A stretch of 41,394 nt of DNA from an uncultured Opitutia bacterium (GTDB lineage Bacteria; Verrucomicrobiota; Verrucomicrobiia; Opitutales; Opitutaceae). Each line of letters starts with the position of its first letter. Position 1 is the first letter of the stretch. A program made the translations under genes and the position numbers. Shown here in pieces: positions 1 through 41,394 of this stretch. Location of the stretch: the NCBI GenBank assembly GCA_903902745.1, contig CAIUWA010000038.1:1-41394 (forward strand). The letters run 5' to 3'. The notes beneath the pieces are model-generated. The model saw only the letters and a program-made list of their open reading frames with translations, was not told where the DNA came from and ran no database searches.

Positions 1-728
1 ACGGTGAAGTTGTCCGCATAAGTGCCCGGTAGATCAACCAGCAGCGTGCCGCCGGCAAACACGGGGTTAACGGAGGCGCCAAGGTTGCTGGCCAGATACT
101 GGGGATTGGCGAGATCGATATCCGTGCTGGCCGGCGGCAGGGCGGCGCCAAACACCGCGTGGGAGGAACCCAGGGTGATGTTATCAAATCCGACCTCGTT
201 GGCCGCACCGCCAAAGAATACGGACAGGGCACGACCCGAAAAAGTTACACCCACTTGATTCTGACTGGTATCGAAACCTCCATCGGAATAATAGGTGTTA
301 GCCAAGGATCCGTTCGCGAGCAATGTGCCGGATCCGTCCAGTCCGGAATACACGGAGTAGAAGGCGTTGCTCGTGCCGGAGGTATAATAGAAGGAGAAGC
401 CGGTGTCGAAGCCCCCGACCACGTCCATGATGGACTCACTGCCACCCGTGAAGAACAGGAGCGTGGGCATGGAGGCTGAGTTGGCGAAATTGCCGTGGCC
501 GCCATAATACATACTTACGAGGGCGAGGGTATTGTTGCTAAAATAAATGCCGTAGTCCTCCGCCGAGCCGCCGTTGTAATAGTTGCCCACCGGGTTGTAG
601 TCACCCACACCCTCGAAAGTCAGGACGGTCACGGTGTTGGCCGGTAGCGCGAAGCTGGTTCCCGTTGCAAACAGGTACATCCAAAGGGACAGCTTCCAGA
701 AGGTGGCGCGGTGCTTCTTTTTATTCAT
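1..728 (-). CDS. Secreted autotransporter / PEP-CTERM-like surface protein (3' part outside window)
   Basis: Reading the minus strand from the ATG at 728 gives an open frame of 242 codons that leaves the window at base 1. It begins MNKKKHRATFWKL followed by a hydrophobic stretch ending near TSFALPA, which fits a signal peptide. Residues about 30-195 are Gly/Ser/Tyr/Asn-rich and resemble the repeat-poor beta domain common in PEP-CTERM exported proteins (FEGVGDY near the start, VGFDNITLGS near the end). After that the frame continues with NPVFAGGTLLVDLPGTYADNF, a style typical of autotransporter-associated repeat passengers. The start overlaps the stop of the upstream ATPase gene as ATGA, so the two may be translationally coupled. 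The C-terminus is not visible, so neither a beta-barrel nor a PEP-CTERM sorting motif can be confirmed. The family assignment is inferred from composition and phrasing, not from a search. Confidence 0.6.
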   Translation of the reverse strand, partial: MNKKKHRATFWKLSLWMYLFATGTSFALPANTVTVLTFEGVGDYNPVGNYYNGGSAEDYGIYFSNNTLALVSMYYGGHGNFANSASMPTLLFFTGGSESIMDVVGGFDTGFSFYYTSGTSNAFYSVYSGLDGSGTLLANGSLANTYYSDGGFDTSQNQVGVTFSGRALSVFFGGAANEVGFDNITLGSSHAVFGAALPPASTDIDLANPQYLASNLGASVNPVFAGGTLLVDLPGTYADNFT

Positions 729-1774
729 GAGTTGTCCGAGCAGATAATAAAGGATCGGCAAACGCCATCTCCGTTTTGGATAATGTTCTTCATCGAAGTT
801 ATGTAAAAGGCAGTGCGCTTGGTGCAGTCACGGGCCTTGACGATGCCCACCGACATGTCGGCGAATTTCATGCTGGATCGGGTCTCGAACACCTCGCTGA
901 AAAGCTCGCGGAGCTCAGTGCGTTTGACGTCTTCGCGTACCTCACCAGCCGTACCGGTGCTCATGTGCATTCCGTGTTCAGTGGACCAAGCAAACCGAGG
1001 CCCGTCATTCTTGGCGATGGGTGCACCGCGCTGCTTGATGCCGTACAGTGTGACAACGCCGTCGCCATCCTTCTCGAGCGCCAGGTTGGATTCCGCCTTG
1101 CGCTCCAGTTGCGAGCCGAGATGGCCGCGCGACTTCTCTGAGCCGGGGTTAAAGTGGATCACCCCGACAATGACGCAGTCGTGTTCAATGGCCAAGGCGT
1201 GCAGCTCAGAAACGACCGCGTTGCATTCCTCGGCGTCGTTGACGTCGGCCACCATGTCACCGATGCCGTCAATCAGGACCGCATACGTTCCGCCTTCGAG
1301 TGAGGCCAGCCACAGCAGGGCCCGGAGAATTTCCATCAGGTTGCCAGGCGGGAAGCCGGCGACGAAATAGGACCAGCACCAGTCCGGCACGCGCTCGACT
1401 CCCGCCCGCATTGACGCCCGGCGGACGTTCGCGTCGGCATCGAAGTGTGACTGCTCGGTGTCGAGGTGGATGAGCTTCTTGCCGGCCGGTGGAGAGGCAG
1501 AGAAACCCAACAGGTCACGGTCAACAAGCCCGGCCTCGGCAGCGATCGGCGCAGCCAACATCGCGCCCACCGCGGCGGATTTGCCCGACTTGATCGGCGC
1601 TGTGATGGCGGTCAGGTTGCCCGGCGTGCAGACTGGCACGCCGTTGAGGCTATACCTGGGGACCGGCCTCTCCGGTGGAGCATCGGCATTAAACTGCCGC
1701 GGCGAGGCGACGGAAATCCATTTGAAGTGCCGCATTGCCGCGGCTGCCTTCTCGGTCGAAATCTCAGTTTTCAT
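725..1774 (-). CDS. RepA-like AAA family ATPase
   Basis: A 349-residue protein with a P-loop of the form APIKSGKS at residues 59-66 and a hydrophobic strand ending in Asp (YAVLIDGIGD) as candidate Walker B. A later segment, VIVGVIHFNPGS, matches the sensor region of RepA/AAA_25 helicases found in plasmids, phages and genomic islands. By family knowledge such proteins are hexameric DNA-dependent ATPases or DNA-repair/replication accessories; the substrate here is unknown. The start at 1774 (MKTEIS) was chosen because longer versions need a TTG at 1822 or the ATG at 1786, which run into the neighbouring dnaE2 remnant. No strong ribosome-binding site is visible for any of these. The gene lies beside broken genes, so acquisition with a mobile segment is plausible, but no integrase is seen. 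Confidence 0.7.
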   Translation of the reverse strand: MKTEISTEKAAAAMRHFKWISVASPRQFNADAPPERPVPRYSLNGVPVCTPGNLTAITAPIKSGKSAAVGAMLAAPIAAEAGLVDRDLLGFSASPPAGKKLIHLDTEQSHFDADANVRRASMRAGVERVPDWCWSYFVAGFPPGNLMEILRALLWLASLEGGTYAVLIDGIGDMVADVNDAEECNAVVSELHALAIEHDCVIVGVIHFNPGSEKSRGHLGSQLERKAESNLALEKDGDGVVTLYGIKQRGAPIAKNDGPRFAWSTEHGMHMSTGTAGEVREDVKRTELRELFSEVFETRSSMKFADMSVGIVKARDCTKRTAFYITSMKNIIQNGDGVCRSFIICSDNS

Positions 1775-1830
1775 GGGTCGGCCCATGAATCGGCTTCGCT
1801 CCCGGCTTGCGGAGTTGGGCAATTACTGCG

Positions 1831-1960
1831 GCAGCCTATTTGAAGGTGCACCGCCCGGCCGAATTCTACGTCGGGCTGCTCAATGCGCAGCCGATGGGAT
1901 TCTATTCGCCATCAACCCTGGTCCAGGACGCCCGCCGCCACGGCATGATCGTCCGTCCGG
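1831..1960 (+). pseudogene. Fragment of error-prone DNA polymerase III alpha (DnaE2/ImuC type)
   Basis: On the plus strand the frame starting at 1831 reads [20 protein letters not shown] and continues [20 protein letters not shown] before ending at a TGA a few codons on. The run [17 protein letters not shown] is a hallmark of DnaE2/ImuC polymerases, in the region just after the polymerase active-site domain. Only about 43 codons of a gene normally more than 1,000 codons long are present, with no start and no catalytic aspartates. It is therefore a decayed or transplanted fragment. The homology breaks at about 1960, exactly where metK homology begins on the other strand. Confidence 0.8.
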
Positions 1961-2018
1961 TCTTGTCCGGGTGACCCTCGGTAACGCTCTCCGATGAGAA
2001 GATGAAATCGGTGCTCAT
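1961..2018 (-). pseudogene. Truncated 5' end of metK (S-adenosylmethionine synthetase)
   Basis: From the ATG at 2018 on the minus strand the sequence reads [19 protein letters not shown]. This is the highly conserved N-terminus of S-adenosylmethionine synthetase, including the ATP-binding GHPDK. Homology stops after codon 19, where VCD would be expected and TGRT is found instead. The truncation point meets the dnaE2 fragment at about base 1960. The ATG sits 37 bp after the stop of the hypothetical gene at 2056-3072, which would be a normal operon spacing for an intact metK. The piece cannot encode a working enzyme; a complete metK must lie elsewhere if the organism is viable. Confidence 0.85.
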
Positions 2019-2055
2019 GAAATATTGTGGTTTTTGGAAATTCAGCTCCAAGAGG

Positions 2056-3072
2056 TCAGGCGTTGGGGGCGGTGGGCGGGGTGGCCAGGCATTGCTCGGG
2101 GAGTGGAATCGCCGAGAGGATTCCCATCCAGAAGGCGAAATCAAAGGCCAGTCGGGCGAGCTTTCTCGGTTGGTCTCCGGTGCAATACTCCACGGCGCAT
2201 CTTCCGCCTTCGCTTCGGCCGAAAAACGCCAGCGTCGCCCGCTCAATGTCGACCCGCCCGTTGGCGTCCGCTGCGTTTAACACCAGCGCGCGGTAGAGTT
2301 TGAGGGTAAATTCCCGGTTGGCTTGCGGGGCTTCGATCAGCATCTGCCGCAATACCTCGGGATGCTTCTGCGAAAAACGCCTGCCGCGGGTCCAAGCCTG
2401 CTCGACCCAAAAGGCCAAGCGCCAGGGATCGGGCAGCAACTGCGCGCAAGCCAAGGCTTCCTCCGCCTCCGGGCAGATAACGTCCCGCTCAATCGGCTGG
2501 TTGAGGTAGAGGCCGGACAGGAATTCTATGAAAGGGGCAACCCGGGGCCTGAAGCCGTTGCCCGTCCAATTCACAAGCCGGGCAGCGAGAAACCGGTTTT
2601 CATCTCCCAGCAGACAGGTCCGCTTGAAGATCAATTCCGCCAACTCGGCATGGCTTGCGGCCACCTCAAGACCAACTGCCAGGCCAAAGATGGTTTCCTG
2701 GCGCACCGTGTCGGCCTGATTCGCCCCGCAACTTTGCGACCAGTGCAATGACAGGCACTCCCGCAGATTGCCCACCCAGGCGTCGTCGTCTGACACGACC
2801 GTTGCTAGGGCGACGGCGGCGGTGCGGATGACATCCCGGTCGATTTCGGAGGGCGCCACAATGGCGAACAATCTCGCGGTTTCATCCGGTTTCCCTTTGG
2901 CCAGCACCACAGCATTGGTGAAGGCAATGACCGAGGAGCGTTTTGCGAAGGCGGCATCGCGAACGATGCCGAACTGTTCAAATGAATGGAGCAGGCCGGA
3001 GGCAATCTCCACGGCCGAAGCATTGGTACGCGGATCCTCTGTCAAGGTCAGCGCGAGACGATTTGATTTCAT
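2056..3072 (-). CDS. Hypothetical helical protein
   Basis: A 338-residue protein I do not recognise. The start MKSNRLALTLTEDP at 3072 was preferred to a GTG at 3174 because the added N-terminus looks non-coding (Trp/Arg/Cys-rich). The sequence is rich in Ala, Leu, Glu and Arg in regular amphipathic stretches (for example GLLHSFEQFGIV and HAELAELIFKRTCLL), suggesting an all-alpha, possibly repeat-type fold. No signal peptide, transmembrane segment, P-loop or metal motif is evident. Several Trp/Phe residues cluster near DPWRLAFWVEQAW around residue 235. The truncated metK begins 37 bp downstream on the same strand, so the gene may once have been co-transcribed with metK. Confidence 0.6.
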   Translation of the reverse strand: MKSNRLALTLTEDPRTNASAVEIASGLLHSFEQFGIVRDAAFAKRSSVIAFTNAVVLAKGKPDETARLFAIVAPSEIDRDVIRTAAVALATVVSDDDAWVGNLRECLSLHWSQSCGANQADTVRQETIFGLAVGLEVAASHAELAELIFKRTCLLGDENRFLAARLVNWTGNGFRPRVAPFIEFLSGLYLNQPIERDVICPEAEEALACAQLLPDPWRLAFWVEQAWTRGRRFSQKHPEVLRQMLIEAPQANREFTLKLYRALVLNAADANGRVDIERATLAFFGRSEGGRCAVEYCTGDQPRKLARLAFDFAFWMGILSAIPLPEQCLATPPTAPNA

Positions 3073-3688
3073 GGGCTGGCGGGTTGTTCCGGCCAGTAGT
3101 GCATCGAGACAAAAGTTCGAGGCTTTTGGACACCGCAGAGGGCGTCCCACATCAATGGACCACCGCGACCACACTTTAACGCTAAGCGGAAAAGAAAGGC
3201 TCGGTTGGCGGGCGCCTCACAGAGACGCCACTCTAACGATGCACTACTGAAAAGAACGCCGGCAGTGTATCACGCCTGTCAAATCGAGCCCGGAAATCGA
3301 TGCTCCCGACTGCCGGCGGGGGCACAATGGGGTCAGTTTGAAGCGAATGAAGCGAATCCGCCGCTCAAATCGGGTTTGAGCTGGCACCCATTCGCTTCAA
3401 GACTTTGCCCCGTCTCTCCACCCTCAGAGGGAGTTCCCCTCGAAAACAGGCTGATTCGCTTCAAAAAGTTCTCGGTTTGGCTCCGACCGGGCAGCCATTC
3501 GACGCGTGGTGCGATGCTCCGCTTACTCATGGCGTGCGGCCGGCATGCTCGGGTTGCATGAACCCATTGGGAGCCGAAGCGCGCCGGCCTGCGAGGAACT
3601 CAGTTGAAAAAGCATCCGTCTTCCGCCCTTCTGCGGATCACCCCCTGTCGTACTGTTACCGACTGGTTGTTTTCCTACTCACTCCCCC
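3073..3688. other. Gene-free stretch with palindromic sequence
   Basis: About 616 bp lie between the start of the minus-strand hypothetical gene and the plus-strand esterase. Short open frames exist on both strands but none has convincing protein character. The middle (3329-3462) holds four copies of the 9-mer GAAGCGAAT in both orientations, described separately. Promoters for the two divergent flanking genes must lie here, but no clear -35/-10 pair can be assigned. Confidence 0.5.
3329..3411. repeat. Large imperfect inverted repeat with inner hairpin
   Basis: The outer left arm begins with GGGG and contains TTGAAGCGAATG (3329-3350). The right arm (3389-3411) is its imperfect complement, CATTCGCTTCAAG to CCCC. 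Inside lies a perfect small hairpin, CTCAAA (3364-3369) and TTTGAG (3375-3380) around a TCGGG loop. The 9-mer GAAGCGAAT occurs twice in direct tandem at 3340-3357 and in reverse at 3390-3398 and 3454-3462. The element could be a REP-type palindrome, a regulator site or a cruciform; nothing in the sequence decides between these. Confidence 0.6.
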
Positions 3689-4690
3689 ATGAAATCCCTC
3701 GTTCTGCTCTCCACGGTTTGTCTGTTCACGAGTCTGTCCCTCGCCGCTGACGCCCCGACCGCACCCGATGCGGCGGGCAAGTCCGGCGCCGCTGCCAAGG
3801 CCCCTCTCCCGCCGCAACCGGCACCGACCATGGCCGATGTGGCCTATGGCACGCATCCGCGCGAGGTGCTCGATTTCTGGCAGGCGAAATCCAGCGGACC
3901 GACGCCCCTCGTTTTTTGGATGCACGGCGGCGGCTGGGTGACGGGCGACAAGGCCCGGGTGCCGGACTTGGAGCGGTATCTCGCCGCCGGCATTTCCGTG
4001 GTGTCCATCAACTACCGGTACATTACCCAGGCGATCGAGGCGGACATCAAGCCCCCGGTCAAATGGCCGATCGATGACGCGGTGCGCGCCCTGCAGTTTG
4101 TGCGCAGCAAGGCCCGCGAGTGGAACATCGACCCGGTGCGGATCGGCGCGACCGGCCAGTCGGCCGGCGCGTGCTCGAGCCTCTACCTGGCGTTTCATAA
4201 CGACCGGGCCGATCCCGCCAGCAGCGATCCGGTCGCCCGGCAGTCGAGCCGGCTTTGGTGCGCCGCCGTGAACGTCGCCCAGACTTCACTCGATCCGGCG
4301 CAGATGATCGAGTGGACGCCGAACAGCCGCTATGGCGGCCATGCCTTCGGCTTCTTTCCCGATCCGAAGGACCTCAAGACCCGCGACACCGCGTTCGCCG
4401 AATTCCTGGCAAACCGGGAAAAGGTGCTCCCGTGGATCAAGGAATACTCCCCCTACGAGCATGTGACGCGCGACGATCCGCCCGTTTATCTTTTCTATCC
4501 CGCGCCTCCCGCCCTCGGCAAACCGGCGCCGGACCCGACCCACACCGCGAATTTCGGCGTCAAGCTCCAGGAACACGCCCGCGAGATCGGAGTCGACTGC
4601 GAGCTGGTTTATCCCGGCGCCCCCGACGTGAAGCACCCGCAGATCGCCGACTACCTGATCGACAAGCTGAAGGCGCCGTCCAGAAAGTGA
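3689..4690 (+). CDS. Secreted alpha/beta-hydrolase esterase
   Basis: A 333-residue protein with a signal peptide (MKSLVLLSTVCLFTSLSLAA) and a Pro/Ala-rich linker to about residue 47. The oxyanion-hole motif HGGGW is at residues 79-83 and the nucleophile elbow GQSAG at 156-160 (Ser158). A late His in VKHPQ near the C-terminus is the likely third catalytic residue. This is the pattern of the BD-FAE/lipase-like alpha/beta hydrolases that often deacylate plant polysaccharides. The next gene, 50 bp downstream on the same strand, is a GH105, so removal of acetyl or other ester groups from pectic oligosaccharides is a reasonable guess. Substrate specificity is inference only. Confidence 0.8.
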   Translation: MKSLVLLSTVCLFTSLSLAADAPTAPDAAGKSGAAAKAPLPPQPAPTMADVAYGTHPREVLDFWQAKSSGPTPLVFWMHGGGWVTGDKARVPDLERYLAAGISVVSINYRYITQAIEADIKPPVKWPIDDAVRALQFVRSKAREWNIDPVRIGATGQSAGACSSLYLAFHNDRADPASSDPVARQSSRLWCAAVNVAQTSLDPAQMIEWTPNSRYGGHAFGFFPDPKDLKTRDTAFAEFLANREKVLPWIKEYSPYEHVTRDDPPVYLFYPAPPALGKPAPDPTHTANFGVKLQEHAREIGVDCELVYPGAPDVKHPQIADYLIDKLKAPSRK

Positions 4691-4740
4691 TATCCCGTCA
4701 GAGGCGGAAGATCCGTTGATCTCCGTCTCGGTTATCCGTG

Positions 4741-6156
4741 ATGCCACGCTTCCGTCCCTCGCCCCTCGCCTTCGCCACCCTCGCCCTCGCGTGCGCGGCG
4801 CCGGCGCTGCGCGCCGAGGGGCCGTTCCGCAATCGCGATAACAAGAGCGCGGCCACCGATCCTGCCGAGGGGACTTATCCGATCCCTTATCAGCTGCCCA
4901 CCGTCGTGGAGATCACGGAGGCGCTGACGCGCGTCCGGACGTACCTTGATGCCGCCGTTCCGCTGCGTGTGGTCGATTCGAAGACCGGGAAGGAAATCAC
5001 CGACTTCACCACCCCCGTCGCCACCGCCGTCGCGGCGCGCAGCGAGGCCAATTTCAGCGTGCTCGCGTACGAAATGGGCGTGGTCCATGCCGGCCTGCTC
5101 CGGGCCGCCGAGGCCACCGGCGACGCGGCCTTCACCGCTTCATCCGTGCGGCAGCTGCAGTTCATCGCCGACCGCGCGCCGTACTTCCGGGCGCAGGAGC
5201 AGAAATTCCACCTCGGCCGGGCCAACAGCTTCGCCGGGCTGATCGAGCCGCTCGCGCTCGACGACAGCGGCTCGATGTGCGCCGCGTTCGTCCGCGCGCG
5301 GCTGGCGAAGATCGGCCCCGATCTCCTGCCGGTTATCCAAACTTGGAGCGACTACATCGCGCACAAGCAGTTCCGCCTGCCCGACGGCACCCTCGCCCGC
5401 CAGCGGCCGCAGGCCCAGTCGCTCTGGGCCGATGATTTCTACATGAGCGTGCCCGCCCTCGCGCAGATGGGGCGCATGACCGGCGAGCGCGCGTGGTTCG
5501 ACGACGCCGTAAAAAACGTGCGGCAGATGTCTGGCTACCTGTTCAATCCGCGGCTGAGCATCTACACCCACGGTTGGAATGCGAACAACCCCGACGCCCC
5601 GCAGTTCTATTGGGCGCGCGCGAACGGGTGGGCCGTGGTGGCGATGTGCGACCTCCTCGACGTCCTGCCGAAGGATCATCCCGGCTACGGCCCGGTGCTG
5701 GCGCAGTTGCGCCTGACGCTGCGCGGCGTGGCGCAGTACCAGTCGGGCCTCGGACTCTGGCACCAATTGCTCGACCGCAACGATTCGTACCTCGAGACCT
5801 CCGCCTCGGCGATGTTCACCTACGGCTACGCCCACGCCATCAACCAGGGATGGATCAGCCCGTCGACCTACGGCTCCATCGCGCAGGCCGGCTGGATCGG
5901 TGTGTCCACGCGCATCAATGCGAAGGGCCAGGTCGAGGGCACCTGCGTCGGCACGACGTTCGCGAGCGACCCAGTCTATTATTACAACCGTCCCACCAGC
6001 GTGGACGCGCTGCACGGCTACGGCCCCACCCTCCTCGCCGGCGCCGAGATGATCAAGCTGCTGACGAATCCCGCCATCGACATCCAGGTGAAGCTCCGTA
6101 CGTACCACTACGTCCCAAAGGCCGGCGGCGCGACGAATTATCAATCGCAACCGTAG
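4741..6156 (+). CDS. GH105-type unsaturated rhamnogalacturonyl/uronyl hydrolase
   Basis: A 471-residue protein with an N-terminal signal peptide (ending near PALRAEG). The alpha/alpha-barrel family signature is seen as LWADDFYMSVPALAQ, with the likely catalytic Asp at about residue 231, and as FYWARANGWA about 65 residues further on. GH105 enzymes (YteR/YesR type) hydrate and release the 4,5-unsaturated uronic acid left at the non-reducing end by pectate or rhamnogalacturonan lyases. A GTG immediately before the ATG (4738) is an alternative start. The gene follows the esterase by 50 bp and converges on kduD, whose enzyme acts further along the same uronate pathway. The exact subfamily was judged by eye. 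Confidence 0.85.
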   Translation: MPRFRPSPLAFATLALACAAPALRAEGPFRNRDNKSAATDPAEGTYPIPYQLPTVVEITEALTRVRTYLDAAVPLRVVDSKTGKEITDFTTPVATAVAARSEANFSVLAYEMGVVHAGLLRAAEATGDAAFTASSVRQLQFIADRAPYFRAQEQKFHLGRANSFAGLIEPLALDDSGSMCAAFVRARLAKIGPDLLPVIQTWSDYIAHKQFRLPDGTLARQRPQAQSLWADDFYMSVPALAQMGRMTGERAWFDDAVKNVRQMSGYLFNPRLSIYTHGWNANNPDAPQFYWARANGWAVVAMCDLLDVLPKDHPGYGPVLAQLRLTLRGVAQYQSGLGLWHQLLDRNDSYLETSASAMFTYGYAHAINQGWISPSTYGSIAQAGWIGVSTRINAKGQVEGTCVGTTFASDPVYYYNRPTSVDALHGYGPTLLAGAEMIKLLTNPAIDIQVKLRTYHYVPKAGGATNYQSQP

Positions 6157-6180
6157 CGGCCGGAGGCGGGATGTTTCCCG

Positions 6181-6297
6181 GTAGGGCGCGGACTCCGTCC
6201 GCGCCGGGCAAACGAATAGGGCCTGCGTGCACTTTATCGTAAGGCTGCGTATCGGTTCCGGAGACATTCCCGGCGCGGAGCGGAGTCCGCGCCCTAC
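6181..6297. repeat. Inverted repeat, GTAGGGCGCGG family (copy 1)
   Basis: The left arm 6181-6208 starts GTAGGGCGCGGACTCCG. The right arm 6269-6297 is its reverse complement with a single inserted base. It sits between the convergent GH105 and kduD genes and could terminate transcription from both sides. A related copy lies at 12435-12505 and a half copy at 34398-34426. Confidence 0.85.
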
Positions 6298-6359
6298 CAG
6301 CAATCGCCCGCACCAGCCGCCCCTGTCTCCCGTCAGCCTGTCATCCTGTAACCTGAAAA

Positions 6360-7133
6360 TCACCGCCCGCACCAGCCGCCGTCGACGGCCATGATGTGGC
6401 CGGAAAGATAGTCGGAGGCGGAGGACGAGAGGAACACAATCGCGCCCTCGAGATCGGACGGCTCACCCCAGCGGTTGGCGGGGATGCGGCTCATGATTTC
6501 CTTCGTGCGCACGGGATCGGCTTGGAGCGCGGCGGTGTTTTCCGTGCGCATGTAGCCGGGGGCGATGGCATTGACCTGCACGCCCTTGCTCGCCCACTCG
6601 TTGGAGAACGCCTTCGTGAGCTGGCCGACCCCGCCCTTGCTGGCGGCATAGGCGGGAACGGTGAATCCACCGAAGAAGGTGAGCATCGAGGCGATGTTGA
6701 TGATCTTGCCCGAGCCACGCGCGATCATGTGCCGGCCCGCGGCGCGGCAAGCGGTGAACACGCCAGTGAGATTGACGTTGAGCACGAGATCCCAGTCGGC
6801 GTCGGAGTAGTCCGCCGCGGGCGCGCGCTTGATGGTGCCGGCGTTGTTGACGAGGATGTCGAGGTGCCCCTGCCAGGCGATCGACTGCTCGATCAGCCGC
6901 TGGACGGACGCGCGGTCGCCGAGGTCGGCGGCGATGGCCGTGGCCTTGCCGCCGAGCGCCTCGATTTCCTTCACGATGGGCGTGAGCTTCGAAGCCACGC
7001 GGCCATTGACGATCACATCAGCGCCGGCCTGCGCCAGCGCACGGGCCATGGCTTGGCCGAGGCCCTGCGAGGAACCGGTGACGAGCGCGACCTTGCCGCG
7101 CAGGCCGAATTTTTGTTCGAGATAGGAGGACAT
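6360..7133 (-). CDS. kduD: 2-dehydro-3-deoxy-D-gluconate 5-dehydrogenase (KduD)
   Basis: A 257-residue classical short-chain dehydrogenase. It shows the cofactor motif TGSSQGLG (residues 19-26), NNAG (96-99), and the Ser149-Tyr162-Lys166 triad within INIAS and YAASK, ending in the usual SGHIMAVDGGW. The length and the LEQKFGLRGKVALVTG opening match KduD, which interconverts 2,5-diketo-3-deoxygluconate and KDG with NAD(H). It is the last gene of a four-gene minus-strand operon and starts 3 bp after the kduI stop, so it is probably translated together with kduI. Cytoplasmic. Confidence 0.92.
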   Translation of the reverse strand: MSSYLEQKFGLRGKVALVTGSSQGLGQAMARALAQAGADVIVNGRVASKLTPIVKEIEALGGKATAIAADLGDRASVQRLIEQSIAWQGHLDILVNNAGTIKRAPAADYSDADWDLVLNVNLTGVFTACRAAGRHMIARGSGKIINIASMLTFFGGFTVPAYAASKGGVGQLTKAFSNEWASKGVQVNAIAPGYMRTENTAALQADPVRTKEIMSRIPANRWGEPSDLEGAIVFLSSSASDYLSGHIMAVDGGWCGR

Positions 7134-7136
7134 GCG

Positions 7137-7961
7137 TTATTTCAGCGTCGCGATCGGCGCCGGATCCATGTCGGCGAAAACCTGGTTGTCCCCGCCCATC
7201 GCCCAGACGAAGCGGTAGCTGCTCGTGCCGACGCCGCAGTGGACGGACCACGCGGGGGATAGCACGGCCTCGCGGTCGCGGACGATGAGGTGGCGCGTCT
7301 TCTGCGGCTCACCCATGAGGTGGACCACCATCTGGTCACCGACATCGAAATAGAGGTAAACCTCCGTGCGGCGGCTGTGAGTGTGCGGCGGCATCGTGTT
7401 CCAGATGCTGCCCGGCTCGAACTCCGTAAAGCCCAGCACGAGCTGGCAGCTCTTGATGCCGTCGAGATGGATGCACTTGTTGATGCGGCGGCGATTCGCC
7501 TTCGTCACGTCGCCGATCGGATCGGTCTTGAGGTCGGCCCGGCGCGCCACCGCGGTCGGGTGCTTTGCGTGCGCCGGGGTGCTGACGAAATAAAACTGCG
7601 CCTGGCCGGCGGCGCCGTTCTCAAAGCTCACTTCCTTCTCGCCCAACCCGATGTACAGGCAGTCGAGCGTACCGAGATCGTACTTGGTGCCACCGACACG
7701 CACGGTGCCCGCCGCGCCGAGGTTCAGGATGCCGATCTCGCGGCGCTCGAGGAAGAACGAGGTGCCGAGTTCCCTGTCCGTCGGCAGGCCGAGCGGCGCG
7801 CCCGCCGGCACGGCGGCGCCGACGATCATGCGGTCGAGGTCCGTGTAGTGCGCGGTGACCGCGCCGGGCTGGAAAAGCCCGCCGATCAGGAAGCGCGAGC
7901 GCAGTTCATCGGTGCCGAGCGAGTTGGTTTCCTCGGGACTGGGGAAGTAGTGGAGTTTCAT
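7137..7961 (-). CDS. kduI: 5-keto-4-deoxyuronate isomerase (KduI)
   Basis: A 274-residue cupin-type isomerase, close to the usual 278. The family opening LHYFPSPEE and the zinc-ligand set are present: His193 and His195 in PPHTHSRRTE, Glu200, and His241 in WSVHCGVG. KduI converts 5-keto-4-deoxyuronate, formed from unsaturated galacturonate, to 2,5-diketo-3-deoxygluconate, the substrate of KduD encoded next. The ATG at 7961 is 2 bp after the stop of the DUF4861-like gene, which supports both the start choice and translational coupling. Cytoplasmic. Confidence 0.94.
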   Translation of the reverse strand: MKLHYFPSPEETNSLGTDELRSRFLIGGLFQPGAVTAHYTDLDRMIVGAAVPAGAPLGLPTDRELGTSFFLERREIGILNLGAAGTVRVGGTKYDLGTLDCLYIGLGEKEVSFENGAAGQAQFYFVSTPAHAKHPTAVARRADLKTDPIGDVTKANRRRINKCIHLDGIKSCQLVLGFTEFEPGSIWNTMPPHTHSRRTEVYLYFDVGDQMVVHLMGEPQKTRHLIVRDREAVLSPAWSVHCGVGTSSYRFVWAMGGDNQVFADMDPAPIATLK

Positions 7962-7963
7962 GT

Positions 7964-9184
7964 TCAGGGAGCGGAGACCGTGACCTTCACGGGTGACTTG
8001 GCGCGCGCGGTCTCGTTGGCGATGTACTTGGTCCAATCGTCCTTCGAGGCGAAATCGCCGCCGAAAGTCCATCCGGCGCCAACATAGTAGCGCAGCGGCT
8101 GGCCCGACGTGGCCTTCGCGAGGACGAGCTCGTTGACGGCGTCCTGGGCAAAGCCGGCGAACGCCGTCGGGACAATCACGCCCTCGCCGAGCGAGCCGTT
8201 GGTCGCCTGCACTTCCCACTGCGTGAACCAGCCTTCAGCCTCGCTCTTGGTGACCTCGGACTTGGAGTTCTGGCCGCGGTCGCTGCTGTTCTTGTTGATG
8301 CCGATGCCGATGATGATGTCCTTCGCGCCGCCCTCGACGGTGAACGTGCTCTCGATCAGGTCGAGGTTGCGGCCGGCGTCAGTGGTAAAGCGCTTCACCT
8401 CGGAAACCTTCTGGCCGTTGGCGTCCCACGCGTCGTAGGCGAGTTCGAAGACCGAGCGAATCGGGCCGTTGGCCAGAATCTTCCAGGTCTTATAGTTGCG
8501 GCCGACGTAAAGCTTGCCGCCCACCCAGACACCGGTGCCGCCGCAGCCCTGCGAGGTGCCGACATTGTACATGTCGATGCCTTCGCCCTCGTCCTTATGG
8601 TAGTGGTCATGGCCTTTGTTGTACCAGCGGTCCACAATGGGGTAGGTCACGCGCTTGCACCAGATGTCGAGGCCGCTCGTGATGAGAACTTCCTTGCCGC
8701 GCTTGGGCTCATCGGGCGCGGCCAGCGCCGGACCGTAGGTGCGGTGGGCGATCTTGTCGTTTTCCCAGGCAAAATCGTCGAGGCGCTCGGGGACAAAGCG
8801 CGCAAAGGTTTTGACGGGGAAAGGCGCGGAAACGGTGGTGGTGCGCTCGATCGTGAACGTGGCCGATTTTTCGCCGGCGGCGAAATCATGCTGGAAGAGA
8901 AGATCGCCGTAGGCGACGCCCTGGCTGCGCGGATCCTTCGCCTCGCCGTCGAGATTGATGACCTGATACGGGAGGACGTGGCCCGCGGCATCCTTGACCG
9001 CGATCTTCTGGAGCAAGGCGCCGGGCATCGCCTTTTCGACCTCTTTCCAAGGCAGGCTGATCATCTCGGATGGACGGGCGCTGGTGAGATCGTTCGTGAC
9101 GGTGATCGTCATTTTGTCCGCGGCGACCGCGGCGGACGATAGCAGGGCAATCAGGGCAAGGGGGGCAAGCAGGCGGGTTTTCAT
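7964..9184 (-). CDS. Secreted DUF4861-like protein of a pectin operon
   Basis: A 406-residue protein with a clear signal peptide (MKTRLLAPLALIALLSSAAVAA). It begins its mature part with a beta-rich TITVTNDLT segment. A central conserved-looking block, GHDHYHKDEGEGIDMYNVG followed by a Gly-rich GCGGTGVW, carries several His/Asp/Glu residues suited to catalysis or metal binding. The protein resembles the DUF4861 family, which recurs in pectin-related loci, but I know no established activity for it. It sits between GH43 (11 bp upstream) and kduI (2 bp downstream), so it almost certainly works in the same uronate or pectic pathway, in the periplasm or outside. No lyase is seen in the window, so a lyase or unusual hydrolase role is an open possibility. 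Confidence 0.75.
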   Translation of the reverse strand: MKTRLLAPLALIALLSSAAVAADKMTITVTNDLTSARPSEMISLPWKEVEKAMPGALLQKIAVKDAAGHVLPYQVINLDGEAKDPRSQGVAYGDLLFQHDFAAGEKSATFTIERTTTVSAPFPVKTFARFVPERLDDFAWENDKIAHRTYGPALAAPDEPKRGKEVLITSGLDIWCKRVTYPIVDRWYNKGHDHYHKDEGEGIDMYNVGTSQGCGGTGVWVGGKLYVGRNYKTWKILANGPIRSVFELAYDAWDANGQKVSEVKRFTTDAGRNLDLIESTFTVEGGAKDIIIGIGINKNSSDRGQNSKSEVTKSEAEGWFTQWEVQATNGSLGEGVIVPTAFAGFAQDAVNELVLAKATSGQPLRYYVGAGWTFGGDFASKDDWTKYIANETARAKSPVKVTVSAP

Positions 9185-9195
9185 GGGAGTAAGCT

Positions 9196-10914
9196 TCAGG
9201 GAGAGAGGTGAAACCAATCGAAATCCGCCTGACCTGTCGAGGTCACAGCGGGTGCACTCAGCGCGAAAAGCCCCACCTTGGCGCCGACCCAGCGACTGGC
9301 CTTGGCGGTGAACTCCGCGCCGAGCGGGAGGAACGTGCGGCCATCCAGGCTGTAGGCAAAATGGCATTTGGCCCCGGTCTGAACCGCCACACGCAGCCAG
9401 ACCGTGCCCGGCGCTCCCGCGGGCAAATCCACGCCGGCGATTTCGCGCTCCTGGCCCTTGTTGTTGGCGTCAAGGCAGACGGTTTGGACGAGACGCAGGC
9501 CCGTCGCGATGCGGCGCAGACCCAGCCAGGCATAGTCGGAACCAAATACCACCAGGCCCGCGAAGTCGCCAGGATCCGAGGGCGCAAACCGCAGCGCAGT
9601 CGTGGCGGTGAAGGCAGGTGCGGGAAATTTCTGCATCAATAGATTTGGCACGAGCCACAGGCTGTCGGCCACCGGCGCCGGACCGCCCTCGAACCGGCTC
9701 AGCGCCGGCACGCAGGCGAGGCGGAGCGAGCCGGGCTGCGCCGTCAGCGAGGCCCAACGCAGGTAACTGTTCGCCTGCCATTGCCACTGCTGGCCGAGCA
9801 CGGGTGTATTGAACTCGTCCGAAGTGGCAGGCCCTTCGACTTGGCTCAGGGTAGACCCTTCGCCTTTGCCCGGGGCGGGCTTCGCCACCGGCGACGACTT
9901 CACCGCGGGCTTTTTGTACACCAGCACGGGCTCGCCCTTGCCGTCGCCATCGGGATCGTCGCCCATCACGGGCCAGCCGTCGCTGCGCCACGCCATGGGC
10001 TCGAGATGAACGACGCGCCCATATGGGCCGAGATCCTGGAAATGGAGGAACCAGTTTTCGCCGCCGGGCGTGTCGACCCACGCGCCTTGGTGCGGGCCGT
10101 TGACCGAAGTCTTGCCCTGCTCCAGCACGATGCGGGCCTCGTACGGCCCGCGAATGTCCTTCGCCCGGTAAACCGCCTGCGAGCCGCCGGTCACGCCGCC
10201 GACCGGCGCAAAGATCCAATAGTAGCCGCCATGCCGGTAGAGCTTCGGGCCTTCCAGGGTGTTCCAGCCGCGGCCCGAGGAGTTCTCATCGATGACCACC
10301 GTGCCTTCGCCGTCGAGCACCCGTGTGCCGTCGGCTGAGAGTTCATTGAGCGTGACCAGATTGTTTTTGCCCGCGCGGCTCTTGGCCCAGCCGTGCACGA
10401 GGTAAACGCGGCCGCCGTCATCCCACAGCGGGCACGGATCGATCAGCCCTTTGCCGCCCTTTACCAGCACGGGCGCGGACCAGACCCCGGCGGGATCGGT
10501 GGCCGTCACCACATAGATGCCGAAATCCGGGTCGGGATAATAGATCAGGAATTTCCCGTCGTGATGGCGGATCGCCGGCGCCCAGACCCCCTCGCCCGGG
10601 CGCACCGTCGCAAAATGATCCGCCGGCAGCAGCACGGGCAGCGCATGGCCGATCAGCGACCAGTTGACGAGGTCGCTCGAATGGAGGACGGGCAGGCCCG
10701 GCGCATGATGGAAGCTCGAGGCGACGAGGTAGAAATCATCGCCAACGCGGACGGCATCAGGATCCGAGTAATCGGCATACAGCACCGGATTCCGGTAGGT
10801 GCCATCACCGAGGTCGGGGTTCCATGGCGCAGAGGGGGTCACAGCAGAGGCACCGAAGGATAAATCAAGCGCGGTGCCAAGCGCCAGCAGCACACACGGC
10901 AAGAGGGGTTTCAT
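9196..10914 (-). CDS. GH43 family glycoside hydrolase (arabinofuranosidase/xylosidase type)
   Basis: A 572-residue secreted protein whose five-bladed propeller occupies about residues 35-335. The three acidic catalytic residues are recognisable: Asp51 in YSDPDAVRVGDDFY, Asp159 in GLIDPCPLWDDGG, and Glu221 in TLEGPKLY. A C-terminal beta-sandwich of the DUF1349/GH43-C type (about 363-572) ends in DFDWFHLSP. Such enzymes remove alpha-L-arabinose or beta-xylose side chains; arabinan decoration of pectin would fit the locus. The linker between the domains (residues 352-362, STLSQVEGP) is encoded by a REP-like sequence, and a second related piece encodes ALSRFEGG at 404-411. It is the first gene of the GH43-DUF4861-kduI-kduD operon. 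Confidence 0.9.
   Translation of the reverse strand: MKPLLPCVLLALGTALDLSFGASAVTPSAPWNPDLGDGTYRNPVLYADYSDPDAVRVGDDFYLVASSFHHAPGLPVLHSSDLVNWSLIGHALPVLLPADHFATVRPGEGVWAPAIRHHDGKFLIYYPDPDFGIYVVTATDPAGVWSAPVLVKGGKGLIDPCPLWDDGGRVYLVHGWAKSRAGKNNLVTLNELSADGTRVLDGEGTVVIDENSSGRGWNTLEGPKLYRHGGYYWIFAPVGGVTGGSQAVYRAKDIRGPYEARIVLEQGKTSVNGPHQGAWVDTPGGENWFLHFQDLGPYGRVVHLEPMAWRSDGWPVMGDDPDGDGKGEPVLVYKKPAVKSSPVAKPAPGKGEGSTLSQVEGPATSDEFNTPVLGQQWQWQANSYLRWASLTAQPGSLRLACVPALSRFEGGPAPVADSLWLVPNLLMQKFPAPAFTATTALRFAPSDPGDFAGLVVFGSDYAWLGLRRIATGLRLVQTVCLDANNKGQEREIAGVDLPAGAPGTVWLRVAVQTGAKCHFAYSLDGRTFLPLGAEFTAKASRWVGAKVGLFALSAPAVTSTGQADFDWFHLSP
9686..9704. repeat. REP-like sequence inside GH43 coding region (degenerate copy)
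   Basis: The sequence CCCTCGAACCGGCTCAGCG resembles the core CCTTCGAC-GGCTC-GGG seen at 9832-9851 and 39643-39660. It encodes ALSRFEGG in GH43. As a single degenerate copy it could be chance. Confidence 0.4.
9832..9851. repeat. REP-like sequence inside GH43 coding region
   Basis: The plus strand reads CCCTTCGACTTGGCTCAGGG, with a further CCCTTCG 5 bp on. This is the widely dispersed palindromic type that, when translated, gives STLSQ-VEG or PEPVEG-like peptides. Here it is in frame and forms the interdomain linker of GH43. A partner copy is at the end of the Fur-like gene (39643-39660). Confidence 0.7.
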
Positions 10915-11053
10915 GCGCGGCCAAGGGAAAGGCGCTCTCTACCTCCTGACAAGCGGCTTCGCGGATCGGTCACCTTTGCCCGTTGAAAAATAAAACCTCG
11001 CCCCGCGATGGACGAATCAGGTTTCCTGTAGGGGCAAGTTCCCCACCCCCTCC
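10915..11053. promoter_or_regulatory. Divergent promoter region between GH43 operon and MFS transporter
   Basis: This 139-bp gap must hold the promoters of both the GH43-kduD operon and the uronate transporter. A short dyad CAGG-TTT-CCTG lies at 11018-11028. The GGACACGTGTCC palindrome found before the LacI-type regulator gene is not repeated here. No -35/-10 pair can be assigned with confidence. Confidence 0.45.
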
Positions 11054-12370
11054 ATGACGACAACCCCTCCGTCCTCCTCCGCCAGTGCCATCGTCAGCCG
11101 CTACCGCTGGGTGGTCTGCGCGCTTTTGTTTTTCGCCACCACGATCAACTACATCGACCGGCAGATCCTCGCGCTGATCAAGCCGATCCTCGATGAGCAG
11201 CTGCACTGGACGAATGAGCAGTACGGCCTGACCAACTCCTTCTTCCAGGGCGCGTATGCGGTCAGTCTGCTGGGGTTCGGCTGGCTGGTGGACCGCATCG
11301 GCACCAAGCGCGGCTATGCGGTTTCCATCTTCGCGTGGAGCGTCGCGGCCATCAGCCACGCCATGGTTTTCAGCATCAGCGGATTTTATATGGCCCGCAT
11401 CGCCCTGGGCCTCGGTGAAGGCGGCAATTTCCCGTCCGCCATCAAGGCCGTCGCCCTGTGGTTCCCCAAGCGCGAGCGCGCGACCTGCACCGCGATCTTC
11501 AACTCGGGTACCAATGTGGGTGCGATCATTGCCCCCCTCGCCGTCCCGCCCATCGCCCTCGCGCTCGGCTGGCATTGGGCCTTCATTTTCGCCGGCATCG
11601 CCGGCATTGTATGGCTCTTCTTCTGGATCCCCTTCTACAACGTCCCGGAGAAAATCAAGGCCGTGAACGCGGCGGAGTTGGACTTGATCCAAAGCGATCG
11701 CGACGACACCAGCCGCGATGGCGAGAGGATCTCCTGGCTCGGGCTGCTGGGCTATCGGCAGACCTGGGCCTTCGTGGTCGCCAAGGGCCTCACCGACCCG
11801 GTGTGGTGGTTTTTCCTGACCTGGCTGCCTGATTTCTTCAAGTCGACCCGGCATCTCGATATCAAGAACAGCGGTTACATGCTGGCGACCATCTACGGCC
11901 TCGCGACCGTGCTCAGCATTGGCAGCAGCTGGATCATCGGCCGGCTCGTGCGCTCCGGCTGGTCCGTCACGCGGGCGCGCAAGACCGGCATGTTCATTTT
12001 TGCCTGCGCCGTCATCCCGATCATCCTCGTGAAGGACGTCGGCGACTGGCAGGCGGTATGGCTCATCGGCCTCGCCTGCGCCGCACATCAGTCCTGGTCG
12101 GCCAATTTGTTCACCACCGCTTCCGACATGTTTCCAAAGCGCGCCGTGGCCTCCGTGGTGGGCCTCGGCGGCATGGCCGGGTCGGTGATCGGGATGATCT
12201 TCCCCATCTACGCCGGTCATCTCCTCGATATCTTCAAGGCCAAGGACAACGTCTCTGGTGGCTATGCGATCCTGTTTGGCATCTGTGCCAGCGCGTACCT
12301 CCTCGCCTTCGTGCTGCAGCACCTGCTCGCGCCGAAGTTTGAGATGGTCGAGCTGGACAAGCCCGCCTGA
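11054..12370 (+). CDS. MFS transporter, hexuronate (ExuT/ACS-family) type
   Basis: A 438-residue membrane protein with about 12 hydrophobic segments. The opening RYRWVVCALLFFATTINYIDRQ is typical of the anion:cation symporter family that includes ExuT and GudP, as is the loop motif LVDRIGTKRGY between helices 2 and 3. GEGGNFPSAIKAVALWFPKRER in the helix 4-5 region is another signature of that family. It lies divergent to the kduI/kduD operon, so its likely cargo is galacturonate or short unsaturated uronate products. The start at 11054 precedes the first charged N-terminal segment; no strong Shine-Dalgarno is present. Confidence 0.85.
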   Translation: MTTTPPSSSASAIVSRYRWVVCALLFFATTINYIDRQILALIKPILDEQLHWTNEQYGLTNSFFQGAYAVSLLGFGWLVDRIGTKRGYAVSIFAWSVAAISHAMVFSISGFYMARIALGLGEGGNFPSAIKAVALWFPKRERATCTAIFNSGTNVGAIIAPLAVPPIALALGWHWAFIFAGIAGIVWLFFWIPFYNVPEKIKAVNAAELDLIQSDRDDTSRDGERISWLGLLGYRQTWAFVVAKGLTDPVWWFFLTWLPDFFKSTRHLDIKNSGYMLATIYGLATVLSIGSSWIIGRLVRSGWSVTRARKTGMFIFACAVIPIILVKDVGDWQAVWLIGLACAAHQSWSANLFTTASDMFPKRAVASVVGLGGMAGSVIGMIFPIYAGHLLDIFKAKDNVSGGYAILFGICASAYLLAFVLQHLLAPKFEMVELDKPA

Positions 12371-12376
12371 CCCAGC

Positions 12377-12394
12377 CCGCCGCCTGGGCGGCGG
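12377..12394 (+). terminator. GC-rich hairpin after MFS gene
   Basis: CCGCCGCC and GGCGGCGG face each other around a 2-base loop, starting 7 bp after the transporter stop. There is no T-run, so termination activity is uncertain. Confidence 0.5.
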
Positions 12395-12434
12395 AGCGTT
12401 GAGGCAGGTACCTGATTTTAAGAACGCACGCGTG

Positions 12435-12505
12435 GTAGGGCGCGGACTCCGTTCCGCGCCGGGCCAAAGGACACGCCCGGCGGCGAGCGGAGTCGCCGCC
12501 CTACC
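12435..12505. repeat. Inverted repeat, GTAGGGCGCGG family (copy 2)
   Basis: The left arm begins GTAGGGCGCGGACTCCG and the right arm ends GGCGGCGAGCGGAGTCGCCGCCCTAC when read in two parts (12476-12505). The arms pair with a few mismatches. As with copy 1, it lies between two convergent genes (MFS and GH28), consistent with a bidirectional terminator-like position. Confidence 0.8.
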
Positions 12506-12543
12506 GATACCGGACACGACCCGAAGTCCGGCCTCGTTCAGGA

Positions 12544-14130
12544 CTACAGCCCCGCCGGCACGACCGGTGTGGCCGCAGCCGAGAAATCGTTTTCGCTCAG
12601 CCTGAGCTGCGCGGGCTTGGCTCCGTCAAATCGTACGAACGTGCCCGTGCCGGCTGCCGCGCGTGAGGCGTGCAGCCAGATGCCGTCACTGTCCTTGAAG
12701 TGGATCACCGGCGCGCCCTTCGACGGTGCCCGCGAGGTCACGTCGTCCAGCACCACGTCGCGCACCTGGTCAAAGGCCAGCGCGCTCTTGTCTGCCGCAT
12801 CGACCCGCACGTGGTGGAGTTCGAGGTCGGTGGTGTGGTCCACGATGAAACCCGCGGCCCCGGTGGCGTTGATGTCGGTGAAGCGGAGTTGCTGGATCGA
12901 GCGTTCCGGCAGCCCCACGATGCTCGCCACCACCTTGGCGTTGATGATCGTGATGTTGCTGAAGGCGAAGTTGCGGAAGAGCGGCGTGCGCCCGGAGAGC
13001 GGCTCGGGCTCGGTCGGCGCGTATTCCATCGTGATCTCAAACGCCTGCTTCTGCGTGTCCTCGATCACCCAGTTGTCGAAGCGGAAGTTCTCCAGCACGC
13101 CGCCGCGGCCGCGCATGCTCTTGATGCGGACGCCGCAGTCGGTGCCCTTCGAGACAATGTTGCTCGCCGTGACGTTGCGGATGCCGCCCGAGGTCTCGCT
13201 GCCGATGACCACGGCGCCGTGACCCTGGTACATCACGCAGTTGGTGATGGTCACGTACTCGGTCGGCCGCGCGGTCCGGAGGCCGTCGTTGTCGCGGCCG
13301 GACTTGATGACGATGCAGTCGTCGCTGGTGTTGAAGAAGCAGTCGGAAATGCGGACGTTGCGGCAGGAGTCGACGTCAATGCCGTCGCCGTTGGGGCCGG
13401 TGCCCACGGCGGAGGGGTGGCCGTCGGGGTCGGCCGAGACAAACCGCACACCCCGGATCACGATGTCATCCGAGTAGACGGGGTGCAGCATCCACATCGG
13501 CGACTTGAAGAGCGTGACGTCCTCGACGAGGACGTTCTTGCAATTGTAGAGCCCGACCAGCGAGGGCCGGAGGAACTCGGCGGCGAGCTTGAAATCCGCG
13601 GCGGCCAGTTTTTCGCCGGCTTCGACGCGGGTGTAGATATTGCGCCACGCGGTGCGCGCCACCGCCGGATCGACGCCCGCCGGCGGCGTGCCCCGGCCGG
13701 CGCGCCACCACCAGTTCCAGCCCTGGCCGTTGAGCGTGCCGCGGCCGGTGATGGAGATGTTCTGCTTGCCATCGGCGTAGATCAGCGGCGCGTGGGTGAA
13801 GACATTGGTGCACTCCCAGCGCGAGGCGACGATCGGGGAGTCGGCGGGGTCGCCGCTGTACAGCAGCTCGGCGCCGGCCTCGATCCGGAGCGTGAGGTTG
13901 CTTTCCAGCGCGATCGAGCCGGTGAGATACTTGCCCGCGGGCACGACGAGCGTGCCGCCGCCGGCCGCCGCGCAGGCGGCCACGGCCCGGGCAAACGCGG
14001 CGGTGTTCATCGTCCGGCCGTCGGGGACCGCGCCATAGTCCTGCGCGTTGAAGACCTGGGGCGTCGCCCCCCGCGCGGTCAGGGCCAGGAGACAGAGACA
14101 CAGCAGGGCGGTGGGGGCACGCGAGGTCAT
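12544..14130 (-). CDS. GH28 polygalacturonase
   Basis: A 528-residue secreted protein with a signal peptide ending near LALTARG. The family opening FNAQDYGAVPDGRTMNTAAF is present. The catalytic set of right-handed beta-helix pectinases is visible: NGDGID (247-252), SDDCIVIKSG with Asp270-Asp271, GHG around His304, and RIK at 335-337. GH28 enzymes hydrolyse alpha-1,4-galacturonic linkages; whether this one is endo- or exo-acting cannot be told. The start at 14130 was chosen over a longer frame from 14166 because it begins directly at the signal peptide. The gene is divergent to the LacI-type regulator and shares its upstream region, so it is a probable direct target. Confidence 0.93.
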   Translation of the reverse strand: MTSRAPTALLCLCLLALTARGATPQVFNAQDYGAVPDGRTMNTAAFARAVAACAAAGGGTLVVPAGKYLTGSIALESNLTLRIEAGAELLYSGDPADSPIVASRWECTNVFTHAPLIYADGKQNISITGRGTLNGQGWNWWWRAGRGTPPAGVDPAVARTAWRNIYTRVEAGEKLAAADFKLAAEFLRPSLVGLYNCKNVLVEDVTLFKSPMWMLHPVYSDDIVIRGVRFVSADPDGHPSAVGTGPNGDGIDVDSCRNVRISDCFFNTSDDCIVIKSGRDNDGLRTARPTEYVTITNCVMYQGHGAVVIGSETSGGIRNVTASNIVSKGTDCGVRIKSMRGRGGVLENFRFDNWVIEDTQKQAFEITMEYAPTEPEPLSGRTPLFRNFAFSNITIINAKVVASIVGLPERSIQQLRFTDINATGAAGFIVDHTTDLELHHVRVDAADKSALAFDQVRDVVLDDVTSRAPSKGAPVIHFKDSDGIWLHASRAAAGTGTFVRFDGAKPAQLRLSENDFSAAATPVVPAGL

Positions 14131-14140
14131 GGGGAAAAGT

Positions 14141-14172
14141 GGGGACGTTAGGACACGTGAGGACACGTGTCC
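14141..14172. promoter_or_regulatory. Candidate operator of the LacI-type regulator
   Basis: The perfect 12-bp palindrome GGACACGTGTCC is at 14161-14172. It is preceded in 10-bp register by GGACACGTGA (14151-14160) and GGGGACGTTA (14141-14150). Palindromes with a central CG are typical LacI-family operators, and the site lies between the GH28 gene and the regulator gene. Binding is inferred from position and symmetry. Confidence 0.55.
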
Positions 14173-14261
14173 GCGTCAAGTGTTATTGTGCCCTCGCCGC
14201 TGCGGGTTTGACACCCCGCACCCGCCCTCCCTATCAACCACGCCTTCCGTCCGCGCCCGCC

Positions 14262-15314
14262 GTGAAAAAGAAACCTTCCGCCCGCCGCCCCATCACGTCC
14301 ACGGCGGAATTCGCCCGCTACGTGGGTCTGGCGCGCACCACGGTCTCGCGGGTGCTCAACCGCCAGCCGGGACTGAAATCCAACACCATCGAGCGCGTGC
14401 AGCGCGCGATGGATGAGACGGGTTTCACCCCCAACGCGTACGCGGTGCATCTCAAGGGCAAGAGCACGTCCACCATTGGCATCTGCATGGAGGACCTGCT
14501 CACACCGACCGCCGTCAAGAAGCTGTCGGCCCTCCAGCGCCTCCTCCGCTCCCGGCATTACACCTCGCTCATCGAGGTGCTCGAGCCCGGCCAGAGCCAG
14601 CGGCTGGTGCGGCATTTCCTTTCCATGCGCGTCGAGGGCATCGTCTTCATCGGGCATTTTCCCCCGGAGGAACTCGCCCAGCGCATCGCCGAGCTCAACG
14701 GCCACGGCACCCCCCATGTCGTGATCGACCATGTCGGCATCCCCAACGCCCACAGCGTCACCCTCGACCGCGCCGGAGGCATGGTCGATGTCGTCAACCA
14801 CCTCGTCGCCCGCGGCCACCGCAGTTTCGGCCTGCTCGGCATCTCCGCCTGGCTCCATGGCAAGCTCGGCCGCATGCACGGCATCATCCAGGCCCTCGCC
14901 GCGCACCGCCTGCCCTTCGCCCAGTGCACGCGCTCGCTCGACCACCTCCACAAGCGCGAAAACGACTTTGAGTTCGGTCGCACCCTTGCCGCGAGCTTCG
15001 CCACGCTCAAGGACCGCCCCACCGCCTACCTCGCCCTCAACGACGCGATCGCCATCGGCACCATGCACGGGCTGCAGGCCGCGGGCCTCGACATCCCCGG
15101 CGAGGCCGCCGTCACCGGCTTCAACAACCAGGAGATCTGCGCCATGACCCGCCCCACCCTCACCAGCGTGGACCAACAGATCGAGGAGACCATCCGGGTC
15201 GGCGCCGAAGTGCTGCTCGGCCAGATCGGCCAGCCGCCGCGCTCCAAGCCCATCCTCCGCACCATCGAGCCGAAGCTTGTCATCCGCCAGTCCAGTGACT
15301 TCCAGCTGGGCTGA
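14262..15314 (+). CDS. LacI-family transcriptional regulator
   Basis: A 350-residue regulator. The N-terminal helix-turn-helix (AEFARYVGLARTTVSRVLN) and hinge helix region (TGFTPNAYAVHLKGKSTSTIG) are clear, followed by a periplasmic-binding-protein-like sensor domain (VEGIVFIGHFPP, VVIDHVG, AYLALNDAIAIG, AAVTGFNNQE). The GTG at 14262 (VKKKPSARRPIT) was chosen because upstream codons are outside the family pattern and read through the palindromic operator. It is divergent to GH28 and probably controls the pectin locus in response to a uronate intermediate. The DNA-binding domain starts with ITSTAEFARY rather than the usual VTIKDVA, a mild departure. Confidence 0.88.
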   Translation: MKKKPSARRPITSTAEFARYVGLARTTVSRVLNRQPGLKSNTIERVQRAMDETGFTPNAYAVHLKGKSTSTIGICMEDLLTPTAVKKLSALQRLLRSRHYTSLIEVLEPGQSQRLVRHFLSMRVEGIVFIGHFPPEELAQRIAELNGHGTPHVVIDHVGIPNAHSVTLDRAGGMVDVVNHLVARGHRSFGLLGISAWLHGKLGRMHGIIQALAAHRLPFAQCTRSLDHLHKRENDFEFGRTLAASFATLKDRPTAYLALNDAIAIGTMHGLQAAGLDIPGEAAVTGFNNQEICAMTRPTLTSVDQQIEETIRVGAEVLLGQIGQPPRSKPILRTIEPKLVIRQSSDFQLG

Positions 15315-15334
15315 GGGGAATCGGGGGGAGTGAA

Positions 15335-15413
15335 GAGTCGAGAGCGTGGACGCCAAATACTTGGGCTGGCCTCCCGGCCTTCTGGCTCTCGACGCTCAGC
15401 TCTGGACTCTCGA
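15335..15413. repeat. Inverted repeat with GAGTCGAGAG arms
   Basis: GAGTCGAGAGCGT (15335-15347) is complementary in part to GGCTCTCGACGCT (15384-15395) and to GGACTCTCGAC (15404-15413). It fills the gap between the regulator gene and pyrH and may end the upstream transcript. Confidence 0.6.
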
Positions 15414-15479
15414 CGATATCTTTGCCGGGACCCATCTCGGGAATTGACGCCGATTTTGCCCGCCCGTTTCCTGTTCGTC

Positions 15480-16226
15480 ATGCATGCACCCAAGGCGGCG
15501 ATCCCGAACCCGGGAGTGAAATACCAGCGCATCATCCTGAAGCTTTCAGGTGAGGTGCTGCGCGGCGGCAAGTCCGGCGACCCGATCGACGCCCCCACCC
15601 TCGAGCGCACCTGCGCGCAGGTGAAGGAAATCCACGACCTCGGCGTCCAGATCTGCGTCGTCATCGGCGGCGGCAACATCTTCCGCGGCCTCAACGGCGA
15701 GAAGCGCGGCGTCGACCGCACCACCGGCGACTACATGGGCATGCTCGCCACCGTCATCAACGGCCTCGCCCTCATGGACTGCCTCGAGAAGATGGGCGTC
15801 ACGACCCGCGTCCAGAGCGCCATCCCGATGAACCAGATCGCCGAGCCGTTCATCCTCCGCCGTGCCATGCGCCACCTCGAGAAGGGCCGCGTCGTCATCT
15901 TCGTCGCCGGCACCGGCAATCCCTACTTCTCCACCGACACCACCGCCGCCCTCCGCGCCAGCGAGCTGCACGCCGACATCATCCTCAAGGCCACCAAGGT
16001 CGACGGCATCTACGACAAGGACCCGAAGAAGCACGCCGACGCCGTCAAATACGACGAGATCACGTTCATCGACGCCCTCAAGCAGCGCCTCAACGTGATG
16101 GACTCGACCGCGTTCTCCCTCTGTCTCGACAACAACGTCCCCATCCTCGTGTTCGATCTCAACGACGAGCACGCCATCAAGAGCGCCGTCCTCGGCAAGA
16201 AGGTCGGCACGCTGGTCCGCAACTGA
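15480..16226 (+). CDS. pyrH: UMP kinase (PyrH)
   Basis: A 248-residue amino-acid-kinase-fold protein. Motifs are [13 protein letters not shown] at the start, [11 protein letters not shown], the [15 protein letters not shown] segment, [17 protein letters not shown], and [15 protein letters not shown]. PyrH phosphorylates UMP to UDP in the cytoplasm. The ATG at 15480 gives the family length; longer versions run into the upstream repeat. frr follows 63 bp downstream, the common pyrH-frr pairing, although the usual upstream partners rpsB/tsf are replaced here by the pectin regulator. Confidence 0.96.
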
Positions 16227-16289
16227 CGTTGCGGCGGTTACCCTTCAGCATTTCAGCTTTCAGCGTTCCAACATTTCAGTTTTTTCCCC

Positions 16290-16835
16290 ATGAGCCACCC
16301 CATCCTTACCGACACGCAGGCCAAGATGAAGAAGGCCGTCGACTACACGCTGCACGAGTTCAGCTCCATCCACACCGGCAAGGCCACGCCGGCCATGGTC
16401 GAGGGCGTGATGGTCGAGGCCTATGGCTCGATGATGCGCCTCAAGGAGTGCGCCGCCATCAGCACGCCCGACCCGCGCCTCATCCAGGTCCAGCCGTGGG
16501 ACGCCAGCCTCGTGAAGGCCGTCGAGAAGGCCATCCAGGCCGCCAACCTCGGCTTCAATCCCATCGTCGACGGCAAGCTCGTCCGCATCCCGCTGCCCGA
16601 CATGAGCCGCGAACGCCGCCAGGAATTCGTCAAGACCGCCCACAAGCTCGCCGAGGACGGCCGCGTCCACGTGCGCAATGTCCGCCGTGATGTCCTCGAG
16701 GCCGTCAAGAAGGCGAAGCTCCCGGAGGACGAGGCCAAGCGCCTCGAAAAGGACATCCAGACCGTGACCGACAAGTCCATCAAGGACATCGCCGACCACC
16801 TCGCCCACAAGGAAAAGGAACTGCTCGCCGTCTGA
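16290..16835 (+). CDS. frr: Ribosome recycling factor
   Basis: A 181-residue protein of normal family length. The two-domain RRF pattern is seen: helical arm segments, including VDYTLHEFSSIHTGKATPAMVEG and a C-terminal VRNVRRDVLEAVKKAK, and the beta domain ISTPDPRLIQVQPWD. RRF with EF-G splits post-termination ribosomes. It is likely co-transcribed with pyrH. Confidence 0.97.
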   Translation: MSHPILTDTQAKMKKAVDYTLHEFSSIHTGKATPAMVEGVMVEAYGSMMRLKECAAISTPDPRLIQVQPWDASLVKAVEKAIQAANLGFNPIVDGKLVRIPLPDMSRERRQEFVKTAHKLAEDGRVHVRNVRRDVLEAVKKAKLPEDEAKRLEKDIQTVTDKSIKDIADHLAHKEKELLAV

Positions 16836-16846
16836 GACGGCTCGCA

Positions 16847-16950
16847 AACTCCAAATTCCAACCTCCAAGCACCAATGAATCACCCATCATTGAAGCTGGA
16901 AGATTGAAGTTTGAATTTTCATTGAAGCTTGGAGGATGGAATTTGAAGTT
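16847..16950. repeat. Inverted repeat with CTCCAAATTCCA arms
   Basis: The left arm 16847-16870 (starts AACTCCAAATTCCAACC) pairs with the right arm 16927-16950 with 2 mismatches in 24 positions. It lies between frr and proB, and the right arm contains the longest ATG start of proB. Confidence 0.85.
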
Positions 16951-18090
16951 TTTTGCCCGGTGTCCTCGTTAAAAAATAATTCCGGCGCCGCGCCGAAGCG
17001 CGTGGTCATCAAGCTCGGCACGGGCGTGATCACCTCCGGCATCGGCGAGCTCGACACCGCGCGCATCGCCTGCGTCTGCGGCGAGATCGCCGCGCTGCGC
17101 GCCCGCGGCACCGAGGTCATCGTTGTCTCCTCCGGCGCCGTCGGCCTCGGCATGGGCCGGCTCGGCCTCGACAAGAAGCCGAAGGAAATCGCCCGGAAGC
17201 AGGCCTGCGCCGCCGTCGGCCAGAGCCTGCTGATGCAGACGTGGCAGGCTGGCTTCGCCCCGCACGGCCTCACCGTCGCCCAGGTGCTCCTCACGCGCGA
17301 CGACCTCACCGTCCGCAGCCGCTACCTCGGCGTGAAGGAAACCCTCCGCGAACTCATCGCCTACAAGACCATCCCGGTCATCAATGAGAACGACACCGTC
17401 AGCGCCGACGAAATCCACGCGATGCTGAAGTTCGGCGACAACGACACACTTTCCGCGATGGTCGCCAGCCTCGTCGGTGCGCAATTCCTCGTCATCCTCT
17501 CCACCGCCCCGGGCCTGATCGACCTCAAGGGCACGGGCCAGGTCGTGCCGGTCGTCGAGAAAATCACGCCGGAGATCGAGGCGATGGCCGGCGGTACCAC
17601 GAGCGAGACCGCCACCGGCGGCATGATCAGCAAGATTTCAGCCGCCAAGCTCGCGACCCGCGCCGGCTGCGGCGTCTTCATCGCCAGCGGCGGCGAGTCC
17701 GAGATCCTCGCCAAGCTTTTCTGCGGCCGCGGCCCCGGCACCTTCTTCGTGCCCAGCGGCCTGCCGCTCGAGGCGAAGAAGCGCTGGCTCGCCTACTTCC
17801 ACCGTCCCGCTGGCACGATCCTCGTCAACCCCTGCGCCGTGCCCGTGCTCCGGGGCCAGGGCCGCAGCCTCCTCGCCGTCGGCGTGACGGATGCGGCCGG
17901 CGAATTCGCGGCCGGCGACATCGTCAACATCGCCGGCCCCGACGGCATCGTCTTCGCCCGCGGCAAGACCGCCTTCGGTCGCGCCGAGATCGCGGTCATC
18001 GCCGGCCTGAAGGGCGCCGAGCTGCAGACCCTGTTCCCCGCCCGCAAGCATCTCGAGGTCGTCCACCGCAACGACCTGGTGCTGCTGTAG
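16936..18090 (+). CDS. proB: Glutamate 5-kinase (ProB)
   Basis: A 384-residue protein: amino-acid-kinase domain (RVVIKLGTGVIT, VIVVSSGAVGLGMGRLGL, KTIPVINENDTVSADEI, FGDNDTLSAMVA) followed by a C-terminal PUA domain (about 290-384, starting near GTILVNPCAVPVL). ProB phosphorylates glutamate in the first step of proline synthesis. The start is uncertain: the ATG at 16936 is within an inverted-repeat arm and has GGAGG directly abutting it, too close to act as a Shine-Dalgarno; the GTG at 16960 (VSSLKNNS) just past the repeat may be the true start. proA is not in the window. Confidence 0.93.
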   Translation: MEFEVFCPVSSLKNNSGAAPKRVVIKLGTGVITSGIGELDTARIACVCGEIAALRARGTEVIVVSSGAVGLGMGRLGLDKKPKEIARKQACAAVGQSLLMQTWQAGFAPHGLTVAQVLLTRDDLTVRSRYLGVKETLRELIAYKTIPVINENDTVSADEIHAMLKFGDNDTLSAMVASLVGAQFLVILSTAPGLIDLKGTGQVVPVVEKITPEIEAMAGGTTSETATGGMISKISAAKLATRAGCGVFIASGGESEILAKLFCGRGPGTFFVPSGLPLEAKKRWLAYFHRPAGTILVNPCAVPVLRGQGRSLLAVGVTDAAGEFAAGDIVNIAGPDGIVFARGKTAFGRAEIAVIAGLKGAELQTLFPARKHLEVVHRNDLVLL

Positions 18091-18120
18091 GATCCGCGAC
18101 TCCCTCGCAATTCAGTTCGA

Positions 18121-18197
18121 AACTGTAGGAGCGGCTTTACGCCGCGAAGATTGACCTGCCTTGCAAGCCATCGCGGCGTAAAGCCGCTCCTACAGTT
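18121..18197. repeat. Perfect 27-bp inverted repeat
   Basis: Left arm 18121-18147 begins AACTGTAGGAGCGGC; right arm 18171-18197 is its exact reverse complement, around a 23-base loop. It lies between convergent proB and the DUF4139 gene. The perfection of the arms implies recent spread or maintained pairing; a REP/BIME-like or terminator role is possible. Confidence 0.9.
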
Positions 18198-18227
18198 AAA
18201 ATAGCGCCCGCACGCGCGCCCGCACGC

Positions 18228-19748
18228 TCACTGCCAGTTGTACCGCACGCGATAGGTCACGACGGTCTCGCCGTTGGCCGGCACGTTCACGCGAAACTCG
18301 ATGTTCTGCGAATCCGTCTTCGTGAAATCATGGGACTTCTGCACGATGTCCCAGTTCACCCAGCGGTACAGCCGCTCGGCCACGCGTACCTCGGCCGTCT
18401 CGGACTTGCGGTTGCGCACGTGGATCTCGAACGCCTCCTCCACCTGGCTCTCGCGGTTGGTCAGCGTGAAGTCGGTGCGCCGGCGCTCGCCGACGATGTC
18501 AAAGGCGTCGCCGGTGTAGATCCGCACGGTCTCGTTCCGCGGCGTGTGGTCGATCGCGTTCTCGCCCGTGAACTCCAGCCGGCCGTCCGCGTCGTCCCGC
18601 CGGTAGAATCGCGTGCGGCCCTTCGGCAGAGGCTGGCCGAGGCCGTTCGCCTCGGTGTTCTCGAATTCCCGGTACACCCAGACCTTCGGGTTCGACTGCG
18701 TGCCGTAGTCCCGGTTGTTGCGGATCATCTCGGTGTTCCAACCGCGGTACTGCTGGCCGATCGCGGCGCCGTTATAGATGTAGAGGGTCTTCGCCTTCAT
18801 CCCGGTGGCGTGGATGAACTCGACCTGCTTTGTCTCGCGGTCGTGCAGCGTCGCCGGCCGCGCCAGCGCGTAGAGGTGGAATTCGTCGAACGCCTTCTCC
18901 GTCACCGCGGCACCCGTCTCGTCCATTGCCATGGCTTTCGCGGCCATAAGCATGCGGCCGTCCGCCTCCCCCGGCTGCAGTTTGCTCACGTCGCCCGCCA
19001 TCAGCTTGATCGTGGCGTTGTCGAAGGTCTTGCCGGTCTGGTTGTCGATCGTCACCCAGCCGATGAGGTCGAGCGTGTCGCCCTTCTCCGGCGCGATCAG
19101 GTTGTATGACGCCTCCCACCGCATGCCGCCCGTGATGTAGCTCAGCTCGGCATCGACTTTCACCGGCTGGGTGACGTTGAATTTCCAGGTGAGCATGGGC
19201 TTGAGGATGGTGTCGTCCGCCAGCGCCGGAAATATCGGCTCGCCCGGGAGCGAGAAGCGCAGCTTGCCGTCCACCTCCACGATGGGCTGGCCCGCGGCGG
19301 CCTGCATCATCTGTTGTTGCTGGTAGAAGTTCTGCCCGTACCGCTGCCCGCCGCTGACGTTCGGCACATAGCCGCTGCGGATGATCTTCCCCTTCACCGT
19401 GTAATCCTTCGTGTTCGCGTCACGCGCCCGCACGAGGAACTCGAGCTCCTTGCCTTCGTAGAGCGAGAGCAGCAGCCCTTGCGAAATGGTGTCCGAGCGG
19501 TAGTTTTGCTCGACGATCCGCAACGGCACCTTGCCCGTCGGGTCGCGCAGCACGACGGAATCCGGCTCGAGGTGCACCGTCACGCCCGAGCAGGTGACGA
19601 GGTTGTCCCCCGCCTTCAAGTCGAGTGGCACGCGCTCGCGCACCACGGCGAAGTTCTGGTTATAGATGGTCAGCGCCGGCTCGGCGCCGGCGGAAAGCAC
19701 GGTCGCGGCGACAGCCGCGGCCAGGAAGGAAAGACGGAGGAGTTTCAT
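18228..19748 (-). CDS. Secreted DUF4139-family protein
   Basis: A 506-residue protein with a signal peptide (MKLLRLSFLAAAVAATVLSAGA). It reads as a beta-rich exported protein: ALTIYNQNFAVVRERVPLDLKAGDN at the start, a Gln-rich NFYQQQQMMQ insertion near residue 140, GGMRWEASYNLI in the middle and VVTYRVRYNWQ at the end. These match the DUF4139 family, in which the central domain carries the WxxxY-type sequence. The function of the family is not established. It is transcribed alone, convergent to proB and divergent to the helicase gene. Confidence 0.82.
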   Translation of the reverse strand: MKLLRLSFLAAAVAATVLSAGAEPALTIYNQNFAVVRERVPLDLKAGDNLVTCSGVTVHLEPDSVVLRDPTGKVPLRIVEQNYRSDTISQGLLLSLYEGKELEFLVRARDANTKDYTVKGKIIRSGYVPNVSGGQRYGQNFYQQQQMMQAAAGQPIVEVDGKLRFSLPGEPIFPALADDTILKPMLTWKFNVTQPVKVDAELSYITGGMRWEASYNLIAPEKGDTLDLIGWVTIDNQTGKTFDNATIKLMAGDVSKLQPGEADGRMLMAAKAMAMDETGAAVTEKAFDEFHLYALARPATLHDRETKQVEFIHATGMKAKTLYIYNGAAIGQQYRGWNTEMIRNNRDYGTQSNPKVWVYREFENTEANGLGQPLPKGRTRFYRRDDADGRLEFTGENAIDHTPRNETVRIYTGDAFDIVGERRRTDFTLTNRESQVEEAFEIHVRNRKSETAEVRVAERLYRWVNWDIVQKSHDFTKTDSQNIEFRVNVPANGETVVTYRVRYNWQ

Positions 19749-19847
19749 GGCAGGTGGGAGGATTGTGCTGGTGATACAAACGGGCGAGCCGGGAATTTCT
19801 TAGCTCTCCTCGCGAGGGCACCATATGCGATAGGTCAGTCCAAGCCA

Positions 19848-19981
19848 GTTTCGCGCAGAGGCGCAGTGACGCAAAGCAGGGACCGGGAATATTAAATTAA
19901 TGTTCAGATGAGGATCCATGACTGCCTCCTGATTCCTCAGTTCATCGGATCGCTCTGCGCCCCTGCGTCTCTGCGCGAAAC
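19848..19981. repeat. Inverted repeat, GTTTCGCGCAGAG family (copy 1)
   Basis: The left arm starts GTTTCGCGCAGAGGCGCAG at 19848 and the right arm ends CTCTGCGCGAAAC at 19981. Over about 29 positions the arms differ at only a few. It lies in the divergent gap between the DUF4139 and helicase genes, so it cannot be only a terminator. Confidence 0.8.
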
Positions 19982-20057
19982 CATGTCCCCGTCGACATCA
20001 TTGGATTGGCGAATTTCTTTGCGCCTTCGCCCCATTGCGTGAGCTTTTAACCATCGC

Positions 20058-22061
20058 ATGGATTTCTCGCTCGATCACCCGCACCTGCCGCCGTCCGTGC
20101 CGGCCATCGACTTCCGCGCGGAGCTCAACGACGAGCAGTTCGCCGCCGTCACCGCCCCGCCCGGGCCGCTGCTCGTGCTCGCCGGCGCCGGCTCCGGCAA
20201 GACCCGCACGCTCACCTACCGCGTCGCCTACCTGCTTTCCCAGGGCGCCCGGCCCGGTGAGATCCTCCTGCTCACGTTTACCAACAAGGCCGCCAAGGAA
20301 ATGCTCCACCGCGTGCACGATCTCACCGGCGTCGAGCCCGGACGTTTCTGGGGCGGCACGTTTCATTCCATCGGCCACCGCGCCCTGCGGATGCACGGCG
20401 AGGTCATCGGGCTCCCGCGCACGTTCACCATCCTCGACGCCGAGGAGTCGGAGGGCGTCCTGCGCGACGCCGTCGAGGCCAGCGACAAGACATTCTTCAA
20501 GGACAAGACCCACCCGCGTCCCGGCCCGCTGCATTCCCTGCTCTCGATGGCGCGCAACACCCAGCTGCCGCTCACCGAGACCATCACGCGCTTCTTCCCG
20601 CAGCATGAGGCCATCATCGACCGCGCTCCGCTCTTCGCTCAGAAATACGCCGCGGCCAAGCGCGCCGCCAACGTCGTCGACTACGACGACCTGCTCGAGT
20701 TCTGGCTCGAGCTCCTGAAGAAATCCCCCGAGACCGCCGCCTACTTCGCCCACCGCTTCCGCCACGTGCTGGTCGACGAGTACCAGGACACCAACACGCT
20801 CCAGTCGCAGATCGTCGACCTCATCGGCTCGCACCACCAGGTAATGGCCGTGGGCGACGACGCGCAGTGCATCTACTCGTGGCGCGGCGCGAACTTCGAG
20901 AACATCCTCACGTTCCCCGACCGCCACCCGGGCACGGTCATCCACCGCATCGAGACCAACTACCGCTCGACCCCGCAAATCCTCGCCCTCGCCAACGGCG
21001 TGCTCGAGGCCCAGCCCAAGGGCCGCCACTTCGAGAAGGTCCTCAAGGCCCACCGCTCCAACAGCGAGAAGCCCTACTTCGTGCAGTCGATGGACAGCCG
21101 CGAGCAGGCGCAGTTCATCGTCCAGCGCCTCCGCGGCCTCGTGGACGAGGGCTGCGCGCTCGCCGACATCGGCATCCTCTACCGCGCGCACTTCCAGGCG
21201 CTCGACATCCAGCTCGAGCTCTCGCGCCTCCAGATCCCCTACCAGATCACGAGCGGCGTGCGCTTCTTCGAGCAGGCCCACATCCGCGACCTCGTGGCGC
21301 TGCTCCGCTTCGTCTACAACCCGTCCGACACCGCCGCATGGAACCGCATCGCGGTGCTACTCCCGAAGGTCGGCGACAAAAACGCCCAGAAGCTCCACAG
21401 CGCCGCCCTCGACCACGCGCGGCTCATGCAGAAAAACCTGATCGACGTCCTCGACACCGACGACGTCCGCTCGAAGGTGCCAAAGGACGCGAAGGAGGAG
21501 TGGCCGAAATTCACCGCGTCGCTCGTGCAGGTCGCCGAGACGATGCGCACGCTGAAGCCGCACAACGCCGTCGATATCGCGATCGAGGGCTGGTATGGCG
21601 ACTACCTCAAGGGCGCCTACGCCAACTACGTCTCGCGCCTCGACGACCTCAAGTCGCTGACCGGCTTCGCGAGCCGCTACGAGGATATGCAGGAAATGCT
21701 CGCGCAGATCATGCTCCTCAACAGCGAGACCAGCGACCGCTCCGTCGATCCCGACGCCGACGCCCTCCGGCTCACGACCGTGCACCAGGCGAAAGGCCTC
21801 GAATACGCCGTCGTCTTCCTCATCGGCCTCGCCGACGGCATGTTCCCTCTCCGCCGCACGATCGAGAGCGGCGACATCGAGGAGGAACGCCGCCTCTTCT
21901 ACGTGGCAGTCACACGCGCTCGCGACGAGCTCTACCTCTGCTTCCCCAAGGTCAACACCAAGGGCGGCCCCACGATGCTCCAAACCCCCAGCCGCTTCCT
22001 CACCGAACTGGATCCCGACCTGTACCAACAGCTGAAGATCAAGCGCAGCTACGGGTGGTAA
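20058..22061 (+). CDS. UvrD/PcrA-like superfamily 1 DNA helicase
   Basis: A 667-residue 3'-5' helicase of the UvrD/Rep group. Visible motifs are the Q-motif LNDEQFAAVTAP, motif I AGAGSGKT, Ia LTFTNKAAKEM, II VDEYQDTN, III VGDDAQCIYSWRGA, IV NYRST, V TTVHQAKGLEY and VI EERRLFYVAVTRARDELYL. It unwinds DNA during repair or replication restart. It is somewhat shorter than typical UvrD (about 720) and ends without the usual Lys-rich C-terminal Tudor-like segment, as in several phyla. Transcribed alone. Confidence 0.92.
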   Translation: MDFSLDHPHLPPSVPAIDFRAELNDEQFAAVTAPPGPLLVLAGAGSGKTRTLTYRVAYLLSQGARPGEILLLTFTNKAAKEMLHRVHDLTGVEPGRFWGGTFHSIGHRALRMHGEVIGLPRTFTILDAEESEGVLRDAVEASDKTFFKDKTHPRPGPLHSLLSMARNTQLPLTETITRFFPQHEAIIDRAPLFAQKYAAAKRAANVVDYDDLLEFWLELLKKSPETAAYFAHRFRHVLVDEYQDTNTLQSQIVDLIGSHHQVMAVGDDAQCIYSWRGANFENILTFPDRHPGTVIHRIETNYRSTPQILALANGVLEAQPKGRHFEKVLKAHRSNSEKPYFVQSMDSREQAQFIVQRLRGLVDEGCALADIGILYRAHFQALDIQLELSRLQIPYQITSGVRFFEQAHIRDLVALLRFVYNPSDTAAWNRIAVLLPKVGDKNAQKLHSAALDHARLMQKNLIDVLDTDDVRSKVPKDAKEEWPKFTASLVQVAETMRTLKPHNAVDIAIEGWYGDYLKGAYANYVSRLDDLKSLTGFASRYEDMQEMLAQIMLLNSETSDRSVDPDADALRLTTVHQAKGLEYAVVFLIGLADGMFPLRRTIESGDIEEERRLFYVAVTRARDELYLCFPKVNTKGGPTMLQTPSRFLTELDPDLYQQLKIKRSYGW

Positions 22062-22123
22062 ACCCGAAGCATGCGATTCCCAATTAAATGCCAGAGGCTT
22101 GGGCCCATGGATCGATCGGCGGC

Positions 22124-22873
22124 TCAATTTGACACACGAAAGACCCGTCCATCAGTCGTCTTCACTAGCAGCGGGAGGCCCTGCTCGAAACGGATGGTGC
22201 GGTAATCCTCGCCGGCCACCGATTCAGGAGGGGATTTGACGATGCGATGCTCCACGAGGTCGGCGAGCTTCGCGTGGTTCGTTCCATATTCCAGATAGTA
22301 CTGGTCAGCAGCGGCGATGAGTTGTCTTAAGTTGGCGATAATCGCCTGCTGTTCCTTGGCGAGCATGAGGTGCTCATAGTCCGCGGTGGAAGGCTTGCCT
22401 AACTTGTAGACGATGCTCTCACCCCGGAGCAGAAAACCGTCCGGCGCCTTTTCCACACTGAAAAAATCCGGATCAAAATCGGGATGCCGGGGATCCGTTA
22501 GTTTCACCCGGCCATCGGACAATACGCTGATGGCAACCTGGTTGGGCAGACTGGCATGTGTGGCGAAATGAGTCAGAAAATCCCCGTTCTCCTGCAGATC
22601 GAACTCCCGGGTGAGAAAAAGATTGGTCACCGTCATGGCTCCACCCCGGACCTGCCAGAATTCATCCGCCGAAGTTATCGCCGGTTTGCCCGGCATGACC
22701 ACGCGCTCGACGATCACTTTCCAGTTTCCATCCAATAAATTGACCGGCGGGGTCTCCGCCGCGAGCCCACTGCCCAGCAACGCAGAAAACATAATCAACT
22801 GTGACAGGAGGCCGTGGGTGAATCCTCCGAGGATGGCCGTCCGCCTACCTTGAATTTGAGTCGGGCATATCAT
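22124..22873 (-). CDS. Secreted protein with pseudopilin-like C-terminal module (hypothetical)
   Basis: A 249-residue protein. A hydrophobic segment near residues 20-39 ending LLGSGLAAE looks like a signal peptide with a long N-region; an alternative start is Met28 (22792). Residues about 45-160 form a small beta domain (LLDGNWKVIVERVVMPG onward) of unknown kind. Residues 175-246 (IIANLRQLIAAADQYYLEYG, then SVAGEDYRTIRFEQG) resemble the C-terminal part of verrucomicrobial type II pseudopilin-like proteins, but the prepilin N-terminal methylation motif is absent. Function is unknown; the resemblance is from memory of the motif. Confidence 0.6.
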   Translation of the reverse strand: MICPTQIQGRRTAILGGFTHGLLSQLIMFSALLGSGLAAETPPVNLLDGNWKVIVERVVMPGKPAITSADEFWQVRGGAMTVTNLFLTREFDLQENGDFLTHFATHASLPNQVAISVLSDGRVKLTDPRHPDFDPDFFSVEKAPDGFLLRGESIVYKLGKPSTADYEHLMLAKEQQAIIANLRQLIAAADQYYLEYGTNHAKLADLVEHRIVKSPPESVAGEDYRTIRFEQGLPLLVKTTDGRVFRVSN

Positions 22874-23004
22874 GGGAAAATATTATCCCCTCGGGGAATT
22901 GATATTAATTATCCCGACTCAACCTGCGGTCAAACTAGTAGATCGGCCGGTCGAGCCGAGGGAGCAGGCCACCAGAACTACACCGATCAATGACGTCAGG
23001 TCGG

Positions 23005-23025
23005 GATTCGGGACAAACCCGAATC
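23005..23025. repeat. GATTCGGG hairpin
   Basis: GATTCGGG (23005-23012) and CCCGAATC (23018-23025) form a perfect 8-bp stem with a 5-base ACAAA loop. It lies just upstream of the RelE/ParE remnant and may mark the point where that gene was disrupted. Confidence 0.7.
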
Positions 23026-23062
23026 TACCGTCCAGAATCCTGATCTTACGTGTTCATCAGCC

Positions 23063-23221
23063 ACCCGCCACTTTCCGCTTTATCCGCAAGCCCGCCCGCT
23101 CCATTTCACCCGCGAATTCCCCGATGGCATCATCTACGTCGAGCGCCCCGACGGCCTCTGGATCCTCGCTGTACTTCACCTCCACCGCACACCCGGTTAC
23201 TGGAACTACCGGCTCGACTAG
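23063..23221 (+). pseudogene. C-terminal remnant of a RelE/ParE-type toxin
   Basis: In the frame ending with TAG at 23219-23221 the codons read LHFTREFPDGIIYVERPDG and then LWILAVLHLHRTPGYW. The FP..IIY....ILAVLH..R.PGYW pattern is the C-terminal half of RelE/ParE-family toxins. No plausible N-terminal half or start is found upstream, where a hairpin-rich repeat region lies instead, and no antitoxin gene is seen. The remnant ends 38 bp before the HD-domain gene. Confidence 0.7.
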
Positions 23222-23259
23222 CATCGACTCCGGGCGCACGGCGGTTATCCCAGTTCGTC

Positions 23260-23805
23260 ATGCCCCTGCCGGCCAAGGATGAAGCGCTCCAGCTCCTCGA
23301 GCAGCATGTCGCTGATGACTACCAGCGCTACCACGCGCGCATGGTCGCCACCGCGCTGGAGGGCTACGCGTCACTCTTTCAGGGCGACCCGCATCTCTGG
23401 TTCATCACCGGCTTGCTGCACGATATCGATTTCGAAAAGCACCCCGGCACCCATCCGCGCGAGTCACTGGGCTGGTTCCAGTCCTGGGATTACCCCGAGG
23501 ATCTGATCCATGCCGTCGAAGCCCACGCCCACGGCTACAACGGATTCACGACACTGCCGCGCACCAAGCTCGCCGCGGCGCTCCTCGCCACCGACGAACT
23601 GTGCGGCATCTTTTACGCCTACCGAAAGCTGAATCCCGTGCGCTACGGCGAAATGAAGGCCAGCTCGATCAAGAAGAAGGTGAAGGACCCCGCGTTCGCC
23701 GCGAAGGTGGACCGCGCCACGATCACCACCGGCTGCGAACATCTCGGCGTCACGCTCGACGACCATATCGCGAACGTGAGCAAATTCCTCGCCGCATTTG
23801 ACTGA
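23260..23805 (+). CDS. HD-domain hydrolase
   Basis: A 181-residue protein with the HD metal-dependent phosphohydrolase pattern: a first His at about residue 25 (RYHARMVATAL), the HD pair in GLLHDIDFEKHP (54-55), HAHGYNG near 88, and a later Asp in LLATDELCG. It resembles the small predicted-hydrolase group of stand-alone HD proteins whose substrates, probably nucleotides, are unknown. The start at 23260 (MPLPAKDEAL) was taken because the upstream part of the longer frame is Pro/Arg-rich and overlaps the toxin remnant. Confidence 0.82.
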   Translation: MPLPAKDEALQLLEQHVADDYQRYHARMVATALEGYASLFQGDPHLWFITGLLHDIDFEKHPGTHPRESLGWFQSWDYPEDLIHAVEAHAHGYNGFTTLPRTKLAAALLATDELCGIFYAYRKLNPVRYGEMKASSIKKKVKDPAFAAKVDRATITTGCEHLGVTLDDHIANVSKFLAAFD

Positions 23806-23885
23806 GCGCGGCGCCACTCCGTGCACCTCACGTCCTGACCCTTGGCTGGTCAATCCGACCTTCAACTCTTGGCGGACCTCGCCGC

Positions 23886-23940
23886 GCCGTAGTTTTAGCG
23901 AAGGCGGGCCAAGCCTCGCCGTAGCCTTGGCGTAGGCGGG
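23886..23940. repeat. Two direct copies of a CGCCGTAG...AGGCGG unit
   Basis: CGCCGTAGTTTTAGCGAAGGCGG (23886-23908, given here as a unit of 23 positions starting CGCCGTAG and ending AGGCGG) recurs with changes at 23918-23940. Each unit can fold on itself (CCGCC/GGCGG). It lies between the convergent HD-domain and FmdB-like genes. Confidence 0.6.
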
Positions 23941-24198
23941 TCAATGGTGGTGGTCGTGATCGTGGTGATGGTCGTGCTCCCGCTGCTGCCGGCGCGAACG
24001 CTTCGGCGGCCGCCGTTCCGGCAGCTCGATGGTGGCGGCGCGCACGAAGGGGTCCGCGCCCAGGATAATGACGCGGCGGATCGGCTCGCCCGTCTTGGGA
24101 TGCTTCGTCAGCGGCGCATCCTTGATGGACTGGAGGATTTCAAAACGCCGCACGGCCTTTCCGGCGCGCGGCAGGGTCTCATAGACGTAGGTAATCAT
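23941..24198 (-). CDS. Cysteine-free FmdB-like small protein with His-rich tail
   Basis: An 85-residue protein. Residues 3-43 (YVYETLP, RRFEILQSIKDAPLTKHP, TGEPIRRVI) align by eye with the zinc-ribbon FmdB family, whose consensus is Y.C..CG..FE..QS..D.PL..CP.CG..VRR. All four zinc cysteines are replaced, the two of the second knuckle by His and Thr. The C-terminus is Arg/Lys-rich and then ends in HDHHHDHDHHH, a possible substitute metal-binding tail. The start at 24198 gives the family beginning MITYVYE. It is divergent to the PQQ dehydrogenase gene. Function unknown. Confidence 0.7.
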   Translation of the reverse strand: MITYVYETLPRAGKAVRRFEILQSIKDAPLTKHPKTGEPIRRVIILGADPFVRAATIELPERRPPKRSRRQQREHDHHHDHDHHH

Positions 24199-24275
24199 AA
24201 GAAAGACAGGCCACGGTTTAGCGAAGCTGGGCCCGGAGGCCAGTTCCCAATTTGCCGGGGCCTGAAAATCGGAGT

Positions 24276-24344
24276 GGTTCACGCGAAGCCGCGAAGGGCG
24301 CGAAGGGTTTCGGAGCCGGGATCAATCCGTCTCCGGCTTCGCGT
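24276..24344. repeat. Inverted repeat, GGTTCACGCGAAGCC family (copy 1)
   Basis: The left arm GGTTCACGCGAAGCCG at 24276 pairs with GGCTTCGCGT at 24335-24344. It occupies the divergent gap between the FmdB-like and PQQ dehydrogenase genes. Confidence 0.75.
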
Positions 24345-24418
24345 TAAATCTTTCCGAAGGTCATCGGCCTCCAAGGACTCCACTCGACTACGAATCCAAC
24401 CTCCGCTAGCCAGCTTCC

Positions 24419-26605
24419 ATGGGATCTGTGTTTTCTCCACGGCTAAGCACGCAAAAAAACCCAGCGACCTTACTTACCCTGGCCGCCGCAGCCTGGCTGC
24501 TGGCAATGCCTTTCGCGGCCGCCGCGACGGAGTCCCCGGAGTCGCGCGATTGGCCGGTCTGGAACGGCAATGCCAGCGGCGACCATTATTCCCCGCTGGC
24601 GCAGATTGACCGCCAGAACGTCGCCGGGCTGCGGGTCGCGTGGACCTTCGACACCGGGGAGGAGGGCGGCCTGGAGACCAACCCGCTCGTCATTGCCGGC
24701 GTGGTCTACGCCAACACGCCCAGCCGCAAGGTCGTCGCACTCGATGCCGTTTCCGGCCGGCTGCTCTGGAAATTCGATTCCGGCGTCCCTGGGGTCGGCC
24801 CAGTCCGGGCCGTGACCTACTGGACGGACGGCCGTGAGCGCCGGATTTTCGCCGGGGTGAACAATTTCCTCTACGCGCTCGACGCGGCCGATGGAAAGCC
24901 CGTCGCGCAGTTTGGCGAAGGCGGCCGGATCGATCTGCGCAAGGACCTCGGCCGGGACTACCGCACGCAATCGATTACGCTGACCAGCCCGGGAGTAATT
25001 TATAAGGACCTCATCATCGTCGGCGGCCGCGAGCCGGAAGACCATCCCGCGCCGCCCGGTGATATCCGGGCCTACGACGTGCGGACCGGGGCGCTGCGCT
25101 GGACGTTTCACACGATCCCGCATCCCGGTGAATTCGGCGACGGCACCTGGCCGAAGGGCGCCTGGACCAACGCCGGCTCCGCCAACAACTGGGCCGGCAT
25201 GGTGGTGGATGTGGAGCGCGGCATTGTCTACGCGCCCACCGGCTCGGCCGTGCCCGACTGGTACGGTGGCGACCGCGTGGGCGACAATCTGTTTGCCAAC
25301 AGCCTGCTCGCCCTCGAAGCGGCGACCGGAAAGCGCCTCTGGCATTTTCAGGCGGTGCATCATGATTTGTGGGACTTCGATTTTCCGGCGCCGCCGGTGC
25401 TGCTGACGGTCACGAGCGGCGGCAAACGCGTCGATGCCGTGGCGCAGACCACCAAGTCGGGCCATGTCTTTCTCTTCGACCGGGTCACCGGCCAGCCGCT
25501 CTTTCCGATCAAGGAATCCAACTATCCCGCCAGCACCGTGCCGGGTGAAGCGACTTCCCCCACCCAGCCACTGCCAACGCTGCCCCTGCCGTTCACGCGA
25601 CAAGGCGTGACCGAGGACATCTTGACCACGCGGACTCCCGGGGCGCACGCGTGGGCGGTCCAGAAATTTCGGACCCTGGCGGGCGGAGGCGGCGGGCAAT
25701 TCGTCCCGCCGCGCCTCGACAAACTCATGGCCGCGCTCCCCGGCACCAACGGCGGTGGCGAATGGGGCGGACCGGCGGTCGATCCCACCAACGGCGTCCT
25801 CTACGTGAACGCCAACGAAACGCCGCGGCTCATCGGGCTCGTTCTCCCGCGTGCGCCGGCGAGCGCCGGGGAACGGGTCTATCAGCAAAGATGCAGCGCG
25901 TGTCACGGCCTCACCGGGGCGGGCGCCCCGCCGGACATCCCCGGCCTTGTGCCGCTCAATCCCGCGCTGACCGACCAAAAAATCGAGGAACTGGTCCACC
26001 AGGGGAAAGGCCGGATGCCGCCGGCCACCGACATCGATGCGATCTCGCTGCAGGCTGTGATCCGTTATCTGAAAGTCCTGCCCGCGCAAAGCACCGCCGC
26101 AGCCAACACGAAAAAAGCGCCTCCGGCCGCCGACGCCGAGGATGGCGACGGCGGAGCGTCCGAGGGCTCGCGCTACAAATCCTCCAAGGGCTTCTTTAAC
26201 GATCCGGAGGGCTACCCCGGCATCACGCCGCCCTGGGGCACGCTCAGCGCGATCGACATGAACACAGGGGAATATTTGTGGAAGATCCCGCTGGGCTATT
26301 ATCCGGAACTGGCCGCGAAAGGCCTGACCAATACCGGGAGCCTGAACTACGGCGGGCCGCTGGTGACCGGCGGCGGCCTGGTCCTCATCGCCGCCACGGC
26401 CTATGACCGGAAATTCCGCGCCTTCGACAGCCGAGACGGCAAGCAGCTCTGGGAAAGCGAGCTGCCGCTGCCCGGCCTCGCGACCCCCTCGACTTACGTG
26501 GTGAAGGGGAAGCAGTACGTCCTCATTGCGACAGGAGGAATCGGCGGCGGCGGCCAGTTCCGCGGGCGGACCGGCGGAATTTACGTGGCCTACACCCTGC
26601 CGTAG
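24419..26605 (+). CDS. PQQ-dependent dehydrogenase with inserted cytochrome c domain
   Basis: A 728-residue exported protein with a signal peptide (hydrophobic TLLTLAAAAWLLAMPFAAAA at about 18-37). The eight-bladed quinoprotein propeller is seen as repeated tryptophan-docking units such as RLLWKFDSG, GALRWTF, GKRLWHFQ and GKQLWESELP. A haem-binding CSACH is at residues 492-496, inside the propeller between later blades rather than at the C-terminus, followed by a charged linker to about residue 590. The layout resembles membrane-type glucose/sugar dehydrogenases with an embedded haem domain. Such enzymes oxidise sugars or alcohols in the periplasm and pass electrons on through the haem. The substrate is unknown and no PQQ biosynthesis gene is in the window. 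Confidence 0.9.
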   Translation: MGSVFSPRLSTQKNPATLLTLAAAAWLLAMPFAAAATESPESRDWPVWNGNASGDHYSPLAQIDRQNVAGLRVAWTFDTGEEGGLETNPLVIAGVVYANTPSRKVVALDAVSGRLLWKFDSGVPGVGPVRAVTYWTDGRERRIFAGVNNFLYALDAADGKPVAQFGEGGRIDLRKDLGRDYRTQSITLTSPGVIYKDLIIVGGREPEDHPAPPGDIRAYDVRTGALRWTFHTIPHPGEFGDGTWPKGAWTNAGSANNWAGMVVDVERGIVYAPTGSAVPDWYGGDRVGDNLFANSLLALEAATGKRLWHFQAVHHDLWDFDFPAPPVLLTVTSGGKRVDAVAQTTKSGHVFLFDRVTGQPLFPIKESNYPASTVPGEATSPTQPLPTLPLPFTRQGVTEDILTTRTPGAHAWAVQKFRTLAGGGGGQFVPPRLDKLMAALPGTNGGGEWGGPAVDPTNGVLYVNANETPRLIGLVLPRAPASAGERVYQQRCSACHGLTGAGAPPDIPGLVPLNPALTDQKIEELVHQGKGRMPPATDIDAISLQAVIRYLKVLPAQSTAAANTKKAPPAADAEDGDGGASEGSRYKSSKGFFNDPEGYPGITPPWGTLSAIDMNTGEYLWKIPLGYYPELAAKGLTNTGSLNYGGPLVTGGGLVLIAATAYDRKFRAFDSRDGKQLWESELPLPGLATPSTYVVKGKQYVLIATGGIGGGGQFRGRTGGIYVAYTLP

Positions 26606-26630
26606 CCCATTTCCGATCGGGTCGGAGTGC

Positions 26631-26717
26631 TTCACGCGAAGCCGCGAAGTTCGCGAAGGTCTTCCGAACCAAATCAAATCCGTTTCCTTCTTCGCGTAAT
26701 TTGCGGCTTCGCGTGAA
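26631..26717. repeat. Inverted repeat, GGTTCACGCGAAGCC family (copy 2)
   Basis: TTCACGCGAAGCCGCGAA (26631-26648) pairs with TTGCGGCTTCGCGTGAA (26701-26717) with one gap. It lies between the PQQ dehydrogenase and SRPBCC genes. Confidence 0.85.
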
Positions 26718-26834
26718 GCCTTCCCCCCTTGGAGGGGTCCGGACGATGTCAAACGGATAAAGCTCCGTTCCAATCCGAGCCGCGTTGGATTCGGCTTGTG
26801 AGCAAAGAATCCCGGGCATCATCAGCTTCATCCC

Positions 26835-27353
26835 ATGAAAACCGCCCTGATTGTCATCGCCGTCCTCGTCGGCCTGATCGTGCTCGCCGGCCTCGTGCTC
26901 TATTTCATCGGCCGCGGCCAGCCCGAGCGGCACACCGCCCGCCGCACGTTCACCGTGCCGCAGCCGCGCGCCGCGGTCTGGGCGGTGCTCACCGATTACG
27001 CTGCGATGCCGCAGTGGTGGCCGGCCGTGAAGGCCGTGCGAATGGAAAAGAAACCCACCGGCGAGGTCATCACCTGGAACAAGGACAGCCATGGCCGCGA
27101 GATCGGCTTCCGCACCAGGGAAGAGCAGGCGCCGGCCAGGCTCGTGCGCGAGATCACCGGTGACAACCTGCCCTTCGGTGGAATCTGGACCTACGAGCTG
27201 GCCGAGGAGAACGGCGTCACGCGCGTGACCCTGACCGAGGACGGCTTCATTCAGCCCCCGCTCTTCCGCGCCATCGCCCGCTATTTCATCGGGCTCGACG
27301 CGACGATGAAGGACTTCGAGAAATATTTCACCGCCCGGCTCGCGACCAAATAG
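26835..27353 (+). CDS. Membrane-anchored SRPBCC-domain protein
   Basis: A 172-residue protein. Residues 4-27 form a single membrane helix (ALIVIAVLVGLIVLAGLVLYFIG). The rest is a START/SRPBCC-like ligand-binding domain: FTVPQPRAAVWAVLTDYAAMPQWWPAVKAVR at its start, a central TYELAEENGVTRVTLTEDG strand pair and a C-terminal helix LDATMKDFEKYF. Family members bind hydrophobic ligands, but no ligand can be named. The N-terminus anchors the domain, probably with the cavity domain in the periplasm. Confidence 0.8.
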   Translation: MKTALIVIAVLVGLIVLAGLVLYFIGRGQPERHTARRTFTVPQPRAAVWAVLTDYAAMPQWWPAVKAVRMEKKPTGEVITWNKDSHGREIGFRTREEQAPARLVREITGDNLPFGGIWTYELAEENGVTRVTLTEDGFIQPPLFRAIARYFIGLDATMKDFEKYFTARLATK

Positions 27354-27370
27354 GGCCCCGGATCGGAATG

Positions 27371-27460
27371 GTTCACGCGAAGCCGCGAAGCTCGCGATGG
27401 GGTTTCCCCGGACTAAAAAAATCAGATTCTTCTTCGCGCTCTTCGCGGCTTCGCGTGAAC
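27371..27460. repeat. Inverted repeat, GGTTCACGCGAAGCC family (copy 3, perfect arms)
   Basis: GTTCACGCGAAGCCGCGAAG (27371-27390) and its exact reverse complement (27441-27460) form a perfect 20-bp stem around a 50-base spacer, between the SRPBCC and YHYH genes. Confidence 0.9.
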
Positions 27461-27514
27461 ATTCATAATCAGAATAGCGTAATCGCCCGACCAACGCGGG
27501 CGTCTCAACCAATC

Positions 27515-28456
27515 ATGAAGCCCCTCCAGTCAGCTTTCCTTCCCTTCATCCTCGCGGCGCTGGCCGCTCCGCTCGGCGCCCATCCGGATTACAACGCGAC
27601 CCACCGCATCGAGGTCACGCCGGTGCCCGCCACCGAGGCGCCGCCGGGACCGAACCAGGTCAGCATCACGATCGAGGGCGACCTGCGCGTGATCGTGTCG
27701 AACGGCCTGCCGGACCACACCACCGGACGTTTTCCCAACGCCGACAACCCCAACCGTATCAGCGCCCAGAGTTACCGCTTCACGATGCCGGCGAAGCCAG
27801 TGGCCGAGGTCCGCTCCACGCCGCTGCGGATGCAGCCGTTCGGCATCGCCATCAATGGCGTGCTCTTCGATCCCGGCACCGCCGAGTACTGGCAGGACGA
27901 CCGTGGCTCCGGCTGGCACTACGATGCCAAGGGCGACGCCTTCTCCCTCGGACTCGACGCCAACAATGCGCATGTGCAGCCCAACGGCGCGTATCATTAC
28001 CACGGCATCCCGACCGCCCTGCTGGCCCGGCTGACCAAGGGCCAGCCCGCCATGACGCTGCTCGGCTGGGCCGCTGACGGCTTTCCCATCTACGGGGCGT
28101 GGGGCCACCGCACCGGCCCGGACGCCGCGAGCGAACTGGTGACGCTCAAGACCAGTTTCCGCCTGAAGAAAGGCATGCGTCCCACCAGCAACGGCCAGCC
28201 GGGCGGCGCGTACGACGGCAGCTTCGTCGAGGACTTCGAATACATCGCCGGCAGCGGCGATCTCGACGAATGCAGCGGCCGCTTCGGCGTCACGCCGGAA
28301 TTTCCCGCGGGCACTTTCTACTATGTGCTGACGTCCGACTTTCCCTTTGTGCCGCGCGCCTTCCGTGGCACGCCGGACAAAAGCTTTGCGCAGCGCGGCG
28401 GACCGGGTGGTCCCGGTGGCCCGGGCGGGCGGCGCGGGCCGCCGCCACCGCGGTAA
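27515..28456 (+). CDS. Secreted YHYH-domain protein
   Basis: A 313-residue exported protein with a signal peptide (MKPLQSAFLPFILAALAAPLGAH). The defining motif GAYHYHGIP occurs near residue 165, within a beta-rich core (VIVSNGLPDH, FGIAINGVLFDPGTAEYW, LLGWAADGFPIYGAWGH). The C-terminus is a Gly/Pro/Arg-rich tail. By family knowledge YHYH proteins are exported and of unknown function; metal binding by the His pairs is a guess. The start at 27515 was chosen because the longer frame from 27368 translates an inverted-repeat arm. Confidence 0.85.
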   Translation: MKPLQSAFLPFILAALAAPLGAHPDYNATHRIEVTPVPATEAPPGPNQVSITIEGDLRVIVSNGLPDHTTGRFPNADNPNRISAQSYRFTMPAKPVAEVRSTPLRMQPFGIAINGVLFDPGTAEYWQDDRGSGWHYDAKGDAFSLGLDANNAHVQPNGAYHYHGIPTALLARLTKGQPAMTLLGWAADGFPIYGAWGHRTGPDAASELVTLKTSFRLKKGMRPTSNGQPGGAYDGSFVEDFEYIAGSGDLDECSGRFGVTPEFPAGTFYYVLTSDFPFVPRAFRGTPDKSFAQRGGPGGPGGPGGRRGPPPPR

Positions 28457-28475
28457 ATCCCCGAACCGAGCGGAA

Positions 28476-28570
28476 GTTTCACGCAAAGGCGCGAGGTTTG
28501 CGAAGAAGAATCGGATTTTTGTTTTAGGTTCGGAAGAAATTCTTCGCGCCCTTCGCGGTTTCGCGTGAAC
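28476..28570. repeat. Inverted repeat, GGTTCACGCGAAGCC family (copy 4, diverged)
   Basis: GTTTCACGCAAAGGCGCGAGG at the left (from 28476, first 9 bases GTTTCACGC) pairs imperfectly with CTTCGCGGTTTCGCGTGAAC at 28551-28570. It lies between the YHYH and methyltransferase genes and is intermediate between the two CGCGAA and CGCAGAG repeat families. Confidence 0.75.
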
Positions 28571-28659
28571 CACTCCGAAATAAATTTCCCTTTCTTGTCG
28601 GGCGGCCAGCGGTCACATTGCCGGATACCAAACTTGCCCATGTTCCCACCCGGCCAGCC

Positions 28660-29445
28660 ATGAACCACCTCGACAAGGCCCGCCAGTGGCTCCGCGATCC
28701 GGGCGTTGAGATCGGCGCGTTCAAGACCCCGATCCCCGGCATCAAGCCAGTCTACGTCGACAAGTTCGCCGAGTTCGCGCACGAGAAATGCCTCGCCGAC
28801 TATTACGGCGAGGCCACCGCCCTGCCCTTCCGCGACAATTCGCTGAACTACGTGGCCTCGTCGCACGTCCTTGAGCATGTGGGCAATCCCGTGCTCGCCC
28901 TCGAGGAATGGTGCCGCGTCCTGCGGCCCGGCGGCATCATTTATCTCGTCGTGCCGGACAAGCGCTACACCTGGGATCACCATCGCGCGACCACGCCGGT
29001 CGCTCACCTGCTGGAGGATTACGCCCGGAAAACCACCGCGGCCGACGCCACGCACATCGACGACTTCGTGGACAACGTGGATTGGACGACCTTCAGCCCA
29101 ACCACGCCGCCGGAGCTCGTGCCGGTGAAAAAGGCCGAGGCCAAGGCGGGCTACCACAACGCCGCGCAGCAGGGCATCGAGATCAACATCCACTTCCACG
29201 TCTTCGAGCCGCCCTCGGTCATTGAACTGGTGTCGACCTTGAAGCAGCGGTTTCCCCAGCGCTTCAACTGGGAGCTCGTCGACTCGGCCGAGCGTTTTCC
29301 CGACGACAACCCGATCGGCTTTCTCGCCGTGATCAAGGTGCACAAGACCTGGCGGGACACCGCGGCCGCCTGGCTGCTCGAAAAGCGTTACCGCAAAGAC
29401 CCGCGCGCCATCCTGAGCGAAAGCGCCCGGTCGTTCGCCCCATAA
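28660..29445 (+). CDS. SAM-dependent methyltransferase (class I)
   Basis: A 261-residue protein. Motif I appears as VEIGAFKTPIPG, less Gly-rich than the usual GAGTG, followed by a YVDKF strand end. Post-I LPFRDNSLNYVASSHVLEHV matches the Methyltransf_11 pattern, and RVLRPGGIIYLVVPDKRYTWD is the familiar strand 5 region. The C-terminal part is His/Asp/Trp-rich and not recognised. Methyl acceptor unknown. The ATG at 28660 (MNHLDKARQWL) was chosen over a TTG at 28618. Confidence 0.82.
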   Translation: MNHLDKARQWLRDPGVEIGAFKTPIPGIKPVYVDKFAEFAHEKCLADYYGEATALPFRDNSLNYVASSHVLEHVGNPVLALEEWCRVLRPGGIIYLVVPDKRYTWDHHRATTPVAHLLEDYARKTTAADATHIDDFVDNVDWTTFSPTTPPELVPVKKAEAKAGYHNAAQQGIEINIHFHVFEPPSVIELVSTLKQRFPQRFNWELVDSAERFPDDNPIGFLAVIKVHKTWRDTAAAWLLEKRYRKDPRAILSESARSFAP

Positions 29446-29455
29446 TTATGGTGGA

Positions 29456-29552
29456 GTTTCGCGCAGAGGCGCAATCACGCCGATCAGGAACCGATCCTAC
29501 CAATTCCCAGGTATTGGATAGCCCTCTGCGCCTTCGTGCCTCTGCGCGAAAC
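29456..29552. repeat. Inverted repeat, GTTTCGCGCAGAG family (copy 2)
   Basis: GTTTCGCGCAGAGGCGCA (29456-29473) pairs with the right arm ending TGCCTCTGCGCGAAAC at 29552. It lies in the gap between the methyltransferase gene and trxB. Confidence 0.85.
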
Positions 29553-29642
29553 TTCTCCGCTGCAGGGATTGCCGCATAAAACGCGTCCAGCCCCTACTTT
29601 CCCCTTCCCAAGTGTGCTATCTTGCCGCTGAACTTAACCACC

Positions 29643-30593
29643 ATGTCCAGCCCCACCGTTGAAAACGTCGTCATCATTGGCACCGGCTGCGCCGGACTGA
29701 CCGCGGCCATCTACACCGGCCGGGCCAACCTCAACCCGCTCGTGCTGGAGGGTCCCCTCCCCGGCGGCCAGCTTACGACAACCAGCGAGGTGGAAAATTT
29801 TCCCGGATTCCCCGAGGGCGTCGACGGCTTCCAACTGATGGACAACCTGCGCAAGCAGGCCACCAAGTTCGGCACGCGCTTCGAGCAGGCGCTGGTGGAC
29901 CGGGTCGATTTCAACACGATGCCACGCCAGCTCATCGCGGGCGACCGCACGATTCTCGCCAAGTCCGTCATCATCGCGACCGGCGCCTCGCCGCGCATGA
30001 CCGGCATCCCCGGTGAAAAGGAACTCTACGGCGGCAAGGGCGTGACCACCTGCGCGACTTGCGACGGCGCGTTCTATCGCAAGATGGACGTCGCCGTCAT
30101 CGGCGGCGGCGACAGCGCCGCCGAGGAGGCGCTCTTCCTCACGCGTTTCGCGAGCAAGGTCTATCTCGTCCATCGCCGCGACTCGCTGCGCGCCTCGAAG
30201 ATCATGGCCGACCGCGCGATGTCGCACGAAAAAATCCAATGTGTGTGGGACAGCGTGCCCCTCGCCGTCGAGGGCGTGAAGGAAGGCGCCGTCAGCGGGC
30301 TCAAAATCCAGAACCTGAAGACCAACGCCGAATCCGTGCTCCCCGTGAAGGGCATCTTCGTGGCCATCGGCCATGTGCCGAACACGAAGGCGTTCGCCCC
30401 TCCACTCGAGGTTGACCACAACGGCTATTTCAAGCCCGACCATGGCTCGCACATCCGGACGAAGATCCCGGGCGTTTACGTTGCCGGCGACTGCGCTGAC
30501 CATGTGTACCGCCAGGCGATCACCGCCGCCGGCATGGGCTGCGCCGCCGCGATCGAGGCCGAGCGCTGGCTGGCCGGACACGAGGCCCGCTGA
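29643..30593 (+). CDS. trxB: Thioredoxin reductase
   Basis: A 316-residue flavoprotein. The FAD-binding [12 protein letters not shown] is at 13-24, the redox-active CATC at 137-140, NADPH-binding [12 protein letters not shown] near 152-163, [10 protein letters not shown], and the C-terminal FAD motif [23 protein letters not shown]. It reduces thioredoxin with NADPH in the cytoplasm. The ATG at 29643 was preferred to a TTG at 29622. The extra Cys18 in the first glycine motif (commonly Pro) is unusual but also seen in some homologues. Confidence 0.96.
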
Positions 30594-30603
30594 ACGGTCC
30601 AGC

Positions 30604-30619
30604 CCCGCCCACTGGCGGG
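30604..30619 (+). terminator. Hairpin after trxB
   Basis: CCCGCC and GGCGGG form a perfect 6-bp stem with a CACT loop, 10 bp after the trxB stop. There is no T-run, so intrinsic termination is uncertain. Confidence 0.5.
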
Positions 30620-30969
30620 TTGCCTCATCAAGGCCCCGGCCGGCATTTTCCCTGCGCGCCCGCGCCTGCGCCAATCCCCGGCCCTCCAGGATTCCGAGAC
30701 ATGGCGGAAGATCGTCGGAAACCTTGGCTCGACCCGGGACGGGCAGCAGCGCCTGAGGGACACACGAAGGAAAGGGCCGGGCGTTCCATTCCGGGCTTAA
30801 ATTGCCCGCAATGCGGCCGATAGGAGGGGAGGTGATCCTCCTCTCCCACCACCGCCACAGCATTCCAGCCTTTCTCCGCTCACTCCGGCGGCGGACCGGG
30901 GCGGTGCCCTGTCCCGGCCCCTCGGTCCCAGGGGTAATCCCCGGGTGATTTTCCGTCCGTCCCCGTCCC
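30620..30969. other. Gene-poor stretch before the signalling operon
   Basis: No convincing gene is seen in these 350 bp. A hairpin GGAGGGGAGG-TGAT-CCTCCTCTCC lies at 30823-30846 with one mismatch. A short frame ending NCPQCGR at 30823 has a suggestive Cys pair, but it is Pro/Gly/Ala-rich and ends abruptly, so it is not called. The promoter of the kinase operon should be here, but no box can be assigned. Confidence 0.45.
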
Positions 30970-32108
<1,139 letters not shown>

Positions 32109-32112
<4 letters not shown>

Positions 32113-32516
32113 ACTTCACCGGCACCATCCTGCTCGTCGACGACGAGCCCCACATCCGCCAGTTCATCGGCCATCTGCTCCGCCGGACCGGCACCCCCCT
32201 ACTCTTCGAGGCCGGCAGCGGCGAGGAGGCGCTGGAGATGCACCAGCGCGAACGCCCGGACCTCATCCTCCTCGACATCAACATGCCGGGACTGACCGGG
32301 ATCGAGACGCTCGGCCAGCTCCGGGCCGCCGAACCGGAATGCATCGTCGTCATGCTGAGTTCCCTCGCCAGCCGCCAGATGGTCGAGGAGGCCCTCGCCC
32401 TCGGCGCGGCCGGCTACATCCGAAAGGATACGCCCAAGGACGAGATCCTCGCCACCCTTACCGAAATCATCGCGCGCTGCTGCGAGGCCGCCAATCCCGC
32501 CGAACCCGCGCCATGA
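32109..32516 (+). CDS. Single-domain response regulator
   Basis: A 135-residue receiver with no output domain: LLVDDEPHIRQF, phospho-acceptor Asp56 in LILLDINMPGLTG, VMLSSLAS and Lys106 in GYIRKDTPKDE. The start is TTG at 32109, overlapping the kinase stop by 4 bases, and the stop overlaps the next ATG by 4 bases. It is the likely phosphate acceptor of the adjacent kinase and, lacking a DNA-binding domain, may act by protein contact, perhaps on the products of the two following genes. Confidence 0.92.
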
Positions 32517-32710
32517 ACGCCGAAACCAACCCCGGCCACCCCCCCGCCGCGGCGGTCATCGCCGAGGTCCGCTACTCCCTCACGGCCATGCTGGAGGAAC
32601 TCAAGGTCGAGCGCTCTGCCAGCACCTTCGCCATGGAGAAATTCAGCCAGTCCGAGATCAACAAGCTGTTCAAGGCCCGCGCCCCACGCCATGCCAAGCG
32701 TCAAAAATAG
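32513..32710 (+). CDS. Unrecognised 65-residue protein between receiver and PilB/GspE genes
   Basis: The ATG at 32513 overlaps the receiver stop as ATGA, and the stop overlaps the next gene by 20 bases. This packing argues strongly that it is real. The sequence has a helical middle (VIAEVRYSLTAMLEELKVER) and a basic C-terminus (KLFKARAPRHAKRQK). No signal peptide, membrane helix or metal motif is present. I do not recognise the family. Position suggests an adaptor or regulator linking the receiver to the secretion/pilus ATPase. Confidence 0.65.
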   Translation: MNAETNPGHPPAAAVIAEVRYSLTAMLEELKVERSASTFAMEKFSQSEINKLFKARAPRHAKRQK

Positions 32711-34397
32711 GAGCTTCGTCGACCGCGTCCTGCGGCTGCCCGGCTTTCGCGCCCAGGAGGATCTCGCCCGTTTCGCGGAAAAGCACGGCGACGGACTCGA
32801 CCTGGTCCAGGCGGTGATCGACGAAAAAATCCTGCCCAAGGAAGACGCCTGCCGCCACTGGGCCGACTCCCTGGGCGTGGCCTACGTGGATCCCTTTGCC
32901 TCCATCATCACCGACGAGGCCGTCCAGAAAATCCCGGCCGAGATCGCCCGGAAAACCCGTGTCATCGGGCTCTATGAGATCAACGACGTGCTCACCGTGG
33001 CCATGGCCGAACCGGGCGACACCGGCCTCATCAAGCGCCTCGGCCAGATCACCGGGATCCCGGTCAGCCCGGTGTTTGCCCTGCCGAAGGAAATCGAGGA
33101 CGCGATCGCCATCCACTACTGCACCGACAAGAACCTGGAGGAGAGCATGGTTGAACTCGGGCGCTCCAGCCTCTTCGACCTGCCCGACCAGGCCGCCGAC
33201 AAGCTCGCCGTGCTGGCCGAGAACAACGCGCTCGCCCAGCTCCTCGACGACATCATCTTCTTCGGCCTCCGCGAGCGGGCGACCGACATCCACATCGAGG
33301 CGCAGGAAAAGCAGTCCCGCATCCGCTTCCGGATCGACGGCAACCACCGGGAAATCCTCACCTATCCGCGCAAGATCCACCGCGCCCTGATCTCGCGGGT
33401 GAAAATCCTCAGCGAGCTCAACATTGCCGAGATGCGCTTTCCGCAGGACGGCCGCTTCTCCCTGCCGGTCGGACACCAGACCGCCAATTTCCGCGTCTCC
33501 ACCATCCCCTCCGCCTACGGCGAGAAGATCGTCATCCGCATCCTCGCGATGTCCGGCAAGAAGACGATCCAGACCCTGGAAAAGATGATGATCTCCCAGA
33601 CGGTGCTGCAGCCGTTCAAGCGGCTGATCAAGAACCCGAGCGGCATCATCTTCGTCACCGGCCCCACCGGCTCGGGCAAGACCACGACCCTTTACGCCGC
33701 ACTTCACGAGATCAACACGCCGGGGGTCAACATCTCCACCATCGAGGACCCGATCGAGATGCAGCTCGAGGGCATCAACCAGAGCCAGACCAACGCCCAC
33801 ATCGATCTCAAGTTCGCCACCGTCCTCCGCGCCCTGCTGCGGCAGGATCCCGACGTGATCCTCATCGGCGAAATCCGCGACCTCGAGACCGCAAAGATCG
33901 CCACCGAGGCCGCGCTGACGGGCCATGTCGTGTTCGCCACGCTGCACACCAACACCGCCGCCCAGGCCATCGTCCGGCTGATCGAGATCGGCGTCGCCCC
34001 CTACATGGTCGCGCCCTCCATCATCGGCGTGCTCGCCCAGCGCCTCGCCGCCCGCATCTGCGACAACTGCAAGGAGGCCTATTATCCTCCACGCGCCACC
34101 CTCGAGAAATATTTCAGCGACGAGGACATGGCCGACGTCCCGTTCTTCCGCGGACGCGGCTGCCCGGCCTGCCGCGGCACCGGCTACAAGGGCCGCATCG
34201 CCTTCCACGAGCTCGTGCTCATCACCGAGGAAATCCGCACCCTCATCAGCGAGGGCCGAAGCGCGCAGGAAATCACCCGCGCCGCCGCCCGCGTCGGCTA
34301 CAAGTCCCTGCGCTACGACGGCCTGAAGAAGGTGCTGCTCGGCCTGACGACCATCGAGGAGATCGAGGAAAACACGGCCTTGGAACTGGACGTCTAG
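32691..34397 (+). CDS. PilB/GspE-family secretion ATPase
   Basis: A 568-residue type II secretion / type IV pilus assembly ATPase. An N-terminal GspE-N domain (about 1-150) precedes the ATPase core, with DIHIEAQEK, FPQDGRFSL, Walker A GPTGSGKTTT (about 324-333), the Asp-box STIEDPIE, Walker B VILIGEIRDLETA and the His-box TGHVVFATLHTNTA. The zinc tetracysteine is present as CDNC near 457 and CPAC near 491. It powers pilus extension or pseudopilus assembly at the inner membrane. The start at 32691 lies inside the previous gene. Whether it serves a pilus or a secretion system cannot be told, as no other pilus gene is in the window. Confidence 0.93.
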   Translation: MPSVKNRSFVDRVLRLPGFRAQEDLARFAEKHGDGLDLVQAVIDEKILPKEDACRHWADSLGVAYVDPFASIITDEAVQKIPAEIARKTRVIGLYEINDVLTVAMAEPGDTGLIKRLGQITGIPVSPVFALPKEIEDAIAIHYCTDKNLEESMVELGRSSLFDLPDQAADKLAVLAENNALAQLLDDIIFFGLRERATDIHIEAQEKQSRIRFRIDGNHREILTYPRKIHRALISRVKILSELNIAEMRFPQDGRFSLPVGHQTANFRVSTIPSAYGEKIVIRILAMSGKKTIQTLEKMMISQTVLQPFKRLIKNPSGIIFVTGPTGSGKTTTLYAALHEINTPGVNISTIEDPIEMQLEGINQSQTNAHIDLKFATVLRALLRQDPDVILIGEIRDLETAKIATEAALTGHVVFATLHTNTAAQAIVRLIEIGVAPYMVAPSIIGVLAQRLAARICDNCKEAYYPPRATLEKYFSDEDMADVPFFRGRGCPACRGTGYKGRIAFHELVLITEEIRTLISEGRSAQEITRAAARVGYKSLRYDGLKKVLLGLTTIEEIEENTALELDV

Positions 34398-34426
34398 CCC
34401 GGCGCGGAGCGGAGTCCACGCACTAC
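34398..34426. repeat. Half copy of the GTAGGGCGCGG inverted repeat
   Basis: CCCGGCGCGGAGCGGAGTCC and the following ACGCACTAC match the right arm of the repeats at 6269-6297 and 12435-12505, beginning directly after the ATPase stop. No left arm is seen. Confidence 0.7.
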
Positions 34427-34510
34427 CGGGCCTGCATTTTTAAGAATCGGCCTCAGGTACAGCTGAACCGAGGATTGCATCGGTCTCGGCCCATCCTCTA
34501 AACGATCCGG

Positions 34511-35740
34511 ATGCCCCCACGTTTCCTCCGCGTTCTTTTTCTCGCCGCCCTGGCGGCAGCCTTGGCGCAACCCGCCGCGGTCGCCGACGGCACTTGGGCT
34601 GGCGGGCTCGATGTCACGCTCGAAGCCAGCGCCGGCCTGCACGGCGGCGCCCAGCGCGGCGAGACGATTAATGGGCTGGCGTTGGGCCATGTCGCGTGGG
34701 TGCCGGCCGAGCCCTCAGACCAGCGGCTCCATCTGCACGCGTATGCCAGCGTGCTTGCCCTCGCCGGCCGGGGTCCAACGGAGCGTTTCCTCGGTGACTT
34801 TCTCGCGGCCAGCAACATCGAGGCCTATGACAGCACCCGGTTGTACACCTGGTGGGTCGAGGCGCACCGCGGCGACTGGTCGCTGCGCGCCGGCGCCCTT
34901 CTCGCCGACGAGGAATTCACCGGCACGGAAACCGGCGGAAATTTCTTCAACAGCGCCTTCGGGTGGCCCGCCTTCATCTCCGCCAACACCGTCAACACCG
35001 GCCCCGCCTTCTTCGTCGCTGCCCCCGGACTCAGGCTTGAGCACCGGCTCGGCGACACGGCCGCGCTGCGCCTCGGGGTCTATGACGGCGACACCTTCGA
35101 CTCGGCCGCCGGCGATCCGCACGTGAACCGCAACGGCTGGCATTATCGGCTCGGCGGCGACCAGGGCTGGTTTGTGATTGGCGAGGCCAGTCTCACCCCC
35201 GCCGGAAGCCCGACCCGTTTCAAGGCCGGAGCCTGGCTGCACACCGCCACGTTTGCCGATGTGCGGGACGACGCCACCGGCCGGCCCTTCGTCAGCACGG
35301 GCGCCGCGCCGCGCCAACATGGGTCGAATTACGGCGCTTACGTCCTGGCCGAGCACACCCTCGCGGGAAAATCCGGCGAGGCCGGCTATTTGACCACCTA
35401 CGTTCGCGCCGGTTTCTCCCCGGCGGATCGCAACACCCTGTCCTGGGCGCTCGACACCGGCATTGCCGCCACGGGCCTGCTGCCGGGCCGGCCGGCGGAC
35501 ATCGCGGCCCTTGGCCTCGCCCATGCCGCCTTCAGTTCACGCTTCGTCGGCAACGCCCGCCTCGCCGCCCCATCCATGGCCGCACCGGATTTCGAGCAGG
35601 TCATCGAGGCCAGCTACAGCGCCGCGCTCTCCCCGCACTTCACGCTTCAGCCCGACGTGCAATACATCCGCCATCCCGGCGGCAGCACCGCGCAGGCCGA
35701 TGCTTTCGCCTGCTTTCTCCGGCTCAAGGCCAGTTACTGA
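34511..35740 (+). CDS. OprB-type carbohydrate porin
   Basis: A 409-residue outer-membrane protein with a signal peptide (MPPRFLRVLFLAALAAALAQPAAVA). The mature part is made of alternating beta strands with many aromatic ends. The phrases LYTWWVEAHRGDWSLRAGALLADEEFTGTE (read in pieces: WWVEAH, SLRAGALLADEEF) and FFNSAFGWPAFIS fit the OprB carbohydrate-selective porins. The C-terminus ends FLRLKASY, an aromatic end as in beta-barrels. It likely admits sugars and may feed the neighbouring glycosidase products into the periplasm. Confidence 0.8.
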   Translation: MPPRFLRVLFLAALAAALAQPAAVADGTWAGGLDVTLEASAGLHGGAQRGETINGLALGHVAWVPAEPSDQRLHLHAYASVLALAGRGPTERFLGDFLAASNIEAYDSTRLYTWWVEAHRGDWSLRAGALLADEEFTGTETGGNFFNSAFGWPAFISANTVNTGPAFFVAAPGLRLEHRLGDTAALRLGVYDGDTFDSAAGDPHVNRNGWHYRLGGDQGWFVIGEASLTPAGSPTRFKAGAWLHTATFADVRDDATGRPFVSTGAAPRQHGSNYGAYVLAEHTLAGKSGEAGYLTTYVRAGFSPADRNTLSWALDTGIAATGLLPGRPADIAALGLAHAAFSSRFVGNARLAAPSMAAPDFEQVIEASYSAALSPHFTLQPDVQYIRHPGGSTAQADAFACFLRLKASY

Positions 35741-35762
35741 TGCCGGACCCGATCCCGGATAT

Positions 35763-35790
35763 TTTCGCGCAGAGCCGCGGTGACGCAGAG
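35763..35790. repeat. Solo arm of the GTTTCGCGCAGAG family
   Basis: TTTTCGCGCAGAGCCGCGG followed by TGACGCAGAGG resembles the left arm of copies at 19848 and 29456, but no complementary arm is found before the GH2 gene. Confidence 0.6.
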
Positions 35791-35966
35791 GAAGACAGGA
35801 AATTCGGGCTCCATGCACCTAAACCGTGAGAGGGGATTGATCCCTATTCATTGGCTCGCACGGCGCCATTGCGCCTCCTTGTCTTGCGTAGTCTTGGCAA
35901 AGAAGGCGGCGCGAAACCCGGTTTGAATTGACGGGGCAAAGGGCCGGCGCCGAGCATGATACTCCC

Positions 35967-38945
35967 ATGCACCCCTCCCGTTTTATCCGCGGTCTATTCG
36001 TGTCCGTCCTTGGCGCCAGCCTCGCGCTGGCTGCCTTCGCCCAGCCGCAGATGGTTTCTTCCGTGCGCAGCGGCCCGGCGGCACAGTCGCTGAACGGCCT
36101 CTGGCAGTTCAAATACCTCGCCGGCTCCGAGCCCGGTGCCGATGCCGCCTTCAGCGACCCGGCGTTCGCGGGCACCAGCAGCTGGAAAAACATTCCCGTC
36201 CCCAGCCACTGGGAGCTGCAGGGTTTCGCCGAGCCGAAATACGGCAAGCTGCTCGAGGCCGGCCTCGGCCTCTATCGCACGAAATTTCGCGTCCCCGCGG
36301 ACTGGACCGGCCGCCGTGTCTTCCTGCTTTTCGACGGCGTGCTCTATGGCTTCGACGCCTGGGTGAACGGCGTGAAGATCGGCTCGTGGGCCAGCAGCTA
36401 CAATCCCGTGACCTTCGATGTCACCGAGGCGCTGAAACCCGACGAGGACAACGTGCTCGCGGTGCAGGTCACCACCCGCAGCAAGGGCTGGGAGTTCGAT
36501 ACCAATGACTGCTGGTCGCTCTCCGGCATTTATCGCGGTGTCACGCTGTTCTCCGTCCCGGCCGCGCACTTCCAGGACTACACGACCCGCACGAAGCTCA
36601 ACCCCGACGGCTCCGCCACACTGAGCGTCGACACGCTGACGAGCGCGGCCGCGACGGTCAGCGGCCGCCTGCTCGCGCCCGACGGCCAGCCGGTGGCGGA
36701 CCTCGCCTTCACGTCGGACAACCCGACCGCGGCCAAGGCCGCGATCAACGTGGCCCGCCCCCAGCTCTGGACGGCCGAGACGCCCGCGCTCTATACTCTG
36801 GAACTGGCACTCTCCTCCGGCCAGCGCATCACGGAAAAGATCGGCCTGCGGGAGGTCACCATAGCCGACGGCGTGCTGCAGCTCAACGGCCGGCCCATCA
36901 AGCTGCGGGGCGCCGACCACCACGACATTTCCCCCGACGTCGGCCGCGCCCTCACCGAGGAGCATATGCGCAAGGACCTCGAGCTGATCAAGGCGGCCAA
37001 CATGAATTTCATCCGCACCTCACACTATCCGTCGCACCCCCGGTTCATCGAGCTGTGCGACGAGTTGGGCATCTACGTCCTGTGCGAGGTGCCGTTCGGC
37101 TTCGGCGACGAGCATCTTACCGACCCGACCTATCAGGACATCCTCCTCACCCGCGCGCGGGCCACCGTGCTGCGCGACAAGAACCGCGCCTCCGTCATTG
37201 CCTGGAGCGTGGGTAACGAGAATCCCAACACCCCGCTGACCTTCGCCACCGGTCGCGAAGTGAAGCGCCTCGACCCGACCCGGCCCATCTGCTTCCCGCA
37301 GGTCGGCTCCTACTTCGGGCGGACCTTCGCCGAGCTGCCCGATTTCGTGGACATCTACGCGCCGCACTACGCCGTCGCCAGCACCATGCGCGACTACGCG
37401 AAGCGGCTCACGCGCCCGATCATCTCGACCGAATACGCCCATGCGCTCGGCCTCGCCTCCGACCGCATCCAAGAGGAATGGGACATCATGCAGACCAGCC
37501 CGCGCTACGCCGGCGGTGCCGTCTGGATGTTTCAGGACCAGGGCATCCTCCGGACTTCCGATGTCCCCTACGATCGTTCGACGCCGACCCATTACGTCTG
37601 GGTTGATTCACGACATTACTACGACACGTCGGACATGGATGGTGTCGACGGCATCGTCTATTCCGACCGGACGCCCCAGGTGGATTACTGGGAAGTGCGC
37701 AAGGTCTACTCGCCGGTGCAGATTGCCGAGCGGAGTCAGCCCATCCACCCGGGTGTGCAGCAGATCACGCTGCACGTGGAGAACCGCCACGACTTCCGCG
37801 CACTCACCGGCATCAATCTACTGTGGTCGCTCCAGAAAAACGGCGTGGTCCAGCAAAGCGGCGTACAGCCGCTCACGGCGGCATCGCACGCGACGGAAGC
37901 GGTGACCATCGGCCTCACGCTGCCGGACGGCGCCGGCAGCGACGTCTACGCGCTCGATACCCGCTGCGTGGACGAAACCGGCCGGCAATTCTTCGAAAGA
38001 AGCATCCGCCTCGAAAATGGTCCCGCCGGCAGCCGCGCCGCCCAGCTCGCGGCCGCACTACCGGCGACCGCCCTGACCGTCAGCGAGGAGGGCCCCGAAA
38101 TCCGCATCACCCATGAGCGCTTCGAGGTGCGTGCCAGCCGGCTGACCGGGGCCGTGGCGATTCGCGACCGCCAGGGCCGGTTGCTCGCTGAGGGTCTTTA
38201 TCCTCATGTCGGCCGGAAATACACGATGGCCGAGGAACTGCGCGCCAAGCCCACCCCGCTTTCGATCTGGCAAGGCTCCTTCCTCCAGAACCCGTCCGAG
38301 ACCGAGGTGCGCGTCGCCCGCGCGGCCGAGGGCGTGACCCTGACCGTCCGCGGAAAATACTCCCGCCCAGCGGCCCCCGACCAGTCCCTCAACGGCGGAT
38401 TCTCCCTCTTCATCACCAACCGCGGCGCGATCGAGGTCACCTATGATTACACGCCCGCCAAGGCGACCGGCACTTTCCTCGAGGCGGGACTTTCGTTGGT
38501 CCTTCCCGCGGCCTCGGAGTTCCGCTGGGTCGGACAGGGACCGTATGCCGGCTATCCCGGCAAGGACCAGTTGAACGAGTTCGGCCTTCATCATCTCAAC
38601 CGCGAGGACCTCAACTTCCAGGGCAACCGCCGCGAGGTCGAACTGGCCGTGCTGTCGTCCGCCGCCGGTGCCGGGATCGCGCTGGCGGGCGAGCGCCTCG
38701 ACCTCGCCGTGGAAAATTCCGCCAACGGCGTGATTCTCAGCCACAACGCGCTGATCTCCGGCCGCGGCAACAAGGGCGGCAATCCGGAGTCGTCGGTCAA
38801 CTCCGCCACGGTCAAGCAGATCACCGGGAAATTCACGCTCCTGCCGCTGGACACGGCCTGGCCGACCCAGCTCACGCAGTGGTTCGGTCAGCCCAGCCAG
38901 CCCGCGATTGTGCAGCAGCCGTTCTATCAGAGTTACGATCAGTGA
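35967..38945 (+). CDS. GH2 glycoside hydrolase (beta-galactosidase type)
   Basis: A 992-residue secreted protein with a signal peptide (ending ALAAFAQ). The order is the GH2 sugar-binding jelly roll (LNGLWQFKYL, IPVPSHWELQGF, FDAWVNGVKIG), an immunoglobulin-like domain, the TIM barrel (ADHHDISPDVGRAL) and a C-terminal beta-galactosidase small-chain-like region (from about 700, FRWVGQGPYAGYPG). Catalytic Glu418 is in WSVGNENP and the nucleophile Glu489 in STEYAHALG. The longer frame from 35928 was rejected as it precedes the signal peptide. Beta-galactan side chains of pectin would be a fitting substrate, but the activity (galactosidase, glucuronidase or other) is not proven by sequence. Confidence 0.92.
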   Translation: MHPSRFIRGLFVSVLGASLALAAFAQPQMVSSVRSGPAAQSLNGLWQFKYLAGSEPGADAAFSDPAFAGTSSWKNIPVPSHWELQGFAEPKYGKLLEAGLGLYRTKFRVPADWTGRRVFLLFDGVLYGFDAWVNGVKIGSWASSYNPVTFDVTEALKPDEDNVLAVQVTTRSKGWEFDTNDCWSLSGIYRGVTLFSVPAAHFQDYTTRTKLNPDGSATLSVDTLTSAAATVSGRLLAPDGQPVADLAFTSDNPTAAKAAINVARPQLWTAETPALYTLELALSSGQRITEKIGLREVTIADGVLQLNGRPIKLRGADHHDISPDVGRALTEEHMRKDLELIKAANMNFIRTSHYPSHPRFIELCDELGIYVLCEVPFGFGDEHLTDPTYQDILLTRARATVLRDKNRASVIAWSVGNENPNTPLTFATGREVKRLDPTRPICFPQVGSYFGRTFAELPDFVDIYAPHYAVASTMRDYAKRLTRPIISTEYAHALGLASDRIQEEWDIMQTSPRYAGGAVWMFQDQGILRTSDVPYDRSTPTHYVWVDSRHYYDTSDMDGVDGIVYSDRTPQVDYWEVRKVYSPVQIAERSQPIHPGVQQITLHVENRHDFRALTGINLLWSLQKNGVVQQSGVQPLTAASHATEAVTIGLTLPDGAGSDVYALDTRCVDETGRQFFERSIRLENGPAGSRAAQLAAALPATALTVSEEGPEIRITHERFEVRASRLTGAVAIRDRQGRLLAEGLYPHVGRKYTMAEELRAKPTPLSIWQGSFLQNPSETEVRVARAAEGVTLTVRGKYSRPAAPDQSLNGGFSLFITNRGAIEVTYDYTPAKATGTFLEAGLSLVLPAASEFRWVGQGPYAGYPGKDQLNEFGLHHLNREDLNFQGNRREVELAVLSSAAGAGIALAGERLDLAVENSANGVILSHNALISGRGNKGGNPESSVNSATVKQITGKFTLLPLDTAWPTQLTQWFGQPSQPAIVQQPFYQSYDQ

Positions 38946-38953
38946 GATTAAGC

Positions 38954-38970
38954 GGCGCTCTATGAGCGCC
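38954..38970 (+). terminator. Hairpin after GH2 gene
   Basis: GGCGCTC and GAGCGCC form a perfect 7-bp stem with a TAT loop, 8 bp after the GH2 stop. No T-run follows; a candidate terminator stem. Confidence 0.55.
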
Positions 38971-38974
38971 GAAG

Positions 38975-39053
38975 GTAGGGACGGGCGGCCCGCCCGTCCG
39001 ATCAGTCTTTTGGTTTATCACACCCACCCGTGTCCTCGGACGGGTGGGCTACC
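38975..39053. repeat. GTAGGGACGGGCGG inverted repeat
   Basis: GTAGGGACGGGCGGCCC begins at 38975, itself containing GACGGGCGGCCCGCCCGTC as a near-perfect dyad, and CGGACGGGTGGGCTACC ends at 39053. It shares the GTAGGG end with the family at 6181 and 12435 but differs inside. Confidence 0.7.
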
Positions 39054-39150
39054 CCGTCCTAACCTCCGAGCTGATTGCCTCGGAAGCCACTTAAGCGACC
39101 TCGCTGCCACTGGGTTAGCGCGCAATCTTCCGCCACCCTAGATCGCTTAT

Positions 39151-39165
39151 TTGGAATAGTTCCAA
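39151..39165. promoter_or_regulatory. Fur-family box 1
   Basis: TTGGAAT-A-GTTCCAA is a 7-1-7 dyad with 6 of 7 positions complementary. This is the spacing of Fur/PerR-family operators. It lies 50 bp before the Fur-like start. Confidence 0.65.
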
Positions 39166-39179
39166 TTCTCACTTGCTAC

Positions 39180-39194
39180 TTAGAACCATTCCAA
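39180..39194. promoter_or_regulatory. Fur-family box 2
   Basis: TTAGAAC-C-ATTCCAA is a weaker 7-1-7 dyad 29 bp after box 1 on the same face to within one helical turn (just under three turns). It ends 20 bp before the Fur-like start. Tandem sites suggest autoregulation of the regulator-suf cluster. Confidence 0.55.
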
Positions 39195-39214
39195 TTCGTT
39201 CTCTCCTCCCAACC

Positions 39215-39688
39215 ATGTCCATCGCCACCCCCACTACCCCTGATGCCCTGGCGCAACGGCTCGCCGACAGCGGGCTGCGCTCCACGCCCCAACGCGAAGT
39301 CGTTTACGACGTGCTCCTCAAGAAGCGCGACCACCCCACGGCCGACGAGGTTTTTGTGCGCGTGAAAACCGAGCTGCCCACCATCTCACTCGCCACCGTC
39401 TACAACTGCCTTGAGACGCTCGTGCAGTGCGACCTCGTCCGCGCGGTCAATTTCGAGCGCGGCCCCACCCGCTACTGTCCCAATCTGCGCCCGCACGCGC
39501 ATTTTCACGACGAACAATCCGGCGCCACGCACGACATCGAGCTTCCACCCGTCCTGCTCGAACAGGTCCACGCCATCCTGCCGCCCAACTACGACGCCAA
39601 GTCCGTCGAGATCATCTTCCGTGGTGCGGCCGGTTCGCCACGTCCCGAGCCGGTCGAAGGACAAGGCAAGGCGAAGGCCGCCCGCTGA
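39215..39688 (+). CDS. Fur-family transcriptional regulator lacking CxxC
   Basis: A 157-residue regulator. The winged-helix part ([38 protein letters not shown]) is typical of Fur. The metal region is [10 protein letters not shown] (94-103); the first CxxC zinc motif usually following HxH is missing and replaced by DEQSG. The second pair is also absent, and the only Cys residues are 65, 72 and 88. The C-terminus [17 protein letters not shown] is encoded by a REP-like sequence. sufC follows 43 bp downstream, so it probably controls Fe-S assembly in response to iron, peroxide or cluster status. Confidence 0.88.
39643..39660. repeat. REP-like sequence at the end of the Fur-like gene
   Basis: TCCCGAGCCGGTCGAAGG is the reverse of the CCTTCGAC..GGCTC.GG core found within the GH43 gene. 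It encodes PEPVEG and extends the protein beyond the usual Fur fold. Confidence 0.65.
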
Positions 39689-39731
39689 ACGGGACTACCC
39701 CTTTCACTCTCACACTCACTTTCACTCCCTC

Positions 39732-40487
39732 ATGTCCTCGCTCGAAATCAAAGATCTGCACGTCGCCATCGGCGAAAAGAAAATCGTCAAGGGTCTCTCG
39801 CTGAATATCCGCAGCGGCGAGGTCCACGCCGTCATGGGGCCCAACGGCACCGGCAAGTCCACATTCGCCAAGGCGATCGCCGGCCACCCTGACTACACCA
39901 TCACGGGGGGCGACGTCCTGCTCGACGGCAAGTCCATCCTCGAATTGGAGGCCGACGAGCGCGCCCGCGCTGGCCTCTTTCTCGCCTTCCAATATCCGAG
40001 CGAGATCCCGGGCGTGAGCATCGCCAACTTTCTCCGCGCCGCCGTCCAGGCCCGCCTGGCCGAGGGCGAGGAACTCGACGCCACCGCCTACTACAAGCGG
40101 CTCTACGGAAAGATGGACCTGCTGAAGATCGACCGGAAGTTCACCTCCCGCTCCGTCAACGAGGGCTTTTCCGGCGGCGAGAAGAAGCGCTGCGAAATCC
40201 TCCAGATGGCCATGCTCGAGCCGAAGTTCGCGCTGATGGACGAGACCGACTCCGGCCTCGACATCGATGCGCTCCGCATCGTCGCCGACGGCGTCACCGC
40301 CATGCGCGGCGCCAACCTCGGCATCCTCATGATCACCCACTACCAGCGCCTGCTCGACTACATCGTGCCCGACTTCGTCCACGTGATGTATGACGGCCGG
40401 ATCGTGAAGAGCGGCGACAAGTCCCTCGCCCTCGAGCTCGAGGCCAAGGGCTATGACTGGGTCAAAAAGGAACTGGCCCTGGCCTGA
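39732..40487 (+). CDS. sufC: Fe-S cluster assembly ATPase SufC
   Basis: A 251-residue ABC ATPase. Walker [10 protein letters not shown] is near 36-44, the Q-loop region [19 protein letters not shown], the signature [11 protein letters not shown], Walker [14 protein letters not shown] and the switch His in MITHYQRLL. The [15 protein letters not shown] segment is characteristic of SufC. It drives the SufBCD scaffold. The start at 39732 is preceded by repeated CACTCTCAC sequences but no strong Shine-Dalgarno. sufB follows 33 bp downstream. Confidence 0.97.
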
Positions 40488-40520
40488 GCCGCGCCCGCCC
40501 TGACTTAATCTTCCCGTACC

Positions 40521-41394
40521 ATGAAACCGCCCACCGAACTTGAAGCCGCTCCCACCGCCACGGAGAATCCCGTCACGGGCATCGACCAGACCGCCGGCAA
40601 TTTCAGCTACAAGGTCGACTACGCCTTCGACGCCGGCACCGGCCTGAGCGAGGACACCGTCCGCTACATCAGCTCCGTCAAGAAGGAGGCGCCGTGGATC
40701 CTCGAGTTCCGCCTCAATGCGCTGAAGAAGTTCCTCGCCATGCCGATGCCCACGCACTGGGCGACGAAGGACCTCGAGAACATCAATTTCGACAAAATCC
40801 GCTATTACCTTTCGCAGGGCCAGAAGCCCAAGCGGACGTGGGACGAGGTGCCCGACGACATCAAGAAGACCTTCGAGCGCCTCGGCATCCCCGAGCAGGA
40901 GCGGAAGTTCCTCGCCGGCGTCGAGGCCCAGTTCGACAGCGAGGCCGCCTACTCAAACATCAAGGACCTCGTCTCGAAGCAGGGCGTCATCTTCGTCAAT
41001 TCCACCGAGGGCCTGCGCGAGCACCCGGAGATTTTCAAAAAATTCTTCGGCAAGGTCATCCCGACCGGCGACAACAAGTTCTCTGCGCTCAACAGCGCCG
41101 TGTTCTCCGGCGGCTCGTTCATCTACGTGCCAAAGGGCGTCAAGGTCGCCCAGCCGCTCCAGGCCTACTTCCGCATCAATGCGGAGAACTTCGGCCAGTT
41201 CGAGCGCACGCTCATCATCGCCGACGAGGGCGCCGAGGTCGTCTACATGGAGGGCTGCACCGCCCCGAAGTTCTCCACCGCCACGCTGCACAGCGCCGTC
41301 GTCGAGCTCGTCGCGCTCAAGGGCGCCAAGATCCAGTACATCACCGTCCAGAACTGGGCCAACAACGTCTTCAACCTCGTCACCAAGCGCGGCG
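40521..41394 (+). CDS. sufB: Fe-S cluster scaffold SufB (3' end outside window)
   Basis: The ATG at 40521 opens a frame of 291 codons running off the window. Recognisable SufB segments are [20 protein letters not shown] (20 residues), [58 protein letters not shown], and [13 protein letters not shown]. SufB with SufC and SufD builds Fe-S clusters, taking sulfur from SufS/SufE. The conserved scaffold Cys nearer the C-terminus is outside the window. A 20-residue N-terminal extension rich in Pro/Thr/Glu precedes the usual start of homology. Confidence 0.97.

Follow-up and report, generated by a model that had tools for sequence, protein, structure and literature searches.

How an internal piece of an error-prone DNA polymerase gene came to lie directly against the truncated start of an S-adenosylmethionine (SAM) synthetase gene, and what kind of locus was damaged in the process, is the question raised by the first kilobases of this stretch of DNA. 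The window (the whole stretch analysed, 41,394 nucleotides) is the entire contig C38 of an Opitutaceae draft genome, G000, of 3.29 Mb in 52 contigs with a completeness of 98%.

Two gene pieces and their junction

The first piece is an internal fragment of dnaE2, the gene of an error-prone DNA polymerase, recognized by both protein and DNA homology. It lies at positions 1825-1962 on the plus strand, the strand originally given, and spans 46 codons rather than the 43 stated at that time; a full-length DnaE2 polymerase frame has about 1000-1100 aa. The best-scoring protein match is 76% identical (E 1.2e-20). A search with the piece gave matches in 67 of 150 genomes of the family, the own genome included, with 59-78% protein identity to the 66 relatives. 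With this distribution, dnaE2 is an accessory, patchily occurring gene in the family. In all 66 other genomes the matched stretch sits in an open frame of 339-1645 aa; hence, no second fragment of such a kind was seen. The nearest relative belongs to the own genus by DNA (79.3% identity over 121 bp to a same-genus dnaE2) and to other genera by protein. When G000 was searched with a full DnaE2 query, the matches were confined to this piece and, at 31% identity, the replicative DnaE on C9; neither an intact dnaE2 nor any further pieces appeared. The fragment is proposed to be without function.

The second piece, on the minus strand at 1962-2018, comprises codons 1-19 of a second metK, the gene of S-adenosylmethionine synthetase, and nothing else is left of the MetK N, M and C domains. 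It was identified by Pfam and by comparison: S-AdoMet_synt_N scores 24.6 bits (E 3.9e-5), or 21.3 bits (E 9.4e-4) genome-wide, both under the cut-off of 33.1 bits, as expected from only 19 residues. Protein searches, thus, agree with the predicted homology of the two fragments to DnaE2 and MetK, respectively. The operon-like position described for the stub was also found, with a spacer of 37 bp to a complete 338-aa gene (stop codon at 2056-2058). The stub, too, is proposed to be without function.

A broken core metK is ruled out by the housekeeping copy, which is intact on C24 and whose protein begins MAKSFVFSSESVGEGHPDK; a search with the MetK of a relative, G106, found no second full metK in G000 among the matches listed. 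The original prediction, according to which two core or near-core genes were broken, therefore fails for metK. The other gene, dnaE2, is accessory in the family, yet no intact copy was found in this genome.

The similarity to dnaE2 stops at about 1962-1963 and the similarity to metK begins at 1962, with an overlap of about 2 nt (CT). Intact dnaE2 genes have other codons after VRPV, and their comparison with the window sets the join at 1962-1963. The two pieces do meet within one or two bases, as had been proposed. Microhomology-mediated end joining on the hexamer GTCCGG, the mechanism suggested earlier, is ruled out. This hexamer, which occurs 16 times on the plus strand of the window, is present at 1955-1960 and 1965-1970, 10 bp apart, one inside each piece; such an event retains one copy, and because both survive, it is not the crossover. 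No viral contig contains the exact 27-nt junction.

The 338-aa gene and its SAM-I/IV-like riboswitch

The complete gene next to the stub (2059-3072, minus strand) encodes a 338-aa protein of an Opitutaceae family without known domains. No Pfam, NCBIfam, PHROGs or PADLOC family was matched at the thresholds used. The predicted structure is all-helical, with a mean pLDDT of 87.2. At E 0.001 or better, Foldseek returned nothing from the PDB, and no fold was assigned, as the best VIA-align Z of 5.0 (104 residues, 4.1 Å) is too low for a helical protein. The protein family is present in 8 of 150 genomes of the taxonomic family, the own one included. A profile search of the order matched 4 of 372 genomes, again with the own one, and added G075; five genomes of the first search are absent from these matches and may not have been among those sampled. 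Seven named loci are found in genome_contigs, six in Opitutae/Opitutaceae MAGs and one labelled Verrucomicrobium. Viral contigs contained no relative.

Upstream of this gene, a SAM-I/IV-like riboswitch is located at 3116-3247 on the minus strand. Searched alone against Rfam RF01725, it reaches 26.8 bits for a cut-off of 41.1; the Rfam model gave no match at the gathering threshold, and at E 1 in 27.5 kb the window copy was absent from its matches. A model of 12 relatives, built without the window, scores the same positions at 46 bits (E 1.4e-8; genome-wide E 2.0e-7), and the copy upstream of the 338-family gene in G106, equally untrained, scores 31.1 bits. Among the copies upstream of 338-family relatives, three (L013, L012 and L011) pass the Rfam cut-off, and three others (L010, L014 and L016) fail it. 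In the alignment, the window copy shares the conserved core sequence and the helices with relatives passing the threshold. It differs from the RF01725 type in an enlarged loop and in its score below the cut-off.

SAM-I/IV riboswitch matches occur in 78 of the 150 genomes. At 30 such loci, a homologue of a DUF6538-type small gene is near in 23, the 338 family in five and neither of them in two. As the riboswitch is common and the small gene so often close to it, the two form a widespread unit, to which the metK cassette described below is an addition. G000 itself has a second riboswitch match (C42:8780-8870, L170) in the vicinity of a CoA-ligase gene, with a homologue of the DUF6538-type small gene after it; the arrangement in G001 (L174) is similar. 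In two genomes of one genus (G074 C4:176163-177729 and G115 C10:262735-264922), the dnaE2 stretch is followed by a match 1.3-2 kb downstream, possibly by coincidence.

Farther along the window, in the gap before an esterase gene, positions 3348-3463 contain an inverted repeat, TGAAGCGAATCCGCC / GGCTGATTCGCTTCA, that looks like REP-type repeats. The region presumably resembles REP/RAYT elements.

An accessory metK cassette in related genomes

With the MetK of G106 as a query, matches were obtained in 141 of the 150 family genomes. Eight genomes (G106, G027, G083, G056, G003, G011, G075 and G036) possess an accessory metK, 67-100% identical to that of G106, and all eight also have a housekeeping metK; the other MetK copies listed do not exceed 61% identity. 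The gene order at six of the eight accessory loci is riboswitch, DUF6538 protein, MetK, MoxR ATPase and VWA/HExxH protein. The small DUF6538-type gene precedes metK in seven of the eight. The MoxR and VWA genes follow it in six, G106 included (tblastn), and were not found within the stretches fetched for G011 and G036. At E up to 1, a riboswitch match lies ahead of seven of the eight genes, that of G106 alone passing the Rfam cut-off. In G011 (L120 9553-9720), a group II intron match is located just downstream of the accessory metK, perhaps another decayed cassette.

The locus of G106 is part of an integrative element with a tRNA-Leu, an integrase, an HTH gene and a primase-helicase. This element combines a 338-family gene, an intact second metK, riboswitches, the MoxR ATPase and the VWA protein. 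The 338 family also adjoins the accessory metK in G036 and G075, where it is weakly conserved, and occurs without it in G066, G090, G138, G141 and G111. Among the 149 other genomes, eight carry the 338 family and eight the accessory metK; an overlap of at least three has a chance probability of 0.005. The 338-aa protein may be an optional, SAM-controlled accessory of the cassette system.

The HExxH residues are invariant in five aligned VWA proteins; of three proteins tested, two have weak Pfam matches for the VWA part. Across the phylum, a profile of the VWA protein matched 11 of 387 genomes, in several cases weakly. MoxR, VWA and a divergent MetK occur together in G733, G593 and G686 (in the last, split over two contigs); here, MetK is 27-29% identical to the accessory MetK, and the riboswitch matches reach 27-51 bits. 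G638 has the MoxR and VWA genes without a divergent MetK or a riboswitch match. Both kinds of MetK, accessory and divergent, are present in G003. At L119 5209-6360, a divergent MetK (about 30% identity) ends a cassette that also holds the accessory MetK. The divergent form retains SPGHPDR, GGPxGDNGLSGKK and GGGAxxGKDPHK, and that of G003 reaches half of the NCBI metK cut-off score. The MetK part of such a system may be a canonical second MetK in Opitutaceae and, in other Verrucomicrobiota, a divergent form with 28-30% identity. In plasmids, 166 records matched the divergent MetK, all under 60% (ten listed at about 32%), and none the VWA protein.

Adjacent MoxR and VWA genes were found only in the relatives: the VWA profile gave no match in G000, and none was seen at the scar of the window. 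PADLOC returned no match for two window proteins and, of six cassette proteins of the relatives, only a weak one for MoxR. A known defence system is, thus, unsupported by PADLOC.

The AAA gene and a second scar

On the other side of the dnaE2 piece, an AAA_25/DnaB-like ATPase gene of the integrative-element type extends from 1822 to 809 on the minus strand, with a native start inferred at about 1774. The original prediction correctly placed an AAA ATPase gene next to the dnaE2 piece; the gene is itself broken at 808/809, a scar that had gone unnamed. The AAA_25 domain is present (21.1 bits, for a Pfam cut-off of 27), and PHROGs ties the protein to DnaB-like helicases. Its natural C-terminal tail is missing, replaced after residue 338. 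Twelve aligned relatives extend 17-60 aa beyond the match, and the last 27 codons in the window are read from a block shared with another genus.

As two of the 12 alignments continue past the inferred break, by 5 and 9 residues, the tail was tested against a profile of these relatives. The last 27 residues of the window gene add 1.9 bits, a value equalled or exceeded by 82 of 200 shuffled tails and 135 of 300 random window frames. The last 27 residues of the relatives themselves add 6-31 bits in 11 of 12 cases and 0.1 in one. A native AAA tail beyond 808 is, therefore, unsupported, its 1.9 bits being no better than those of shuffles and random frames. Alignments and tail test together place the second scar at 808/809.

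The block itself, positions 1-808, shows 96.3% DNA identity to C21:1-808 of G129, a genome of another genus, and the match ends at 808. Its minus-strand gene (3-761), which runs off the contig end, encodes a protein that looks exported, has no known function and gave no NCBIfam match. This identity suggests a recent transfer of a shared segment reaching past both contig ends. The GC content rises from 55% in 1-808 to 61-63% in the AAA and 338 genes and to 64.7-66% beyond 3.7 kb. AAA_25 relatives were found in 18 of the 150 family genomes, the own one included, the match in G129 being the tail only, and also in four viral contigs. In G066, the order is tRNA-Gly, an integrase-like gene, small genes and the AAA gene. 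The contigs of the window and of G129 (C21, L065) begin at the same homologous base.

Probable origin as a mosaic of remnants

Illegitimate recombination in an accessory region has probably turned positions 1-3250 into a mosaic of remnants, truncating an accessory SAM-synthetase locus along the way. These positions contain an ATPase gene of the integrative-element type that is cut at its 3' end (808/809), the internal 46-codon piece of dnaE2, a metK cut after codon 19 and the complete 338-aa gene with its SAM-I/IV-like riboswitch. The 338-aa gene and the stub would be what survives of a single SAM-responsive accessory locus of the G106 kind. The remaining cassette would have been deleted as the dnaE2 piece and the AAA gene became attached to this locus, at a join with hardly any microhomology. 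The DUF6538 gene, which usually precedes the accessory metK, is missing at the stub. The riboswitch that remains would still put the 338-aa gene under SAM control. Of the two origins put forward earlier, the capture of fragments by a mobile segment fits better than an insertion or deletion, because of the type of the AAA gene, with its tRNA and integrase-like neighbours in G066, and because of the second scar at 808/809. Against it, the window contains no tRNA, and the surroundings of the scar showed no integrase.

The stub likely derives from the accessory MetK cassette, and its 19 codons in themselves do not decide between an accessory and a housekeeping origin. Its best match is the accessory metK of G056 (14/16 aa, 38/48 nt); the housekeeping copies compared share 13/16 aa, and FSSESV/SSESV in the stub is the housekeeping form. 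A duplicate of the housekeeping metK that decayed here and had nothing to do with the cassette would account for this motif and is unlikely: the stub adjoins a 338-family gene, the neighbour of the accessory metK in three other genomes, and the own metK on C24, with the same 13/16 aa, shares only 34/48 nt. This divergence also rules out a recent copy of the own gene.

Quite unlikely is a single deletion that fused a neighbouring metK locus to a native dnaE2 site, of which the piece would be the last relic. It would agree with the same-genus dnaE2 as the best DNA match, with the failure to find an intact dnaE2 in G000 and with a BD-FAE esterase gene downstream on the same strand in both the window and G001. 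The two esterases, however, are only 33% identical over 134 aa, and the HrpB helicase gene beside the dnaE2 of G001 is unmatched among the best 30 tblastx rows against the window, which leaves the native site unsupported. Moreover, both flanks of the piece are unlike dnaE2.

An assembly or binning artefact, in which short repeats joined unrelated contigs, is very improbable: the scar lies only 1.8 kb from a contig end in a 52-contig draft, and both this assembly and that of G129 break at one homologous point, but it would take three joins separated by tiny pieces, two of them chimaeric for the 138-bp piece between unrelated contexts alone, and both the 338 frame and the AAA frame, the latter as far as the scar, are open. 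The two gene pieces are real remnants, and the scar is ordinary genome decay.

Comparison with known systems and significance

The locus resembles decayed integrative elements and genomic-island junction remnants in its short internal gene pieces, truncated element ATPase, deviating GC content and sharp junctions, and differs from them in lacking a tRNA in the window and a visible integrase near the scar. Phage genomes also carry metK: the accessory MetK matched 136 of 50,697 phage records. Of these, however, 133 are under 60% identical to it and none is above 80%.

For the cassette of the relatives, the closest likeness is to MoxR-VWA pairs (RavA-ViaA, NorQ-NorD and rubisco activases) and MoxR-vWA conflict systems (Kaur 2020, PMC7159879), with which it shares adjacent MoxR and VWA genes. 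It differs in the association of the pair with a MetK homologue and a SAM riboswitch; at the scar of the window, no MoxR or VWA gene is left. In the text of that article, MetK, AdoMet, SAM synth and riboswitch are absent, and adenosylmethionine appears only in five references. No description of a SAM-riboswitch MoxR-VWA-MetK cassette was found in the literature searched. Other MoxR-VWA pairs activate or remodel client enzymes. It is possible, if somewhat short of probable, that an undescribed accessory system was formerly present here, in which a SAM-I/IV riboswitch would control a DUF6538 protein, a MetK homologue, a MoxR ATPase and a VWA/HExxH protein; by analogy, the MoxR-VWA pair may activate or remodel MetK, with SAM feedback through the RNA.

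The scar alone documents genome decay and corrects the idea of a broken core metK. Its value is as a pointer to the cassette and to the 338-aa protein family, which is uncharacterised and apparently under direct SAM control. The apparently undescribed cassette is a lead worth keeping; if it is confirmed, SAM synthesis would be linked to an AAA+ activase pair.
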